A DNA stretch of 64,000 bases from Deltaproteobacteria bacterium (GTDB lineage: Bacteria; Desulfobacterota; Desulfomonilia; UBA1062), in the NCBI GenBank assembly GCA_029552245.1, contig JAKPDW010000017.1, positions 112,368 to 176,367 of the forward strand, in the 5' to 3' direction. Numbering within the stretch: position 1 is the stretch's first letter; each line of letters starts with the position of its first letter. The translations under genes and the position numbers were made by a program. Positions 1-64,000 of this stretch are shown here, piece by piece. The notes below the pieces were generated by a model that had not been told where the DNA came from, ran no database searches, and was given only the letters and a program-made list of their open reading frames with translations.

Positions 1-2
1 CG

Positions 3-2072
3 ATCGCCGAGAGGGCCATCGATGGCGTGCCCACGGTGGAGGCCATACAGGATATCGTAGAGGAGGTCCTCCTCCAGACCACCTTCCGGAAGACCGCCAA
101 GGCGTACATCATATACCGTGACCAGCATGCCAAGATCCGCGAGATAAAGGCCGGGATGGGCGTCGACCTCATCGACCAGTACCTCGAGCGGCTCGACTGG
201 CAGGTGAACGAGAACAGCAACATGTCGTTCTCCCTCCAGGGTCTCAACAACTACCTTTCCTCCGAGATCAGCAAGATCTACTGGCTCAACAAGATCTACC
301 CCCCCGAGGTGCGGGACGCCCACGCGAGCGGGGATTTCCACATCCACGACCTGAACATCATCTCCGTGTACTGCGTCGGTTGGGATCTCTACGACCTCCT
401 CCTCAAGGGGTTCAAGGGCGCGCCGGGCAAGGTCGAGAGCAAGCCCGCCAAGCACTTCAGGACCGCCTTGGGCCAGATCGTGAACTTCTTCTACACGCTC
501 CAGGGTGAGGCCGCCGGCGCGCAGGCCTTCTCCAACTTCGACACGCTGCTCGCCCCCTTCATACGGTACGACGGGCTCGATTACGACCAGGTCAAGCAGG
601 CCCTGCAGGAGTTCATCTTCAACATCAACGTGCCGACGCGTGTCGGTTTCCAGACGCCCTTCACCAACGTCACGCTCGACCTCAAGGTCCCGTCGCACTA
701 CGCGGACACGGGGGTGGTGATAGGCGGGGAGATCCAGGACGCGGTCTACGGGGAGTTCCAGAAGGAACTCGACATGTTCAACAAGGCCTTCGTCGAGGTC
801 ATGGCGAACGGCGACGCCAAGGGAAGGGTCTTCACCTTCCCCATCCCCACCTACAACATTACGGCCGATTTCGACTGGGACAACCCGCACTTGAAGGGTC
901 TCTGGGAGATGACGGCGAAGTACGGGGTGCCGTACTTCTCCAACTTCGTGAACTCCGACATGGACCCGGCCGACGCGAGGAGCATGTGCTGCAGGCTCAG
1001 GATAGACAACAGGGAACTGTTCAAGAGGGGCGGGGGGCTGTTCGGTTCGCACCCGCTCACCGGTTCCATCGGCGTGGTCACCATCAACCTGCCGAGGCTC
1101 GGCTACCTGAGCACGAGCGTGGATGATTTCCTCGAGCGGCTCGGGAGGCTGATAGACATCGCCGGTACGAGCCTCGAGATCAAGCGGAAGATCCTCGAGA
1201 GCTTCACCGAGAACAATCTCTACCCCTACACGAAGTTCTACCTTGCCGACATGAAGGAGAAGGCCGGCGAGTACTGGAAGAACCACTTCTCCACCATTGG
1301 CATCGTGGGCATGAACGAGGCGTGCCTGAACCTCTTCGGCGAGACCATCGCGACCGCACGCGGGAAGGGGTTCGCCCTCGAGGTCGCGGACTTCATCCGG
1401 GAAAGGCTCGTGCAGCTCCAGGAGCGGACAGGCAACAACTACAACTTCGAGGCCACGCCGGCCGAGGGCACCTCCTACCGCCTCGCCCGGATGGACAAGA
1501 AACGCTACCCGGACATCGTATGCGCAAACGAAGCCGAGTACAGGAAAGGGTACGAGCCGTTCTACACGAACTCGTCCCAGCTCCCGGTGAACTACACCGA
1601 CGACATCTTCGAGGCGCTGGACCTCCAGGACGAGATCCAGACGAAGTACACGGGCGGCACCGTGCTCCACATCTTCGCCGGTGAGCGCGTGGAGGACCCG
1701 GAGGTCATAAAACACCTCGTGAGGAAGATCTGCAACACCTACAGGCTTCCCTACTTCACCTTCAGCCCGACCTTCAGCGTGTGCCCGGCACACGGGTACA
1801 TAGCGGGAGGCCACCCCCAGTGCCCGACGTGCGGCGAACCGACGGAGGTCTACTCGCGCGTTGTCGGGTATCTCCGGCCGGTCGCCCAGTGGAACAACGG
1901 GAAGAAGGAGGAGTTCTCCCTCAGGAAGACCTTCAGGGTGGAAAAGGCCGTGAGCGCGGAGGATATCGTGAGCGCCCAGGTCTATCGCATCAGGGCGCCC
2001 AAGCCAGGCGAGCGCTGCGTGGCGCAGAGGGAAGCGGGGGCGACGGAGACCGCCTCGACCGTCGAGGCCTGA
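3..2072 (+). CDS. nrdD: anaerobic ribonucleoside-triphosphate reductase (class III), 5' truncated
   Basis: Glycyl-radical enzyme that reduces ribonucleoside triphosphates to deoxyribonucleotides without oxygen. The frame is open to the left edge, and its first residues (IAERAIDGVPTVEAIQDIVE, then KTAKAYIIYRDQHAKIR) look like the end of the N-terminal ATP-cone, so the real start lies outside the window and the GTG at 27 is internal. Near the C-terminus are a zinc-ribbon-like CPAHG...CPTCG pair and the glycyl-radical motif RPVAQWNNGKKEEF, with the radical glycine encoded at 1899-1901. The tail after this glycine is about 56 residues, longer than I expect for the family. The activase gene nrdG lies 0.8 kb downstream, separated by an opposite-strand receiver gene. 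Confidence 0.95.
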   Translation: MAERAIDGVPTVEAIQDIVEEVLLQTTFRKTAKAYIIYRDQHAKIREIKAGMGVDLIDQYLERLDWQVNENSNMSFSLQGLNNYLSSEISKIYWLNKIYPPEVRDAHASGDFHIHDLNIISVYCVGWDLYDLLLKGFKGAPGKVESKPAKHFRTALGQIVNFFYTLQGEAAGAQAFSNFDTLLAPFIRYDGLDYDQVKQALQEFIFNINVPTRVGFQTPFTNVTLDLKVPSHYADTGVVIGGEIQDAVYGEFQKELDMFNKAFVEVMANGDAKGRVFTFPIPTYNITADFDWDNPHLKGLWEMTAKYGVPYFSNFVNSDMDPADARSMCCRLRIDNRELFKRGGGLFGSHPLTGSIGVVTINLPRLGYLSTSVDDFLERLGRLIDIAGTSLEIKRKILESFTENNLYPYTKFYLADMKEKAGEYWKNHFSTIGIVGMNEACLNLFGETIATARGKGFALEVADFIRERLVQLQERTGNNYNFEATPAEGTSYRLARMDKKRYPDIVCANEAEYRKGYEPFYTNSSQLPVNYTDDIFEALDLQDEIQTKYTGGTVLHIFAGERVEDPEVIKHLVRKICNTYRLPYFTFSPTFSVCPAHGYIAGGHPQCPTCGEPTEVYSRVVGYLRPVAQWNNGKKEEFSLRKTFRVEKAVSAEDIVSAQVYRIRAPKPGERCVAQREAGATETASTVEA

Positions 2073-2396
2073 GACCCATTGCCTGAAGGCATGCGTGGGG
2101 GATCATGGATGGGGGATCTCCGGAAGCCCTCAAGGCAGGGGCGCCAGGCGGTTCGGATAACGGGACCCCATAGGGGTATCTTCGTGATCGACAGCGTAAA
2201 CGACGAGGATCCCCGCATGAGGGAAATACGGGTCGCCTTGTCGTTCGGGGTCGCCCAAGGGGAGATGCCCCCTACCGGAAGGAATATGGCCGTCTTGAGG
2301 CACCGTTACCCGCTTCACTCGTGGTACGCCCGGGTGGTTCGCCCCGAGGGTGTCCGGGCGACGGACTGGGGTGCCGAGCGCACCGGTGCAGGGCGC
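2073..2396. other. intergenic stretch, no gene recognised
   Basis: 324 bp between the end of nrdD and the convergent receiver gene. It holds short internal repeats (GGGGGATC twice near 2100, GGGTCGCC twice near 2240) but no convincing terminator with a T-run and no ORF with coding character. Confidence 0.5.
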
Positions 2397-2780
2397 TCAG
2401 GAGCCTGTGGCCTTCTTCAGGGCGTCTCTCAAGTCTTCCATCTTGAAGGGCTTCTTGACCACACCCTTGAAGCCGTATTCGGTGTAATTGGTCATGACAG
2501 GGTCGTTTGAATACCCGCTGGACACGAGGGCGCACACGCCGGGGTCAATGGCGGCGAGGTCATGTATGACCTCCTTGCCTCCCCGGGACCCGGGTATGGA
2601 AAGATCGAGGATCACCGCGTCGAAGGGTTTCCCCTCGGAGGCTGCAGCGCGGTACTTCTCGAGCGCCTCATCGGCGGTTCTCGAGACCTCGGCCTCGTAC
2701 CCCATGAACTCGAGCATGCTCGTGACGACGTCGAGGACGATGTCCTCGTCGTCCATGATCAGGACCCGCATCTTGTTCAT
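2397..2780 (-). CDS. stand-alone response-regulator receiver protein
   Basis: 127-residue CheY-like receiver domain with no output domain. Visible features are the acidic pair in LIMDDEDIVLD, the phospho-acceptor aspartate in DAVILDLSIPG, the conserved serine in LVSSGYS and the lysine in VVKKPFK. The ATG at 2780 is chosen because an AAGGA ribosome site sits 8 nt upstream; a longer frame reaches 2822 but lacks one. Lone receivers usually relay phosphate from a kinase or act by protein contact. The hybrid kinases at 3.6-5.1 and 6.0-8.3 kb on the same strand are plausible partners, but this is only proximity. Confidence 0.9.
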   Translation of the reverse strand: MNKMRVLIMDDEDIVLDVVTSMLEFMGYEAEVSRTADEALEKYRAAASEGKPFDAVILDLSIPGSRGGKEVIHDLAAIDPGVCALVSSGYSNDPVMTNYTEYGFKGVVKKPFKMEDLRDALKKATGS

Positions 2781-2810
2781 GCCTGCATCCTTGTGCGAGT
2801 GATGAACACA

Positions 2811-2838
2811 TTCATAACACACGGTTCTTATAAATCAA
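2811..2838 (-). promoter_or_regulatory. sigma70-type promoter for the receiver gene
   Basis: On the minus strand: TTGATT (2838-2833), 16-bp spacer, TATGAA (2816-2811), about 30 bp upstream of the chosen start codon. The spacing is slightly short of the optimum 17. Confidence 0.45.
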
Positions 2839-2878
2839 GCCGAACGTGTTCGTCCGGCGCTTACCGGTGCCTGGAGAC

Positions 2879-3568
2879 ATGAAGATCGCATACGTCCACA
2901 AGAGTTCCCTCATCGATTACCCGGGCAGGATCTCCGCCGTGGTGTTCACCATCGGCTGCACCTTCAGGTGCCCCTATTGCCACAACCCGGAGCTGGTCGT
3001 GCATGCCTCGGGCATGACGCCCATACCGGACACAGAGGTCCTCTCGTTCCTCGAGAAGAGGAAAGGAAAGCTCGACGCCGTGGTGCTCTCCGGGGGGGAG
3101 CCCACCATGCAGCCGGGGCTTCAAGGTTTCATGAAGAAGGTCAAGGCGATGGGATTTCTCGTCAAGCTGGACACCAACGGTTCGAGGCCCGAGGTGCTCG
3201 AGCGTGTCATTGCGGGGGGCCTGGCGGATTACGTGGCCATGGACATCAAGGCCCCGCCGCGCAAGTATGCGACCGCTTCCGGCACCCTCGTCGACATCTC
3301 GCGGGTGCACAGGAGTATCGAGATCATCATGCACGGCCGGGTCCCCTACGAGTTCAGGACCACCTTCGTGCCCTCCCTCCACGAACCGGAGGACATCGTC
3401 GAGATCGCGAGGATGATCGAGGGGGCAAACGTGTACGCCATCCAGAGGTTCGTCCCCTCCAAGCACATCGACCGTGCGTTCATGCACCTGCGGTCCCCCG
3501 AGGAGGAGGAGCTGGTGGAGCTGGCCGAGACCTGCGGCCGCTGGGTCGGCCGTTGCCTCGTTCGGTAG
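2879..3568 (+). CDS. nrdG: anaerobic ribonucleoside-triphosphate reductase activating protein (radical SAM)
   Basis: 229-residue radical-SAM activase that uses a [4Fe-4S] cluster and S-adenosylmethionine to generate the glycyl radical on NrdD. The cluster motif is CTFRCPYC (CxxxCxxC) near residue 27, followed by the SAM-binding VVLSGGEPT. The N-terminus (IAYVHKSSLIDYPGRISAVVFTIGC) and length fit the NrdG2-type family rather than the short enterobacterial NrdG. The ATG at 2879 is preferred over an in-frame upstream ATG at 2846 because GGAG lies 5 nt before it and the conserved sequence begins there. Its partner nrdD is upstream on the same strand; the receiver gene between them runs the other way, so the two are not one transcript. 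Confidence 0.93.
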   Translation: MKIAYVHKSSLIDYPGRISAVVFTIGCTFRCPYCHNPELVVHASGMTPIPDTEVLSFLEKRKGKLDAVVLSGGEPTMQPGLQGFMKKVKAMGFLVKLDTNGSRPEVLERVIAGGLADYVAMDIKAPPRKYATASGTLVDISRVHRSIEIIMHGRVPYEFRTTFVPSLHEPEDIVEIARMIEGANVYAIQRFVPSKHIDRAFMHLRSPEEEELVELAETCGRWVGRCLVR

Positions 3569-3577
3569 GATCACCCC

Positions 3578-5119
3578 TCACGGGCGCATGACGTTCTCGA
3601 CCTTGGAGATGAGGTCTGCAGGGAGAAACGGCTTGGGGAGGAAGGCGGTGTCCTTGAGGTCGTCGTCGTCGACGATCTCGCTGCCGAACCCCGACATGAA
3701 GAGTATCCTCAGGCCGGGCCACATGGAGCGCATCTTCTTCGCGAGCATCTTCCCGTCGATCCTGCGCATGACCATGTCCGTGATGAGGAGGTCGATGGTG
3801 CCGCCGTACTGCCTCGCCATCTGGAGCGCGTCGCCGCCGTTGCGAGCGGTGATGGTCTTGTAGCCGTGCCTCGCCAGCACCTCGTTCACGAGTTCCCTCA
3901 CCGTGTCGTCGTCCTCCACGATGAGGACCGTGGGTTGGCCGCACTCGGGCGCCGGCGCCACCTGAAGCCCGTCATCTTGCACCCTGGTGACGGTCTCCGG
4001 CGACAAGGCGGCCGAGGCCAGTGGCAGGAGGATCGTCACGGTGGTGCCCCTGCCCTTGACGGACTCGACATGGAGATAGCCGCCGCAGGAGCTCACGATG
4101 TTCTTCACGGTCCACAGACCCAGGCCCTTGCCCTGCTCCTTGGTGGAGAAGAACGGTTCGAAGATGCGCGCAAAGACCGCATCGTCCATGCCGGCGCCGG
4201 TATCCTCCACGGTCAGGCGGATGTACCTGCCGGCCGGCACCTGGTTCTTGCCGAGCATGAAGGCCGTCTGGGCGTCGAACTGGTCCGCGCACAGCTTGAA
4301 GGTCCCGCCGTCGGGCATCGCGTCCCGGGCGTTTGCCGCCAGGTTCACGAGGATGGTGGAAACCCGCCCGGGGTCCATCATGACCTTGCCCAGGCCCGGC
4401 TGTTTCTCCACCGTCATGGATACCCTCTCGCCCAGGATGTGCCTGATGATGGATTCCTGGTTGGAGATTTCCGCGGAGATATCCACGAGCTTGTGTCTCG
4501 TTTTCGTCTGCTTGCTGAAGTCGAGCATCCGCTGCGTGAGCTCAGAGGCCTTCCTCCCCGCCTCGAAGATCTGGTTGACCTTGTGGTGGAAGGGCGATGA
4601 CGCGTCGAGGCTCATCCTCATCATCTGGGCATACCCGTTGATGACCGTGAGCAGGTTGTTGAAGTCGTGGGCGAAACCGCCTGCGATCTGAGCGATCACG
4701 TCCGCGCTCGCGGACGCCATGAGGTTCTGCTCGTGGACCTTGAGATCGAGCATGTTCAGTGCCTGGTAGTGGAACAGGGCCACCTTGCCTTCCTTCACGA
4801 TGGGCCTTCCGCTGATGAGGAAGTACATGACCCTGCCGTCGGGCGAGCACATGCGGAGCTCGTAGCTCACCTCCTTGTGCTCGCGAAGGCTCTTCTTCCA
4901 GTTTTCGAAGACCTTCGGCAGGTCTTCCTTGTGAATGAACTCCACGATGTTGCGGCCTATGACATCGGGGACGGTCCCGTTGGTGCCGAAGAAGAGATCC
5001 AGGGCCCGCCTGTTCACCCTGAGGATGACCCCGTTCGCGTCGGTGACGGCGCCGATGGCGGCGGAGTTCTCGAAGAGCTCCTCGTAGAAGGCGCCGTCGA
5101 AGACAACGGTTTCTCTCAT
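3578..5119 (-). CDS. PAS-domain hybrid sensor histidine kinase with C-terminal receiver
   Basis: 513 residues, cytoplasmic (no membrane segment). Order: PAS domain at about 10-120; dimerisation/phospho-acceptor domain with His151 in GGFAHDFNNLL (the HDFNN variety of hybrid kinases); HATPase domain with an N-box near 259-268, DTGAGMD at 306-312 and GKGLGLWTVKN at 330-340; receiver at about 396-510 with acidic VEDDD, phospho-acceptor Asp448 (ITDMVM), SGFGS and LPKPF. The built-in receiver suggests autoregulation or a phosphorelay. The end of this gene lies 9 bp from the end of nrdG (convergent). The next kinase upstream has the same architecture but no sequence features show a shared operon. 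Confidence 0.93.
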   Translation of the reverse strand: MRETVVFDGAFYEELFENSAAIGAVTDANGVILRVNRRALDLFFGTNGTVPDVIGRNIVEFIHKEDLPKVFENWKKSLREHKEVSYELRMCSPDGRVMYFLISGRPIVKEGKVALFHYQALNMLDLKVHEQNLMASASADVIAQIAGGFAHDFNNLLTVINGYAQMMRMSLDASSPFHHKVNQIFEAGRKASELTQRMLDFSKQTKTRHKLVDISAEISNQESIIRHILGERVSMTVEKQPGLGKVMMDPGRVSTILVNLAANARDAMPDGGTFKLCADQFDAQTAFMLGKNQVPAGRYIRLTVEDTGAGMDDAVFARIFEPFFSTKEQGKGLGLWTVKNIVSSCGGYLHVESVKGRGTTVTILLPLASAALSPETVTRVQDDGLQVAPAPECGQPTVLIVEDDDTVRELVNEVLARHGYKTITARNGGDALQMARQYGGTIDLLITDMVMRRIDGKMLAKKMRSMWPGLRILFMSGFGSEIVDDDDLKDTAFLPKPFLPADLISKVENVMRP

Positions 5120-5224
5120 GACCTGGATGCCCCCATGCGTGATTGATCCAACAGGTTCGTACAGATCCTATCGGCAGACGGGCCGCCGAAATAAACAGCA
5201 ATGTCTCTTGACGGCGGGGCTCGG

Positions 5225-5337
5225 GTGAGACAGGCCTTCGAGAGGACGAGGGGTGTGAGCCAAGGGGTGGACGGTGGGCTTCCCACCGAGGCTCTACTCC
5301 CGTGAGGAAGGCCTACGAGAGGACGAGGGTCGCGAGG
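5225..5337. repeat. paired imperfect direct repeat, period 77 bp
   Basis: Copies at about 5225-5260 and 5302-5337 share the exact core CGAGAGGACGAGGG. Similarity continues weakly between them (GTGG, then CCGAGGC at equivalent places), so the whole 77-bp unit may be an old tandem duplication. Confidence 0.6.
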
Positions 5338-5656
5338 AGAGATGGTGGTCGCGTCCCCGGCCGAGGCCTGGGGGACCTTGAGGTGCACCACGTGACGTCC
5401 CGGTCGTTCGAGGTAAAGTCCTTCACCCGGTCACGGCTTGGGTCACCCCGAGGCGCACCCCTTCGGGCAGAGCCTTGGATGCCGCCGCTACGCTTACGAG
5501 ACCTTAGGGGCAGGACCCCCATGCGAGGGGAAAGGGGATATGGAGCGATCAAGGGTTCGGGTCACGGCACCCAGGGTGCCCGGCGCCGTACGTGCGCCCG
5601 GCCCTTGGGGTGGGTGAGCCTCGAGACAGCCGGGTGGGACGGAGGTCGAACGGGGT

Positions 5657-5760
5657 GCGACAATGCTGCCGCCCGGTGGCTTCCTGGTCCCCTCGAGGCT
5701 CAACGACTCCCCCAGCTTCAACGAGTTGCGACAATGCTGCCGCCAGGTGGTTTCCCTGGT
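5657..5760. repeat. paired imperfect direct repeat, period 71 bp
   Basis: Copies at 5657-5688 and 5728-5760 share the exact 17-mer GCGACAATGCTGCCGCC, followed by the near-match GGTGG(C/T)TTCC(C)TGGT. The sequence between copies is unrelated. Confidence 0.7.
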
Positions 5761-5866
5761 GTCCGTGCCACCCGGGTACGAGGGCGGACAAGACGGTCTC
5801 AGGGGGAGTGCTGCCGGCGGCCTTTTCCCGACGGTTAAGCACGCCCGGCAAGGTGAAGGGCACAGG

Positions 5867-5966
5867 GTCTCGGAAGTACCTCCCGTGACAGCAAGAAAAG
5901 GCGCCTCCTCGCTCCGGTTATCCCGAGTATCAGCACCAGGTGTCTCGGAAGAACCTCCCGTGACAT
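5867..5966. repeat. paired imperfect direct repeat, period 75 bp
   Basis: Copies begin at 5867 and 5942. Both contain GTCTCGGAAG, one variable base, then ACCTCCCGTGACA and an A-rich tail (CAAGAAAAGGC / CGAGAAAGGC). Confidence 0.7.
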
Positions 5967-6009
5967 CGAGAAAGGCCTCGCGCCTGGGCGGAAAAAGGGA
6001 AGGAAGGCC

Positions 6010-8265
6010 TCAGGAGAGCGCCTCGTCGAGCACCTGAGAGAGTTCCTCGAGGTTGAAAGGCTTGTTGAGCCTCGCGACGATGAGCGGGTTTTCGAGGAAG
6101 TCCTCCTTCTCGTGCTCGAAGGAGAACCCCGAGGAGATGATGACGCGTGTCGAGAGGCCGAGGGCCTTCATCTGCTGCAACGTGTGGTAACCGTCGAGCT
6201 CGGGCATGATCATGTCGAGGATGACGAGATCGAACCCGTCCGGGTCGTTCTTGAGGATATCGATGCACTCGCGGCCGTTCGTGGCCGTGGTGACACTGTG
6301 GCCCAGCATGCACAGCATGTCCTTCCCGATGTCCCTGAGCATGTCCTCGTCGTCCACCATGAGGATCCTGGCGCTCTGCCTGGCCGCGGTCTGCATCGGC
6401 CTGGTTTCATGATCCTTGGACTTGTCCCTTGCCTTCGCGACCGGCAGCAGCACGGTGAAGGTGGAGCCCTTGCCGGGGGTCGAACTCACCTGGATGCTCC
6501 CACCAGCGTTCTTTATGATGTTGTACGCGATCGAGAGGCCCAGCCCCGTACCCTTGTTCGGACCCTTCTGCTTGGTCGTGAAGAAGGGGTCGAAGATCTT
6601 GGGGAGCACGCTCATGTCCATGCCGCACCCGTTGTCCGCCACCTCGATGCGCACGTGTCTTCCAATGGAGCCGAGCAGGTACTGCCTCCTCGATTCCTTG
6701 TCCACCAGCATGGGGCTCACGGAGATGGATATCCGCCCGTCCTGGTTCGACCCGATAGCGTCCTTCGCGTTGACCACGAGGTTGAGAAGGACCTGGACGA
6801 GATGCGTGTGATCCATGAACACGCTGAGGTCCTTGCCCGAGGAGGTGTACTCTATCCTCACGTTCTTGGGGATGGACTTGGTCGATATGTCCATGACCTC
6901 GCGGACGGCGCTGTCCACCAGGATCACCTCGGGGTTTCCCTCGTTGCGCTTCGAGAAGGCCAGGATCTGGCGCGTGAGGCCGCGGGCCCTCTCGGTGATG
7001 TTCTCGAGGGACTTGAGGTATTGCTGCCTCTTCTCCTCGTCGGTGGTGAACCTGAGCATGGAGACGTTCCCCGTGATCCCGGTGAATATGTTGTTGAAGT
7101 CGTGGGCGACGCCGCCTGCGAGCTCTCCTATGGTCTCCATCTTCTGGGCGTGCACGAGCTGGAGCTCCATCTCCTTCTTTTCCGTGATGTCAACGGCGGT
7201 GAACACGACGCCCCCCTGCTTGCCCCCGACGAGGGGGTACACGATGACGTCGAAGATCTCGCGCCCGTCCTCCTTGATCCTCTCCTCGTGGAGCGTCTGG
7301 GGGAGGCGGCTCGCCTGCACCGCCTTCACGACGCCCTCGAACTGTGCCATCCGGGGGCTGAGGGAGCTGAAGTGACAGCCTATGACCGCGGAGAGGGGCT
7401 TGTGGAAGATCCGCTCGGTGATCGGGTTGGCCATGACCACCCTGCCCTCGGTGTTCAGGCAGAGGATCATGTTGGGGCTCGACTCGAAGATGCTGCTCAG
7501 GTGGTTCTTGAGGTCCTCGATGGTCAAGAGCGCGTTCTTGAGGGAGGTGATCTCCTGGGCGTTGTACTGGACCTCGATGATGCGGCCGCCCTTCCTGATG
7601 GCGCTCCCGCTTGCGAGCAGCCAAGCGACATCGCCGTTCTTCCCCACCCCCCTGAGCTCGAACCGCGGTGTCTTGCCGTCCAGGAGCTGCTTCCAGAAGT
7701 CGATGTAGAGGAGACGGTCATCCGGGTGGGCGAGCACGAGGATGCTCTTCCCTATGAGCTCCTCCCTCCGGTACCCCGATATCTCCTCCACCTTCTTGTT
7801 CAGCCGCTTTATGTACCCCTGGGCGTCCGTGGTGATGATGAGTTCGTTGGCGTTCTCGAAGAGGGCCTCGAACCGCTGCCTGCTCTCCTTTATCTGCTCC
7901 TCGAGGCGCTTCCTCTTCGTGATGTCCGTCACCAGCCCGCAGAACCCTATGACGTTGTTCTCGCTGTCCTTGAGCAGGCTCACCGAGTTTTCGATGATCT
8001 TCTTCCGGTTGTCCCTCAGGATGATCTCGTACTCGATCCGCTGGGGGATCCCTGTCTGGAATACCTTGTTGAAGGTCTTGAACACGCGTTTCGCAGTGGC
8101 CGGGCTCGTGTACTCGATGTAGTTGAGGCCTATGAGTTCTTCCTTGGGGATCTCGGCGATCGAAGCCACGACGTCGTTGACGAAGGTGAAGGTACCGTTG
8201 AGATCGATCTCGTAGTAGCCTTCCTGCATGTCATCGAGGATCTTGCGGTACCGTTCGTCAGCCAT
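6010..8265 (-). CDS. multi-PAS hybrid sensor histidine kinase with C-terminal receiver
   Basis: 751 residues, no membrane helices, so a cytoplasmic sensor. Three PAS modules are visible at about 3-118, 128-245 and 255-365, two of them ending in the typical D-I-T-(E/K)-(K/R)-K linker. The kinase core has His388 in GGVAHDFNNIF, a DNGCGMD G1 box and a GTGLGLSIAYNI G2 box. The receiver at about 630-751 has MVDDEDM, phospho-acceptor Asp684 (VILDMIMP), SSGFS and LNKPF. The architecture matches the kinase at 3.6-5.1 kb with two extra PAS domains. The ligand cannot be read from sequence. ATG at 8265 follows a weak GGAAGGGCGGG ribosome site. Confidence 0.93.
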   Translation of the reverse strand: MADERYRKILDDMQEGYYEIDLNGTFTFVNDVVASIAEIPKEELIGLNYIEYTSPATAKRVFKTFNKVFQTGIPQRIEYEIILRDNRKKIIENSVSLLKDSENNVIGFCGLVTDITKRKRLEEQIKESRQRFEALFENANELIITTDAQGYIKRLNKKVEEISGYRREELIGKSILVLAHPDDRLLYIDFWKQLLDGKTPRFELRGVGKNGDVAWLLASGSAIRKGGRIIEVQYNAQEITSLKNALLTIEDLKNHLSSIFESSPNMILCLNTEGRVVMANPITERIFHKPLSAVIGCHFSSLSPRMAQFEGVVKAVQASRLPQTLHEERIKEDGREIFDVIVYPLVGGKQGGVVFTAVDITEKKEMELQLVHAQKMETIGELAGGVAHDFNNIFTGITGNVSMLRFTTDEEKRQQYLKSLENITERARGLTRQILAFSKRNEGNPEVILVDSAVREVMDISTKSIPKNVRIEYTSSGKDLSVFMDHTHLVQVLLNLVVNAKDAIGSNQDGRISISVSPMLVDKESRRQYLLGSIGRHVRIEVADNGCGMDMSVLPKIFDPFFTTKQKGPNKGTGLGLSIAYNIIKNAGGSIQVSSTPGKGSTFTVLLPVAKARDKSKDHETRPMQTAARQSARILMVDDEDMLRDIGKDMLCMLGHSVTTATNGRECIDILKNDPDGFDLVILDMIMPELDGYHTLQQMKALGLSTRVIISSGFSFEHEKEDFLENPLIVARLNKPFNLEELSQVLDEALS

Positions 8266-8338
8266 ACCCGCCCTTCCTGTTGGAAATCGGAAAACGCGAG
8301 AGAATACTTAATACCAGATCTTCCCTCAGGGCAACAGT

Positions 8339-8354
8339 TCGTTATTATGAACGA
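8339..8354. promoter_or_regulatory. palindrome between divergent kinase and small ORF
   Basis: TCGTT-ATTATG-AACGA, perfect 5-bp arms, in the 160-bp divergent spacer. It is AT-rich compared with the surroundings and may be an operator or overlap a -10 element; its role is unknown. Confidence 0.3.
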
Positions 8355-8426
8355 TAAAGATGAATGAAACGTGAGGGGTGCGGTGTCCCTGGATGGGTGA
8401 AGGCCCCGAGCCGAAAGGAGGTCGCC

Positions 8427-8621
8427 ATGATAAACCTCGAGGTGACGAAGGACGAGCTGGAGCTCCTCAAGATGCTCCTCGAACGGGAGCACGTCAACAC
8501 GAGGATCGAGATCCACCATGCGCGGATGTCGTTCGAATACCGCGATTTCCTGAAGAAGAGGGTCAAGGAGATCGAGGGGCTCCTCGACAAGATCTGCACG
8601 ATCCTGCCGGAAGCGGCCTGA
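8427..8621 (+). CDS. small conserved-looking protein of unknown function
   Basis: 64 residues, strongly charged and predicted helical throughout (INLEVTKDELELLKMLLERE..., then EYRDFLKKRVKEIEGLLDKI), with leucine spacing that suggests a short coiled coil. I do not recognise the family. Support for coding: a strong ribosome site AAAGGAGGT 5 nt before ATG 8427, and GC-rich third positions like the neighbours. It is divergent from the large kinase and about 120 bp upstream of the MoxR gene. Confidence 0.7.
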   Translation: MINLEVTKDELELLKMLLEREHVNTRIEIHHARMSFEYRDFLKKRVKEIEGLLDKICTILPEAA

Positions 8622-8738
8622 GGCGTATGGGGGCCGTGTAGGCCTGCATGCCGCCCCCTCAAGGCGAGACACGTCAATGGCCGTGTTCACCGACCTGCCC
8701 CTGTGGTAGTCTGACGCGGGGAAACTAAGGAGCAGGGC

Positions 8739-9659
8739 ATGGACACGGGTCCCGATACGAGGATCAGGTGCGTGATGGAGAGGATGCACGAGGTGTACCT
8801 CGGCCGCGACGAGGTCATCTCCTGTATCCTGGCCGCCCTGCTCGCCGGCGGACACGTCCTGCTGGAGGGTGTGCCCGGTGTGGGCAAGACGCTCATCGCC
8901 ATCACCCTTTCCCGCCTGTTCGACCTGAGCTTCAAGCGCATACAGTTCACCAACGACATGTTGCCTTCGGATGTCACCGGTTTCCACACGTTGAGGGGCG
9001 AGACGGGGGCCTGGGAGATGGTCAAGGGGCCGATCTTCGCGAGCATCGTGCTCGCGGACGAGATCAACAGGACCTCGCCCAAGACCCAGTCCGCCCTGCT
9101 GGAGGCCATGGAGGAGGCGCAGGTGACCATCGACGGGGTTACGTACGAGCTGCCCCGACCCTTCATGGTCATCGCGACGCAGAACCCTGTCGAGATAGCC
9201 GGTACGTTCCCCCTGCCCGAGAGCCAGCTGGACAGGTTCCTCATGAAGCTCTCCGTGGAATACCCGCCCCTGAAGGAGGAGAGGGAGATCCTGATGAAGG
9301 ACATCGATCACGCCGACGCCTTGAAGCTGAGGCCGGTCATGACGAAAGACGAGCTCGTCGACCTCGCCGATGAGGCCTCCACGGTGTCGGTGCACCCCGA
9401 CGTGATCTCGTACATCGTGAACATCGTCAGGGCGACGCGGGTCCATCCCCGCGTGGAGCTCGGCGTGTCCCCCAGGGGCGGTCTCGCCCTCAAGAGGGCC
9501 GCGCAGGCATGGGCCTACATCAGCGGAAGGAATTTCGTGACGCCGGGGGACGTGGCGACACTCGCGCCTTTCGTGCTCTCCCACCGTATCATCTCCAAAG
9601 ACGGTGACCCGGGAGGGCTCGTGGAGGAGGTACTCCGCGAGGTCGAGGTTCCCCTGTGA
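8739..9659 (+). CDS. MoxR-family AAA+ ATPase
   Basis: 306-residue AAA+ ATPase of the MoxR group, which usually acts as a chaperone-like partner of DUF58 and transglutaminase-type proteins encoded alongside. Walker A is GVPGVGKT at residues 44-51, Walker B IVLADE at 103-108, then the typical MoxR segments TSPKTQSALLEAMEE, IATQNP and LPESQLDRFLMK. AAGGAG lies 6 nt upstream of ATG 8739. The two genes downstream (DUF58, transglutaminase) complete the usual trio, though here an unusual 186-bp gap separates this gene from DUF58. Confidence 0.93.
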   Translation: MDTGPDTRIRCVMERMHEVYLGRDEVISCILAALLAGGHVLLEGVPGVGKTLIAITLSRLFDLSFKRIQFTNDMLPSDVTGFHTLRGETGAWEMVKGPIFASIVLADEINRTSPKTQSALLEAMEEAQVTIDGVTYELPRPFMVIATQNPVEIAGTFPLPESQLDRFLMKLSVEYPPLKEEREILMKDIDHADALKLRPVMTKDELVDLADEASTVSVHPDVISYIVNIVRATRVHPRVELGVSPRGGLALKRAAQAWAYISGRNFVTPGDVATLAPFVLSHRIISKDGDPGGLVEEVLREVEVPL

Positions 9660-9845
9660 AGTCGGGTTCACCCGGCCTGGCCGGAGGGTGGGAGTCGAGG
9701 TGATGCGCCGCGGGTGCGGCTCCCGTCCTCGAGCGCACCGAGACGCGTTCGAGCGTTCGATGGAGGTGAACGACGGGCACCGTCGTTCCCTCGGAGGCCG
9801 GGCGCGAGGGGCCGACCGCACGAACGGGAGCCCGGGAGACATCCA

Positions 9846-10768
9846 GTGGGGTTCGGGGATCTCAAGAGAATCCTGAAGCCGCCGAGGGGGTTCAGGCTCA
9901 CCAAGGCGGGCAAGGTCTTCTTCGCCTTCCTCGTCTGCCTGATCTTCGTCTCGCTCTCAACCGGCAACAACCTCCTCTATCTCGTGCTGGCAGCCATGCT
10001 CGGCTTCATGGTGGTCTCCGGGGTGCAGTCGGAGCTCAACCTGCGCACCTCGAGGTCAGACGCCTCCTGCCGTCAGAGATACACGCCGGGGTGCAGGCAA
10101 GGGTGGGCTACGCGGTCAGGAACCCCAGGCACGACTCCACCCGCCTCGTGCTCGAGGACCTCTCCCGTGTCCGTATACCCATGCTGAACAGGGGAGAAGA
10201 GTCGGTGTTCCAGGTCTCCGTGATTTTCGCACAGAGGGGCTTGGTACCCCTCGGTGACGTGAGGATCGCGACCACCTATCCCTACGGGCTCTTCGAGAAG
10301 TCCATCTCCTTCCCGGCAAGGGGCGAGGCCGTGGTGTTCCCCCGGCCCCTGTCCGTCGGGTTCGCCCTGTCGAAGGGTTCCCTCGACACGGGGACGGGCG
10401 CGACCCGCGAGACCGTGTCCCACGTGAGGCCGTACACGCCCGGCGACCCCCTGTCCAACGTGGCCTGGAAGAAGAGGCAGCCCGGGCTGGTCTCGCGGGT
10501 GTTCGAGGGCGGCTCCGGGTCGTCCGGGGTGGTGGTCCTGACACCCGGGCCGGACGTCGAGACGAAACTCTCGCAGGCCGCGTACGTGATCGACGAGCTC
10601 CACCGGTGTGCGAAACCGTTCGGCCTCCTCGTGGGGACCACGTTCAGCGGTATGGGCACGGCCAGGTCACACAGGATCGAGGTGCTCACGAGGCTCGCCC
10701 TCGTGGAGAGGATTCCAGCACCTTCGTACGAGGTCATTCCCGGTGATGCGGACATCGTCATCGTATGA
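9846..10768 (+). pseudogene. DUF58 domain protein, interrupted by a one-base frameshift
   Basis: Starts at GTG 9846 after GGGAG. The first frame gives a short leader and two hydrophobic helices (FFAFLVCLIFVSLS...NNLLYLVLAAMLGFMVVSG), then NLRT. At 10047-10050 the homology jumps to the -1 frame: EVRRLLPSEIHAGVQARVG follows directly if one extra C is read in ACC-TCG (giving T-L-E-V-R-R). The second frame then runs to the stop with the DUF58 signature VRPYTPGDPLSNVAWKKRQ. So the gene is complete except for one missing base. DUF58 proteins are membrane-anchored partners of MoxR ATPases. It could be a true mutation or a sequencing error; the intact 3' part favours error or a very recent event. Confidence 0.8.
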
Positions 10769-10778
10769 GACGCCGTTC

Positions 10779-12674
10779 ATGATCAGGCTGCTCTGTGTGG
10801 GCGCCTCGCTCGCGGGCCTGCTATGCCTCGCGCTCGCAGGGCTTCTCCCGTGGGTCGTGTTCGCGGCGCTCGCAGGCGTGCACCTTATGGTTCTCCGGTA
10901 TTTTTTCGACAGGGAGGTGATCTCCGCACCGGTTTCGCTCGCCCTCGTCGCCGTGGTCTCGAGTTGGAACGCGTGGAGGATCTTCGAGCACGGGGCGGAC
11001 GACGCCCTGTGGGCGGTGAGGGACCTCGTGGTGGCCATCGCCGTCGTGAGGCTGCTGTCGAGGAAGACCGGGCGCGAGATCCTCCAGATCCTCGGCATCG
11101 CGCTGTCCGAGGCGATCTTTGCCACCATCCTGACGCAGAGCGCCACGTTCCTTTTCGGCATGTGCTGCATGGCCCTGATCCTCCCCATGGCGCTCGACGC
11201 CGTTGACGCGGAGGAATTCAGGGCCCCGGTAAAGAGCGGGGCGGCGGGTGCACGACACTGGGCGCGCGTGTTCGCGGGTATCGTGTGCTCCTCCTGTGTC
11301 CTTTTCTACCTCCTGCCGAGGCCGGCGTCCCCCATCGTCCGCCACTCGCTCGTGCATGACAGGCGCCACACCTTCGGCGAGGACGTGGACCTCGGCTCGC
11401 AGGCCGCGCCCCCAGGCGATACGGCTGTCCTGATGCGCATCGTCTGGGATTCCCCCGACAGGCCCAAGAGCTTTTACCTGGCAGGGGCGAGGCTCGAGGT
11501 CATGACGCCCGACGGTTTCTTTCACGCCCCTGACGGTGACACAGCTCCAGGTGCCTCGCCTTGTGAGGCGAAACCCACGGACAGGCTTACCGTGTACCAG
11601 ACCGGGATCGACGCCAGGTACGTCTTTCACCCCTTCACCGTGTGCAGGGTGAGGCCGGCGGCGGTCCGCTCAGTCGGGCCGAACCTGTTCTGGCAATACG
11701 ACGTGCCGCTCAAGTACGATCTCTGGGTGACACGGACGCCTTTGTCGTCCGGTCCTGGTTCGAACACGGCCTTGCCCCCCGGCATGCAGGCGCTCGAGAG
11801 GCTCTCCTCGAGGGTCTCCGGTGAAGGCGGCCCCTCTGTCAGGATGGAACGACTCGCCCGCTACCTGAGATCGAGGTGCTCGTATTCCGATGCACCCCCA
11901 GCCAGGCCCTCCGGTGCAAGCGGCATAGAATGGTTCGTGTTCTCGGGCAGGGCGGGGACGTGTGAGCACTTCGCGGCGGCGCTCGCGGCCTTGGCCAGGG
12001 CCTCGGGCATCCCTGCGAGGGTGGTGAGCGGCTTTTTCGTGAGCGAATTCAACGAGGGAGGTGGATACTTCATCGTGCGGGCCTCGGACGCACACGCATG
12101 GGTCGAGTACCTCGACGGCGCATGGCTGACGGCTGATGCGACCCCGGGCGGAATCGGCCTGGAGAGACGCGGATTCCACCTCGTGGACAGGCTCAGGTTC
12201 CTCTGGGTGAGGTGGGTGGTGGAGTACAGCCTGGACGACCAGATCGACATCGCCTTCAAGACGTTCAGGATGGCCGGCCGATTCAAGGCCGACGTGCTCC
12301 GGGTCCCGTACAGGGCCCTTGCCGTGCCGATCGCCGCGGCAGCGATAGTCGCGTTGATCCAGGCGCTCAGGCGATCCAGGAGGGCCTGCCCGTATGCGAG
12401 CGTGATCCGTGCGTTCAGGACGATAGGGATCGTGCTCGACGAGTCCGTGCCGCACGAGCGTCACCTCGTCGAGGTCGGGAGGTTCGACGCCGGCCTGGGC
12501 GAAGCGTTCGCGACGTTTCTCGGGGAGTACCTCGCGTGGAGGTTCGGCGGCGGTAAGGTCGATATCGACGGCGCAACCAGGCGCATCGTACGGGCCATCA
12601 AGGCCCACAGGGCGCAAGGCCCAAGGAGACGCAGGGTCGGCAGCCGTCACCCGCATCGGGCTGGTTTTTCATAG
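10779..12674 (+). CDS. membrane transglutaminase-like protein (TgpA/DUF3488 type)
   Basis: About 631 residues. The N-terminal third has several hydrophobic helices (from MIRLLCVGASLAGLLCLALAGLLPWVVF), followed by a large soluble domain and one C-terminal membrane segment (LAVPIAAAAIVALIQ). The papain-like transglutaminase core is intact: Cys395 in RAGTCEHFAAAL, His439 in SDAHAWVEY, Asp453 in TADATP. Such proteins sit with MoxR and DUF58 genes and are thought to act on envelope proteins or peptides; the substrate is unknown. The start is uncertain: ATG 10779 lies just after the DUF58 stop, ATG 10746 overlaps it. Confidence 0.88.
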   Translation: MIRLLCVGASLAGLLCLALAGLLPWVVFAALAGVHLMVLRYFFDREVISAPVSLALVAVVSSWNAWRIFEHGADDALWAVRDLVVAIAVVRLLSRKTGREILQILGIALSEAIFATILTQSATFLFGMCCMALILPMALDAVDAEEFRAPVKSGAAGARHWARVFAGIVCSSCVLFYLLPRPASPIVRHSLVHDRRHTFGEDVDLGSQAAPPGDTAVLMRIVWDSPDRPKSFYLAGARLEVMTPDGFFHAPDGDTAPGASPCEAKPTDRLTVYQTGIDARYVFHPFTVCRVRPAAVRSVGPNLFWQYDVPLKYDLWVTRTPLSSGPGSNTALPPGMQALERLSSRVSGEGGPSVRMERLARYLRSRCSYSDAPPARPSGASGIEWFVFSGRAGTCEHFAAALAALARASGIPARVVSGFFVSEFNEGGGYFIVRASDAHAWVEYLDGAWLTADATPGGIGLERRGFHLVDRLRFLWVRWVVEYSLDDQIDIAFKTFRMAGRFKADVLRVPYRALAVPIAAAAIVALIQALRRSRRACPYASVIRAFRTIGIVLDESVPHERHLVEVGRFDAGLGEAFATFLGEYLAWRFGGGKVDIDGATRRIVRAIKAHRAQGPRRRRVGSRHPHRAGFS

Positions 12675-13054
12675 GCGACCGAGAACGCGACGTGCTTGGC
12701 CTTCACCTGGCGCCCCCGGCGATCGAGGCGTACCGGCAGGGCTCATGAAAGGCGCCTGGGACGCGGGCTCGCATGCCTCAAAAGGCCGCCCCGAGGATGA
12801 CGGTCCCGGCGGCGGTTTCCCAGGTTGCCGCTGCCGGGCTTGAACCTTTACGCGGACGGCCGGGGCATGTGCCCTCACGCCGCGGGAACACCAATGTTGG
12901 ACCGCCAGCTTGAACCTTTCTGTTCGGCCGGGTCGAGGGGCGGGTGAGGGCCGGGGCGCTCACGCCTGCGGGCAAGACCGCGACACCGTGTGCTCCCGGG
13001 GCGTCGCCACGAACCTGTGCGTGCCTTCCCCGAGAGGTGCGCCCCACTCTTGGG
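12675..13054. other. intergenic stretch with one paired repeat
   Basis: 380 bp between converging genes. Contains a two-copy element (12838/12908) and no believable ORF. No T-tailed hairpin is apparent. Confidence 0.5.
12838..12932. repeat. paired imperfect direct repeat, period 70 bp
   Basis: GCTTGAACCTTT occurs exactly at 12838 and 12908. It is followed in each copy, at slightly different spacing, by CGGCCGGG. Confidence 0.5.
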
Positions 13055-13867
13055 TCAGGGCAGCACCACGATCTCAACCCGCCTGTTCATGGCGCGCCCG
13101 GCATCCGTCTTCTCGTCGGCCATGGGCCTGGTGTCGGCGTACGAGACGGCGGAGAGCTTTTCCTTGCCGATGCCAGCAGCTTCGAGTACGTTCAACACCG
13201 CCACGGACCTCGCCATGGCGAGATCCCAAAGCGTGGGATAGATCCTCGAGACCGACGGCGGGAGAGGCTGTCCGTCGGTATGGCCGGCCACCGACAGACC
13301 GGAAGGGCGCATGTCCTTGATCGCCTTCGCGACCTTCCTCACCAGGTCGATACCCTTCGGCGTGAGCCATGCGCTGAACTCCGAGGGGAACAGCGATGAC
13401 TGCGGTATCACCACGGTCACCGCGCTCTCGGTCTTGACCACGTAGAGGAGGTTTGCCTGGCGTTCCCGCTCGAGGGACGACAGGAGCGTCTGCTCGGCCT
13501 TGGTGAGGCGGGCCAGCGCGTCCTTGCGCTCCTGGGTGAGCGTCTTGAACCTGGAGATCTGCTTCAAGAGGGCCTGGTTTTCCTCCATGCAGCGGATGTT
13601 CTTGTCGAGAAGCTCCTGCCTTGCGTCCATGGACTCGGACAAGGAGGTCTGGGCGGCCTCCAGCTTGGAACGCGCCTGCGACAGCTCCGCCTTCAGGCGC
13701 TCGTTCTCTTCGCCCGCCTTCGCCATGCCGGACCGGCACGCAGCGAGCTCGGCCGTAAGGGCCGAGTTTTCTTCCCCGAGGGTGTGCCGCGCGCAGCCTG
13801 ATGCGAGGAGAAGCATGGATATGCTCGATAAAATGAGAATTATTCTGTTCATTTGCAGGGACACCAT
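13055..13867 (-). CDS. OmpA-like lipoprotein with coiled-coil stalk
   Basis: 270 residues. A lipoprotein signal ends in LLLASGC. About 100 residues of heptad-rich coiled coil follow (LTAELAACR...ERLKAELSQARSKLEAAQ...), then a C-terminal OmpA/MotB-type peptidoglycan-binding domain with VAGHTDGQP, MARSVAVLNVLEAAGI and the terminal NRRVEIVV. It probably tethers the outer membrane to peptidoglycan across the periplasm. The start could be ATG 13867 (GAGGG 4 nt upstream) or ATG 13852, which begins directly at the signal peptide. It is divergent from lptF. Confidence 0.87.
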   Translation of the reverse strand: MVSLQMNRIILILSSISMLLLASGCARHTLGEENSALTAELAACRSGMAKAGEENERLKAELSQARSKLEAAQTSLSESMDARQELLDKNIRCMEENQALLKQISRFKTLTQERKDALARLTKAEQTLLSSLERERQANLLYVVKTESAVTVVIPQSSLFPSEFSAWLTPKGIDLVRKVAKAIKDMRPSGLSVAGHTDGQPLPPSVSRIYPTLWDLAMARSVAVLNVLEAAGIGKEKLSAVSYADTRPMADEKTDAGRAMNRRVEIVVLP

Positions 13868-14015
13868 AAACCCTCGGGCGCGTTCATGTCAACGAGCGCG
13901 TGGGCGCATCGTGGGGGGGCCTTACGATGCACACGGCCGGCCCGTAGATGCAAAAAAGCGGTGTGCGCACCCTCGCGAGGCCCTCCCCACGGTGTCCGTC
14001 TCCGGGAACGCGAAG

Positions 14016-14045
14016 TGGACTTTGTCCTGGATTCGCAGGTATAAT
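14016..14045 (+). promoter_or_regulatory. promoter immediately upstream of lptF
   Basis: Perfect TATAAT at 14040-14045, with TGGACT (4 of 6 matches to TTGACA) 18 bp upstream at 14016-14021. The hexamer ends only 11 bp before the lptF ATG, so the transcript would start about 5 nt upstream of the start codon, leaving no room for a ribosome site. Confidence 0.5.
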
Positions 14046-14056
14046 CGAATCCCGCC

Positions 14057-15127
14057 ATGATCGTGGCCAGGTACATGTTCGGGCGCCTGCTGGCGGTCTT
14101 CTCCGGCACCGCGGCGGCGCTCTTCGGGGTCATGTTCGCGGTCCAGTGGATGCGCCTGGGCCGCGCGCTGGGCATTGGGGACGTGGACATCCTGCTGCTC
14201 ACCCTCGTGCCGTTGTCGACCTTCGTCATACCCATGTCTCTCCTGTTTACCGTCCTCCTGGTGCTCGAGAAGCTCTCGGTGGACTCGGAGATCGTCGCGA
14301 TGAGGGCGAGCGGGGTGAGGGACACCCTCCTCTTCATGCCCATCGTGGTCTTCAGCCTCTGCTTGGCGCTGGTCCACCTCGCGGTGTCCACGACGATCGG
14401 TCCGCTCGCCATGAAGGCCGTCCACGGCGACCTGATGAGGTCTGCGCCGAGGAAGATGCTCGCGTTCTTCAAGGAGCGCGAGTTCAACGACAGGTTCAGG
14501 GACCTCGTGCTGTACGTCGAGTCCGTGAACCAGAGGAAGAGGCAGCTCAAGGGGGTGTTCCTCGAGGGCTCGAAGCCCGGCCGTTTCGTGGTCTCCGCAC
14601 GGAGGGGAAACGTGGAGATAGACGGGACGAGGGTGACCTTGATACTGAAAGAGGGCGGCATGTTCTCCTCGGCGGGGGATGCGGACAGGTACCTCACCTT
14701 CGACGAGTACTCGTTCACCCTCCAGGCGGACCTCGAGGGCATGCTCAGGATCAAGAGCTACGACACCGCGACGCAGGGCGAATTCAGGCGGCTCATCGAG
14801 CAGGACCCGTCGCCGAAGCGCGTACGGGAATACCACAACCGTTACGCCTTCCCGGTCATCAACATCCTCTTGGCGGCGATCGGCATCGTCTTCGGCGTGC
14901 AGAACCCGCGTTCGCCCCGGTACACGGGTTTTCTCATAGGCATGGCCACGATCGTGGCGTACTACCTCTCGAACGTCATGTCGGCAAGGCTCGTGGCCGC
15001 CCGCGTCATGGACCCCGTTCTCGGCGCGTGGCTTGCGGACATCTGCTTCGCCACGTTTCTCGTCCTCGTGGTGAGCTTCAGGCGGCTTGTCGCGGTCGCG
15101 AAGAGGGGTCGCGCATGGGCACGCTGA
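14057..15127 (+). CDS. lptF: lipopolysaccharide export permease LptF
   Basis: 356-residue YjgP/YjgQ-family permease. Together with LptG and the LptB ATPase it extracts LPS from the inner membrane and feeds the LptA bridge. Layout is typical: helices at about 10-35, 45-75 and 95-125, a periplasmic beta-jellyroll (roughly 140-265) and three C-terminal helices from about 270. The segment EKLSVDSEIVAMRASGVR is the conserved cytoplasmic loop that contacts LptB. It overlaps the next gene by 13 nt, as lptF-lptG pairs usually do. No ribosome site precedes the ATG; a TATAAT sits 11 bp upstream. Confidence 0.92.
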   Translation: MIVARYMFGRLLAVFSGTAAALFGVMFAVQWMRLGRALGIGDVDILLLTLVPLSTFVIPMSLLFTVLLVLEKLSVDSEIVAMRASGVRDTLLFMPIVVFSLCLALVHLAVSTTIGPLAMKAVHGDLMRSAPRKMLAFFKEREFNDRFRDLVLYVESVNQRKRQLKGVFLEGSKPGRFVVSARRGNVEIDGTRVTLILKEGGMFSSAGDADRYLTFDEYSFTLQADLEGMLRIKSYDTATQGEFRRLIEQDPSPKRVREYHNRYAFPVINILLAAIGIVFGVQNPRSPRYTGFLIGMATIVAYYLSNVMSARLVAARVMDPVLGAWLADICFATFLVLVVSFRRLVAVAKRGRAWAR

Positions 15128-16194
15128 GCAGGTACATCGCGGCGAGGACCACGCTCATGTGCACGGGGGCGCTCGCGACGCTGACGACCCTGGTGGTCGC
15201 GAGCGTGTTTCTGGGCAACATGGGGACGTTCGCCGAGCATTCCACCCCTGCCTCCGTGGTGCTGAGGTTCATCCTCTACTCTGTCCCGCAGATATTGTAC
15301 TGGGTCATCCCCTTTTCCGTCTGCGTGGGTGTCGTGGCCGCCCAGGCGGCGTTCGCCCGCCACGTCGAGACCATAGCCATGCAGGCGTGCACGGTGTCTT
15401 TCCGGAGGATGTGCGTCCCATACGTCCTCGTCGCCACCGCGGCCGTCGTGCTCATGGGGGTGATGTCCTTCGATGTCTATCCCCTGGCGCAGAGGGAGGC
15501 TGACAGGATAGAGCAGGTGCTCATCAAGAAGAGGGGGGTCGAGGGGTCGTTCACCGTCCACGGGGGCAGGTTCAAGGTGGGCCCCGAGATTTACCTCGTG
15601 AGGTATGCGGACGTGGTTCACGGCGTCATGAGGGACGTCAGGTGCTACAGCCTCGCAGGGGGTGCGATCAGCACCGTGAGAAGGGCGGACATGGTCAGGT
15701 GGACGGGAGACGGGTGGGTCTCAGATGACATGGAGGTGCTCGAGCTGTCCCGGGGGGCGATCGTCTCGAAGAGGGGCAAGTACAGCCTCCCGCTGAGGCA
15801 CCGTCCGGAAGACCTCGCCGTCGCCCAGCCGTCGGCCGAGGTGCTGACCCTCTCCGAGCTCCTCGAGTACAGGAAGAGCCTCGCAAGGGAGTCGATACGG
15901 TCCTTGAGCCTCGATACGCAGATCCACAACCGGGTGAGTTTCACCATGGCCCCCCTGGTCATGACCCTGCTCGTCCTTCCCTTCGGCCTGCGTTTCCCCC
16001 GCGCAGGAGGGATCGCGAGGGGTATAACCCTGGGCATCGTCACGGGTCTCGTCTATTGGTCCGCGCACTCGGCCATGGTGGGGGCCGGCATGGCCGGCTA
16101 CGTGCATCCCGTGCCGGCCGCATGGTCGGTCAACGTCGCGGCCCTCTTCGCATCCGCCTTGATCATGAAACACAGGAGGTTTTCCTATGGCTGA
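15115..16194 (+). CDS. lptG: lipopolysaccharide export permease LptG
   Basis: 359-residue paralogue of LptF with the same plan: three N-terminal helices, the cytoplasmic loop RHVETIAMQACTVSFRRM, a periplasmic domain (about 115-250) and three C-terminal helices starting near FTMAPLVMTLLVLPFGL. ATG 15115 is chosen because GAGGGG lies about 7 nt upstream within the end of lptF; the frame is open further upstream but that part is antisense-like noise. It forms the heterodimeric half of the LPS exporter. The following FAD gene overlaps its end by 8 nt. Confidence 0.92.
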   Translation: MGTLSRYIAARTTLMCTGALATLTTLVVASVFLGNMGTFAEHSTPASVVLRFILYSVPQILYWVIPFSVCVGVVAAQAAFARHVETIAMQACTVSFRRMCVPYVLVATAAVVLMGVMSFDVYPLAQREADRIEQVLIKKRGVEGSFTVHGGRFKVGPEIYLVRYADVVHGVMRDVRCYSLAGGAISTVRRADMVRWTGDGWVSDDMEVLELSRGAIVSKRGKYSLPLRHRPEDLAVAQPSAEVLTLSELLEYRKSLARESIRSLSLDTQIHNRVSFTMAPLVMTLLVLPFGLRFPRAGGIARGITLGIVTGLVYWSAHSAMVGAGMAGYVHPVPAAWSVNVAALFASALIMKHRRFSYG

Positions 16195-17527
16195 CGTCGT
16201 CGTGATCGGTGCCGGGCCCGCCGGTATCTTCGCCTCTATGGAGCTCGTCAAGACGTCTCCAGGCATAGACCTGGTCATGGTGGAACAGGGCAGCGACATC
16301 GACACCCGCGGCAGGACGGGCAGGGACATGCTCGTGGGGTGGGGCGGAGCGGGCGCGTACAGCGACGGAAAGCTCACCGTGTCGACCGACGTGGGGGGGC
16401 AGCTCTCGGCGATCATGCCCGAGGACGATCTCCTCGATCTCCTTACCTACGTCGACGGGATCTACGAGAGGCGCTCGCCCGGAAGCGCCCTCTTCGCCAT
16501 GGATCCGGAAGAGGTCGCATCCATGGCGGCCAAGGCCAGGCTTGCGGGCCTCGTCTTTGTGCCCGCACGGGTGAGGCATCTCGGGACGGAACACCTCCGC
16601 ACCATACTCGAGGTGTTCAGGCGCGAGCTCGAGGGGAAGGCAAGGATGCTCTTCGGCGTCCGCGCCGCCGAGATCCTGGCGGACAAGGGGAGGGTGACCG
16701 GGGTCAGGCTCGAAGACTCGAGCGTCATCCCCGCACGGTACGTGATCGCCGCGCCCGGCAGGGTGGGCTCGGCGTGGATGAGGCAGCAGGCCCACAGGCT
16801 CGGGCTCGAATCGAGGCCGAACCCCGTGGACGTGGGCGTGAGGGTGGAGCTCCCCGCCGTGGTCCTCGAGCCCCTCACCTCGAGGGCGTACGAGACCAAG
16901 TTCGTCCACTTTTCCCGCACCTTCGACGACAAGGTGAGGACGTTCTGCATGAATCCCTATGGCGAGGTGGTGATCGAGACCGTGGGGGATCTCGTGACGG
17001 TGAACGGACATTCCTGGGCCACGAAGAGGACCGAGAACACCAACTTCGCGCTGTTGGTGAGCGCGAACTTCACGGAACCCTTCGACGACCCCATAGGCTA
17101 CGGGGAGTCCGTGGCCAGGCTCGCGAACATGCTCGGCAAGGGGGTCATCGTCCAGCGCCTGGGCGACCTGACGGGCGGGAGGCGGACCACCCCGGGCAGG
17201 CTCCAGAAATGCACCACGAGGCCCACCCTCAAACAGGCGACCCCGGGGGACCTGAGCTTCTGCCTGCCGTACAGGATCCTCACGGACATCGTGGAGATGA
17301 TCGAGGGGCTCGACAGGATCGCGCCCGGGGTCAACTCCGCTCACACGCTGCTCTACGGGATCGAGGTCAAGTTCTACTCCAACAGGATCACCCTTGACGG
17401 CGAGCTCATGACCCAGATCGAGGGGCTCTATGCCGTGGGTGACGGGGCCGGGATCACGAGGGGTCTCATACAGGCGAGCTGTTCCGGCATCGTGGCGGCC
17501 AGGTCGATCGCCTCGCGCATGGGGTGA
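16187..17527 (+). CDS. uncharacterised FAD-dependent dehydrogenase (COG2509-like)
   Basis: 446 residues. The N-terminal dinucleotide fold VVVIGAGPAGIFAS and the C-terminal FAD motif GLYAVGDGAGITRGLIQASCSGIVAA are clear. The middle has GGAGAYSDGKL near residue 60 and GRRTTPGRLQKCT near 340, features I associate with the uncharacterised FAD-dependent dehydrogenase family COG2509. The substrate is unknown. Translation is coupled to lptG by an 8-nt overlap with AGGAGG just before the ATG. I see no functional link to LPS export apart from that. Confidence 0.8.
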   Translation: MADVVVIGAGPAGIFASMELVKTSPGIDLVMVEQGSDIDTRGRTGRDMLVGWGGAGAYSDGKLTVSTDVGGQLSAIMPEDDLLDLLTYVDGIYERRSPGSALFAMDPEEVASMAAKARLAGLVFVPARVRHLGTEHLRTILEVFRRELEGKARMLFGVRAAEILADKGRVTGVRLEDSSVIPARYVIAAPGRVGSAWMRQQAHRLGLESRPNPVDVGVRVELPAVVLEPLTSRAYETKFVHFSRTFDDKVRTFCMNPYGEVVIETVGDLVTVNGHSWATKRTENTNFALLVSANFTEPFDDPIGYGESVARLANMLGKGVIVQRLGDLTGGRRTTPGRLQKCTTRPTLKQATPGDLSFCLPYRILTDIVEMIEGLDRIAPGVNSAHTLLYGIEVKFYSNRITLDGELMTQIEGLYAVGDGAGITRGLIQASCSGIVAARSIASRMG

Positions 17528-17600
17528 TCGGAGGTCTCGGGGAGGTCGCTCCAAGACGAGCCGGATGCGTGGCGCGTCTCCAGATGTCGTTCGCCTCGGC

Positions 17601-17679
17601 GCACAGGAGGCGACGTATCGTTGGTACTTCCTTCATTGGCGGGGAGGCACGTTCAGCTCGACGCACAGGGGGCGACGTG
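17601..17679. repeat. paired imperfect direct repeat, period 62 bp
   Basis: GCACAGG(A/G)GGCGACGT occurs at 17601 and 17663, preceded in both copies by a CTCG(G/A) motif. Confidence 0.6.
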
Positions 17680-17821
17680 TGAGGTGCGTGTGTGTCCCGG
17701 CGGTCTGCCTTTGTCCCGGAGCCGCTTTCAGGCCCGGGAGGTCTTGGGGCTGTACCGGTGCGGGCGATCGTGCGCCCCTGTCAAACCTCGACCCCGCACC
17801 GTGGAGCACCCGCCGTCTTGA

Positions 17822-17921
17822 ATCCCCGCGTCCTGACTGATGCCTGCACGGCTTTTCCCGGCAGTTCAATGCGGCCGGTGAAGTCTCTCATCCCCACGTC
17901 CTGCCGGATGCCTGCACGGCC
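17822..17921. repeat. paired imperfect direct repeat, period 68 bp
   Basis: ATCCCC(G/A)CGTCCTG, four or five variable bases, then GATGCCTGCACGGC, at 17822 and 17890. Confidence 0.65.
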
Positions 17922-18030
17922 CGGGGTGACACGGTCGTTTCGTGCGTGGACGCTCGGTGCAGTTCGCCCGTCTCGGACGCCTGCGGGCAGCGCTGGCAAG
18001 GCGCAGGCAGGCCCGTGGGCAGGGGCATTT

Positions 18031-18060
18031 TTCTCTTGATGATAACCCTTTCTGTATACT
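18031..18060 (+). promoter_or_regulatory. probable ppdK promoter
   Basis: TATACT at 18055-18060 within the only AT-rich patch of this spacer. The -35 is poor (TTCTCT, 18 bp upstream). The transcript would carry a leader of about 55 nt. Confidence 0.35.
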
Positions 18061-18122
18061 ATCTTTTGCGCGCTTCAAGCTGAGTTCCGGTTTCTGACCA
18101 GTTACGTGAGAGGGAGATGATC

Positions 18123-20791
<2,669 letters not shown>

Positions 20792-20795
<4 letters not shown>

Positions 20796-21406
20796 TCGTG
20801 ACCTTCGAGGGGGGCGAGGGCACCGGCAAGACCACCTGCGCCTCCCTCCTGTGCACCCATCTCGAGGAAACGGGCAGGGCCTGGGTCCTCCTGAGGGAAC
20901 CCGGCGGATCGACGCTGTCCGAGGAGATCCGCACCCTGTTCCTGGAGCGGGACATGGGCCCCATGGTGGAGCTCCTGCTCGTGCTCGCATCCAGACGCCA
21001 GAACATCGACCAGATCGTGCGGCCCGCCCTCGACGCGGGGAAGATCGTGGTCATCGACCGCTTCGTGGACTCCACCATCGTGTACCAGTGCCTGGTGGGG
21101 GGGCTTCCTGTCGAAGAGGCGCGTTCTGTCATGGATCTCACAGGTACCTGGGTGGAGCCGGACCTCACCTTCGTCCTGGACGCGGACCCCGCGCTTACGC
21201 TGGAAAGGGCGGGGGCGGCCACCCGTTTCGAACGCAGGGATGTCGCGTACCACGAGCGCGTGAGGCGTGCCTTCCTGGATCTGGCCGTGGACAGGAGGCA
21301 CCGGGTCCTCGACGCATCGAGGGATCTGGAAGAGGTGGCGGCGGACATGGTCGCGCTCTTCGAGGAGGCGGCCGCGGCACGGGTCTCAGGACACCGCGGG
21401 GTGTGA
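20792..21406 (+). CDS. tmk: thymidylate kinase
   Basis: 204 residues, the usual TMK length. It phosphorylates dTMP to dTDP. The P-loop FEGGEGTGKTT comes within the first 15 residues, then REPGGS (the arginine-bearing P-loop partner), DRFVDSTIVYQ (the DR(Y/F) nucleoside-binding motif) and a lid region. The GTG start at 20792 shares GTGA with the ppdK stop, so translation is probably coupled; GTG 20798 is the alternative. No independent promoter is seen. Confidence 0.93.
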
Positions 21407-21594
21407 GGACGTGAACCGCCGGTCTCATGCCGGGCGTGTTCCCACGAGCGTCGACAGTATGACACCCCCTGCCGGCGTGATCCTGCAGGTGGCGCCCGGC
21501 GGATGCGACATGGAGGGATGCGGCCGGGCTCCCGGAGATACCCCCCCGCGGGTCGGGCCCTGGTGTACCATGAAAACCGGCGCCCGTGCGGGCC

Positions 21595-21623
21595 TTGCAT
21601 GATCCTGCGCATTCCGTTACTAT
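21595..21623 (+). promoter_or_regulatory. sigma70-type promoter for the OmpA-family lipoprotein
   Basis: TTGCAT (21595-21600), 17-bp spacer, TACTAT (21618-21623). It gives a leader of roughly 65 nt. Confidence 0.5.
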
Positions 21624-21693
21624 GAAAGCCGGGAAGGCAACGAAGGTTCAGGGGATCGTATAGAACCATGCACGGTACGAAAAGGGGGCTCAC

Positions 21694-22362
21694 ATGAAGC
21701 GGACCACGGTTTTCCTTATCCTCGCCGCGTTCTTCGCGGCGTCCATCGTCTCCATGGGGGGCTGCACCACCGATCCTTACACCGGCGAGCAGAAGCTCAG
21801 CAAAACGGCCATTGGGGGGCTCGTAGGTGCGGCCACGGGTGCGGCCGTCGGCGCAGCGGTCAGCAAGGACAAGCGCAAGGGCGCGCTCATAGGCGCGGGC
21901 GTGGGCGGGCTCACCGGCGCCGGGGTCGGCTACTACATGGACCGGCAGGAGGCGAAGCTCAGGCAGAAGCTCCAGGGCACCGGCGTGAGCGTCACGCGCC
22001 AGGGTGACAACCTCATCCTGAACATGCCCGGCAACATCACCTTCAGAACCAACAGCGCGGACATCGATGCCGGTTTCTACGACGTGCTCAACTCGGTGGT
22101 GCTCGTGCTCAAGGAGTTCGACAAGACCCTGATCGACGTCTATGGGCACACGGACAACGTGGGTGCCGACGCCTACAACCAGACGCTCTCGGAGAGACGG
22201 GCCTCCAGCGTGGGCCAGTATCTCATATCGCAGGGCATCGACCCCAGGAGGATCTACACCCAGGGGTTCGGCGAGACCAAGCCCATTGCGAGCAACGATA
22301 CCGAGGCGGGCCGCCAGCAGAACAGGAGGGTCGAGATCCAGCTCAGCCCGCTGACCCAGTGA
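21694..22362 (+). CDS. glycine-zipper OmpA-family lipoprotein (YiaD-like)
   Basis: 222 residues. The lipobox SMGGC puts the lipidated cysteine at 24. Residues 40-75 form a glycine-zipper segment (GGLVGAATGAAVGAAV, then GALIGAGVGGLTGAGVGYY) that can insert in membranes. From about 115 comes an OmpA C-terminal domain with VYGHTDNVGADAYNQTLSERRA and terminal NRRVEIQL, which binds peptidoglycan. AAAAGGGGG lies just upstream of the ATG. It is a monocistronic envelope protein; the downstream hairpin supports that. Confidence 0.92.
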   Translation: MKRTTVFLILAAFFAASIVSMGGCTTDPYTGEQKLSKTAIGGLVGAATGAAVGAAVSKDKRKGALIGAGVGGLTGAGVGYYMDRQEAKLRQKLQGTGVSVTRQGDNLILNMPGNITFRTNSADIDAGFYDVLNSVVLVLKEFDKTLIDVYGHTDNVGADAYNQTLSERRASSVGQYLISQGIDPRRIYTQGFGETKPIASNDTEAGRQQNRRVEIQLSPLTQ

Positions 22363-22904
22363 GCGGTGCACCTCCAGGCGGCCGTGACGTCAAGGGACCG
22401 CGGCCGCCTCTGCAATGTGAACCGAGGGGGATGGGCAGGGTGAGACACGCAGCCTGCCCGTCCCTTCCTGTTTCCCGCGAGGCCCGAAACCGTCATCCAC
22501 AGGCGTACGGCATGGCGGGGTTTGTGTGTCCGCGGCTCCAGGAACAGGCAGGGCGAGGATCGGTCGCCCGGGTCTGCGGCTGTCGAGGCCGGTGGCACCA
22601 GACGCCTTGAGACCCGCTCTTGGCTGAGCCCTTGACAACCAGTCCGTGGTCGATTCCCGGGGACGGGTTGTCCATGGAGGGGGCATGGAGCCCGCGGCCC
22701 GATGCGGTACGGCCCCCTGACGTCTTGACCCTCTCGGTGTGTCCTGAGACCCTTTCCTCGAGGGGAACCACGGTGGACGTTTCGTGACCCTGCCCAAGGA
22801 CGCCTCGCGCCTTGAGGCGAAGGGCGGCGGGCATGCCATGCGTTATGACGGGCCCCGTGATGATGCAGCCCTGCGCTTGGCGCCAGGTACCTGAAGAGCG
22901 GGGG
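22363..22904. other. intergenic region, no gene recognised
   Basis: 542 bp between converging genes. Apart from the hairpin at its left end I see only small GC-rich inverted repeats and no coding frame with a ribosome site. Confidence 0.5.
22376..22409 (+). terminator. GC-rich hairpin after the lipoprotein gene
   Basis: AGGCGGCCG / CGGCCGCCT, a perfect 9-bp stem with a 16-nt loop starting 13 bp after the stop codon. There is no T-run, so it may be a weak or Rho-assisted terminator or an mRNA-stabilising stem. Confidence 0.45.
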
Positions 22905-23378
22905 TCACGTCCTCGTGTAATGCCCGCTCTTTCCCCCGGACTTTTCCTCGAGGACGATGTCGCCGATGGTCATGGACCTGTCCACGGCCTTGACCATGTC
23001 GTAGACGGTGAGCAGGCAGACGCTCACCGCGTGGAGCGCCTCCAACTCGACCCCTGTCCTGCCTGTCGTCGTGACCGTGGCCTCGGCCCTTATGGACCTC
23101 GTCCCATCCTCGGGCGTGAGCTCCAGGGACACGTGGTCGATGGGCAGGGGGTGGCACAGGGGGATCACCGCGTGGGTGTTCTTTGCGGCCATGATCCCGG
23201 CGATCCTAGCCGCCGCCAGCACATCACCCTTCTTCGCGGTGTTGGTCACGACCGCACGGTATGCCTCTTCGTTCATGGTGATGCGGCCGGACGCTCTGGC
23301 CACGCGCCTCGTGCGAGGCTTGTCCGACACGTCCACCATGGAGGCACGGCCCTTCTCGTCTGTGTGCGTAAGGGCCAT
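22905..23378 (-). CDS. moaC: cyclic pyranopterin monophosphate synthase MoaC
   Basis: 157 residues, the family length. It acts with MoaA in the first step of molybdenum-cofactor synthesis from GTP. Signature segments are MVDVSDKPRTRRVARASG, KKGDVLAAARIAGIMAAKNT, IPLCHPLPI and the C-terminal TGVELEALHAVSVCLLTVYDMVKA with the catalytic lysine. ATG 23378 is chosen because homology begins there; the frame is open further upstream through fmdB. No other moa/moe gene lies in the window, so this is a detached cofactor gene paired with fmdB. Confidence 0.94.
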   Translation of the reverse strand: MALTHTDEKGRASMVDVSDKPRTRRVARASGRITMNEEAYRAVVTNTAKKGDVLAAARIAGIMAAKNTHAVIPLCHPLPIDHVSLELTPEDGTRSIRAEATVTTTGRTGVELEALHAVSVCLLTVYDMVKAVDRSMTIGDIVLEEKSGGKSGHYTRT

Positions 23379-23386
23379 GCCAGGGC

Positions 23387-23671
23387 TCACTCGTCGCTCG
23401 AACCCGATGAGCTCGTGGAAGACGTGCCCGATTCCTTCTTGCCGGACGAGTCCGAAGAGGTGGAATCGCCGCCGGAGTCGCCCGACGAGGACTTCCTGGC
23501 GTAGTCGGTCAGGTACCAACCCGATCCCTTGAGCTGGAAGGACGAACGTGAGATGAGTCTCTTCGCCTTCCCACCGCAGTCCGGGCAGGTACGGATGGGC
23601 TCGTCGCTGAACTTCTGCATGGACTCGAACTCGCGCAGGCACTTGGTGCAACGGTATTCATAGATAGGCAT
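23387..23671 (-). CDS. FmdB-family zinc-ribbon protein
   Basis: 94 residues. The N-terminal zinc ribbon [11 protein letters not shown]...[11 protein letters not shown] is the FmdB/CxxC_CxxC_SSSS signature. It is followed by [16 protein letters not shown] and a low-complexity Ser/Gly/Asp tail, both typical. Proposed roles are regulatory (named for formamidase regulation) but none is proven. ATG 23671 has GAGGTG 5 nt upstream and gives the canonical MPIYEY start. It overlaps the 3' end of the HExxH gene by 14 nt and ends 8 bp before moaC, so fmdB-moaC form a pair. Confidence 0.92.
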
Positions 23672-24182
23672 CGACACACCTCGGTTCGTTCATGATGTGA
23701 CCGTTATATAGTGGCGCCGCTTTCAACCTGTCAAGAAGGGACAGCACCCTTTTCAGGCCGATGACGGGATACTTCGCGAGGATCACCCTCGTGAGGGCGT
23801 CCACGACCACCTCCTCGCTTACGGGGTCGCCGAAGAAGTCGGCCTTGCCGGTGGAAAACCGGTGGACGTGCAAAAGCTCGTGGGTCATGATGAAGGTGAT
23901 GAGGGAGACGAGATCGATGTCCAGGTGTTCCTCGAGGAACGAGAGGATCTCGTCGTCGAGCAGGCACACCCGGTAGTGGTGTGGCATGTGCGGAAGGGCC
24001 ACCTCCACCCTGAGGAGCTGGGCGAACCTGTTGGCCGGTCTCGCGGACGAGTCGATCTCGGACACGGTTGTCACGTCGTAGAGGTCTCCCGCATGCCACC
24101 CCAGGGAGCGGGACAGGACCTGCTCGGCCAGGAGCGACCCGTACCTCAGTGCAGAGCTGTGCTCGGGCAGCAAGTAACCCAT
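23658..24182 (-). CDS. HExxH-motif protein, putative metalloprotease-like, unknown family
   Basis: 174 residues, no signal peptide. The only clear motif is HELLHVHRF at 101-109, a zincin-type HExxH helix preceded by the hydrophobic [10 protein letters not shown]. The third ligand could be one of the acidic residues about 25-35 residues on ([14 protein letters not shown]), but I cannot assign it. I do not recognise the family by name. Start at ATG 24182: a consensus promoter ends 10 bp upstream, so the mRNA would be nearly leaderless; an in-frame ATG at 24194 overlaps the -10 itself and cannot be used from that promoter. Confidence 0.72.
23705..23734 (-). promoter_or_regulatory. internal promoter for fmdB-moaC
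   Basis: TTGACA (23734-23729), 18-bp spacer, TATATA (23710-23705), lying inside the end of the HExxH gene and about 35 bp before the fmdB start. Confidence 0.55.
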
Positions 24183-24192
24183 TTCACCTTCC

Positions 24193-24221
24193 ATTATAGG
24201 AACACATGCAGAGCGGGTCAA
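24193..24221 (-). promoter_or_regulatory. consensus sigma70 promoter for the HExxH gene
   Basis: TTGACC (24221-24216), 17-bp spacer, perfect TATAAT (24198-24193). The expected start of transcription is about 4 nt upstream of ATG 24182. Confidence 0.65.
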
Positions 24222-24229
24222 CCGCCGCC

Positions 24230-25249
24230 CTACACGTCCCTGCCCACCGCCCGGGCGACGTTCCTGACGCCCTCCATGATGCGCCTGAACTCCTCGGGTC
24301 TCAAGGACTGCGGCCCGTCCGAGAGGGCCTCCTCGGGCCTGGGGTGGACCTCGATCATGATGCCGTCCGCCCCTGCGGCCACCGCCGCGTACGCCATCGC
24401 CTCCACGTACCTGGCATGGCCGGTGCCGTGGGACGGGTCCACGATGACCGGGAGGTGCGTCTTCTCCTTGAGCACCGGGACGGCGGAGAGGTCGAGGGTG
24501 TTGCGCGTGGCCGTCTCGAAGGTCCTGATGCCCCGCTCGCAGAGGATGACATCGTGGTTGCCGCCGGAGAGCACGTACTCGGCGGACATGAGCAACTCCT
24601 CGATGGTGGTGGACATGCCCCGCTTGAGGAGCACGGGCTTGCGGGTTCTCCCCACCTCCCTGAGGAGCTGGAAGTTCTGGATGTTGCGGGCACCGATCTG
24701 GAGGCAGTCAGCATTCTCCAGGACCACCTCGATGTGGGCCGGGTCCATCACCTCGGTCACCACGGGGAGCTTGAACTCGTCGCGGGCCATGGAGAGGAGG
24801 AGCAGGCCGTCGTTCTTCAGGCCCTGGAAGGCGTAAGGCGACGTCCTCGGCTTGAAGGCGCCGCCCCTGAGCGCGTGGGCGCCGCTCTCCTTGATGGCAT
24901 GGGCCACCTCCATGATCTGTTCCCTCGACTCCACGGCGCAGGGGCCTGCGATGACCGCTATGCGGGGGCCGCCCACCTTCACGCCGAACCCGATGTCGAC
25001 CACGGTGGGGGACTCCTTGGTCTCCCTGGATGCGAGCTTGTACGGGCTCAGGATCCTGATGACGCGCTCGACCCCAGGCTGCGCCTCGAGGCAGGTGAGA
25101 CGCTCCTTGCCGCGCTCGTCCCCGATGGCCCCGAGCAGGGTCCTCTCCGCCCCCACGCTCTCGTGCACCCGGTATCCGAAAGACTCGATGAGGGTCTTGA
25201 CATGCTCGATCTGTTCCTTTGTGGCGCCTTTCTTCATGGAAATGATCAC
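24230..25249 (-). CDS. aroF: 3-deoxy-7-phosphoheptulonate (DAHP) synthase
   Basis: 339 residues. It condenses phosphoenolpyruvate and erythrose 4-phosphate in the first step of the shikimate pathway. A ferredoxin-like N-terminal regulatory domain (about 1-75, [17 protein letters not shown]...) precedes the barrel, which has IAGPCAVES (metal/substrate cysteine), [30 protein letters not shown] and VDPSHGTGH. This is the short AroAI-beta/KDO8PS-like type with a fused regulatory domain. The GTG start at 25249 has AAAGGAGA 5 nt upstream. Expression appears attenuated by a leader peptide and terminator immediately upstream. Confidence 0.95.
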
Positions 25250-25303
25250 GTGAGTCTCCTTTCGTTTGTTTCTCGCCGTGCCGTGTTCACTTCCCGATGG
25301 CCT

Positions 25304-25342
25304 CAAAGGAAAAGGCCGTGGGAGGTGACCACCCACGGCCTT
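25304..25342 (-). terminator. attenuator terminator in the aroF leader
   Basis: RNA of the minus strand forms AAGGCCGUGGG / CCCACGGCCUU (11 perfect pairs, arms 25342-25332 and 25322-25312, 9-nt loop) followed by UUUCCUUU. It lies between the leader-peptide stop and the aroF ribosome site. Confidence 0.85.
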
Positions 25343-25382
25343 CTTGTCCGCAGAACGAACAGTTCAGCCCACAGGTGGCCAC
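25325..25382 (-). promoter_or_regulatory. candidate antiterminator pairing
   Basis: RNA segment GUGGCCACCU (25382-25373, the V25-W26-P-P codons of the leader) can pair over 10 positions with GGGUGGUCAC (25334-25325), which uses up part of the 5' arm and the loop of the terminator. Eight Watson-Crick and two G-U pairs. Confidence 0.55.
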
Positions 25383-25456
25383 ACCCCGGTAAACCAGAAA
25401 TAATAGCCGTAAAACATGTGGGCCGAAGCGTTCATCATGAACAAGATCCATAGCAT
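25364..25456 (-). CDS. aromatic-amino-acid leader peptide of DAHP synthase
   Basis: 30 codons, ATG 25456 with AGGGGAG 5 nt upstream, stop TGA at 25366-25364. Ten of the 30 residues are aromatic, and the core reads MFYGYYFWF followed three residues later by Trp26. Such a run of Phe/Tyr/Trp codons is what translation-dependent attenuation needs: ribosomes stalling for any charged aromatic tRNA would free the downstream segment to pair with the terminator arm. It is followed at 22 nt by the terminator stem and then aroF. It matches no protein family and is too short for standard gene calling. Confidence 0.85.
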   Translation of the reverse strand: MLWILFMMNASAHMFYGYYFWFTGVWPPVG

Positions 25457-25706
25457 AGATCTCCCCTGCAGGCAAGGGGGAAACGTGTGGGGCGAAGTCC
25501 CGCCCGTCATGGATCACCTTCTCCACGCGAGCCACGGCTGTGAAGCACCGTGTTCCTTCAGTCGTGAGATGCCTGCAGTCCTCGAGCCAGGCCTCCAGGC
25601 AGGCGCGCCTTGGCCGGCCCACGGCGTGACGGAAGCATGAAACAGGTTTACAACCAGGGTGTTTTCGCACATAAATGGGAGAAAAGACGATCCGGGAGGT
25701 ATCACC

Positions 25707-26351
25707 GTGGTTGCCGACATCATCAAGGAGATATTCTCACACAACGCCGCGTTCGCATCGAGCCGTGACGAGCGATACTTCGGGGCGCACATGAAGGCCC
25801 AGCACCCCAAGATCACCCTGGTCTGTTGCTGCGATGCGAGGGTGCATGCCACCGTCATCGCCCCGGACCCCATCGACAGGGTCTTCACCATCGAGACCAT
25901 CGGCAATCAGATGGCATCCGCCCAGGGGTCGGTGGATTACGGGGTGCTTCATCTCCACACGCCCCTCTTGCTCATCCTCGGCCACACCGACTGCGGCGCC
26001 GTGAAGGCCTTCATGAAGGGGTACGAGCAGGAAAACGAGGCCATACGGAGGGAGCTCGACCATCTCAAGGAGACCATCCCGACCCCCGGTACGGGAAGTT
26101 TCGAGGAGGCGCTCGTGGCCAACGTGAAGCAGAACGTGTTGAGGCAGGTCGACAAGGCCCTCGAGCGTTACCGTGCACTCGTCGAGGAGGGCAGGCTCAC
26201 GGTTATGGGCGCGGTGTACGACTTCACCGGTGAGTTCGGCAAGGGGCTCGGAAAAGTCTCGATCCTGAGCGTCAACGGGAAGACCGATCCCGCAGAGCTC
26301 GCTTCCATGCCCCAGCTTGCAGGCCTGGACCTCGGGAATTGTCTTGCGTAG
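25707..26351 (+). CDS. beta-class carbonic anhydrase
   Basis: 214 residues. It hydrates CO2 reversibly. The zinc and catalytic residues are in CCDARV (Cys41-x-Asp43-x-Arg45) and HTDCGAV (His93, Cys96), the beta-class pattern; TIGNQMASA matches the conserved RNAGN region but with Gly-Asn retained and Arg lost. No signal peptide, so cytoplasmic. GTG 25707 with GGGAGGT 6 nt upstream is preferred to an ATG further upstream (25659) without a site. It probably supplies bicarbonate for carboxylations such as the acetyl-CoA carboxylase encoded at 42 kb. A hairpin closes the gene. Confidence 0.88.
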   Translation: MVADIIKEIFSHNAAFASSRDERYFGAHMKAQHPKITLVCCCDARVHATVIAPDPIDRVFTIETIGNQMASAQGSVDYGVLHLHTPLLLILGHTDCGAVKAFMKGYEQENEAIRRELDHLKETIPTPGTGSFEEALVANVKQNVLRQVDKALERYRALVEEGRLTVMGAVYDFTGEFGKGLGKVSILSVNGKTDPAELASMPQLAGLDLGNCLA

Positions 26352-26376
26352 GACACGGGCAAGGCCTGCCCGTGTC
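26352..26376 (+). terminator. hairpin after the carbonic anhydrase gene
   Basis: GACACGGGCA / TGCCCGTGTC, 10 perfect pairs with a 5-nt loop, directly after the stop codon. It is followed by AGGGGG, not T, so its termination strength is doubtful. Confidence 0.45.
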
Positions 26377-26409
26377 AGGGGGTGTTCCGGCAAGAGGATG
26401 GGTGGTGTC

Positions 26410-26799
26410 GTGACGCTCGCCGAGCTGAAGGATATCCTGGAGGCGGAGGTGGTATCGGGTCACGAAAGGCTCGATGAGATCGTCTCCGGCGCCTTCTGCG
26501 CGGACCTCATGAGCGACGTCCTCTCGTTCGCAAAGCCCGGCTGCGTCCTCATCACCGGCCTTGCGAACCTCCAGGCCCTGAGGACCGCCTATGCGCTCGA
26601 TCTGGGTGCGGTGATCGTATGCAGGGGGAAGGCCCTCCCGGAAGGTTTCGTGGATGCCGCCCGGGATCTCGGCATACCCGTTCTCAGGACGCGCCTCATC
26701 ATGTTCGAGGCGAGCGGCAGGCTCTGGATGGCGGGTGTCGAACCCAGCGCGAGAGAAAGAAGAGGAAAGTCAGAGGTAGTCTCCGATGCAACTGCATGA
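26410..26799 (+). CDS. DRTGG-domain protein (first of two)
   Basis: 129 residues from GTG 26410 (VTLAELKDILEAEVVSG). Resembles the DRTGG domain, an alpha/beta fold also found beside HPr kinase and CBS domains. Shares with the protein at 27.3 kb the pattern LxSDV...G...T....A...A..L.A.V.V.G...A...GIP...T...FE, so the two are paralogues. The start is uncertain: ATG 26398 lies directly on AAGAGG with no spacing, and GTG 26410 is 12 nt from it. First gene of a five-gene module. DRTGG proteins of this kind usually stand next to [FeFe]-hydrogenase genes; their biochemical role is not established. Confidence 0.78.
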   Translation: MTLAELKDILEAEVVSGHERLDEIVSGAFCADLMSDVLSFAKPGCVLITGLANLQALRTAYALDLGAVIVCRGKALPEGFVDAARDLGIPVLRTRLIMFEASGRLWMAGVEPSARERRGKSEVVSDATA

Positions 26800-27259
26800 A
26801 GACGAGAGATATCTCCAGGGTCGCTACGAAGTCCAGGGAAGGGACTTCGTCGATGCAGGCCTCGTCTCGAGCCTCATCAAGAAGGCCCTCAAGGACAAGG
26901 GCATCGACGAGGACGTGATCAGGAGAGTGGCCATCGTGGCGTTCGAGGCCGAAGTCAACATCATCTCTTACGCCGAGTCCGGGACCATCAGCCTCTACCT
27001 CCTGCCGGACTCGGTGGTCTTCGAGGCGAAAGACGTCGGTCCCGGCATCGCTGACATCGAGCTCGCCCTCCAGGAGGGGTACTCGACGGCGGACGACACG
27101 ATCAGGGAAATGGGATTCGGAGCGGGGATGGGCCTGTCGAACATCAAGAAATCCTCAGATGTCTTCGAGATCTCTTCGGAAGTCGGCAAAGGCACGTGCT
27201 TGAGGAGCGTGATCAGGCTCGATGGAGGCGAAACGCCTGGAGAGGGGGATGGTCGATGA
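26786..27259 (+). CDS. anti-sigma-factor-type ATP-binding protein (HATPase)
   Basis: 157 residues with a GHKL ATPase fold like RsbW/SpoIIAB: RVAIVAFEAEVNIISYAESG (N-box with the catalytic E-x-x-x-N), KDVGPGIADIE (G1 box) and MGFGAGMGLSNIKKSSD (G2 box). It is a single kinase-like domain without a phospho-acceptor histidine, so it may phosphorylate a serine/threonine on a partner or simply bind nucleotide. It overlaps the DRTGG gene by 14 nt, and the same pairing is repeated downstream, which suggests the DRTGG protein is its partner. Confidence 0.85.
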   Translation: MQLHEDERYLQGRYEVQGRDFVDAGLVSSLIKKALKDKGIDEDVIRRVAIVAFEAEVNIISYAESGTISLYLLPDSVVFEAKDVGPGIADIELALQEGYSTADDTIREMGFGAGMGLSNIKKSSDVFEISSEVGKGTCLRSVIRLDGGETPGEGDGR

Positions 27260-27327
27260 CCGTCAGGGCGGGGGGCGATCGCCCATCTTCGGCCGGCACC
27301 ATACCACGCGGCTCACCGGGAGGTGAC

Positions 27328-27672
27328 ATGAACCTGGACACTTTGGCGAAACGGCTCGACCTTTCCTGCAAGTGTTGCTGGGAGAAGCTGAACAGGGAGG
27401 TCACGGGCGGATACACCGGGGATCTCCTGAGCGATGTCATGGCCAACAGCAAGGCCGGGGACATATGGGTGACCAGGCAGGTCCACAAGAACGTGGTCGC
27501 CGTGGCGGCCCTCAAGGAGCACGCGGCCGTCGTGGTCGTCCAGGGTGCCGAGCCCGACGTCGACGCCTTGGAGAAGGCCACGGCGGAAGGAATCCCGATC
27601 TTCACGACGAACAAGAGCGCCTTCGAGATCACCGGGCTCATCCACGGCCTTCTCCGCGAGGACAAGGCCTGA
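27328..27672 (+). CDS. DRTGG-like domain protein (second of two)
   Basis: 114 residues. Paralogue of the protein encoded at 26.4 kb, but with a cysteine cluster near the N-terminus (LSCKCCWEKL) that could bind metal or a cluster; that is inference. Core: YTGDLLSDVMANSKAGDIWVTRQVHKNVVAVAAL. ATG 27328 has GGGAGGTGAC immediately upstream. In other genomes I recall this protein next to PHP-domain and hydrogenase genes. Its neighbours here are the PHP and second HATPase genes. Confidence 0.78.
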   Translation: MNLDTLAKRLDLSCKCCWEKLNREVTGGYTGDLLSDVMANSKAGDIWVTRQVHKNVVAVAALKEHAAVVVVQGAEPDVDALEKATAEGIPIFTTNKSAFEITGLIHGLLREDKA

Positions 27673-27705
27673 AGAGGGCTTGGGCCCATAACCCCGAGAG
27701 AGACC

Positions 27706-28443
27706 ATGGGAAGGGTGTACCGCTGCAACCTCCATATCCACACGTGCCTCTCGCCGTGCGGCAGCCTTGACATGCATCCCGCATCGATCGTGAGCGCATG
27801 CAGGGATGCAGGGCTCGACATGATAGCCGTGACCGATCACAACGCCTCGGAGAACGTCAGGTACGTGCAGGAGGCGGCGCGCAAGACCGGTCTCGTGGTG
27901 ATCCCGGGCATGGAGCTCTGCACCCGGGAGGAGGTGCACATCCTCGCCCTGTTCGAGCGCCTGGACCAGCTCGAGGCCCTGCAGGACATCGTGTACGAAC
28001 ACTTGAGCGGGGTGAACGACGAGCGGGTCTTCGGCGTCCAGGCTGTGGTCAACGAGCACGGGGAGGTGGAAGGGTTCAACGAGCACCTCCTCATCGCGGC
28101 CACCGAGTTGTCCCTGGAAGACGCCGTGCGTCACATACACGGGCTTGACGGTCTCGCGGTCCCCTCTCACATCGACAGGACGGCCTTCGGGGTGATAGGA
28201 CAGCTCGGTTTCGTCCCGAACGACGTGCCGTTCGACGCCCTCGAGGTGTCCTGCAGGATGGGGGTGAAGCAGGCGCGCAGGGAATACCCTGAACTCGCCG
28301 GCTACACGATGATCACCTCTTCGGACGCCCACGAACTCGTGGACATCGGCAGGGCATGCACCCGCTTCTTCATCGATTCCCCCACGTTTCCGGAGATCCG
28401 CCTGGCCTTCAAGAAGAGCCTCGGAAGGTATTGCCTGGAGTGA
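27706..28443 (+). CDS. PHP-domain metal-dependent phosphoesterase
   Basis: 245 residues. PHP fold with metal ligands in NLHIHTCLSPCG, AVTDHNASEN, PGMELCTREEVHILAL, VPSHIDR and SSDAHE. Related proteins hydrolyse phosphate esters such as histidinol phosphate or nucleotide 3'-phosphates, but the ones in DRTGG/hydrogenase neighbourhoods are uncharacterised. No signal peptide. It stands between the second DRTGG gene and the second HATPase gene with gaps under 40 bp, consistent with one transcript. Confidence 0.88.
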   Translation: MGRVYRCNLHIHTCLSPCGSLDMHPASIVSACRDAGLDMIAVTDHNASENVRYVQEAARKTGLVVIPGMELCTREEVHILALFERLDQLEALQDIVYEHLSGVNDERVFGVQAVVNEHGEVEGFNEHLLIAATELSLEDAVRHIHGLDGLAVPSHIDRTAFGVIGQLGFVPNDVPFDALEVSCRMGVKQARREYPELAGYTMITSSDAHELVDIGRACTRFFIDSPTFPEIRLAFKKSLGRYCLE

Positions 28444-28447
28444 AACC

Positions 28448-29002
28448 ATGTTGGAATTGGCTCTCCACGTGCTCGATATCGTCGAGAACTCGGCCAGGGC
28501 CGGCGCGACCCTCGTGAAGATCAGCGTGGTGGAGGATCTCGAAGGGGACGTCCTCTCGATACGGATCGAGGACAACGGCGCCGGCATGGACGAGGAGACG
28601 AGGGCGCGCGCGCTCGACCCCTTCTATACGACCAAGAAGGTCAGGCGCATAGGCCTGGGCCTCCCCATGCTCAAGGACGCGGCCGAGCGTGCCGGGGGGA
28701 CGTTCAGCCTGGACTCCGAGCCGTCGAAGGGCACCGTGGTGCACGCCACGTTCAGGCACACCCACATAGACCGGCAGCCGCTCGGCGACATGGCAGGCGT
28801 CATCGCTGCGATCATGCTCGGGAACCCTCACATGGACATCGTCTACACCCATAGCAGGGGAGGGCGGAGCTACGAGCTCGACACCCGGGAAATACGGGAG
28901 GGGCTGGGCGGCGTGGCGTTGAACGAGCCCGAGGTTGTCAGGCTGGTTCGCGAGAACGTGAGGGAGTCCCTCCTGGAGATCGGCGCAGGGAATACTCCTT
29001 GA
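28448..29002 (+). CDS. HATPase-domain protein of the DRTGG/PHP module
   Basis: 184 residues. Starts MLELALHVLDIVENSARAGA (N-box E-x-x-x-N), then IEDNGAGMDEE (G1), LDPFYTTKKVRRIGLGLPMLKDAAE (G2 region). No phospho-acceptor domain or receiver. The C-terminal 70 residues (GDMAGVIAAIMLGNPHMDIVYTHSRGG...) are outside the ATPase fold and conserved-looking. Starts 4 bp after the PHP gene. Likely a nucleotide-binding or protein-kinase-like regulator; target unknown. The rplU promoter starts inside its last codons. Confidence 0.82.
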   Translation: MLELALHVLDIVENSARAGATLVKISVVEDLEGDVLSIRIEDNGAGMDEETRARALDPFYTTKKVRRIGLGLPMLKDAAERAGGTFSLDSEPSKGTVVHATFRHTHIDRQPLGDMAGVIAAIMLGNPHMDIVYTHSRGGRSYELDTREIREGLGGVALNEPEVVRLVRENVRESLLEIGAGNTP

Positions 29003-29027
29003 CAAGCATAGGAGATTTCATTAATAG
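28999..29027 (+). promoter_or_regulatory. consensus promoter for the rplU operon
   Basis: TTGACA (28999-29004), exactly 17 bp, TAATAG (29022-29027). The transcript would begin about 30 nt before the rplU ATG. The -35 overlaps the stop of the upstream HATPase gene. Confidence 0.8.
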
Positions 29028-29066
29028 CTCACCATTCTCAGCCAAACCACGCTTTCGAGGTGCACG

Positions 29067-29387
29067 ATGTATGCGGTCATAAGGACTGGTGGAAAGCAGT
29101 ACAAGGTCGAGGAGGGAGACATCCTCCGCGTGGAGAAGCTCGACGCAGAAAAGGGGGACACGGTCACCTTCGACGATGTCCTGCTCATAGGGGGTGACGG
29201 GTACGTCCTCGGCAGGCCCACCGTCGAGGGCGCCAGGGTCAGCGCTTCGGTGGTGCGTCAGATGCGCGACAGGAAGATCATCGTCTTCAAGATGAAGAGG
29301 AGGAAGCGCTACAGGAGGACCCAGGGTCACCGGCAGTACCTCACCGAGGTGCGCATCACCAAGATTTCGAAGAACCAGGAGGCGTAA
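29067..29387 (+). CDS. rplU: 50S ribosomal protein L21
   Basis: 106 residues, usual length. Starts [25 protein letters not shown] and ends with the basic [23 protein letters not shown] that binds 23S rRNA. First gene of the operon served by the consensus promoter 40 bp upstream. A 6-bp gap separates it from rpmA. Confidence 0.97.
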
Positions 29388-29393
29388 CAGGCC

Positions 29394-29654
29394 ATGGCAC
29401 ACAAGAAATCGGGCGGGACCTCGCGCAACGGCAGGGACAGCGCCGGAAAGCGGTTCGGGGTAAAGCGCTACGCAGGCCAGTTCGTGAAGGCGGGCAACAT
29501 CCTTGTTCGGCAGTGCGGAACCAAGATCCACCCCGGTGAGAACGTGGGGTGCGGCAGGGACTACACCCTGTTCGCCCTGAAAGACGGCGTGGTCAGGTTC
29601 GAGACCAAAGAGACAACGAACAGGAAGGTAAAGATCGTCTCCGTCACCGCCTGA
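29394..29654 (+). CDS. rpmA: 50S ribosomal protein L27
   Basis: 86 residues. [24 protein letters not shown] is the family N-terminus that reaches the peptidyl-transferase centre. It lacks the cleavable extension seen in Firmicutes. It has the usual place between rplU and obgE. Confidence 0.97.
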
Positions 29655-31787
<2,133 letters not shown>

Positions 31788-31788
<1 letters not shown>

Positions 31789-33041
31789 TGTCGATTGACC
31801 GGATCAAGGAGATCGCGCAGGCGGCAAAGCGCGCCTCCAGGACCATCGCCATGCTGCCGAGGACGGCCAAGGACGCCGCGCTTGCCGCCATGGCCTCCTC
31901 GTTGAGGGACGCGGCCGGGTTTCTCATGGAGGAGAACGCGAAGGACCTCGAGGCTGCGCGTTCATCCGGGCTGAGTACTGCCATGATCGACCGCCTCACC
32001 TTGGACGAGAAGACCATCTCCTCCATGGCCGGCGCCATGGAGGAGATAGCCGAGCTTCCCGACCCGGTGGGCGAGATCACGGGCATGAAAAAGAGGCCCA
32101 ACGGCCTCATGGTCGGGAGGATGCGCATACCGCTCGGCGTGGTGGCCATCATTTACGAGTCGCGCCCCAACGTCACCGCTGACGCGGCCGCCTTGTGTCT
32201 CAAGTCGGGCAACGCGGTCATCCTCAGGGGGGGCAGCGAGGCGTTCCACTCGAACGCCGCGATCGTCAAGGTGCTCAAGGGCGCGCTCGAGGCGCAGGGC
32301 ATTCCCCAAGAGGCCCTCGGGTTCGTCCCCGTGACGGACCGCCAGGCCATACTCGACATGCTCAAGCTCGAGGATCTCATCGACCTCGTGATACCGAGAG
32401 GTGGAGAGGGCCTCATCCGCACCGTGACCGAGAACTCGAGGATCCCCGTGCTGAAGCACTACAAGGGCGTGTGTCACGTCTTCGTGGACCGTCAGGCGGA
32501 TCTCGAGAAGGCCTACCGGATCTGCCTGAACGCAAAGGTCCAGCGTCCCGGGGTCTGCAACGCCATGGAGACCCTCCTGGTCGACGCGCCCATCGCCGGT
32601 ATCTTCCTCCCCAAGATGGCTGAGCTCTACGCGCGCCACGGTGTCGAGCTCAGGGGGTGCCCAAAGACCATGGCGTACCTGCCCGACATACGGAAGGCGA
32701 CCGAGGACGACTGGTACGCCGAGTATCTCGACCTGGTCCTCGCGGTGAAGGTCGTCGAGAACATGGGCGAGGCTATCGACCACATCGAGACCTACGGTTC
32801 GAACCACACCGAGGCCATCGTCACCGAGAACTACACGCGGGCCATGGAGTTCATCACGAAGGTGGATTCGTCCACGGTGCTCGTAAACGCGAGCACCCGC
32901 TTCTCCGACGGCGGGGAGTTCGGCCTCGGTGCGGAAGTGGGCATCAGCACCTCGAAGATCCATGCGTACGGGCCCATGGGGATCGAGCAGCTCACCATCG
33001 AGAAGTTCGTCTGCTTCGGGGACGGGCACATACGGCAATGA
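31788..33041 (+). CDS. proA: gamma-glutamyl phosphate reductase
   Basis: 417 residues. Reduces glutamyl 5-phosphate to the semialdehyde with NADPH. Aldehyde-dehydrogenase fold: ESRPNVTADAAALCLKSGNAVILRGG binds cofactor, and QRPGVCNAMETLLV holds the catalytic cysteine. GTG 31788 overlaps the proB stop by one base, with AAAGGAGA 10 nt upstream. Its stop overlaps the nadD ATG (ATGA). Confidence 0.96.
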
Positions 33042-33670
33042 GGCTCGGCATCTTCGGGGGCACCTTCAATCCCATACACGTGGGACACCTCAGGGCGGCG
33101 GAAGAGGTGAGAGAGAGGCTCGGCCTGGATACCGTGGTCTTCGTGCCGTCTTCCCTCCCGCCCCACAAGGAGCTCGACCACGGCGTGCCCGGCCCCGTGA
33201 GGCTCGCCATGGTCGAGGCGTCCATACGGGGCAACCCGTGCTTCCAGGTATCGCCCGTGGAGGTGGAGAGATCCGGCCCGTCCTACTCGCTCCTGACCAT
33301 CGAGCACTTCAGGTCGCTTTCAGGGTCCGTCCCCTACTTCCTCATCGGGCAGGACGCCTTCAACGAGATATCGAGCTGGCACAGGGCCAAGGAGGTCCTG
33401 GCCGCCTCCCACTTCGCCGTGATGACGCGGCCGGGCGCCCCCAGGCCGCCCGTGGAGAAGATCATCCCGGAAGGGATGGCCCGCTTCCGTCCGAACGGGG
33501 ACGGCTACGTGAGCGAGCACGGGACAGAGATCATCTTCGTCGAGGTGACACAGTTCGCGGTCTCGTCCTCGATGGTGAGGAGGCTCTGCCGGGAGGGGAG
33601 GTCCGTCCGCTACCTCGTGAGCGATGGAGCGCACGACATCATGACGGCCGGGAGGATATACCGCACATGA
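33038..33670 (+). CDS. nadD: nicotinate-nucleotide adenylyltransferase
   Basis: 210 residues. Adenylates nicotinate mononucleotide in NAD synthesis. MRLGIFGGTFNPIHVGHL carries the (H/T)xGH nucleotidyl-transferase motif, and VSSSMVRRLCREGRSVRYLV is the C-terminal ISSSxIR motif. The ATG is fused to the proA stop and the following rsfS ATG is fused to its own stop, so translation is coupled on both sides. Confidence 0.95.
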   Translation: MRLGIFGGTFNPIHVGHLRAAEEVRERLGLDTVVFVPSSLPPHKELDHGVPGPVRLAMVEASIRGNPCFQVSPVEVERSGPSYSLLTIEHFRSLSGSVPYFLIGQDAFNEISSWHRAKEVLAASHFAVMTRPGAPRPPVEKIIPEGMARFRPNGDGYVSEHGTEIIFVEVTQFAVSSSMVRRLCREGRSVRYLVSDGAHDIMTAGRIYRT

Positions 33671-33984
33671 GGCCCACCTGGGACGCCGTGAGACAGGCGC
33701 TCGAAGACAGGAAGGCCACGGACGTCGTGGTCCTGGACGTGCGGGGGGTGTGCGCGTTCACCGACTACATCGTGATCTGCACGGGCATCTCCGACCGCCA
33801 GATAAAGGCCATGGCCGAGCATGTCATCGAGACCTTCGGCAAGCCCTTCGGGAAGGAGGGGATCGAACAGGGCAGGTGGGTGCTGCTCGATTACCTCGAC
33901 GTGGTCGTCCACATCTTCCAGCCGGACCTGAGGAAGTACTACGACATCGAGGGCATGTGGTACGAGGCCAGGAGAATCAGGTAG
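33667..33984 (+). CDS. rsfS: ribosomal silencing factor RsfS
   Basis: 105 residues. Binds L14 and blocks subunit joining in starved cells. Family segments KATDVVVLDVRGVCAFTDYIVICTGISDRQIKA and the C-terminal DVVVHIFQPDLRKYYDIEGMW. Overlaps nadD by 4 nt and abuts rlmH. Confidence 0.95.
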   Translation: MRPTWDAVRQALEDRKATDVVVLDVRGVCAFTDYIVICTGISDRQIKAMAEHVIETFGKPFGKEGIEQGRWVLLDYLDVVVHIFQPDLRKYYDIEGMWYEARRIR

Positions 33985-34398
33985 GTGAAGCTGGTCTTCT
34001 GCTTCGCTCGCAAGACCCAGCGCGGCCCCGTGAAGGACTTGGTCGATGCGTACCTCGGCCGTATAGGCAAGTACCTGCCTGTCGAGGTGGTCGAGGCCAG
34101 GGAACTCAGGCTGCAGGCAAGGCCGGGCGTCCACCTCGTGCTCGATGTCACCGGCGTGCCCATGACCTCCGAGGATCTCGCGAGCCTTATGTCTCGGCAC
34201 CTGAACGCGTCGACGAGGCACATGTTTTTCTATACCGGCGGCCCGGACGGCCTGCCGGCGGAGGTGCTCGAAGGCGCAAACGTCGTCCTGTCCCTCTCCC
34301 GGATGACGTTCAACCACCAGCTCGTGCGTCCCATGCTCCTCGAGCAGGTCTACCGCGGCCTGACCATCCTCAGGGGCGAACCGTACCACAGGCCCTGA
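33985..34398 (+). CDS. rlmH: 23S rRNA pseudouridine1915 N3-methyltransferase
   Basis: 137 residues, about 15-20 shorter than typical RlmH. SPOUT-type methyltransferase for pseudouridine 1915 of 23S rRNA. The knot region has FYTGGPDGLP and LSLSRMTFNHQLVRPMLLEQVYRGLTILRGEPYHR, the conserved C-terminus. The GTG start follows directly on the rsfS stop (TAGGTG). The shortening is in the N-terminal and central part. A strong hairpin lies directly after the stop. Confidence 0.93.
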   Translation: MKLVFCFARKTQRGPVKDLVDAYLGRIGKYLPVEVVEARELRLQARPGVHLVLDVTGVPMTSEDLASLMSRHLNASTRHMFFYTGGPDGLPAEVLEGANVVLSLSRMTFNHQLVRPMLLEQVYRGLTILRGEPYHRP

Positions 34399-34437
34399 GC
34401 CGGAGAACGGCCGGGGTTCGCCGGTCCCCTCTCCGGC
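34399..34437 (+). terminator. hairpin closing the rplU-rlmH operon
   Basis: GCCGGAGA / TCTCCGGC outer arms with an inner CCGG/CCGG pair, starting at the rlmH stop. It is followed by AGGGG rather than T, as with other hairpins in this window. Confidence 0.5.
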
Positions 34438-34840
34438 AGGGGTTGCGCTCGCCCATCCCATATCCCGACCCCTCAGGCCCCTGGGTTCACCGGGATCACC
34501 CTCGCCAGGCCGAGGCTGCTCAAGCCCGCCTGAGATCTCGGACGCACGAGGCGTCCCGAGGGGGCGGGCAGGCAGCGCCCTCCATGGTCCACGCGCATGG
34601 CCTGCCCAGGCAGGCAAAGGCCCTCGACCGTCGTATCCTCGCTCCCGCGCCGCCATGAACGGCCGAGACCCATGAAGGCGGACGTGACGCTCGACGCGCC
34701 CGACAGGCGTGTCTCAGCGTTGTGACGGGATGATGCCGCCTTTGCCCTTGTGCATGAGCCGGATGTATTGTAAAAAATGAACCTGACGGGCTGTGTCCGT
34801 TGGTACGCCGTCACGTATTCCCTCGAGGAACGGAGGATTG
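34399..34840. other. intergenic region, no gene recognised
   Basis: About 440 bp. Besides the terminal hairpin it holds two more inverted repeats (CTCGGACGC/GCGTCCCGAG near 34540 and GCCTGCC/GGCAGGC near 34600). The last 80 bp are AT-richer and may hold the promoter of the next gene. Confidence 0.5.
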
Positions 34841-35329
34841 ATGATCTATCTGAAGATTATGGAAGTTCTCAAGAAGGATGCTGGGTTGCTATCGAGGCGG
34901 GTCGTCGAGGACCTCTTGAGCAGGGGCCTCACCGAGTACCACAAGAAGTATTCGGAAGACCAGATCTACGAGAGGGTATACGACGTCTACAGCACGCTCA
35001 ACTACTGGCTCGACCGGGCGAGGCCGAAGGAGGAGATCCAGAAGCACTTCAAGGAGCTCGGAAAGAAGAGGTTCGACGACGGGATCCCGCTCCACGAGGT
35101 GATCATGTTCCTCATGCTCATCAAGAGGCACCTCTGGCTCTACCTCCTGGAAAAGCACTTCTTCGAGTCGTCCTACGAGCTCATAAAGAGCCTGGAGATG
35201 AACAACCGGGTCGTCCTCTTCTTCGACAGAGCGATACTGGCGGCGAGCATGGGTTATGAAGAGGAGCTCATGAAGTACGTGGAATCCTGCAAGGAGAGAG
35301 GGCTCATCAGGAAGTTTTTCGGAAAATGA
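34841..35329 (+). CDS. RsbRD N-terminal-domain-like protein (tandem copy 1)
   Basis: 162 residues, all helical, soluble. Resembles the N-terminal sensory domain of RsbRD-type stressosome co-antagonists, but the STAS output domain is missing. Signature: VVEDLLSR...YERVYDVYSTLNYWL...FKELGKKRFDDGIPLHEVIMFLMLIKRHLWLYLL...NNRVVLFFDRAI. The ATG 34841 is preceded by GGAGGATTG. The gene 150 bp downstream is a paralogue with the same motifs in the same order, so they arose by duplication. Ligand and partner unknown. Confidence 0.8.
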   Translation: MIYLKIMEVLKKDAGLLSRRVVEDLLSRGLTEYHKKYSEDQIYERVYDVYSTLNYWLDRARPKEEIQKHFKELGKKRFDDGIPLHEVIMFLMLIKRHLWLYLLEKHFFESSYELIKSLEMNNRVVLFFDRAILAASMGYEEELMKYVESCKERGLIRKFFGK

Positions 35330-35474
35330 CGAACATAGATGCCCCTCCTGTCTTGACAGTGGACAGGGAGGGTCCGCCGGGGGCGAAGAGGCGGGAGACC
35401 ACTGGTTCACATGTCCGTCTGCTCAACGGTGCAACAGGGAGACCGCCGTCGATACCACCAACGAGGGGGAAGGC

Positions 35475-35957
35475 ATGATATCGGAGAAGATCGTTCAGCT
35501 CATCAAGGACAACGCAGACACCCTGACGAACCGTCTCTGCAAGGACCTCCTGACGAGAGAGGAGACGAAGGGATACCGCAAGCTCGACAGGGATATCGTG
35601 TACGATCGCGTCTACGACGTGTACAGCCGCTTGGACAGCTGGCTCGCAGGCGACAAGAAGAAGGCCGAACTCAAGGATCACTACAAGAAACTCGGCATGA
35701 CGCGCTTCCACGAGGGCATCCCGCTGAGCGACGTGGTCATGGCCCTCATGCTCATCAAGCGGCACCTGTGGCTCTACGTGCAGGAGACGCAGTTCTTCGA
35801 CTCGTCCTTCCAGCTTTGGCAGGCCCTCGAGTTCAACAACCGGGTGGTCCTCTTCTTCGACCGCGCGATATACTTCACCTGCCTCGGCTACCAGGAAGAG
35901 GAAGAGAAGTGCCTGGGCAAGCCCAAGGAGGGGTTCATATCCAGGGTGTTCAAGTAG
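35475..35957 (+). CDS. RsbRD N-terminal-domain-like protein (tandem copy 2)
   Basis: 160 residues, paralogue of the upstream gene: YDRVYDVYSRLDSWL...YKKLGMTRFHEGIPLSDVVMALMLIKRHLWLYV...NNRVVLFFDRAI. The shared IKRHLWLY and NNRVVLFFDRAI segments are the most conserved; the N-terminal 40 and C-terminal 25 residues differ, which suggests different partners. GAGGGGGAAGG lies upstream of the ATG. Ends 27 bp from the convergent siroheme decarboxylase gene. Confidence 0.8.
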   Translation: MISEKIVQLIKDNADTLTNRLCKDLLTREETKGYRKLDRDIVYDRVYDVYSRLDSWLAGDKKKAELKDHYKKLGMTRFHEGIPLSDVVMALMLIKRHLWLYVQETQFFDSSFQLWQALEFNNRVVLFFDRAIYFTCLGYQEEEEKCLGKPKEGFISRVFK

Positions 35958-35984
35958 GGATACGCTGAGGCCCGTGCTTCGAGC

Positions 35985-36431
35985 TCACTCGAGCCCGAAC
36001 GAGACGCCGATCTTGAACACACGCCTTGCGGGCATGTCCATGACGTCCGCTCCCAGGGCGCTCGATATCTCCGACCTGATCTCATCGATGCGGGCCCTGC
36101 TCGGTGCGATGACGGTGAACCAGCAATTCGGCCTGCCGTCCCGCACGTAGTTGTGGGTGATCTCGTCGAAGCCGGAGACGATCCGGGCGAACTCGTCGAT
36201 GCCGTCCTCGGGAAGGTCCACGGCGCACAGCGTCGAGACCCAGCCCAGCCTAGAGGGGTCGATGACCGCACCGACGCGCCTGATGACCCCCTCTTCCTTG
36301 AGCCTCACGATGCGGCCTGCGATCTCTTCCTCGCTCACGCCGAGCATGTCGGCCAGGCCCTGAAACGGCCTCGGTACGAGATCGATGGATCGGCTGATGC
36401 GTGACAGGATGGCCCGGTCGATGTCGTCCAT
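35985..36431 (-). CDS. siroheme decarboxylase subunit (AhbA/AhbB-type, Lrp/AsnC fold)
   Basis: 148 residues. An AsnC-like helix-turn-helix and ferredoxin-like fold (DDIDRAILSRI...LADMLGVSEEEIAGRIVRLKEEGVIRRVGAVIDPSRLG) which in this family has become an enzyme: AhbA and AhbB together decarboxylate siroheme to didecarboxysiroheme. HNYVRDGRPNCWFTV and the terminal ARRVFKIGVSFGLE fit this group rather than DNA-binding Lrp proteins. I cannot tell AhbA from AhbB. Only one subunit gene lies here, next to ahbD and hemB, which supports the heme role; the partner subunit must be elsewhere. Confidence 0.82.
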   Translation of the reverse strand: MDDIDRAILSRISRSIDLVPRPFQGLADMLGVSEEEIAGRIVRLKEEGVIRRVGAVIDPSRLGWVSTLCAVDLPEDGIDEFARIVSGFDEITHNYVRDGRPNCWFTVIAPSRARIDEIRSEISSALGADVMDMPARRVFKIGVSFGLE

Positions 36432-36440
36432 GGCACGCCC

Positions 36441-37427
36441 TCATGAGAACCAGCAGATCGGGTCCGTCTCGAGCGCGTCCCCGAGCACCTCGAACGCCCT
36501 GGCCCTGCACCCTCCGCAGACCTCCTTGAACCTGCACGACCCGCACTTGCCCTTGAGCACGTCCGGGTCCCTGAGGGCAAGGAGCAACGGGGAGGACACC
36601 CAGATCTCCGAAAAGGGTCTCTGTCTCACGTTGCCGCAGGAGACCTGGAGGAAGCCGCACGGCTGCACCTCGCCCGTGGCGGAGACGAAGCCGAAACCCG
36701 TGCCGGCGAGACACCCCTTCGTGGGGCTGAAGCCTTCCTCCTCGAGCAGCATCCTGTAGTACTGGGGGGCGCAGGTCGCCTTGCACTCGATGCTGCTGTG
36801 GTTCGAGACCTTCCTGAAGTCCTCGAGCATGTCCCGGTACTCGCCCACGAGGGCGGGCTCCATGGACGCGCCCCTTCCCGTGGGGACGAGGAAGAAGACG
36901 TGCCACGCGCAGGCGCCGAGTTTCTCGACGAGCTCCGGAATCCTGCTCATCTCGGAGATGTTCACCGAGGCCACCGTGGTGTTGACCTGGACCGGGACCC
37001 CTGCCTCGACGAGGCGGGAGATACCCTGTATGGCCATGTCGAACGCGCCCGGCATGCCGCGGATGGTGTCGTGCGTCGAGGCGTGGGCGCCGTCGAGGCT
37101 CACGGACACGCGCGCGATGCCAGACGCCTTGATCAGCCGGGCCGCCTGCCGGTCCACGAGAGACCCGTTGGTGGCGAGGGTCATGCGGAGCCCGAGGCGG
37201 GTGCCGTCTTGCGCGAGTTCCATCACGTCACGGCGGGCGAGCGCCTCTCCTCCGGACAGGATGACCATCCTCGTGCCCGACTCCGCGAGATCCTCGAGCA
37301 GGCGCAGCCCTTCCTCCGTGGTGAGCTCTCCCGGGGCGGGCTCGCGCGATGCGGACGCGCGGCAGTGGGCGCAGGTGAGGTTGCAGGCCTTGGTGACTTC
37401 CCAGGCCACGATGTGCGGGGCCTTCAT
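36441..37427 (-). CDS. ahbD: heme b synthase AhbD (radical SAM, SPASM-like)
   Basis: 328 residues. The last step of the siroheme-dependent heme pathway converts iron-coproporphyrin III to heme by two radical-SAM decarboxylations. N-terminal cluster motif CNLTCAHC, SAM motif VILSGGEALARRD, and a C-terminal second-cluster region GKCGSCRFKEVCGGCRARAFEVLGD. The middle segments IECKATCAPQYYR and GCLAGTGFGFVS separate it from AhbC as I know the families. The start ATG 37427 overlaps the hemB stop (ATGA), so hemB and ahbD are translated together. Confidence 0.85.
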   Translation of the reverse strand: MKAPHIVAWEVTKACNLTCAHCRASASREPAPGELTTEEGLRLLEDLAESGTRMVILSGGEALARRDVMELAQDGTRLGLRMTLATNGSLVDRQAARLIKASGIARVSVSLDGAHASTHDTIRGMPGAFDMAIQGISRLVEAGVPVQVNTTVASVNISEMSRIPELVEKLGACAWHVFFLVPTGRGASMEPALVGEYRDMLEDFRKVSNHSSIECKATCAPQYYRMLLEEEGFSPTKGCLAGTGFGFVSATGEVQPCGFLQVSCGNVRQRPFSEIWVSSPLLLALRDPDVLKGKCGSCRFKEVCGGCRARAFEVLGDALETDPICWFS

Positions 37428-38395
37428 GACAGCATCTCTGCGAGCCTCAGGGCGAAGTACGTGACGATGATGTCCGCCCCTGCCCGTTTGATCGCGCCCG
37501 CCGTCTCGAGTATGCACGCGTCCTCGTCGAGCAGGCCCTTCTCGCAGGCGGCCTTGATCATGGAGTACTCGCCCGAGACCTGGTAGGCGGCAAGCGGCGC
37601 ATCGAACTCGTCCGCAACCGCCCGGATCACGTCGAGGTAAGGCATGGCGGGTTTCACCATGATGATGTCGGCCCCTTCCTCGATGTCGGCGGCCGCCTCC
37701 CTGAGGGCCTCGCGCACGTTCATGGGGTCCATCTGGTAGGATTTCCGGTCCCCGAACCGCGGCGCGGAGCAGGCCGCCTCCCTGAACGGGCCGTAGAAGG
37801 CGGACGAATACTTCACCGCGTAGCTCAGGATGCCCACGTGTTCGAACCCGTTCTCGTCGAGGTCCTCCCTGATCGCACCGACCCTGCCGTCCATCATGTC
37901 GGAGGGGGCCACCATGTCCGCCCCGGCCTTGGCGTGGGACACCGCCACCCTGCAGAGCACCTCGATGGTCTCGTCGTTCAACACGGTCCCAGACTCGTCC
38001 AGGATGCCGCAGTGGCCGTGATCGGTGTACTCGCACAGGCACACGTCGGTGATCACGACGAGATCCGGGGCCGCGTCCTTGATGCGGCGCACGGCCTGCT
38101 GGATCACGCCGTCGTGCTGGAAGGCCGATGTCCCGGTGGCGTCCTTCCTGCGGGGGATGCCGAAGAGGAGCACGGCCGGGATCTTGAGGGAGGCCGCCCT
38201 CTTGGCGACCGCGGCGACCCTGTCCGGGGAGTACCTGGACTGCCCGGGCATCGACGCGATGGGCTCCTCGATAGATGAGCCCTCCTTCACGAAGATGGGG
38301 TAGACGAGATCGTCAACCCGTACGTGCGTCTCCCTGACCATCCGCCTGATGGCCTCCGTTCTCCTGAGCCTGCGGGGCCTGCGTTCGGGGAACAT
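37424..38395 (-). CDS. hemB: delta-aminolevulinic acid dehydratase (porphobilinogen synthase)
   Basis: 323 residues. Condenses two 5-aminolevulinates to porphobilinogen. Schiff-base lysines lie in AVKYSSAFYGPFREAA and IIMVKPAMPYLD. The metal region DVCLCEYTDHGHCGIL contains the three cysteines of zinc-dependent enzymes. RFGDRKSYQMDPMN and YQVSGEYSMIK are conserved. GGAGG lies 4 nt upstream of the ATG and a good promoter 36 bp upstream. Leads a hemB-ahbD-decarboxylase operon. Confidence 0.96.
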   Translation of the reverse strand: MFPERRPRRLRRTEAIRRMVRETHVRVDDLVYPIFVKEGSSIEEPIASMPGQSRYSPDRVAAVAKRAASLKIPAVLLFGIPRRKDATGTSAFQHDGVIQQAVRRIKDAAPDLVVITDVCLCEYTDHGHCGILDESGTVLNDETIEVLCRVAVSHAKAGADMVAPSDMMDGRVGAIREDLDENGFEHVGILSYAVKYSSAFYGPFREAACSAPRFGDRKSYQMDPMNVREALREAAADIEEGADIIMVKPAMPYLDVIRAVADEFDAPLAAYQVSGEYSMIKAACEKGLLDEDACILETAGAIKRAGADIIVTYFALRLAEMLS

Positions 38396-38430
38396 GCATC
38401 CTCCACTCGATCGATGTGTACAACGACAGG

Positions 38431-38459
38431 GTTATAGTACCCCTCGCGTCCTCTGGCAA
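38431..38459 (-). promoter_or_regulatory. promoter of the hemB-ahbD operon
   Basis: TTGCCA (38459-38454), 17-bp spacer, TATAAC (38436-38431). It starts two bases after the second stop of the upstream methyltransferase frame. Confidence 0.65.
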
Positions 38460-38529
38460 GTCAGGGAATCCTGAACAACACGGGGATGAACCCGAGTTCG
38501 CGCAGGCGTTCGTGGAAGAAGAGGATCAT

Positions 38530-39075
38530 TTAGATGATGGGGAACCACATGACGCTGAAGAACGATCGCCTCAGGTACCTCGTGTTGACGGTTATCTCCT
38601 CGGGCTCCTTGAAGAGGCTGAACTTGGGCAGGAAGGCGGGCACCTCCCTCATGTACGACGTGAACGACCGTCCGTGGAGGCTTTCCAGGAGACGTTGTTC
38701 GGACCGGATCACGAAGGGGTAGTAGGCGGCGAACATGACGGCTACGGCGGCTAACACGACGAGGCTGTCCGTCATGAAGCCTATGCCCAGGGCGCCGAGG
38801 AGGCTGAAGAGGTACAGGGGGTTCCTGGTGATGGAGTAGGGGCCTGTCGTGACGAGGGTGGTGTTCTTGCGCGAACCGATGTACGCGAGCGCCCAGAGCC
38901 TACCGAACGCGCCGGCGAGCACGAGCAGGAACGCCCCCATGTCCATGACGGCGTCAAAGACCGGCTGGGGTCTCCACATGGGCTCGCTCACGAGGTAGCA
39001 AAGCGCAAGAGCGCCGATGGCGACCCTCGAGACCGCGATGCGTTTTCTGCTGAGAAGGAGGGAGAAGCTTGCCAT
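38530..39075 (-). CDS. isoprenylcysteine carboxyl methyltransferase-like membrane protein, cut by an in-frame TAA
   Basis: 181 residues to the first stop. Five or so hydrophobic helices and the ICMT/phospholipid-methyltransferase signature TTGPYSITRNPLYLFSLLGALG...FVIRSEQRLLESLHG. The frame does not end naturally: after FFSVMWFPII comes TAA (38532-38530), then MILFFHERLRELGFIPVLFRIP and a TGA at 38463-38461. The second part reads like the normal C-terminal helix of this family, so one substitution (or an error) has probably created the TAA. Function: methylation of a small membrane substrate, not specified. Confidence 0.78.
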   Translation of the reverse strand: MASFSLLLSRKRIAVSRVAIGALALCYLVSEPMWRPQPVFDAVMDMGAFLLVLAGAFGRLWALAYIGSRKNTTLVTTGPYSITRNPLYLFSLLGALGIGFMTDSLVVLAAVAVMFAAYYPFVIRSEQRLLESLHGRSFTSYMREVPAFLPKFSLFKEPEEITVNTRYLRRSFFSVMWFPII

Positions 39076-39540
39076 GTACGGCAGTGTCTACGGCAGGTCT
39101 GTCTGAAAGTCAACGAGGTGTTCTCTGCAGAGGCGGCCCGATCCGTCGTGCACGGCCCGGCCGCCTGCACCTGCACACCACCGCCCCTTCCGGATGTCCA
39201 CCGTGGAGAACGCTCTGCCCAAAGCACGTGGACGGGGGTGCCGTTCTCGCGTATATAGGCGGATGTTCCGCGCGGTGCGTGCAGGAGGCCCAGAGGCCTT
39301 CTCGCGCGATGAGAGCGGCTCGTCCGACCTGACCGAGGCCGCGGACCGGACGTGGGCTCGTGACCCTTCGGTCCCGGCACAGGCCGGTACCTGCAGGCCT
39401 GGGCGGTGCATCGCGGTCGATGGCGAGGGTTGTGAGGCTCGCCTGAGGCCTTGAGGGGAGTGGAACACGGGCATGAGGCGCATTTCAGTCGCGCGCCTGC
39501 ATTTCCGATAGCGCAGGTGGAGACGTAGAGGAGGTGCACC
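39076..39540. other. intergenic region between divergent genes
   Basis: 465 bp. No convincing ORF, repeat pair or consensus promoter. The manC ribosome site AGAGGAGG ends 7 bp before its ATG. Confidence 0.5.
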
Positions 39541-40596
39541 ATGTCGCTCAAGGTTGTCATCATGGCTGGAGGAAAGGGTGAGAGGCTCTGGCCGGTGTCC
39601 TCTCCACAGACTCCGAAGCAGCTCCTGCCCCTTCACGGGACGAAGAGCCTGCTCAGGACGACGTTCGAGCGCGCGCTCGGCCTCGCGCAACCCGAGGATA
39701 TCTACGTCGTCACCGGGCGCGGCCTCATACAGAAGGTCCAGGAGGAGCTGCCCGAGATCCCCCCCGGAAACATCCTGGCCGAACCGGTCGGCAAGAACAC
39801 GGCGCCGTGCATAGGGTTCGCCGCGGTGGTCATTTCCCGCAAAGATCCGGATGCGACCATGGCGGTGTTCCCCTCCGACCACCTCATCCGTGAGCCCGAA
39901 CGCCTGAAGGAGGCCATCCTGTTCGGCGTCTCCGCCCTGGCCTCGCACCCGGACCTGCTCATCACGCTCGGCGTGGTGCCGGACAGGCCCGAGACAGGAT
40001 ATGGCTACATAGCGCCCGAGACCGTGCTGCTGAGCCGCGGTGGTCTCACCATCAAGAGGGTGAGGGCCTTCCACGAGAAACCCGCCAGGATCGTGGCGGA
40101 ACAGTACGTGAAGGACGGCTACCTGTGGAACGCAGGGATGTTCCTGTGGCGGGTGGACACCATACTGGAGATGTTCTCGAGGCACATGCCCGAGCTCCAT
40201 GAACAGCTCCAGGAACTCAAGGCCACGATGGACAGCGATGCCTCTGCGGTCGATCGTTTCTTCAACGAGGCGCAGTCCGTGTCCATAGATTACGGGATCA
40301 TGGAGAAGGCCGGACGGGTCGCGGTGATCCCCGTGGATATAGGCTGGAGCGACGTGGGCACCTGGGACGCCATGGGCAACCTCTACGTGACCGACGACAG
40401 GGGGAATTCCGTGAGGGGCCCGGCCGAGCTCATAAACTCTGAGAACAACGTGATCTGGTCGACGGACAAGCGCATCGTGCTCATCGGCGTGAGCGACCTC
40501 GTCGTCGTGGAGGGGAGCGACTCGATCCTCGTCTGCCCCAGGGCGTTGTCGCAGGAGGTGAGCGTCGTGGCGAAGAAGCTCGGTGATGGGAAGTGA
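39541..40596 (+). CDS. manC: mannose-1-phosphate guanylyltransferase
   Basis: 351 residues, the guanylyltransferase domain only, without the phosphomannose isomerase domain of long AlgA/ManC proteins. Makes GDP-mannose. Signature MAGGKGERLWPVSSPQTPKQLLPL, then EPVGKNTAPCIGFAA, FPSDHLI, ETGYGYI and EKP...YLWNAGMFLWR...DIGWSDVGTW. AGAGGAGG precedes the ATG. GDP-mannose would feed lipopolysaccharide or other glycans; other sugar genes are not adjacent. Confidence 0.94.
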   Translation: MSLKVVIMAGGKGERLWPVSSPQTPKQLLPLHGTKSLLRTTFERALGLAQPEDIYVVTGRGLIQKVQEELPEIPPGNILAEPVGKNTAPCIGFAAVVISRKDPDATMAVFPSDHLIREPERLKEAILFGVSALASHPDLLITLGVVPDRPETGYGYIAPETVLLSRGGLTIKRVRAFHEKPARIVAEQYVKDGYLWNAGMFLWRVDTILEMFSRHMPELHEQLQELKATMDSDASAVDRFFNEAQSVSIDYGIMEKAGRVAVIPVDIGWSDVGTWDAMGNLYVTDDRGNSVRGPAELINSENNVIWSTDKRIVLIGVSDLVVVEGSDSILVCPRALSQEVSVVAKKLGDGK

Positions 40597-40658
40597 GTGA
40601 CACCGGCAGGGACGAGAGACGTGGCCGGCCTGCCGAGTCGTGCCCGAGTCGGCCCCCC

Positions 40659-40734
40659 CACGAGTGATGGAACCACGTATTGTGCCCACGGTCAGGCTGT
40701 CCGTGTTGCCTGGCCTCCCACGCGTGATGGAACC
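40659..40734. repeat. paired imperfect direct repeat, period 60 bp
   Basis: CCCACG(A/C)GTGATGGAACC occurs twice, 60 bp apart. Confidence 0.65.
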
Positions 40735-41124
40735 GCCGGCCATGGGATCAGGGCGTCGAGCGCCCTGCGGCCCTGAACCCGATGGCATGGAGAGGGCCGG
40801 TGGCGCGATAGGCGGTGGGACGCACCGTTCCGGGGATGTTCTCGGACTCATCTTCCCCGGTGTAATGCCTGCGATGCCGTGAAAATCACGCATTGCCTCT
40901 GCGAGGAAGACCCGACGTCTTTCGAAACCGGGATCCTCGGTCGTTCTTCAGCCTGGCGGGGGCGCATCCAGCTCGGGGCAGGAAGGGGGAGGCGCTCGCA
41001 GATGCCCTCTGAGTACAGCAGCGACGGGTTACGGGTGGGATCTCGTCGCCGGGGTAGAGAGGTGCCCCCAGTGGACCCGTCCGCCCGACGGCCCTGGAGC
41101 GCCAGGCACGCGATCTCTTGCAGC

Positions 41125-41227
41125 CCTGCGGCCTGCATGCGCGGCATCAAAGCCCTGCCCCCAGGGCCCGAGCCCGGTCATCCCAGCACTCACCGTCTGC
41201 CTGCGGCCTGCATGCGCGTCATCGAGG
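41125..41227. repeat. paired direct repeat, period 75 bp
   Basis: The 19-mer CCTGCGGCCTGCATGCGCG is identical at 41125 and 41200, followed by GCATCAAAGC / TCATCGAGGC. Confidence 0.75.
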
Positions 41228-41303
41228 CGGGATGGCCTCATGCTCCAACGCATGCCAACAATGGTATGGAAAACGATCAGGGATTCGGGTAAAGATCACG
41301 CCT

Positions 41304-42053
41304 ATGAGGATAGAGATATTGGGGTGCAGCGGGTCGGTCCTGAGCGGCTTTGACACCATGAGCATCCTCGTCGACGGGAAGATACTCCTCGACGCCGGGT
41401 CCGTCATGTCAACGATCGGCGTCGATCGCGCGACGGGGATACGCACCGTCCTCCTCACGCACCCCCACATCGACCACATCAAGGAGCTGCCCTTCTTGGT
41501 CGATGCGCTCTACACCCACAAGGCAAAGGGCATCAGGATCATCGGGAGCCCACAGACCATCGACGCATTGAAGGCCCACATATTCAACGGTCTCATCTGG
41601 CCCGACATCGCGGAGCTGGACGCGTCGAGCGACTTCATATCCTTGGAGCACGTGCCGGGGGGCGTCTTCGAGATCGAGGGGATGGAAGTGAAGGCCTTTC
41701 CCACGAACCACACGGGCGGCGCCTACGGCTACGTGATCACCGAGAACGCCAGGAGCGTGCTGTTCAGCGGCGACACCGGGTATCACCCGGGCCTCTTCGA
41801 GCTCGTCGGGGAGCTGGGATCGAACCTTGCCGCCTGTTTCATCGAGGCGTCGTTCCCCAGCAGGATGGAAGATCTCGCCCGGATCACCCAGCACCTCACC
41901 CCCTCCCTGGTCGCGAAGGGGCTCGACGGCGTGGCGGCGCCGGGGACGAGGGTGATCCTCTACCACATCAAGCCGGCCTACCTCGACGAGGTGATAGCGG
42001 AGCTTCCCCGTGGGTTCGAATACGTCAGGGGCGGGGAGGTGTTCGTCGTTTGA
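41304..42053 (+). CDS. MBL-fold metallo-hydrolase (cyclic-nucleotide phosphodiesterase/RNase Z-like)
   Basis: 249 residues. Metallo-beta-lactamase fold: HPHIDHIKEL (HxHxDH), NHTGGAYGYVI, SGDTGYHPG and LYHIKPAY. The arrangement resembles class II 3',5'-cyclic-nucleotide phosphodiesterases and RNase Z relatives; the exact substrate is unclear. No signal peptide. The ATG has only a weak ribosome site. Its TGA overlaps the TTG start of accD. Confidence 0.82.
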   Translation: MRIEILGCSGSVLSGFDTMSILVDGKILLDAGSVMSTIGVDRATGIRTVLLTHPHIDHIKELPFLVDALYTHKAKGIRIIGSPQTIDALKAHIFNGLIWPDIAELDASSDFISLEHVPGGVFEIEGMEVKAFPTNHTGGAYGYVITENARSVLFSGDTGYHPGLFELVGELGSNLAACFIEASFPSRMEDLARITQHLTPSLVAKGLDGVAAPGTRVILYHIKPAYLDEVIAELPRGFEYVRGGEVFVV

Positions 42054-42805
42054 CCGATATCCTGGAGATCGCCAAGAAGGACGGACGATGGACCGAGTGC
42101 CCGAAGTGCTCGGAGATCGTGATCACCGAGAAACTCAGGCAGAACCTCTGGGTGTGCCAGCATTGCGGGTACCACTTCCGTGTCAACGCCCCGACCCGCA
42201 TCGAGATGACGTGCGACGAGGGCTCGTTCGTCGAGAGCATGCCCCCGGTCCGGGACCAGGAGGAGACGGCCGGCTCGCATGACGAGGCGATAACGTGCGG
42301 CCGCGCCCGGATCATGGGCCGTGAGTGCGCGATCGGTGTCATGGATTTCTTTCACAAGGGCGGCTCCATGGGAGCGGCGGTCGGCGAGGCGATCGTGTCC
42401 CTGATGCAGGCGGCCTCCCGCAAGCGGCTCCCGATCGTGATGTTCTGCGCGTCGGGGGGCGTACGCGTTCAGGAAGGCATCTGGGGGCTGTTCCAGATGC
42501 TCAGGACAGTTCATGCCCGCACCAGGACGTCGGACACACCCATGATCACCGTGTTCACCGACCCCACCACCGGCGGGGTGACTGCGAGCTTCGCGGCGCT
42601 CGCCGACGTCATGATCGCGGAACCGGGCTCGAGGATAGGGTTCGCCGGGCCGCGCGTGATAGAAGCCACCATGAGCTGCACGCTGCCCGAGGATTTCCAG
42701 GACGCCTCCAGGCTCGTCAAGGCCGGCCTCATAGACATGATCGTGCACCGGCACAAGATGCGCGAGACGCTCGCCTTCTTCCTGGAATGGTTCTCGAGGG
42801 ACTGA
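42050..42805 (+). CDS. accD: acetyl-CoA carboxylase carboxyltransferase beta subunit
   Basis: 251 residues, about 30 shorter than the E. coli protein. Transfers CO2 from carboxybiotin to acetyl-CoA with AccA. The N-terminal zinc ribbon WTECPKCSEIVITEKL...WVCQHCGYHFRV is complete. The crotonase-like core has MDFFHKGGSMGAAVGEAIV, FCASGGVRVQEG, TDPTTGGVTASFA and GSRIGFAGPRVIE. The TTG start at 42050 has GGGGAGGTG upstream and overlaps the MBL gene. accA is not in the window. folC overlaps its end. Confidence 0.94.
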   Translation: MTDILEIAKKDGRWTECPKCSEIVITEKLRQNLWVCQHCGYHFRVNAPTRIEMTCDEGSFVESMPPVRDQEETAGSHDEAITCGRARIMGRECAIGVMDFFHKGGSMGAAVGEAIVSLMQAASRKRLPIVMFCASGGVRVQEGIWGLFQMLRTVHARTRTSDTPMITVFTDPTTGGVTASFAALADVMIAEPGSRIGFAGPRVIEATMSCTLPEDFQDASRLVKAGLIDMIVHRHKMRETLAFFLEWFSRD

Positions 42806-43941
42806 ACCCAAACCGCTGGGTCTTGGGGCTGGAAAGGGTCAAGAAGGCCCTCGACGTCCTCGGGCACCCCGAACGCTCGTACCCTCACGTCCTCGTTGCC
42901 GGCACCAACGGGAAAGGCTCCACCTGCATGTACCTGGAGAGGCTCCTCGGAGTTGCCGGTCTCGTGGTTGGCACGAACCTGTCGCCCCACATCTCGCGTT
43001 TCGCCGAGAGGTTCAGGGTGGGCTCGGTGGAGGAAGACCCCGCAACCTTGTCGTCTCTGCAGGAGAGCCTTTCCCTGGAGCTCGCGGGTCTCGACCTCAC
43101 GTACTTCGAGTGGTGCGTGGTTCTCGCGGCCGAACTCTTCTCGCGAAAGAACGTGGATGCAGCGGTGTTCGAGGTGGGCCTCGGCGGCAGGTTCGACGCG
43201 ACGAACGCCCTGGACCCGGCGGTGGCCGTCATCACCGACGTCTCCCTCGATCACACGGATCTTCTCGGGACGTCGACCGCTCAGATCGCCCTCGAGAAGG
43301 CGCACATAGCGAGGCCGTCAAGGCCCCTGGTCACGACGGCATCGGGGGACGCACTCGAGGTGATACGCGCGCACGCGGCATCGGTGGGAGCGGACCTGCA
43401 CGTCGTGGACGCCCTGCCCGAGGACATGCTCCCCGGCGCCATGGATCATCTGAGGAAGAACGCGGCAGCCGCGGACGAGGCCGCCCGGCTGCTGGGACAC
43501 CGCCCCCTTGGTCCCGCCCTCGCCGACGCGCTCGCCGGCGCCTTCCTGCCGGGGAGGCTCGAGTGGTTCGGCGACCGCGTCGTCCTGGATGTGGCGCACA
43601 ACGAGGCTTCTGTGCTAGTCCTTGTGGAGCACCTTGCAGCCAGGGGCTTCAGCGGCGTGGGCGTCGTCGGCGTCCTGAAAGACAAGGACTACAAGGCGAT
43701 CGTCCGGACGCTCAAGCGGGTGTGCAGGCACGTGTACATAGCGCCCGTGAGGTCGCCGAGATCATGGGGCGCGCCCGAGATGGAGGAAGTCGCCGCTATC
43801 GGCGGGATTACCGTATGCGAGAGCGTTGGGCATGCATTCGACAGGGCGCTTCTCACCTCTGCGCCCGTGGTGGTGACCGGCTCGTTCTACACGGTGGCCG
43901 AGGTACGGGAGCGGCTCGTCTGCAGGGGCTGGCCTGCCTGA
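42787..43941 (+). CDS. folC: folylpolyglutamate synthase / dihydrofolate synthase
   Basis: 384 residues. Mur-ligase fold: LVAGTNGKGSTCMYLERLL (P-loop), NLSPHISRFAERFR, FEVGLGGRFDATNAL, LDHTDLLGTS...EKAHIARPSRPLV and LDVAHNEAS. Adds glutamates to folate and makes dihydrofolate. ATG 42787 overlaps accD by 19 nt, the order accD-folC being common. The frame is open upstream but that part is antisense to nothing useful and lacks homology. Confidence 0.93.
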   Translation: MVLEGLNPNRWVLGLERVKKALDVLGHPERSYPHVLVAGTNGKGSTCMYLERLLGVAGLVVGTNLSPHISRFAERFRVGSVEEDPATLSSLQESLSLELAGLDLTYFEWCVVLAAELFSRKNVDAAVFEVGLGGRFDATNALDPAVAVITDVSLDHTDLLGTSTAQIALEKAHIARPSRPLVTTASGDALEVIRAHAASVGADLHVVDALPEDMLPGAMDHLRKNAAAADEAARLLGHRPLGPALADALAGAFLPGRLEWFGDRVVLDVAHNEASVLVLVEHLAARGFSGVGVVGVLKDKDYKAIVRTLKRVCRHVYIAPVRSPRSWGAPEMEEVAAIGGITVCESVGHAFDRALLTSAPVVVTGSFYTVAEVRERLVCRGWPA

Positions 43942-46016
43942 TCGCCCTGATCCTCGCGGTCTCGCCCGGGCCTTGCCTCGCCTACATGCTCGACGTGGAG
44001 GCGGACTCGATCAAGAGGGACAGGGAAAGGATCGAGGCCTGGGGCAACGTGATCGTGAAGGGCAGGGACGTCACGCTCACGGCCGACCGTGTAACCTACG
44101 ACACGAAGACCGAGGAGATCCTCGCGACAGGCTCGTGCAGGCTCGAAGACAGCAGGGTGGTAGTCAGGGCCGAGACCATCAGTTACAACGCGCAGACGGG
44201 CGACCTGGTCCTGGGCAGGGGGTCGCTCTCGTCGGTCGAGGGGAGCATGAGGATAACGGGCGAATCCATCGAGCGGTTCGAGAGCGATCACATCCGGGCC
44301 CAGAACGTCGAGTTCACCTCGTGCCTGGGAGAGCCTCCCGACTGGTCTCTCTTCGTGGGCGATCTCGACATCCCGCTCGGCGGCTACGGCCAGGGAAGGG
44401 ACGTCAGGTTCAGGGTGAGGGACCATACCCTTGTCTATTTCCCCTGGCTGTTCTTCCCAGCGAAGTTCTACAGGCACTCGGGCGTGCTCTTCCCCGAGAT
44501 GGGGCACGGGTCGGATTACGGGTACCGCCTCGGCCTCCCCTTGTACCTGGTCCTCTCGAGGTCCGCGGACATGACGGTCACGCCCACGTACCTCTCCCAG
44601 AGGGGGCTCCTGGTCAAGGCCGAGGCGCGCTACTGCGTGGACGCCGCACAATCTGGGTTCCTCTACCTCGAGGGCCTCAAGGACAGGGAGGGTGGGCAAG
44701 AAAAGGCTGGCACGATCGAGCAGGCGCCGCCCGATGAACGCTGGTTCCTGAAGGCCCGGCACGACGGGACGCCGCTCAGGTGGGACGTGAACCTGGCCAG
44801 CACGGCCGACTATTTCAGGGACATAGGCGCTTTCATGAACGACAACCCCCTCCAGGAGAGAGATGCCTCGCCTGAATTGAACGATCTCGGCGACAGCAGG
44901 ATGGAGGCCCTCGTGTCCCGTGCCCAGTGGGCCGCAGGCGCGGGGCCGCTGAGCTGGTCCGTCTCCGGGATATACACCCAGGACCTCACGGTGAAAGACA
45001 ACGGCCTCACGGTGCAGCAGCTGCCGAGGACCACGCTCAGGCTCTCGCAGTGGAGGGTCCCCACCACCCCGCTCATGACCTCGGCCGGGATCGGCGCCGT
45101 GCGCGCCGTGACCCAGGATGCCTCCGACGCGGTGGAGAACGACGCATGGGCCGAGCTCGCCATGCCGGTGGGAGTTCAGCCATACTTCACGATCACGCCG
45201 TCTGTGCGGGAATACTACCGGAGAACCCGGACCACCTCCGCGGGGGCCTCCCTGCACGAGGAAGACACCGGCGAGAGGTGGCAGGAAAGGAAGGTGACCC
45301 TCTCCACCGCCCTGTACGGGCAAAAGATGGGGTCGGGCCTCAGGCACCAAGTCGTGCCGGGCGTCACGTGGCTGTACCGCTCGGAGCGCGGGGATGCCCG
45401 GGAGAGGGATGCCGACCCCGGGGGCTGCCCCTGGGATATCGACCTGGGGAGGATCGATGAGTCGAACGATGTTACCGTAAGCCTCGCGAACTACCTCAGG
45501 GATGCCTCGGGCGGCTCCCTGGCCGACCTCGCTGTCGACGCGGTCTACGACGCGGGCGGCGGCCTGTGGCACGAACTCGAGGTGGAAGCGAACGTGAACC
45601 CGGCGAGACCCCTCTCGCTGAAGCACCTGAACCTGCTGCAGCGCTCCCGCGGGCGGGATCTCGCCACCGTGCAGCACTCGACCTCTCTCGTGGTGTCGTC
45701 GAGGAGGGGAGACTCGTTCTCCTTCGGCTACGAATACCTCAGGGACGGATCGAAGCTCCTTCGCGCCCAGGCGGATGCCCTGATCGCAGGGGGCCTTGCC
45801 GCCGGCATCGAGGCCAGGTACGACCACGAGAAGGGGAAATTCGAGGAGCACGCGGCGGAGCTCAGGTACACGTCCCAGTGCTGGGCGGTCTCCCTGACGC
45901 GGAGGGTGGACGCATCGGACGACCTCGAGAGATCGAGGAGCACGTGGTCGGTCAACGTGAAGCTGTTGGGGGTGGGCGATGTGCCCGTGACGAGCCCCCC
46001 GGACCGCGAGGGGTGA
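43920..46016 (+). CDS. lptD: LPS-assembly outer-membrane protein LptD
   Basis: About 698 residues. Outer-membrane barrel that inserts LPS. A signal peptide reads GLACLIALILAVSPGPCLA; then comes the LptA-like OstA domain (MLDVEADSIKRDRERIEAWGNVIVKG...LTADRVTYDTKTEEILATG) and the barrel, with LPLYLVLSRSADMTVTPTYLSQRGLLVKAEARY typical of LptD. The start is doubtful: no ATG, GTG or TTG lies near the signal peptide. CTG 43920 has GGGAG 8 nt upstream; the alternatives are ATG 43815 (long overlap with folC) or ATG 43986 (loses the signal). With lptF-lptG at 14-16 kb this covers the export machinery in part. Confidence 0.85.
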   Translation: MQGLACLIALILAVSPGPCLAYMLDVEADSIKRDRERIEAWGNVIVKGRDVTLTADRVTYDTKTEEILATGSCRLEDSRVVVRAETISYNAQTGDLVLGRGSLSSVEGSMRITGESIERFESDHIRAQNVEFTSCLGEPPDWSLFVGDLDIPLGGYGQGRDVRFRVRDHTLVYFPWLFFPAKFYRHSGVLFPEMGHGSDYGYRLGLPLYLVLSRSADMTVTPTYLSQRGLLVKAEARYCVDAAQSGFLYLEGLKDREGGQEKAGTIEQAPPDERWFLKARHDGTPLRWDVNLASTADYFRDIGAFMNDNPLQERDASPELNDLGDSRMEALVSRAQWAAGAGPLSWSVSGIYTQDLTVKDNGLTVQQLPRTTLRLSQWRVPTTPLMTSAGIGAVRAVTQDASDAVENDAWAELAMPVGVQPYFTITPSVREYYRRTRTTSAGASLHEEDTGERWQERKVTLSTALYGQKMGSGLRHQVVPGVTWLYRSERGDARERDADPGGCPWDIDLGRIDESNDVTVSLANYLRDASGGSLADLAVDAVYDAGGGLWHELEVEANVNPARPLSLKHLNLLQRSRGRDLATVQHSTSLVVSSRRGDSFSFGYEYLRDGSKLLRAQADALIAGGLAAGIEARYDHEKGKFEEHAAELRYTSQCWAVSLTRRVDASDDLERSRSTWSVNVKLLGVGDVPVTSPPDREG

Positions 46017-46019
46017 CGA

Positions 46020-46577
46020 ATGATCCCGGACAAGGACGCCATCAGGGACCTGTTGGAGAAACAGAAGGTGCCGAGTCACATACTTGAGCACCAGGAGGTG
46101 GTGTGCAGGGTCGCCCTCGCACTGGCGAGGGCGTTGCGCAAGGCCGGGTACCCGGTCGACCTCGGCCTCGTGGAGGCCTCCGCCCTCCTCCACGACATCT
46201 GCAAGATGGACGGCATCGCCACGGGGCAAGACCATGCGGGAATGGCCGAGGAGGTGCTCGTGAGAGCGGGGTACCCGGAGGTCGCCTGTGTGGTGGGCCA
46301 GCACGTGAGGCTCCGCTCGTTCAGGCTCGACGAGGCGATGGTGGTCAACTACGCAGACAAGAGGGTCATGCACGCGCAGGTGGTCACGCTCGAAGAGCGC
46401 TTCAAGGATCTCATGGAGCGGTACGGGACCGACGAGGCGAGGCGGGCCAGGATCCGCGAGCATGCATCCGCCTGCGAGGAGATGGAGAGGATCATTGCCG
46501 GTGCGATCGGCGCGGGCGTGCAGGAGCTCGAGGGGCTATGCCTCGTACCGCTGGATGAGACGGTCGATGGTCTGTAG
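46020..46577 (+). CDS. HD-domain phosphohydrolase
   Basis: 185 residues. HD metal-binding fold: HILEHQEVVCRVALALARAL (H), ASALLHDICKM (HD), GQDHAGMAEEVL and NYADKRVMH (D). Resembles small HDIG proteins linked to nucleotide or tRNA metabolism; substrate unknown. Starts 3 bp after lptD, so it ends that operon. Its last 42 nt overlap the end of the convergent response-regulator gene. Confidence 0.85.
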   Translation: MIPDKDAIRDLLEKQKVPSHILEHQEVVCRVALALARALRKAGYPVDLGLVEASALLHDICKMDGIATGQDHAGMAEEVLVRAGYPEVACVVGQHVRLRSFRLDEAMVVNYADKRVMHAQVVTLEERFKDLMERYGTDEARRARIREHASACEEMERIIAGAIGAGVQELEGLCLVPLDETVDGL

Positions 46578-47606
46578 GACGTCCGGCGGGAGGGCCGACT
46601 TCTTGAACAGCATCACGACCACGAAGATCTTGAACGGGCACACGATCACGAGCCTTCCCTGGTCTATGTAGGACACCCGCCTCGGCCTGCGGGTGCACAG
46701 CTCGCCCAGGATGTCCGGCAGGTTGACGAAGAATCCCGCCACGGCCGGGACGTCGACCTCCTTCGTTATGGTGCCGCTCTGGTAGAGGACGTCGTCTTCC
46801 GACCTGACCACGGCGATCCCGGCGCACTCGCTCAAGGAGCTGAGGTTCTTCACGAGCATGCGGGTGGACTCGTCCACGGGAGCCACGTCGGCGTCGTGGA
46901 TGTCCCCGCGTTCCAGCGCGAGGCTCATCTCGTCGGCACGACGCATCCCCTCTATGAGGAGGTACTCCCAGTTCGTAGAGATGCTCGTTTTCGGCGACTT
47001 CATCCCGCCCACGAACTTGAACACGCCCGTGGACCATGACAGGATGGTGAACAACGCCTCCTCGCCCTCGATGGCGCCCACCTCCGCATGGGTAATCTGG
47101 CCGTCCTCGAAGTATATGCACCCTTTGCGGTCCCCCTTCTCGACGAAGAGAGCGGTGGTCATCTGGCTGAGGCAGTTCATCTGGATGAGATCCGCCAGGT
47201 GCAGGCCGGAAACGCTGCCGGCGAACCCCCTGGAGGAGTCTTCCTTGAGGGCCTTGAGGATGAGCCCCCTCAACTGCTCGATCTCGAAGGGCTTCTCCAG
47301 GTAGTACATCGAGCCCCTGGCCCTCGCCTTTTCCTTGATCTCCTGGGACCCGTAGGCGGTCATCATGATGACCTTGGTGGCAGGGGTCTTTTCCTTGATG
47401 TGGAGCAGGACGTCAAGCCCGTTCATGCCCGGCATCCTGATATCCAGGACCACGACGTCGTAGGGGTGCCTCTCGAGCTCCGAAAGGGCTGTGTCGCCGT
47501 CGTTGACGGTGGTCACCTCGTAGATCTCCCTGTCGTGCGAGAGGGACCTTGCAAGAGACCAGGTCAACGTCTCTTCGTCGTCGCAGATGAGGACCTGCTT
47601 GGGCAT
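46536..47606 (-). CDS. response regulator with DUF4388 and roadblock-like output
   Basis: 356 residues. Receiver domain 1-120: QVLICDDEETL, phospho-acceptor in VVVLDIRMPG, MMTAYGS, LEKPFEI. Then a DUF4388 (PATAN-type) domain at about 130-245 (LHLADLIQMNCLSQMTTALFVEKGDRKGCIYFEDGQITHAEVGAIEGEEALFTIL). The last 110 residues (LSSLSECAGIAVVRSEDDVLYQSG...) resemble a roadblock/LC7 fold. Such regulators have no DNA-binding domain and act through protein contacts. Last gene of a four-gene operon whose other members carry DUF4388 and roadblock domains. Confidence 0.88.
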   Translation of the reverse strand: MPKQVLICDDEETLTWSLARSLSHDREIYEVTTVNDGDTALSELERHPYDVVVLDIRMPGMNGLDVLLHIKEKTPATKVIMMTAYGSQEIKEKARARGSMYYLEKPFEIEQLRGLILKALKEDSSRGFAGSVSGLHLADLIQMNCLSQMTTALFVEKGDRKGCIYFEDGQITHAEVGAIEGEEALFTILSWSTGVFKFVGGMKSPKTSISTNWEYLLIEGMRRADEMSLALERGDIHDADVAPVDESTRMLVKNLSSLSECAGIAVVRSEDDVLYQSGTITKEVDVPAVAGFFVNLPDILGELCTRRPRRVSYIDQGRLVIVCPFKIFVVVMLFKKSALPPDVLQTIDRLIQRYEA

Positions 47607-47607
47607 G

Positions 47608-48360
47608 TCATCTCCGGGAAAGCATTTCCAGTGCCATGGTCAGGGATGTCTTCAGCCTCACGAACGAGTCCTTGAAGCGGTCCAGCTCTCCGGCCGACCC
47701 CAGCGCGTCGAGGTCGACGCTGAAGTCGCCCAGGCTGAGGGCCTCGAGCGCCGTGACGGCCTTGTCGGTCGTGGCGGTCACCTTCCTGGCCACCAGGAAA
47801 GCTGCGAAGACGGAGACGAGGATCCCCAGGATTGTGAACGCGGCCGCGACGATCCATATGCTCGAGGTCGTCCTCCTCACCTCCTCTTCCTGGCGTTGGA
47901 CAAGGCCCTGCTCCCACGCCTTCGGCTTGATCGCCACCGTGAGTCGGCCGTCAGGAAGCGGGGCCGCGACGACCCGGCAGGACGGCGTCTCTTCTATGGT
48001 TGTCTTCTGGGCCTTGATCGCCGAGACCACCACCTTGGCATGGTCGAGGAGCAGGGGGTGCCTGTACAGGGGCATGCCCCTGTGTCCGGGCGTCGTGGAG
48101 GAGACCACGGTGAGCTCGGATGGATCGAGGATGAAGATCTCTTCCCACGATTCGGGGAGGGCCATCTCCTCGATCTTCTCGGGCGGTATGTGTTCCAGGA
48201 TCAACGACAGGATCCTGGCATCCTCCTTCGAGATGGAGTCGGACAGCGTGCCCAGGTTCACCCCACGGATCTCGAGACCCACGAGAAAGAGGATCGCCGA
48301 CGACACGAGCGCCATGAGGCACAGGGAAGACAAGACGATCACGAAGGCCTTTGTCCTCAT
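47608..48360 (-). CDS. HAMP-domain membrane sensor-like protein
   Basis: 250 residues. N-terminal helix (AFVIVLSSLCLMALVSSAILFLVGLEI), a periplasmic domain of about 140 residues, a second helix (IWIVAAAFTILGILVSVFAAFLV) and a HAMP linker (ARKVTATTDKAVTALEALSLGDFSVDLDAL) ending at the C-terminus. It is built like the sensing half of a receptor with no kinase, methyl-accepting or cyclase output, so the signal must pass to a partner, probably the neighbouring DUF4388 proteins. Overlaps the previous gene by one base and ends 1 bp before the response regulator. Confidence 0.85.
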   Translation of the reverse strand: MRTKAFVIVLSSLCLMALVSSAILFLVGLEIRGVNLGTLSDSISKEDARILSLILEHIPPEKIEEMALPESWEEIFILDPSELTVVSSTTPGHRGMPLYRHPLLLDHAKVVVSAIKAQKTTIEETPSCRVVAAPLPDGRLTVAIKPKAWEQGLVQRQEEEVRRTTSSIWIVAAAFTILGILVSVFAAFLVARKVTATTDKAVTALEALSLGDFSVDLDALGSAGELDRFKDSFVRLKTSLTMALEMLSRR

Positions 48361-49175
48361 CAGACCGCCCTTTCTTCCTTGAGCTTCTCGGCCATCGACT
48401 CGAGGAATGCCAGCGACATCCTGCCCTCGGGTATCTTGTCGGCTATGGTCTCAACGAGGAACGCCCGTTGGGCCGGGTCCTCGGACAGGAGGTCGGCCGT
48501 GATATCCCTCGCGGTCTCCTGCACCACGTACGGGGCGATGGGGCCTATGGCCCTCGTGAGCGCGGCCACGAGCGACTCGATGAAGGCGGTCTTCGGGAGG
48601 TTCAGGGTGGGGCCGACACCGGTGTCCCTCTCCTCGCTGGACACTTCCCGTATGAGGCCGGACCTCAGGAGTGTGTAGAAGATCTTCATGGCGTCCGAGG
48701 ACGCTATCCCCACGAGCTGGGCGATGTCCGCGATCGATTTTCTGCCGTCGACGAGGGAGAGCACCTTCCACTGGGCCGCTTTGATCTGCACCTCGCTCTC
48801 CCTGATGTCCGTCTCCAGTGCATACACCATGGCGGGCGACGGGATGAGAGACGTGACCTTGTCCATCTGGCGCAGGTGGTTGGTCACTTCCAGGAGGACG
48901 TCGTCCGTGCCCATGAAGACGCTCTGCATGTCCGCCTGCTCGTCGACGAAGAAGCGGTACTCGCCGGAAGTCCACGCCGAGGCCTCCTGGATGGCCTTGA
49001 TCCCGGTCAGGCCGGAACAGTGCGCGTGAACGACCTGGCCTTCCGAGAAGAAGATGTTGCACGTCTCGGCGCCGTTCGTCACGTGCAGCCTGCCGGTGCG
49101 CTTCCCCAGGGAGAGGATCTTCACGATCTCCAAGACCCTGGTGTTGGAGATGTCCCCGCCGATGTCCTTGTTCAT
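48360..49175 (-). CDS. DUF4388-domain protein
   Basis: 271 residues, cytoplasmic. DUF4388 at about 5-115: GDISNTRVLEIVKILSLGKRTGRLHVTNGAETCNIFFSEGQVVHAHCSGLTGIKAIQEASAWTSGEYRF. A middle winged-helix-like part (AQWKVLSLVDGRKSIADIAQLVGIASSDAMKIFYTLLRSGLI) is followed by a helical C-terminal domain of about 80 residues (ESLVAALTRAIGPIAPYVVQE...) that I recognise only as a recurrent partner of DUF4388. Second gene of the operon. Confidence 0.85.
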   Translation of the reverse strand: MNKDIGGDISNTRVLEIVKILSLGKRTGRLHVTNGAETCNIFFSEGQVVHAHCSGLTGIKAIQEASAWTSGEYRFFVDEQADMQSVFMGTDDVLLEVTNHLRQMDKVTSLIPSPAMVYALETDIRESEVQIKAAQWKVLSLVDGRKSIADIAQLVGIASSDAMKIFYTLLRSGLIREVSSEERDTGVGPTLNLPKTAFIESLVAALTRAIGPIAPYVVQETARDITADLLSEDPAQRAFLVETIADKIPEGRMSLAFLESMAEKLKEERAV

Positions 49176-49188
49176 CTCGATGACCCCG

Positions 49189-49506
49189 TCATCCTGGACT
49201 GCCTGCTATTATGAGCCTGCCGGTGATCCTGAGCAAGGCCTGGTTCACGTCGGGGCTCGCCAGCACGGCGAGCATCGTGGAGCCGGAGAAAAAGAGCGTG
49301 ATGAGCACGTTGTCCAGGAGGATCTCCACCGTGTTGCCGGGCCTGGCGCCCTTGCGCCCGAGCTCCTGGTGCAGGCGCTTGAACCGCTCCTTCGCGCCTG
49401 ACAGGGGGTGCGTGGACGGGAGTTTCACCTGCACGTTCCTGCCGTCTGTCAGCACGAAGCCCTGGACGCCTTGAATCTGGAGGAGGTCCTTGGTCGATCC
49501 CTTCAT
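49189..49506 (-). CDS. roadblock/LC7-like (MglB-type) small protein
   Basis: 105 residues: LLQIQGVQGFVLTDGRNVQVKLPSTHPLSG...NTVEILLDNVLITLFFSGSTMLAVLASPDVNQALLRITGRLI fits the alpha-beta roadblock fold. MglB-like members regulate small GTPases of the MglA type. No GTPase gene is present in the window, so the partner is unknown. First gene of the operon; the spacing of 13 bp to the DUF4388 gene suggests co-expression. Confidence 0.72.
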   Translation of the reverse strand: MKGSTKDLLQIQGVQGFVLTDGRNVQVKLPSTHPLSGAKERFKRLHQELGRKGARPGNTVEILLDNVLITLFFSGSTMLAVLASPDVNQALLRITGRLIIAGSPG

Positions 49507-49582
49507 AATCGTTCAACCTATCGGCACCTTGTGCGCGAGGCTTTACGAGGCTCGATGATCCTCAAGCGCGGCGCCCCCTGAC

Positions 49583-49599
49583 CGATAAGATCATTATCG
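49583..49599. promoter_or_regulatory. palindrome between roadblock operon and small ORF
   Basis: CGATAA-GATCA-TTATCG, perfect 6-bp arms, in the 120-bp divergent spacer, 30 bp before the ATG at 49630. A plausible operator for one or both directions. Confidence 0.4.
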
Positions 49600-49629
49600 A
49601 GAGAAAACGACAAGGCGGTTTTCGGCACC

Positions 49630-49914
49630 ATGTTCAAAAAGATCAAGAAAGGCTTGAGAAGGCTCTTTTCCCGGTGGATGGGGAACCCCTTCCTGGGGGT
49701 CAAGCTCCCGCACATAACGGACAGCGACCTGAGTTTCGAACACGGGCTCAGGAGGATGTTCAGGGAAAAGCCCTTCAAGGACGCGCCCGATCACGGGTTC
49801 ATAAGCTACCTGAACCTGGAAGACTACACAAGGGACTTCATCGTCTTCTACAAGACCAACAGGAACAGTTTCCGCCTCGATCACTCACAGAAAGACGGAC
49901 ACTTCAGGGTGTGA
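49630..49914 (+). CDS. small basic protein of unknown function
   Basis: 94 residues. The first 16 are strongly basic (MFKKIKKGLRRLFSRW), possibly an amphipathic membrane- or nucleic-acid-binding helix; the rest (NPFLGVKLPHITDSDLSFEHGLRRMFREKPF...) is polar without a recognised motif. No signal peptide or membrane span. Ribosome site weak (AAGGCGG). Codon usage matches the neighbours, which supports coding. I do not recognise the family. Confidence 0.6.
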   Translation: MFKKIKKGLRRLFSRWMGNPFLGVKLPHITDSDLSFEHGLRRMFREKPFKDAPDHGFISYLNLEDYTRDFIVFYKTNRNSFRLDHSQKDGHFRV

Positions 49915-50292
49915 CCTCCGTGCGTCTTCAGGGTGGGCGCCCGTGGCGACGGCGTCACCCTTGAAGGCACGGGAAGATCCTTTCTCGACGTTCGAAGAGA
50001 AACGAGCGCCTAAGGCCCCCGGGACGATGCGTGCAGGGCAGGGAAGGCGCTGCTGCACCGTGCGACTGGGCGGGCGTATCGTGGCCCATCACCGAGATGG
50101 ATCAATCAGGCCGGGAAAAGGCTCGGGCCGCATCAATCGGCAGGGCGGGGGCGATTCCCGATGTCCTCGGATGATCGAGGAGTCCCCGTTGGGGACTCCG
50201 GCTCGTCACCGTGGAGAAGACGGCCAGCGCTGCGGCGACGCCTCGACAACGGCCTTGCGCGCATGTCTGCCGTGGTGTATCGTGCATCCCCT
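49915..50292. other. intergenic region upstream of gmhA
   Basis: About 380 bp. Contains short tandem echoes (CTTCAGGGTG at 49902 and 49926) and an open frame continuous with gmhA whose upstream part does not look like the family. No promoter of good quality seen. Confidence 0.45.
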
Positions 50293-50862
50293 ATGGAACG
50301 GTCGATCTCGACGATGATCGGGGAGAGCCTCGAGCTCCATGGGAAGCTCGCCGAGGCCGTCCCCTCCATAGCGATGGCCGCGGGCATCATGATCGAGGCG
50401 CTCAAAGGCGGCGGCAAGGTCATGGTCGCGGGCAACGGCGGCTCAGCTGCGGACGCCCAGCACATGGCCGCAGAGCTCGTGAACAGGTTCAGGCTCGAAC
50501 GCGCGCCCATTGCGTGCGTCGCGCTCACCACGGACACATCCGTCATGACCTCCATCGCGAACGACCGTTCTTTCGAGGAGGTGTTCGCAAGGCAGGTCCT
50601 GGCGTTAGGCAAAAGGGGCGACGTGCTCGTCGTCATCACGACGAGCGGTTCGTCGATAAACGTCCTGAAGGCGATCGAGGCCGCCTCGTCCATGGGGGTG
50701 TCCACGGTTGCCCTGACGGGAAAAGACGGTATCCATGGAGGCAGGGTCGACTGCGAGATACGCATACCGTCCACCGTCACGCCGAGGATCCAGGAGGCTC
50801 ACCTCCTCGTCGAGCACATCCTGTGCGACCTGGTGGAACAGGCGCTTTCCGCTCGGATTTGA
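50293..50862 (+). CDS. gmhA: sedoheptulose-7-phosphate (phosphoheptose) isomerase
   Basis: 189 residues. Makes D-glycero-D-manno-heptose 7-phosphate for LPS core. SIS fold: GGGKVMVAGNGGSAADAQHMAAELVNRF is the family fingerprint, followed by RGDVLVVITTSGSSINVLKAIEAA and QEAHLLVEHILCDLVE. ATG 50293 gives the typical length; an ATG at 50263 is also in frame and neither has a good ribosome site. Its end lies just before the ssrA promoter. Confidence 0.93.
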   Translation: MERSISTMIGESLELHGKLAEAVPSIAMAAGIMIEALKGGGKVMVAGNGGSAADAQHMAAELVNRFRLERAPIACVALTTDTSVMTSIANDRSFEEVFARQVLALGKRGDVLVVITTSGSSINVLKAIEAASSMGVSTVALTGKDGIHGGRVDCEIRIPSTVTPRIQEAHLLVEHILCDLVEQALSARI

Positions 50863-50887
50863 CAACGGCCCCTTTCATCACTATGAA
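50859..50887 (+). promoter_or_regulatory. consensus promoter of ssrA
   Basis: TTGACA (50859-50864), exactly 17 bp, TATGAA (50882-50887), starting at the gmhA stop codon. Transcription would begin about 10 nt before the mature tmRNA end. Confidence 0.8.
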
Positions 50888-50903
50888 AGGGTTGTACGGA
50901 AAA

Positions 50904-51256
50904 GGGGGCGTACTGGGTTCGACGGGGGCAGTTGAGGTCGAAGGAGCATGCCGAGTTCTGTCGACTCGTTAAACAGGCAGAGACACATTAAGTGCCGACG
51001 ATTACAACTACGCACTGGCCGCCTAAGGGCGCCACATCCTCGCTGGGGCCCGCCCGCCGGCTCCTCTGAGGGTGTCAAACTCAGACGGGCGAACCCGCAG
51101 GCCAAGCCCCGGGGCATGCGGGTCAAACACAGGGGCGTGGGTGATGAGAAGCCTGTCCGCGGGCGTTTCACCACCGACTCAAAACACGGACTAAGCATGT
51201 AGGAGCCTTTGGCTGAAGGCCTTCGGACGGGGGTTCGATTCCCCCCGCCTCCACCA
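50904..51256 (+). ncRNA. ssrA: transfer-messenger RNA (tmRNA)
   Basis: 353 nt. Releases stalled ribosomes and tags their products. The 5' GGGGGCG pairs with 3' CGCCTCC in front of ACCA, making the 7-bp tRNA-like acceptor stem. The T arm GGGGGTTCGATTCCCCC is intact. The tag reading frame at 50994-51026 is ADDYNYALAA then TAA, a normal hydrophobic-ended degradation tag. A single continuous molecule (not the split form). The 3' end is a well-known integration site for mobile elements, and the DNA beyond it differs in composition. Confidence 0.96.
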
Positions 51257-51696
51257 CATGTGGTCCCTCTGCTCCTTGCTTTCTGGGGAGGCTGATCTTC
51301 CCCGTATGTTCCCCGCAATGAGGGTCACCTTGCGGTCAGGAAGCTCTGGTTTTGTTGCCAGGCTTGCCTTGGCATACGGATTGACTGATCCGATCCTTGC
51401 CCAATAACCAGCTCTCGGGACTTCTGACTCTGATAAGCCTGCTTCATTGTGAAGCCGGGAAGTTCTTGATGTCTTTGTCCCACTGTAGGCCCCTATATAG
51501 TATCAATGGGTTCGAAAGTTACGGTGGGAACCTGGAAGCAGGCTTCCCCTCTGTATGTTCAGCTTCTGCAGATCCAATTGCTCGTACATTTCCTCCAAGA
51601 TCACCACGTCTTGTCTGGGTATTCCCAGGCCGTGATCCTGTTCAATACCTTGTGCATGCTTCGGGGATCAGTGGATTCTTTCATGGAAAAAGCTCA
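51257..51696. other. lower-GC intergenic stretch after ssrA
   Basis: 440 bp, visibly AT-richer than anything to the left, and the composition change begins at the tmRNA end. A 50-codon open stretch on the minus strand (around 51500-51650, GIPRQDVVILEEMYEQLDLQ) looks like a decayed gene but I cannot name it. No integrase is seen. A palindrome CCACATGTGG lies right after the tmRNA end. Confidence 0.45.
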
Positions 51697-52341
51697 TCAT
51701 GAATGGTCATGGCCGGCATCGAGGTGTTTCCCTATGATCATGAAATAGTACATAGATTGGCCGATAATATCATCTATGGGCATAACGAACCCGCCGAGAA
51801 CCCAATCGTAGGCGATCATGATCATTGAGCCAGCGATACCGGTGGGGATGATGCTGTTATTCAGTTTTTCCTGGGGTATGCCAGGGAAGATCCTTAGGAG
51901 AAACAGCTTCACCATCTCAGACAAGAGTCGTATGGCATCCCGGTATGCCTGGTCTATTCTCTGGCTTACCCCCAGAACTTCAAAAAGTTGAATTCGTGCT
52001 ATGCGGGGATCAATCTTGAATCGATGATAAAACATTTCCGTTGCCTTGGTGGCTGTTTGAATGGGATCGCTGTCTAATTCGCTCAGTAATTCTATTGCCT
52101 CGCGCTGCTGTTCATCTATGAGTTCTCGGTAGATGGTATACAGAAGGTCTTCCTTATTCGAGAATGATTCATAAAAATATCGTTCCGTTAGGCCAGCAAG
52201 AGCACATATGGTCTTGATGTTGGTCTTTGCGTAACCCTTTGTGCCAAATGCCTCGATCCCTGCTTCTATGAGCTTCTTCCTTCGTTCGTTTTTCCGGGTG
52301 GAGGCATCTACACCACCATATGTACGGGATATTTTCTTCAT
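51697..52341 (-). CDS. TetR-family transcriptional regulator
   Basis: 214 residues. N-terminal helix-turn-helix: RRKKLIEAGIEAFGTKGYAKTNIKTICALAGLTERYFYESFSNKEDLLYTIY, the TetR signature. The C-terminal ligand/dimer domain follows. GC content and codon use (many A/T-ending codons) are unlike the core genes, suggesting transfer. The start ATG 52341 is chosen over upstream ATGs because the domain begins there. It is divergent from the decarboxylase-like gene, and two similar palindromes lie between them, so it probably controls both directions. Confidence 0.9.
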   Translation of the reverse strand: MKKISRTYGGVDASTRKNERRKKLIEAGIEAFGTKGYAKTNIKTICALAGLTERYFYESFSNKEDLLYTIYRELIDEQQREAIELLSELDSDPIQTATKATEMFYHRFKIDPRIARIQLFEVLGVSQRIDQAYRDAIRLLSEMVKLFLLRIFPGIPQEKLNNSIIPTGIAGSMIMIAYDWVLGGFVMPIDDIIGQSMYYFMIIGKHLDAGHDHS

Positions 52342-52352
52342 GGAATCAGTAC

Positions 52353-52370
52353 TGACAATAACTCTTGTCA
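52353..52370. promoter_or_regulatory. palindromic operator 1 (TetR-type)
   Basis: TGACAA-TAACTC-TTGTCA, perfect 6-bp arms, 12 bp upstream of the tetR start codon. Its right arm (TTGTCA) can serve as the -35 of a rightward promoter with TAATGA 17 bp further on (52388-52393). Confidence 0.6.
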
Positions 52371-52396
52371 ATGTCAAGAAGATCTGGTAATGAAAA

Positions 52397-52414
52397 TGAC
52401 AATGAATGGTGTCA
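52397..52414. promoter_or_regulatory. palindromic operator 2 (TetR-type)
   Basis: TGACA-ATGAATGG-TGTCA, the same outer half-sites and the same 18-bp length as operator 1, 44 bp (about four helical turns) away and 28 bp before the decarboxylase-like ATG. Confidence 0.6.
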
Positions 52415-52441
52415 GATAATGCTGTCTGGGAGGGAAACTCT

Positions 52442-53233
52442 ATGGGATTCGTCAAGACGTTCAATGAGATCATGGCCAACACGCGCTCGACCGCAGACTT
52501 CTATGACGCCGAGATGCTCACGGTCTTCTGGGAAACAAAACCCGAGATCGTGGCCCGGCTGTTGCCCCCTCCGCTCAAGCCTGCGGCCATGCCCATCGCC
52601 ATGGCCTTTGTGGCCTGGTATCCGGCAACCAATTTCGATGTCACCTACCATGAGAGCGCCCTGTTCGTGCGGGCAAGGTACAACGGCGAGGAGGGCGGCT
52701 ACTGCCTTTCCATGCCCGTCACCAATGACATGGCCATGGCCGGGGGGCGGGAGATCTATGGTTATCCCAAGAAGATCGGTGACATCCATTTCAAACGAAC
52801 CGGAGGGGAGGTGCATGGGTGGACCGAGCGCCGCGGCATCCGGTTCATGGAGGTCAAGGCCCGGCTCACCGGCAGGTGCAACGACGAGGAGTTCAAGAAG
52901 GTGCTCGATGCCCTGTACGATGCGGACGGCTCCATGAAGGCCGTGGCGTTCAATTTCAAGAGCTTCCCTGCCCCGGAGGGTGGGGCATTTGACTACAACC
53001 CGCGGCTTGTCAGGCAGGAGACGTTGTTCAAGCCCAAAGAGAGGGCCTTCGGGGAGGCGGAGATCATCCTGAGGGATTCCGCCTATGATCCCTGGTCCGA
53101 GGTGGAGATCGTGAGGATGCTCGGCGCCATGTACACGAGGGGTGACAACTCCATGCTGGGCGGGAAGGTGGTCGCCGAGCTCGATCTCATGCAGTTCGCA
53201 CCATATGCCTTCCTGAAGTGGGACATGAAATAA
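52442..53233 (+). CDS. acetoacetate decarboxylase-like protein
   Basis: 263 residues. ADC fold: AEMLTVFWETKPEIVARLLPPPLKP, YCLSMPVTNDMAMAGGREIYGYPKKIGDIHF (the GYPKK segment carries the Schiff-base lysine pair of acetoacetate decarboxylase) and the C-terminal beta-cone. Family members decarboxylate or otherwise process beta-keto acids by a Schiff base; the substrate here is unknown. GGGAGGG lies 8 nt before ATG 52442. Its neighbour is an acyl-CoA dehydrogenase, so a degradative pathway for an organic acid is likely (inference). Confidence 0.87.
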   Translation: MGFVKTFNEIMANTRSTADFYDAEMLTVFWETKPEIVARLLPPPLKPAAMPIAMAFVAWYPATNFDVTYHESALFVRARYNGEEGGYCLSMPVTNDMAMAGGREIYGYPKKIGDIHFKRTGGEVHGWTERRGIRFMEVKARLTGRCNDEEFKKVLDALYDADGSMKAVAFNFKSFPAPEGGAFDYNPRLVRQETLFKPKERAFGEAEIILRDSAYDPWSEVEIVRMLGAMYTRGDNSMLGGKVVAELDLMQFAPYAFLKWDMK

Positions 53234-53280
53234 GGCCTCCGCATGGGGAGAACCACGAATGGTGGGAAGGAGACAGGGCC

Positions 53281-54501
53281 ATGTCAGGGCCTGAGATCGA
53301 TCTGAATGTGAGCCTCGAGACAAAGGCGTTCCTGAGGGAGGTCAAGAGGTTCGGCATGGAGGTCATGCGGCCTGCGGGCATCCAGCTGGACAGGCTTGCC
53401 GACCCGGTGGACGTGATTGCCAAGGATTCGGCGCTCTGGGATGTGTTCAATGGTTTCCGTGCCCTGGGGCTCCACACCATGCAGATTCCCAAGGCCTGCG
53501 GGGGGCTGGCCGAAGAGATGGACCCCATGGCATCTATCCTCATCGCCGAGCAGCTCGGCTATGCCGATGCCGGCCTGGCCATAAGCATGGGCGTCTCTTG
53601 CATGCCGTTCAATTATGCGGCCATGTTCCCCACGCCAGAGATGCAGCAGCTGGCCCGGGATTTCTGCGCGGACAGGGATGGGCGGATGATAGGTTGCTGG
53701 GCCATAACCGAGCCCGACCACGGTACCGACTGGAGCCTGGGCGGCTGCGATCCCAAATGCGGGCCTTCGGTGAAGGCGGTGCTCCAAGGCAATGAATACA
53801 TCATCAACGGCGAGAAGTCGGCATGGGTGTCCAACGGCACCATCGCGACCCATGCCCTCCTCCATGTGTCGCTCGATCCGTCCAGGGGCATGCAGGGGCA
53901 GGGCCTGGCCATCATCCCCCTCGATCTGCCGGGCATATCCAGGGGAAAACCGCTGGACAAGATGGGCCAGCGGCCGTTGAACCAGGGGTCGATCATCTTC
54001 GAGGATGCCCGGGTCCCCAAGGAGTACATGGTCATACCGTATCCCGACTTCATCAACGCATCCAGCGGGCAGGGCCTTGCCATGGTCAACGGCGGCATGG
54101 CCATCGTCTTCGCCGGCCTTGCGAAGGCCGCCTTTGACGAGGCGTATGCCTATGCAAGGCAGCGGGTCCAGGGCGGTGTCCCTATCATCGAGCACGCACC
54201 CATCAAGCTCAAGCTCATGAAGATGTTCGAAAGAGTAGAGGCGGCCAGGGCCAACGCACGAAGAGTGGCCCTGTACAATCTGGCCAATCCCCTTGCCCCG
54301 TCGGTGGTGCATGCCGTGGCGGCAAAATGCCTCTCCACGGAGACAGCCACGTTTGTTGCCAGCGAGGCCATGCAGATTTTCGGGGGGTATGGCTTGGCGA
54401 AAGAATTCCCCATCGAAAAGATGTACCGCGATGCACGGGCCAGCATGATCGAAGACGGGGTCAACGAGGCATTGTCTATAAAAGCAATGGAATACATGTG
54501 A
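53281..54501 (+). CDS. acyl-CoA dehydrogenase
   Basis: 406 residues. FAD-dependent acyl-CoA dehydrogenase fold: GCWAITEPDHGTDWSLGG (FAD/substrate loop), GEKSAWVSNGTIATHALLHV, FGGYGLAKEFPIEKMYRDARASMIEDGVNEAL. The glutamate in the C-terminal IEDG stands where medium-chain enzymes have the catalytic YEGT glutamate. ATG 53281 has AAGGAGA 8 nt upstream. Gap of 47 bp from the decarboxylase-like gene, so one transcript under the TetR operator is likely. The electron-transfer flavoprotein is not in the window. Confidence 0.92.
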   Translation: MSGPEIDLNVSLETKAFLREVKRFGMEVMRPAGIQLDRLADPVDVIAKDSALWDVFNGFRALGLHTMQIPKACGGLAEEMDPMASILIAEQLGYADAGLAISMGVSCMPFNYAAMFPTPEMQQLARDFCADRDGRMIGCWAITEPDHGTDWSLGGCDPKCGPSVKAVLQGNEYIINGEKSAWVSNGTIATHALLHVSLDPSRGMQGQGLAIIPLDLPGISRGKPLDKMGQRPLNQGSIIFEDARVPKEYMVIPYPDFINASSGQGLAMVNGGMAIVFAGLAKAAFDEAYAYARQRVQGGVPIIEHAPIKLKLMKMFERVEAARANARRVALYNLANPLAPSVVHAVAAKCLSTETATFVASEAMQIFGGYGLAKEFPIEKMYRDARASMIEDGVNEALSIKAMEYM

Positions 54502-54658
54502 TGAAAACTTGTTAAGGAATTAGAGTGAGATAATGCACGGTGATTCTGATGCAGGAAGAAGCATGCATGGCACGGTGCATCGTTTAGGAGGAGGGGTCCC
54601 GGCCGGAAGGATCTTCGGGAGACCCTGAGGAATAGCGTGACACGTAAGGAGGTGAAGT

Positions 54659-55021
54659 ATGAAGAGGATCGTTGCTGGAATGCTGGTCATGGTGTTCATG
54701 GGGTATGGCATGCCGGTTTTCGCAGATGAATCGGTCGTGGACTGCGACTGCAAGAAAGGTGGGCTGGGCCTGAAGATCGACAACTTCGTCATCGGGTTCG
54801 GTGTGAAGAATTACAAGACCCTTCTCGGGTGCAATCGCAACATCGGCGTCGGGTTCGTGCTGGGGGGTGAGACCTCGGGTTTCATAGTCGGCTTCGGTTA
54901 CGACTCGGGCGTCGTAGGCGTCGGATTCGCCTTCCGGGGTCCGGAAGAGACCACGAGCGTGGGGTTCGGCATCGGGTATGACTATGGAGACTGCAGGATG
55001 GTCTGGCCGTACGAGGAGTAA
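54659..55021 (+). CDS. small secreted glycine-rich protein, unknown
   Basis: 120 residues. Signal peptide MKRIVAGMLVMVFMGYGMPVFA, cleaved before DES. The mature part has CDCKK and about nine repeats of a Gly-(V/F)-Gly pattern (LGLKIDNFVIGFGV, IGVGFVLGG, FIVGFGYDSGVVGVGFAF, VGFGIGYDYGDC), which could form a small beta structure. No family recognised. TAAGGAGGTGA is an excellent ribosome site. Gap of 157 bp from the dehydrogenase; overlaps nothing. Confidence 0.75.
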   Translation: MKRIVAGMLVMVFMGYGMPVFADESVVDCDCKKGGLGLKIDNFVIGFGVKNYKTLLGCNRNIGVGFVLGGETSGFIVGFGYDSGVVGVGFAFRGPEETTSVGFGIGYDYGDCRMVWPYEE

Positions 55022-55115
55022 TGGTCTTTTTTCCCCTGAGGGAACCGTACGCATGCGTCGCCTCCATACGAGGGGAGGCTGGTCTCCACACATAAACTTT
55101 CCGCAAGGAGGACAT

Positions 55116-56033
55116 GTGGCTTTCCACCCCAAGATGGCTGTCCTGGTTGTCCCGCTGGCTGCAGCGATGCTCCTCTCCACAGGTTGCGCGTCAACCATTG
55201 CCAAGATTTCCGTGGATGGCATGAAGCCCATCATGGTTGACATGCGCACCGCAACGAACAGGAACCCCGACGTCGCGATGGTCCGTGACGCCATGCCCGC
55301 CATGCTCATCCAGATGGACGGCTTCATCCGGGTCTCGCCCGAGAACAGGTACCTGCTCGTGAGCGCCGCTGAGGCGAACCTGGCTTATGCGTTCCTGTTC
55401 GTGGAGGACAAGGACAGGCGACGTGCACGTGAGCTCTATGCCAAAGCGCGGGAATATGCGCTCCGTAACCTCAAGACCAACAAGACGTTTCGGCAGGCAC
55501 TCGAACAGGATGATCTGCAGGTTTACGCCAAGGCCCTAAAGACCATCCACAAGCGGGACATAGCTGCGCTGTACATGGCCACGAACAGCTGGCTCCAGTG
55601 GATCAATCTCTCCCATGGCGATAACCCGGATGTTCTCAAGGATCTTCCAAGGGTCGAGGCCATGATGGACCGGCTGCTCGAACTGGACGACACGTTCTAC
55701 TACGGCGGCGTGCATGCACTCATGGGTGTTTACGCCATCTCACGGCCCGAGATGTTCGGCGGCCGCCCCGATGAGGCCCAGGCGCAGTTTCAGGAGGCCT
55801 TCGAGATATCCGAGTCGAAGTTCCTGCTGTGGCATTTCCTCTATGCCAAGTACTATGCAGTCCAGACCAGGGACAGGGAACTCTTCGTGACGACCCTGAA
55901 CCGTATCATCGAAACGCCCGATGACATCCTGCCGGACCAGGCCTTTGTCAACGCGGCGGTGAAGCTCAAGGCGAAAGACCTGCTGCAGCGTGTGGATGAG
56001 TACTTCAGAGAAAGAACCCCTGCGGTGAATTGA
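55116..56033 (+). CDS. TatT-like lipoprotein (TRAP-transporter-associated TPR family)
   Basis: 305 residues. Lipoprotein signal with lipobox LLSTGC. The body is helical and TPR-like (LVSAAEANLAYAFLFVEDKDRRRARELYAKAREYALRNL..., then ALYMATNSWLQWINLSHGDNPDVLKDLPRVEAMMDRLLELDDTFYYGGVHALMGVYAISRPEMFGG). The signature matches TatT, a trimeric TPR lipoprotein usually encoded beside TRAP transporters. Here it precedes an ABC peptide transporter instead. GTG 55116 has AAGGAGGA 3-4 nt upstream; the upstream ATG lacks a site. Confidence 0.82.
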   Translation: MAFHPKMAVLVVPLAAAMLLSTGCASTIAKISVDGMKPIMVDMRTATNRNPDVAMVRDAMPAMLIQMDGFIRVSPENRYLLVSAAEANLAYAFLFVEDKDRRRARELYAKAREYALRNLKTNKTFRQALEQDDLQVYAKALKTIHKRDIAALYMATNSWLQWINLSHGDNPDVLKDLPRVEAMMDRLLELDDTFYYGGVHALMGVYAISRPEMFGGRPDEAQAQFQEAFEISESKFLLWHFLYAKYYAVQTRDRELFVTTLNRIIETPDDILPDQAFVNAAVKLKAKDLLQRVDEYFRERTPAVN

Positions 56034-56070
56034 ACGCAAGGCGGTGTGGACCCGCCCTCGAGGGAACGAT

Positions 56071-57030
56071 ATGCGGGAATACATCCTCAAGAGAGTCCTC
56101 ATCTCGTTTGCGATCCTCTTCTTCGTCTCCATCCTCATCTTCGTCCTTGGCAGGGTGCTCCCGGGAGACCCTGTGCAGGCCGCGCTCGTGGCGTCAAGGA
56201 TGGGCCCGCTGAGCGATGAGGTCATCGCGGATGTGCGCGCACAGTTCGGTTTGGACAGGCCCCTGCATATCCAGTACATCCTCTGGGTAAGCTCCTTCGT
56301 GCAGGGCGACTGGGGCGTGTCCATCGCGAGCGGCGAGCGGGTGCTCGACATGTTCATGCACAGGCTCCCCGTAACCCTGGAGCTCTTTTTCGGATCGGTG
56401 ATCTGGGCCTTTATCATCGGACTGCCCCTGGGCATTGTCTCCGCGCTCAGGCGGAACTCGTGGCTCGACGTCACCGTGACCACGGGCGCCATACTCGGGG
56501 TGTCCATCCCGGTGTTCTGGGAGGGCATCGTCATGATCTACCTCTTTGCGGTTCTCACGCACATCTTCCCGCCTTCCGGGTACGTGCCGCTGTCCGAGAG
56601 CGTGACCGGCAATCTCCTGTCAGTGGCCATGCCGACCTTTGTCATGGGCACCCACGGGGCAGGGCTCTTCAGCAGGTACGTCCGTTCGAGCCTGCTCGAG
56701 GTCCTGGGACAGGACTTCATCAGGACCGCCTACGCCAAGGGTCTGCCGCGCAAGACCGTGATCCTCACGCACGCCATGAAGCCCGCCATGATCCCGGTGG
56801 TCACGGTGGTCGGCCTCACCTGGGGATACGTGGTGGCCGGCGCCTTCATCGTCGAGTACATGTTCGCCATCCCGGGACTGGGCCGCATGGGGGTCAACGC
56901 GATCTTTGCGAACGACTTCCCCGTGATCCAGGCCACGCTCGTCATGGTGGCCGTCAACATCCTGGTCGTGAACCTCCTGGTCGACCTCCTGTATGCCTAC
57001 CTCGACCCGCGGGTGAGGGTGCAGCGATGA
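56071..57030 (+). CDS. dppB: peptide ABC transporter permease (DppB-type)
   Basis: 319 residues, six membrane helices. DppB family: MREYILKRVLISFAILFFVSILIFVLGRVLPGDP, a periplasmic loop LDRPLHIQYILWVSSFVQGDWG, and the EAA loop SSLLEVLGQDFIRTAYAKGL (contact to the ATPases). Part of a dppBCDF operon with substrate-binding protein gene at the end. GAGGG lies 7 nt before ATG 56071. Overlaps dppC by ATGA. Confidence 0.93.
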   Translation: MREYILKRVLISFAILFFVSILIFVLGRVLPGDPVQAALVASRMGPLSDEVIADVRAQFGLDRPLHIQYILWVSSFVQGDWGVSIASGERVLDMFMHRLPVTLELFFGSVIWAFIIGLPLGIVSALRRNSWLDVTVTTGAILGVSIPVFWEGIVMIYLFAVLTHIFPPSGYVPLSESVTGNLLSVAMPTFVMGTHGAGLFSRYVRSSLLEVLGQDFIRTAYAKGLPRKTVILTHAMKPAMIPVVTVVGLTWGYVVAGAFIVEYMFAIPGLGRMGVNAIFANDFPVIQATLVMVAVNILVVNLLVDLLYAYLDPRVRVQR

Positions 57031-57923
57031 ACGGCCGCACACGGGATGATGCACCGAGGGCTCACCGCTCCGTTTTGATGGAGACGGCAATGGCCCTTGT
57101 TCGGCATCGGGTGGCGTTTGCGGGACTCGTCATTCTCCTCGGACTGATCGTCATGGCGGCCTTCGCGCCTGTCCTGGCCCCCTACGACCCGAACGAGCAG
57201 GATCTCTACCAGGTCCTCCAGGGCCCCTCCCGGCAGCACCTGCTCGGCACGGACGACGTGGGCCGCGACCTGCTCTCCCGTGTCATCTACGGCTCCCGGG
57301 TCACTCTGGCCATGGGGATACTCTCCACCCTGTTCGCCGCGGTCATCGGCATTCTGGCGGGGCTCGTGGCAGGGTACAAGGGCGGGATCTGGGACGCCGT
57401 CATCATGCGCATCACGGACACCTTCATGTGCATGCCCGCCCTGGTCCTGGCCCTGGTCATCGTGGCCGCCTTGGGGCCCGGCATGAAGAGCGTGGTCATC
57501 TCCATCACCGTGCTCGCGTGGACAGGTTTCGCACGAATCACCCGGGGCCAGGTCATGATCGTGCGGGAGCTCCCCTACGTGGAGGCTGCGCATGCCCTGG
57601 GCGCTTCAGGGTACCGTATCATGTTCAGGCACCTCCTCCCCAATGTCATGGCCCCGCTCATCGTGACCGCAACCATTTCCGTGGGCATGAACATCATGCT
57701 GGAGAGCGCCGTGTCCTTCCTGGGTATAGGTGTCCAGCAGCCCACGCCGAGCTGGGGGAACGAGCTGAGGATCGGCTACTCATACCTGGAGATCGTGCCC
57801 CTGTTCTCCATTGCGCCCGGGCTGATGATAACGCTCGCGGTCCTGGCCTTCAATTTCCTGGGAGACGGTCTCCGGGACGCCCTGGATCCCCGCCTGCGCG
57901 GGGAAGAGAAAGCGGGGAGCTAG
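57027..57923 (+). CDS. dppC: peptide ABC transporter permease (DppC-type)
   Basis: 298 residues. DppC family: APYDPNEQDLYQVLQGPSRQHLLGTDDVGRDLLSRVIYGSR is the N-terminal signature; the EAA loop is RELPYVEAAHALGASGYRIMFRHLLPN; ends FNFLGDGLRDALDPR. Forms the second transmembrane half with DppB. ATG fused to the dppB stop, dppD follows after 8 bp. Confidence 0.94.
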   Translation: MNGRTRDDAPRAHRSVLMETAMALVRHRVAFAGLVILLGLIVMAAFAPVLAPYDPNEQDLYQVLQGPSRQHLLGTDDVGRDLLSRVIYGSRVTLAMGILSTLFAAVIGILAGLVAGYKGGIWDAVIMRITDTFMCMPALVLALVIVAALGPGMKSVVISITVLAWTGFARITRGQVMIVRELPYVEAAHALGASGYRIMFRHLLPNVMAPLIVTATISVGMNIMLESAVSFLGIGVQQPTPSWGNELRIGYSYLEIVPLFSIAPGLMITLAVLAFNFLGDGLRDALDPRLRGEEKAGS

Positions 57924-57931
57924 AGCCGGCC

Positions 57932-58894
57932 ATGCTGCTCGAGGTAAGGAACCTGAGCACGCACTTCGAGACCGACGGCCGCATCGTGAAGGCCGTGGAC
58001 GACATCTCCTACTGTCTCGATACGGGCGAGACCCTGGGTGTTGTCGGTGAGAGCGGCTGCGGCAAGACGGTGAGCGCGCTCTCCCTGCTGCGGCTCATCA
58101 AGGACCCGCCGGGCAGGATCGTGCAGGGGGAGATTATGTTCGAAGGCAAGGACCTCCTGGCCCTGAGCGAAGAGGAGATCCGCGCGGTGCGGGGCAACCG
58201 GATCGCCATGATCTTCCAGGAACCCATGACCTCGCTCAATCCGGTGCACACCATAGGCTTCCAGGTCATGGAACCCCTGATGATCCACAAGGGCCTCTCC
58301 CGCAGCGATGCGATGAGGGAGTGCATCGAGCTCCTGAAGACAGTGCAGATCCCTGACGCCGACATCAGGGCTCGGGCCTACCCCCACCAGTTCAGCGGGG
58401 GCATGAGGCAGCGCGTCATGATCGCCATGGGCCTCGCCTGTGCGCCGAGGCTGATCATCGCGGACGAACCCACCACGGCCCTGGATGTGACCATCCAGGC
58501 GGAGCTCCTGGAGCTCATGAAACGCCTTACCGTGGTCAAAGGCACGGCGCTCATCATCATCACCCACAACCTGGGAGTGGTGGCGCGCTATGCGGACAAG
58601 GTCATGGTCATGTATGCGGGAAGGATTGTCGAGAAGGCGGACACCAGGGACCTGTTCCGTGCGCCGGGGCACCCCTATACGAGGGCCCTCCTGGAGTCGG
58701 TCCCCCGGCTGGACCAGGATCTCAAGGTCAAGCTCAGGCCCATCGAGGGCCAGCCCCCGGACCTCGCCATGCTGCCCTCGGGATGTGCGTTCCATCCCCG
58801 TTGCCCCCAATGCATGGACCGGTGCAGGCATGAGGCACCAGCGCTGAAGAACGTTGCAGAACGACACGAGGTGGCGTGCTGGATCCATGACTAA
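57932..58894 (+). CDS. dppD: peptide ABC transporter ATP-binding protein (DppD-type)
   Basis: 320 residues. Walker [10 protein letters not shown]-loop [15 protein letters not shown], signature [17 protein letters not shown], Walker [15 protein letters not shown], His-loop THNLG. The C-terminal oligopeptide-transporter domain has the four-cysteine iron-sulphur motif region [14 protein letters not shown]. One of a pair with DppF; ATP hydrolysis drives peptide import. Confidence 0.94.
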
Positions 58895-59885
58895 GAAGAC
58901 GGGCCATCCCATGATCAGGGTCAGAGACCTGAAGAAGCACTTCCCCGTGTACCGGGGCGTGGTGTTCAGGCGCGCTGTCGGCGACATCAGGGCTGTTGAC
59001 GGCGTGAGTTTCGTCATCGGTGAGGGCGAGACGCTGGGGCTCGTGGGCGAGAGCGGGTGCGGGAAGACCACCACCGGCAGGACCGTGCTCCAGCTCGAGC
59101 GGCCCACCTCCGGCGAGGTACTCTTCATGGGCCGCGACATCACCGCCATCGACAAGTACGAGCGGAGGCGACTTGCAAGGCACATGCAGATCATCTACCA
59201 GGACCCGTTCTCCTCGCTGAATCCCCGGATGACCGTCCGTGACATCGTGGGCGAGCCGCTCCTGATCCATGGGATGACCCGCAGCAGGGCCGACTATGCT
59301 GCCCGTGTCGACAACCTGCTCGAGATCGTGGGCTTGAACCCTGCCATGGCGAAAAGGTATCCCCACGAGTTCAGCGGCGGCCAGCGGCAGCGCATCGGCA
59401 TCGCCCGGGCACTGGCCGTGGAGCCGAGGTTCATCGTGTGCGACGAGCCGGTCTCGGCCCTGGATGTATCCATACAGGCCCAGATCATCAACCTGCTGGA
59501 GGAGCTGCAGGAGGAGTTCAACCTGGCATACCTCTTCATCTCGCACGACCTGGCCGTGGTCAGGCACATCAGTACCCGCGTCGCCGTGATGTATCTGGGC
59601 GAGATCGTGGAGATCGCACCCCGGGACGACCTGTACCGCTATGCCGCGCACCCGTACACGCAGGCGCTCCTTGCCGCGGTCCCCGTACCGGACCCGGATG
59701 TCGAGCGCGCACGGGAGCACTGTATGATGAAAGGCGAGGTCCCGGGCATCTTCGAGAACCCCTCGGGGTGCAGGTTCCATCCCCGGTGTCCCCGGGCTGA
59801 GGCGGTGTGCAGGGAGAACAGGCCGGAACTGAGGCCTGTGAATGGTGGAGGGCATATGGCTGCCTGCCATCTTGCAGGGACTTGA
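58887..59885 (+). CDS. dppF: peptide ABC transporter ATP-binding protein (DppF-type)
   Basis: 332 residues. Walker [14 protein letters not shown]-loop [14 protein letters not shown], signature [17 protein letters not shown], Walker [20 protein letters not shown], His-loop SHDLAVV. C-terminal [17 protein letters not shown] 58887 overlaps the dppD end by 8 nt. Confidence 0.94.
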
Positions 59886-59954
59886 TGGCAAAGGGCGTGC
59901 GACACCGCAGGTGCCTTTTCGATACGATATGCCCCATGGGATAAGGAGGTCGGT

Positions 59955-61739
59955 ATGAGGATGTCCAAACAGTCGAGGACCATCGTTGCCCTTGCGATGC
60001 TTCTCTTCATGACCGCCCTGCCGGGGTCGCTGTTCTCGGCACAGGACAGCGTGAAGGCGAAGCCGGGGTGGATGGAGTGGGGGGAGAGGTATTATCCCGC
60101 AAGGCCTGTCAGGGGAGGGTATGTGCGGGTAGCCTCCCCTGTGTACATCGGCCTGATGAATCCCCATCATTTCCCTGTCCTCGACTGGGTCACCATGAGC
60201 AACATATATGAGAGGCTCATCCTCCTCGACGCCGGCTACAGGCCCACGGTGCCCTGGCTCGCAGTATCGTGGGAGTTTCTCGACGACCTCACCGTGGTCA
60301 TGCGGCTGAGGAAGGGTGTGGTGTTCCACGACGGCACGCCGTTCAATGCCCAGGCCGTGAAGTACCAGATGGACTGGGTCATGGACAGGGACAATCTCGC
60401 ATGGACCAGGGCCTGGCTGGAGCCGCTGCAGTCCGTCGAGGTGATGGACGAGTACACGCTTCGTTGGCATTTCAAGAAGCCATGGGGTGCTTTTCTGGGG
60501 ACCATGGCCAGCGTTCCCGGCTATGTGGTCTCGCCCAAGGCCCTGGAGAGGGATGCTGCCAGGACAAAGGCGAAGAAGCTCGAGCGTGAGCTGATCACCC
60601 TCAGGCGCAAGGTGGGACAGGAAAAAGATCAGCAGAAGGCGGCTTCGGCCCGGAAGGCGATCTCCGAGAAGGAGAAGCAGCTGAAAAGCTACGCAGACCT
60701 TTGCCGGGATGCGGGAAGCCTCGACACCTATCCCGTGGGAACGGGACCGTTCATGTTCGAGTCGGCCAGCACGGACAATTACGTGCAGCTCAAACGCAAT
60801 CCATCATGGTGGTTCGGCAGGAGCGTCGGCATGCCTGACATGCCGTATTTTGACGGGGTGCGGGTATCGGTCATCCCCGACCCGTCAGTCCGGCTCGCCA
60901 ACCTCAAGGCCGGCAAGCTCGACTTCATCGTGCTGGATGCCGTCCAGTACCGGCTCGTGAAGGACGACCCGAAATTCCGGGTGGTGACGTACCCGATCAA
61001 CTGGCTGATCTACCTGACGTTCAACCACGCCAGGGGGCCCTGCGCGGACATCCGGGTCCGCAAGGCCATTTCCCATGCCATAGACCGGAATGCCCTGGTC
61101 CAGGGGACCCAGTTCGGCCTCGGCAGGGTATCAAGCTGCGTTTTCCCGGACGACCACTGGGCGCACAATCCCGACCTCAAGCCCGTGACCTACGACCCCG
61201 AGCTGTCCAAGAAACTCCTGGCCCAGGCAGGGTACGCGAAGGGGCTCGACCTAACGGGCTTCACCCTGAACATCCCCGAGGCACAGGCCTTTGCCAAGGC
61301 GGTCATGGCCATGCTCGAGAAAGTGGGCATCCACTGGCGCCCGGTCTTCCTGAGCGTGACCGGCATGATGGAACCGTTCAGGAAGCTGGATTTCGACGTC
61401 ATCGGCAATGCGTACCCGTGGATCCAGGAGCCGGACCACATCGCCACGCTGCTGTACGACCCCGACAGCCCATTCAACAACGGCAGGTCCAGGAACGAAG
61501 AGGCGATCAGGCTCATCAAGTCAGGCCGCGAGACCGTGAACGAGACCCAAAGGGCGCGGATCTATCACAAGCTCGAGGAGGCGCTGTACAGGAACTACGA
61601 GGATGCCTGGCTGTGGTGGCCCACGGTGGTCTTGGCCAGCAGCACGAACATTCAGGGGTTTAATGCGGACATGTTCAAGAAGTACGGGGAGGGATACTAC
61701 TTTTCCCACCCGCAGTGGTTCAGGGACGGGAGGCCCTGA
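59955..61739 (+). CDS. peptide ABC transporter substrate-binding protein with inserted coiled coil
   Basis: 594 residues. Signal peptide about 29 residues long, apparently without a lipobox, so a soluble periplasmic protein. SBP family 5 fold: LRKGVVFHDGTPFNAQAVKY, VGTGPFMFES, NPSWWFG, YLTFNHARGPCADIRVRKAISHAIDRN. Unusual: residues about 198-250 are a charged heptad-rich segment (ERDAARTKAKKLEREL..., EKEKQLKSYADL) interrupting the normal domain just before VGTGPF. The fold on either side is intact. It may extend the protein toward a partner such as the TatT-like lipoprotein. AAGGAGG lies 5 nt upstream. Confidence 0.9.
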   Translation: MRMSKQSRTIVALAMLLFMTALPGSLFSAQDSVKAKPGWMEWGERYYPARPVRGGYVRVASPVYIGLMNPHHFPVLDWVTMSNIYERLILLDAGYRPTVPWLAVSWEFLDDLTVVMRLRKGVVFHDGTPFNAQAVKYQMDWVMDRDNLAWTRAWLEPLQSVEVMDEYTLRWHFKKPWGAFLGTMASVPGYVVSPKALERDAARTKAKKLERELITLRRKVGQEKDQQKAASARKAISEKEKQLKSYADLCRDAGSLDTYPVGTGPFMFESASTDNYVQLKRNPSWWFGRSVGMPDMPYFDGVRVSVIPDPSVRLANLKAGKLDFIVLDAVQYRLVKDDPKFRVVTYPINWLIYLTFNHARGPCADIRVRKAISHAIDRNALVQGTQFGLGRVSSCVFPDDHWAHNPDLKPVTYDPELSKKLLAQAGYAKGLDLTGFTLNIPEAQAFAKAVMAMLEKVGIHWRPVFLSVTGMMEPFRKLDFDVIGNAYPWIQEPDHIATLLYDPDSPFNNGRSRNEEAIRLIKSGRETVNETQRARIYHKLEEALYRNYEDAWLWWPTVVLASSTNIQGFNADMFKKYGEGYYFSHPQWFRDGRP

Positions 61740-62020
61740 GTCTCCACAGGATGCATGCCGTGGCCCGAGGGGTCGCGAGGGCGGCAGGGAGGGGTCCAGG
61801 GTCTCGATAACGTCGAGGGCCTTGTCCCGCTTGTTAAGGTCGACCTTCTTGCGGTGGGCTGGAATCTCGTTCGTGACGAAGCCCAGGCTTCTCCTGGACG
61901 CCCTCATGTCATCTGGCCTCGATACCCCCACCCAGGCAAAGGATACCGTTCAGGGCACGTCTCCGTACACGTTGTTGGGCCTATATTGTTTTGTATCCTT
62001 GATCTAACAAGTGAACCATC
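61740..62020. other. intergenic stretch between SBP gene and IS21-type element
   Basis: About 280 bp. No gene with a ribosome site. The last 60 bp before the presumed IS end are AT-rich (TATATTGTTTTGTATCC). Confidence 0.4.
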
Positions 62021-62047
62021 TGTCAATGGTCATGAAAAAGTAGGCCT

Positions 62048-62830
62048 TCACTGTCCGTGTTCATAGGTTTTGTCTCCTTCCTTTTGTAGTTTTCCTTTGA
62101 GGCGGTAGCTGTTGCCCCGGATATTGATGACAGTGGAATGATGCAGGAGCCGGTCCAGAATGGCGGTAACGATGACCTGGTCGGTGAAGAGCTCGGACCA
62201 GTCGGAGAAGGCCTTGTTGGACGTGATGATGGTGGAAGCCTTTTCGTAACGGTTGGCCACGAAGCGGTAGAAGAGGTTGCACTCGTGCCGGTCGATGGGC
62301 GTGTAGCCCACCTCGTCCACGATGACCAGGGCGGACTTGTAGTAGCTCCTGGCATTGCCGGCCTTGCCCGAGGCGTGGTCCTTCTTCAGCTTGGCAATGA
62401 GGTCCTCCATGGTGGTGAAGGAGATGCTGATACCGGACTGGCATGCCTTGACTGCCAGGGCGACTGCCAGGTGGGTCTTGCCCACCCCTGGAGGGCCGAG
62501 GAAGATGATGTTCTCCTTTCTCTGGACGAAGGTCAGGTCGAACAGCGACATGACGCTGCGCCTGTCGAGTGCCGGCTGGAAGGAGAAGTCGAACTCGTCA
62601 ATGGTCTTGATGAAGGGCAGCCCCGAGATCTTGAGCGTTGTCTCAACCCGGCGCTGCTCCTTGCGGGCGACCTCTTCCTCGAGCAGGTCATCCAGGAAGG
62701 AGAGATAGCTCTTCGCCTGTTCCTCGCAGACCCTGATCGTATCGGAGAGGACCTCTCCCATGCGGGTAAGCCTCAGCCTGGCCAAGTTCGCCTCTATGCG
62801 TTCGAGTACGAGGGTATCGCTCACGCGCAC
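62048..62830 (-). CDS. istB: IS21-family helper ATPase IstB
   Basis: 260 residues, DnaC-like AAA+ helper of the transposase. Walker A FLGPPGVGKTH, Walker B ALVIVDEVG, then YTPIDRHECNLFYRFVANRYEKASTIITSNKAFSDW, the IstB fingerprint. Intact. Overlaps istA by 10 nt. Confidence 0.95.
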   Translation of the reverse strand: MRVSDTLVLERIEANLARLRLTRMGEVLSDTIRVCEEQAKSYLSFLDDLLEEEVARKEQRRVETTLKISGLPFIKTIDEFDFSFQPALDRRSVMSLFDLTFVQRKENIIFLGPPGVGKTHLAVALAVKACQSGISISFTTMEDLIAKLKKDHASGKAGNARSYYKSALVIVDEVGYTPIDRHECNLFYRFVANRYEKASTIITSNKAFSDWSELFTDQVIVTAILDRLLHHSTVINIRGNSYRLKGKLQKEGDKTYEHGQ

Positions 62831-64000
62831 ACCTCCGCATACACATCCAGGGACCGGACCTGCACGTCGAGATGGTAGAGCTGCCTGGCTTTGCCCTTGG
62901 TCCTGCGGGCGAGAGAGTACTTCCGCTCGAGGAGATCACGGTCCTGGAGGAGGTCGGCATAGAACCGGGCATCCTGAACGAGATGACCCTTGTCTGGAGG
63001 GATATGGTACGTGGTGATCAGGCTGTTGTCGTCGAAGATCCTCATGGCCCCGTCCTTGACCCTGAGGATGACCTTCCTGCCCACGAGGAAATGGGGGACC
63101 ACATAGCTGCACCCCGAGAACCTCACCGTGCAGTCCTTGTGCACCTTCCGGTAGTGACGCTCGGAGGTATCGTAGGCAAGGAGGGGGGAGACTTCCCAGG
63201 AACGGCCTCTCCCGCTCGAAGCGATCGGAGACCTTCTCGTGGGTCGTCCCGTGGATCCGCTCGTCCTTGACCAGGAGCCATTCCTGGAGATCCCGGTTGG
63301 CTGCATCCAGGGAGGTGAACCCATACCCTCTCCAGAAGCCCTCCCTGATGAAGGAGAACGGCCGCTCCACCTTGCCCTTGACCCAGGCGGCATACGGAGG
63401 CGCCACCTCGGGCCTGAACCCGTAATGCACGGCAAGGCCCACCAGGGAGTCATTGAACCGCTTCCTGCCGGAGAGTGTGTCGATATAGGCGTTCCTCATC
63501 CGGTCGTAGAGGATCTCCTGCGGCACCCCCCCGAAATGATCGAAGGCACGGACATGACAGTCCAGGAACGTGCTCTGGTCACACCTCCGCACGAGCTCGG
63601 CGTACATCTTCCTGGAATAGCCGAGGATCATGGAGAAGAGGTGATACTTCTTCACCAGCCCATCAGCCTCCTGCACCTGGAACTCGCCGAAATCGACCTG
63701 GGCTTGGGCGCCGGGTGCGGTCTCGAACCTGACATAGGCGATCCTCGTCAGGTCCCTCTTTCTCTTCTGCACGAACCTCCTCACGATGTTGTACCCGCCG
63801 TCAAAACCCATGGACACGAGGCGGTCATAGATCCAGGTGGCCTTGTAGCACGGGTCCTCCTGCAGCCAGGTATCCACGACACCGGCAAAGGGATCGATCC
63901 GGCTGGGACGATTCATCCCCTGCTTCTTCCTCATGCATGCTCCCGGGTCAGCCAGGTACTTGCTTACCGTGTCCCGGGATATCCCCAGCCGCCTGGCGAT
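62821..64000 (-). pseudogene. istA: IS21-family transposase IstA, frameshifted and cut by the window edge
   Basis: DDE transposase. The frame is open to the right edge and begins inside the N-terminal HTH (IARRLGISRDTVSKYLADPG). DDE residues: first D in QAQVDFGEF, second in EILYDRMRNA, and the E in KGKVERPFSFIREGFW. At 63195-63197 one extra C (plus strand CTTCCCAGG) shifts the frame: VSDRFERERPF should continue LEVSPLLAYDTSERHYRKV, which is in the other frame and runs to the stop at 62821. So the C-terminal 120 residues need a one-base correction. Real decay or a homopolymer error. Confidence 0.85.

What the first reader, a model, noticed from the sequence alone, without database searches (positions are those of the whole stretch)
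26352..29002. DRTGG-HATPase-DRTGG-PHP-HATPase module without hydrogenase genes
Five tightly packed genes: two paralogous DRTGG proteins, each followed by a GHKL ATPase (the second after a PHP phosphoesterase). I recall these families from the neighbourhood of electron-bifurcating [FeFe]-hydrogenases in other anaerobes, but here no hydrogenase, NuoE/NuoF or ferredoxin gene lies on either side: carbonic anhydrase upstream and the rplU operon downstream. The module may be a general nucleotide- or redox-sensing regulatory unit that has been detached, or acts on a hydrogenase elsewhere. The CKCC cluster in only one DRTGG copy hints at metal or redox sensing.
Basis: partly seen in the sequence, partly recalled or inferred. 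Interest (0 to 1): 0.62.

Follow-up and report, generated by a model that had tools for sequence, protein, structure and literature searches.

The report
Switch genes of electron-bifurcating enzymes, relocated
Five small genes that look like an ATP-driven on/off switch normally sit beside enzymes that split the electrons of NADH and ferredoxin (hydrogenases, formate dehydrogenases, even a form of respiratory complex I); in this bacterium the set has moved away from its enzyme, which lies on another contig.

Summary
In detail: carbonic anhydrase (CA), DRTGG1, GHKL ATPase HAT1, DRTGG2, PHP, GHKL ATPase HAT2, then rplU, with no hydrogenase, NuoE/F or formate dehydrogenase gene in the 64-kb window. 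All five are intact and conserved.

The interpretation needs correcting. The set is not a hydrogenase module as such. In related genomes it lies beside NuoE-ferredoxin-NuoF genes of the electron-bifurcating "BfuABC" type, whatever the third partner: formate dehydrogenase (17 loci), complex I (12), [FeFe]-hydrogenase (7), [NiFe]-hydrogenase (7). Across 148 genomes of the phylum all 30 with the module have a BfuB-type protein; only 5 have catalytic HydA (no association, P=0.54).

This genome's single BfuB lies on another contig in an intact hydABC-formate dehydrogenase cluster. Synteny shows that CA plus module once stood near that cluster and moved away.

Elsewhere a putative sensory hydrogenase or a CBS pair is inserted or fused in. 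A DRTGG paralogue also follows nfnAB in 17 of 17 family genomes that have it. CKCC is not conserved.

Best explanation: a nucleotide/redox-sensing GHKL-kinase/PHP-phosphatase switch for electron-bifurcating NADH enzymes. Linkage is shown; mechanism is inferred.

The parts
25659..26351 (+). beta-class carbonic anhydrase (Pro_CA); keeps company with the module in the genus and in three other genera
   Evidence: Pfam PF00484 E=3e-24; CA-module order in L034, L035, L045, L047, L060
26410..26799 (+). DRTGG1: stand-alone DRTGG-domain protein
   Evidence: Pfam PF07085; model pLDDT 93.8, best solved match AF1212 DRTGG Z 17.6, then the CBS-DRTGG region of C. perfringens pyrophosphatase Z 14.8
26786..27259 (+). 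HAT1: GHKL ATPase of the SpoIIAB/anti-sigma kinase type
   Evidence: Profile hits anti-sigma F factor SpoIIAB at E=5e-9; E54...N58, D83-x-G-x-G and GxGxGxG invariant in 59/59
27328..27672 (+). DRTGG2: second, paralogous DRTGG protein, with the CKCC that is not conserved
   Evidence: D32, L33, S35, T49, H53 and N55 invariant in 75/75, CKCC not
27706..28443 (+). PHP-family phosphoesterase, all metal-ligand motifs intact
   Evidence: Pfam PF02811/PF13263; H10, H12, D44, H45, E70, H78, H155, D207, H209 invariant in 80/80; nearest solved relatives are an exoribonuclease, phosphoesterases and endonuclease Q
28448..29002 (+). HAT2: second GHKL ATPase, MutL/GyrB-like fold including its C-terminal extension
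   Evidence: Pfam PF02518; model pLDDT 90.9; MutL ATPase Z 13.3 over 144 residues, rmsd 2.8; D10...N14, DxGxG, GxG, H106-x-D108 invariant in 73/73

Best explanation
The five genes are the companion regulatory module of BfuABC-type (HydABC/NuoEF-type) flavin-based electron-bifurcating NADH enzymes, and in this species the module has been relocated, with a carbonic anhydrase, away from its target. SHOWN: the conserved five-gene unit, its linkage to NuoE-Fd-BfuB independent of the third subunit, and the relocation. INFERRED: how it works. DRTGG1 and DRTGG2 (where present also CBS domains or a sensory hydrogenase) read the adenine-nucleotide, redox or H2 state. This controls HAT1, a SpoIIAB/RsbT-like Ser/Thr kinase, and HAT2, a second GHKL ATPase with an acidic residue at the general-base position. 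The phosphoryl or nucleotide signal they make is removed by the PHP phosphoesterase. The output throttles the bifurcating enzyme, probably at the shared NuoE/ferredoxin/NuoF part, because that is the only part common to all linked enzymes. In this organism the only candidate target is the hydABC-formate dehydrogenase cluster on C58. Rough odds: linkage and relocation 0.9; kinase/phosphatase control of the enzyme rather than another role 0.4-0.5.
For: Linkage: PHP orthologues in 37 of 41 genomes of own family and class; neighbourhoods. In 44 loci with 4 kb on both sides, 38 have all five genes and 33 have BfuB on the same strand, mostly about 1.5 kb from PHP. Of 23 module genomes whose PHP and BfuB places were compared, 21 have them 2-14 kb apart, one 27 kb, and only this genome has them on different contigs. 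BfuB is the bifurcating form, with N-terminal 2Fe-2S and C-terminal ferredoxin domains where not fused to GltD; the Bfu family is as defined in PMC9304861. The third subunit changes; own genome has one BfuB. Relocation: genes bordering CA-module in G002 and G004 are on own C58:138.5-142.9 kb, about 10 kb past own FdhA; in G010 the orthologue of the transporter that follows own FdhA stands next to CA-module; the IcmF gene that follows the module in relatives is on own C27. Function: invariant catalytic motifs, SpoIIAB match, DRTGG match to the AMP/Ap4A-responsive regulatory region of a pyrophosphatase, CBS-HAT1 and HydS-DRTGG fusions, separate DRTGG behind nfnAB.
Against: No phosphorylation, binding or expression data. 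HAT2's fold is closer to MutL/GyrB ATPases than to kinases, which would also suit an assembly factor. Accessory genes of one bifurcating NiFe-hydrogenase operon did not co-purify with the enzyme and were only 'assumed' to serve maturation and/or regulation (PMC8880783). Most BfuB-bearing genomes lack the module (82 of 112), and G003 of the same genus has the hyd-Fdh cluster but no module PHP was found in its 91% complete assembly, so it is not required for Bfu function. Counts are not corrected for shared ancestry.
Confidence: 0.55

Rival explanations
1. Maturation or assembly unit: HAT2 and HAT1 are ATP-driven clamps that help to assemble or repair the FMN/Fe-S-rich NuoE-NuoF core, with PHP and DRTGG proteins as helpers.
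For: The only part common to all targets is the NuoE-Fd-NuoF core. HAT2 resembles MutL/GyrB-type ATPases over its whole length. Feng et al. left 'maturation and/or regulation' open for HydD, HydP and HisK (PMC8880783).
Against: Most BfuB-bearing genomes lack the module. Sensor-type partners (HydS-like protein, CBS pair) are fused or inserted, which fits signalling better. HAT1 is closest to the kinase SpoIIAB.
Confidence: 0.22
2. Nucleotide second-messenger circuit: PHP makes or destroys a nucleotide signal (for example Ap4A, pAp or a linear dinucleotide) that DRTGG and CBS domains bind, without protein phosphorylation.
For: Nearest named PHP relatives act on nucleotides or RNA (3',5'-nucleoside bisphosphate phosphatase, RNase; exoribonuclease, endonuclease Q). 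Best DRTGG matches include an AMP/Ap4A-regulated pyrophosphatase.
Against: In that pyrophosphatase the nucleotides are described as binding the CBS domains, not DRTGG. Two GHKL ATPases would remain unexplained.
Confidence: 0.15
3. Partner-switching transcription control: HAT1 works like an anti-sigma factor and the unit sets expression of the Bfu operon.
For: HAT1 is a SpoIIAB relative. Sensory hydrogenases in such operons are assumed to control expression (PMC10055695).
Against: No STAS anti-anti-sigma or sigma factor gene was recognised in the neighbourhoods read.
Confidence: 0.12
4. Relic: a hydrogen-sensing module that lost its sensor (HydS) and no longer works in this lineage.
For: About 20 of 108 loci carry a HydS-like gene in the module and this lineage does not.
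Against: All catalytic motifs are intact here and in hydrogenase-free relatives; the five-gene order is kept.
Confidence: 0.05

Closest known systems
BfuABC / HydABC family accessory genes (for example HydD, HydP, HisK of the Acetomicrobium mobile NiFe-HydABCSL operon, PMC8880783)
   Same: Small accessory genes, one called HisK, in a bifurcating-enzyme operon, assumed to serve maturation or regulation.
   Different: The paper text read names three extra genes and tests none. Whether HisK and HydP are HAT2 and PHP was not checked by sequence. Here a five-gene set, linked to at least four enzyme kinds, can stand apart from its enzyme.
Putative sensory [FeFe]-hydrogenases HydS (groups C and D) with neighbouring HK-like ATPase
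   Same: In about 20 of 108 loci a HydS-like protein (PF02906 plus Fe-S domains) lies in the module. [quoted passage not shown]
   Different: The window's module has no HydS, and 11 of 30 module genomes of the phylum have no PF02906 protein at all.
SpoIIAB/RsbT-type GHKL serine kinases with partner switching
   Same: HAT1: sequence match to SpoIIAB with the E-x3-N and D-x-G-x-G boxes.
   Different: No STAS partner; DRTGG proteins and a PHP enzyme instead.
CBS-DRTGG regulatory region of family II pyrophosphatase (3l2b, 3l31)
   Same: DRTGG fold; CBS pair in front of HAT1 in other genomes.
   Different: Here DRTGG is a stand-alone protein and the effector is a GHKL ATPase set.

Membership tests
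Hydrogenase-specific accessory module | Occurs with [FeFe]-hydrogenase | tested here: not met
   5 of 30 module genomes have catalytic HydA against 14 of 118 others, P=0.54; G004 and G007 have the module and no PF02906 protein
BfuABC (bifurcating NuoEF-type) accessory module | Bfu core present in the genome | tested here: met
   30 of 30 module genomes have BfuB at E<=1e-150; this genome has exactly one, on C58
BfuABC (bifurcating NuoEF-type) accessory module | Genes adjacent to the Bfu operon | tested here: not met
Filed as a module that works for Bfu, not as a Bfu operon member here.
PHP phosphoesterase | Metal-ligand motifs HxH, DH, E, H, H, DxH | tested here: met
   Invariant in 80/80 orthologues
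DRTGG domain | Sequence profile and fold | tested here: met
   DRTGG1 over the Pfam cut-off, model matches AF1212 DRTGG Z 17.6, 113 residues, rmsd 1.8; DRTGG2 just under the cut-off
GHKL Ser/Thr kinase of SpoIIAB type | GHKL boxes with Glu four residues before the N-box Asn | tested here: met
   HAT1 E54/N58 in 59/59; alignment to SpoIIAB
GHKL Ser/Thr kinase of SpoIIAB type | Phosphorylates a partner protein | not testable with these tools
   Needs biochemistry
HydS sensory hydrogenase system | HydS gene in the module | tested here: not met
   The genome has one PF02906 protein, the catalytic HydA; none in the window
Histidine kinase (two-component) | DHp domain with phospho-accepting His and a response regulator next to it | tested here: not met
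   HAT1 and HAT2 are short proteins of 157 and 184 aa with only the GHKL domain recognised; no regulator gene beside them

The most novel reading that the evidence does not exclude
A dedicated post-translational control system, built of DRTGG sensors, two GHKL kinases/ATPases and a PHP phosphatase, governs flavin-based electron bifurcation as such: it serves hydrogenase, formate dehydrogenase and a ferredoxin-coupled complex I alike, with exchangeable sensors (H2 through HydS, adenine nucleotides through CBS), and a single DRTGG part serves NfnAB.
Probability: 0.35. Interest if true: 0.85.

Novelty: new variant of a known kind. Interest (0 to 1): 0.62.

Why it matters
How anaerobes switch NADH/ferredoxin bifurcating enzymes, which run close to equilibrium in both directions, is largely open, and regulatory genes beside them have been noted without function. 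Finding one gene set linked to hydrogenase, formate dehydrogenase and complex I forms of the same core points to control at the shared NuoE/NuoF part and makes it testable in one knock-out. It also warns against reading these families as hydrogenase markers.

Tried and rejected
Hydrogenase specificity: rejected by co-occurrence. CKCC as a conserved metal/redox site: rejected. A hydrogenase, NuoEF or ferredoxin gene hidden in the window: none found. Second complete module in the genome: only an extra DRTGG paralogue beside nfnAB; one full-length HAT2. Promoters and terminators: nothing above chance. Literature: searches for these families with hydrogenases gave no paper describing the five-gene set; 'DRTGG' occurs in 15 held papers, none about bifurcating enzymes judged by title and abstract; subscription journals are mostly not held. 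The Ruminococcus albus HydS paper was not held. Complex prediction of DRTGG-HATPase pairs could not be run (monomers only).
Full report
1. What is there. The five genes are real and in the order stated: DRTGG1 26410-26799, HAT1 26786-27259, DRTGG2 27328-27672, PHP 27706-28443, HAT2 28448-29002, preceded by a beta-carbonic anhydrase (25659-26351) and followed by rplU-rpmA-obgE-proB. Pfam and NCBIfam give the families. A profile scan of all six frames of the 64-kb window finds no NuoE, NuoF, HydA, FdhA, NuoD or NuoH relative.

2. The hydrogenase elsewhere. The draft genome (3.27 Mb, 95 contigs, 99% complete) has one PF02906 protein, on contig C58. It lies in an intact cluster NuoE, 2Fe-2S ferredoxin, NuoF fused to a GltD-like part, HydA, TM1266-type regulator (TIGR03959), HydG, HydE, AspA, HydF, formate dehydrogenase. 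The only BfuB-type protein of the genome at E<=1e-150 is in this cluster. From the contig lengths the module (C53) and this cluster (C58) are at least about 69 kb apart.

3. What the module travels with. Full-length PHP orthologues are in 37 of 41 genomes of the family and class, but PF02906 in only 9. In most genomes of the same family the module stands downstream of NuoE-Fd-NuoF/GltD-FdhA and a formate or oxalate/formate transporter. In a second family of the class the same five genes are interleaved in a complex I operon: DRTGG1, CBS-CBS-HAT1, nuoABCD, DRTGG2, PHP, HAT2, nuoE, Fd, nuoF, nuoG, nuoH, nuoI, nuoJ. The NuoF there has the N-terminal 2Fe-2S and C-terminal 2x[4Fe-4S] domains of bifurcating BfuB, as expected for the 'Nuo-Bfu' of Schut et al. 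(PMC9304861).

4. Wider survey. A scan of the GTDB species genomes with the PHP alignment brought 80 named loci from Deltaproteobacteria, Nitrospirae, Cloacimonadota, Aminicenantes, Neomarinimicrobiota, KSB1, Clostridiales and others. DRTGG2 is in 75, HAT2 in 78, HAT1 in 63, DRTGG1 in 61, BfuB in 58. Of 44 loci with at least 4 kb on both sides, 38 have the whole five-gene set and 33 have BfuB on the same strand. Over 108 non-redundant loci the third part of the enzyme is formate dehydrogenase in 17, complex I in 12, [FeFe] HydA in 7, NiFe hydrogenase in 7; in 40 the Bfu core is seen but the third part is not, and in 25 no Bfu gene is in reach, many because contigs end.

5. Co-occurrence. In 148 genomes of the phylum (at least 90% complete) PHP of this family is in 30. 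Catalytic HydA is in 5 of these 30 and in 14 of the other 118 (P=0.54). Any PF02906 protein is in 19 of 30 against 21 of 118, largely because HydS-like proteins sit in the module itself. BfuB is in 30 of 30 against 82 of 118 (P=9e-5). These P values ignore shared ancestry; the adjacency is the stronger evidence: in 21 of 23 genomes compared PHP and BfuB are 2-14 kb apart, in G004 27 kb, and only in this genome on different contigs.

6. Relocation. In two species of the genus the module is bordered by genes (four in G004, three in G002) whose orthologues in this genome lie at C58:138.5-142.9 kb, about 10 kb past the formate dehydrogenase. In G010 the orthologue of the transporter behind this genome's FdhA stands directly beside CA-module; in G005 the order is FdhA-FocA-CA-module. 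The IcmF gene that follows the module in relatives is on this genome's C27. So CA plus module left the Hyd/Fdh region and landed before rplU in this species. G004 has lost HydA and keeps a HydF remnant (about 78 aligned residues) between NuoF/GltD and FdhA, yet keeps the module: in this genus the module outlives the hydrogenase. The reverse also occurs: in G003 the hyd-Fdh cluster was found but no module PHP (91% complete).

7. Inputs. In about 20 loci a HydS-like protein of about 445 aa (PF02906, N-terminal ferredoxin domain, C-terminal FeS domain, four H-cluster cysteines kept in those read) lies in the module, usually between HAT1 and DRTGG2, and in L085 it is fused to DRTGG1. In 19 loci a CBS pair accompanies HAT1, fused to it where examined. 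These exchangeable parts look like sensors for H2 and for adenine nucleotides (inference).

8. Anatomy. PHP keeps all metal ligands in 80/80 orthologues; HAT1 keeps E54, N58, DxGxG and the glycine-rich box in 59/59; HAT2 keeps D10, N14, DxGxG, GxG and an H-x-D after the ATPase core in 73/73; the Ser of the DLxSDV motif is kept in 64/65 DRTGG1 and 75/75 DRTGG2; the CKCC is not kept. HAT1 matches SpoIIAB. The HAT2 model (pLDDT 90.9) matches MutL and GyrB ATPase domains over 126-153 residues (Z 11-13), i.e. including its C-terminal part; its sequence alone is closest to histidine-kinase ATPase domains. The DRTGG1 model (pLDDT 93.8) matches AF1212 (Z 17.6) and the CBS-DRTGG regulatory region of a pyrophosphatase (Z 14.8) that is inhibited by AMP and activated by Ap4A.

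9. A second clue. A stand-alone DRTGG paralogue (51% identical to DRTGG1) lies on C49 right behind nfnAB, the other electron-bifurcating NADH enzyme. The pair NfnB-DRTGG is found in all 17 family genomes where the paralogue was found, including three in which the module PHP was not found. Together with the fusions this ties DRTGG proteins to bifurcating NAD(P)H/ferredoxin enzymes more widely.

10. Explanation. The linkage and relocation are shown. The mechanism is inferred: sensors (DRTGG, CBS, HydS) - GHKL kinases (HAT1, HAT2) - PHP phosphoesterase - control of the Bfu core. The main rival, an assembly or repair unit, cannot be excluded, and HAT2's MutL-like fold is compatible with it. In published work the nearest statements are that extra genes HydD, HydP and HisK in a NiFe-Bfu operon are assumed to serve maturation and/or regulation (PMC8880783), and that a HydS gene lies beside an HK-like ATPase (PMC8163306). 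No held paper found here connects DRTGG proteins with bifurcating enzymes.

11. Verdict. Observation confirmed; interpretation partly supported and re-aimed from hydrogenase to the bifurcating NuoE/NuoF core. New variant of a known kind; interest 0.62.

Noticed in passing
L153 2786-5520 (G000 C49) and L156-L172: A DRTGG1-type paralogue lies about 30 nt behind nfnB of the electron-bifurcating NfnAB in this genome and in all 16 relatives where it was found (62-88% identity).
   Followed up: partly
L002 17418-19501, L041 3992-6817: The formate dehydrogenase gene is interrupted by an in-frame TGA in NNVDHCARL-TGA-HSSTV, as expected for a selenocysteine enzyme.
   Followed up: no
L002 6971-10012: BfuB (NuoF) is fused to a GltD/NfnB-like part (1013 aa) in this family and many other genomes, in place of the usual C-terminal ferredoxin domain.
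   Followed up: partly
L147 (G004 C12), about 12490-12723: Remnant of hydF (78 aligned residues) between NuoF/GltD and FdhA where hydA-hydG-hydE-aspA are missing; the module is kept.
   Followed up: partly
L085 1437-3086: One protein fuses a HydS-like putative sensory hydrogenase to a DRTGG domain.
   Followed up: yes
L149 12549-18016 (G044): Module plus BfuBC followed by a molybdopterin-type BfuA, EtfB, EtfA and an acyl-CoA dehydrogenase: possibly a further kind of Bfu partner.
   Followed up: no
L110, L120, L126: Module with HydS-like gene and BfuABC followed by MvhD-like and NiFe-hydrogenase small and large subunits.
   Followed up: partly
L152 14500-20000 (G002 C95): A second cluster of HydA-, NuoF- and NuoE-like genes next to the hyd operon.
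   Followed up: no
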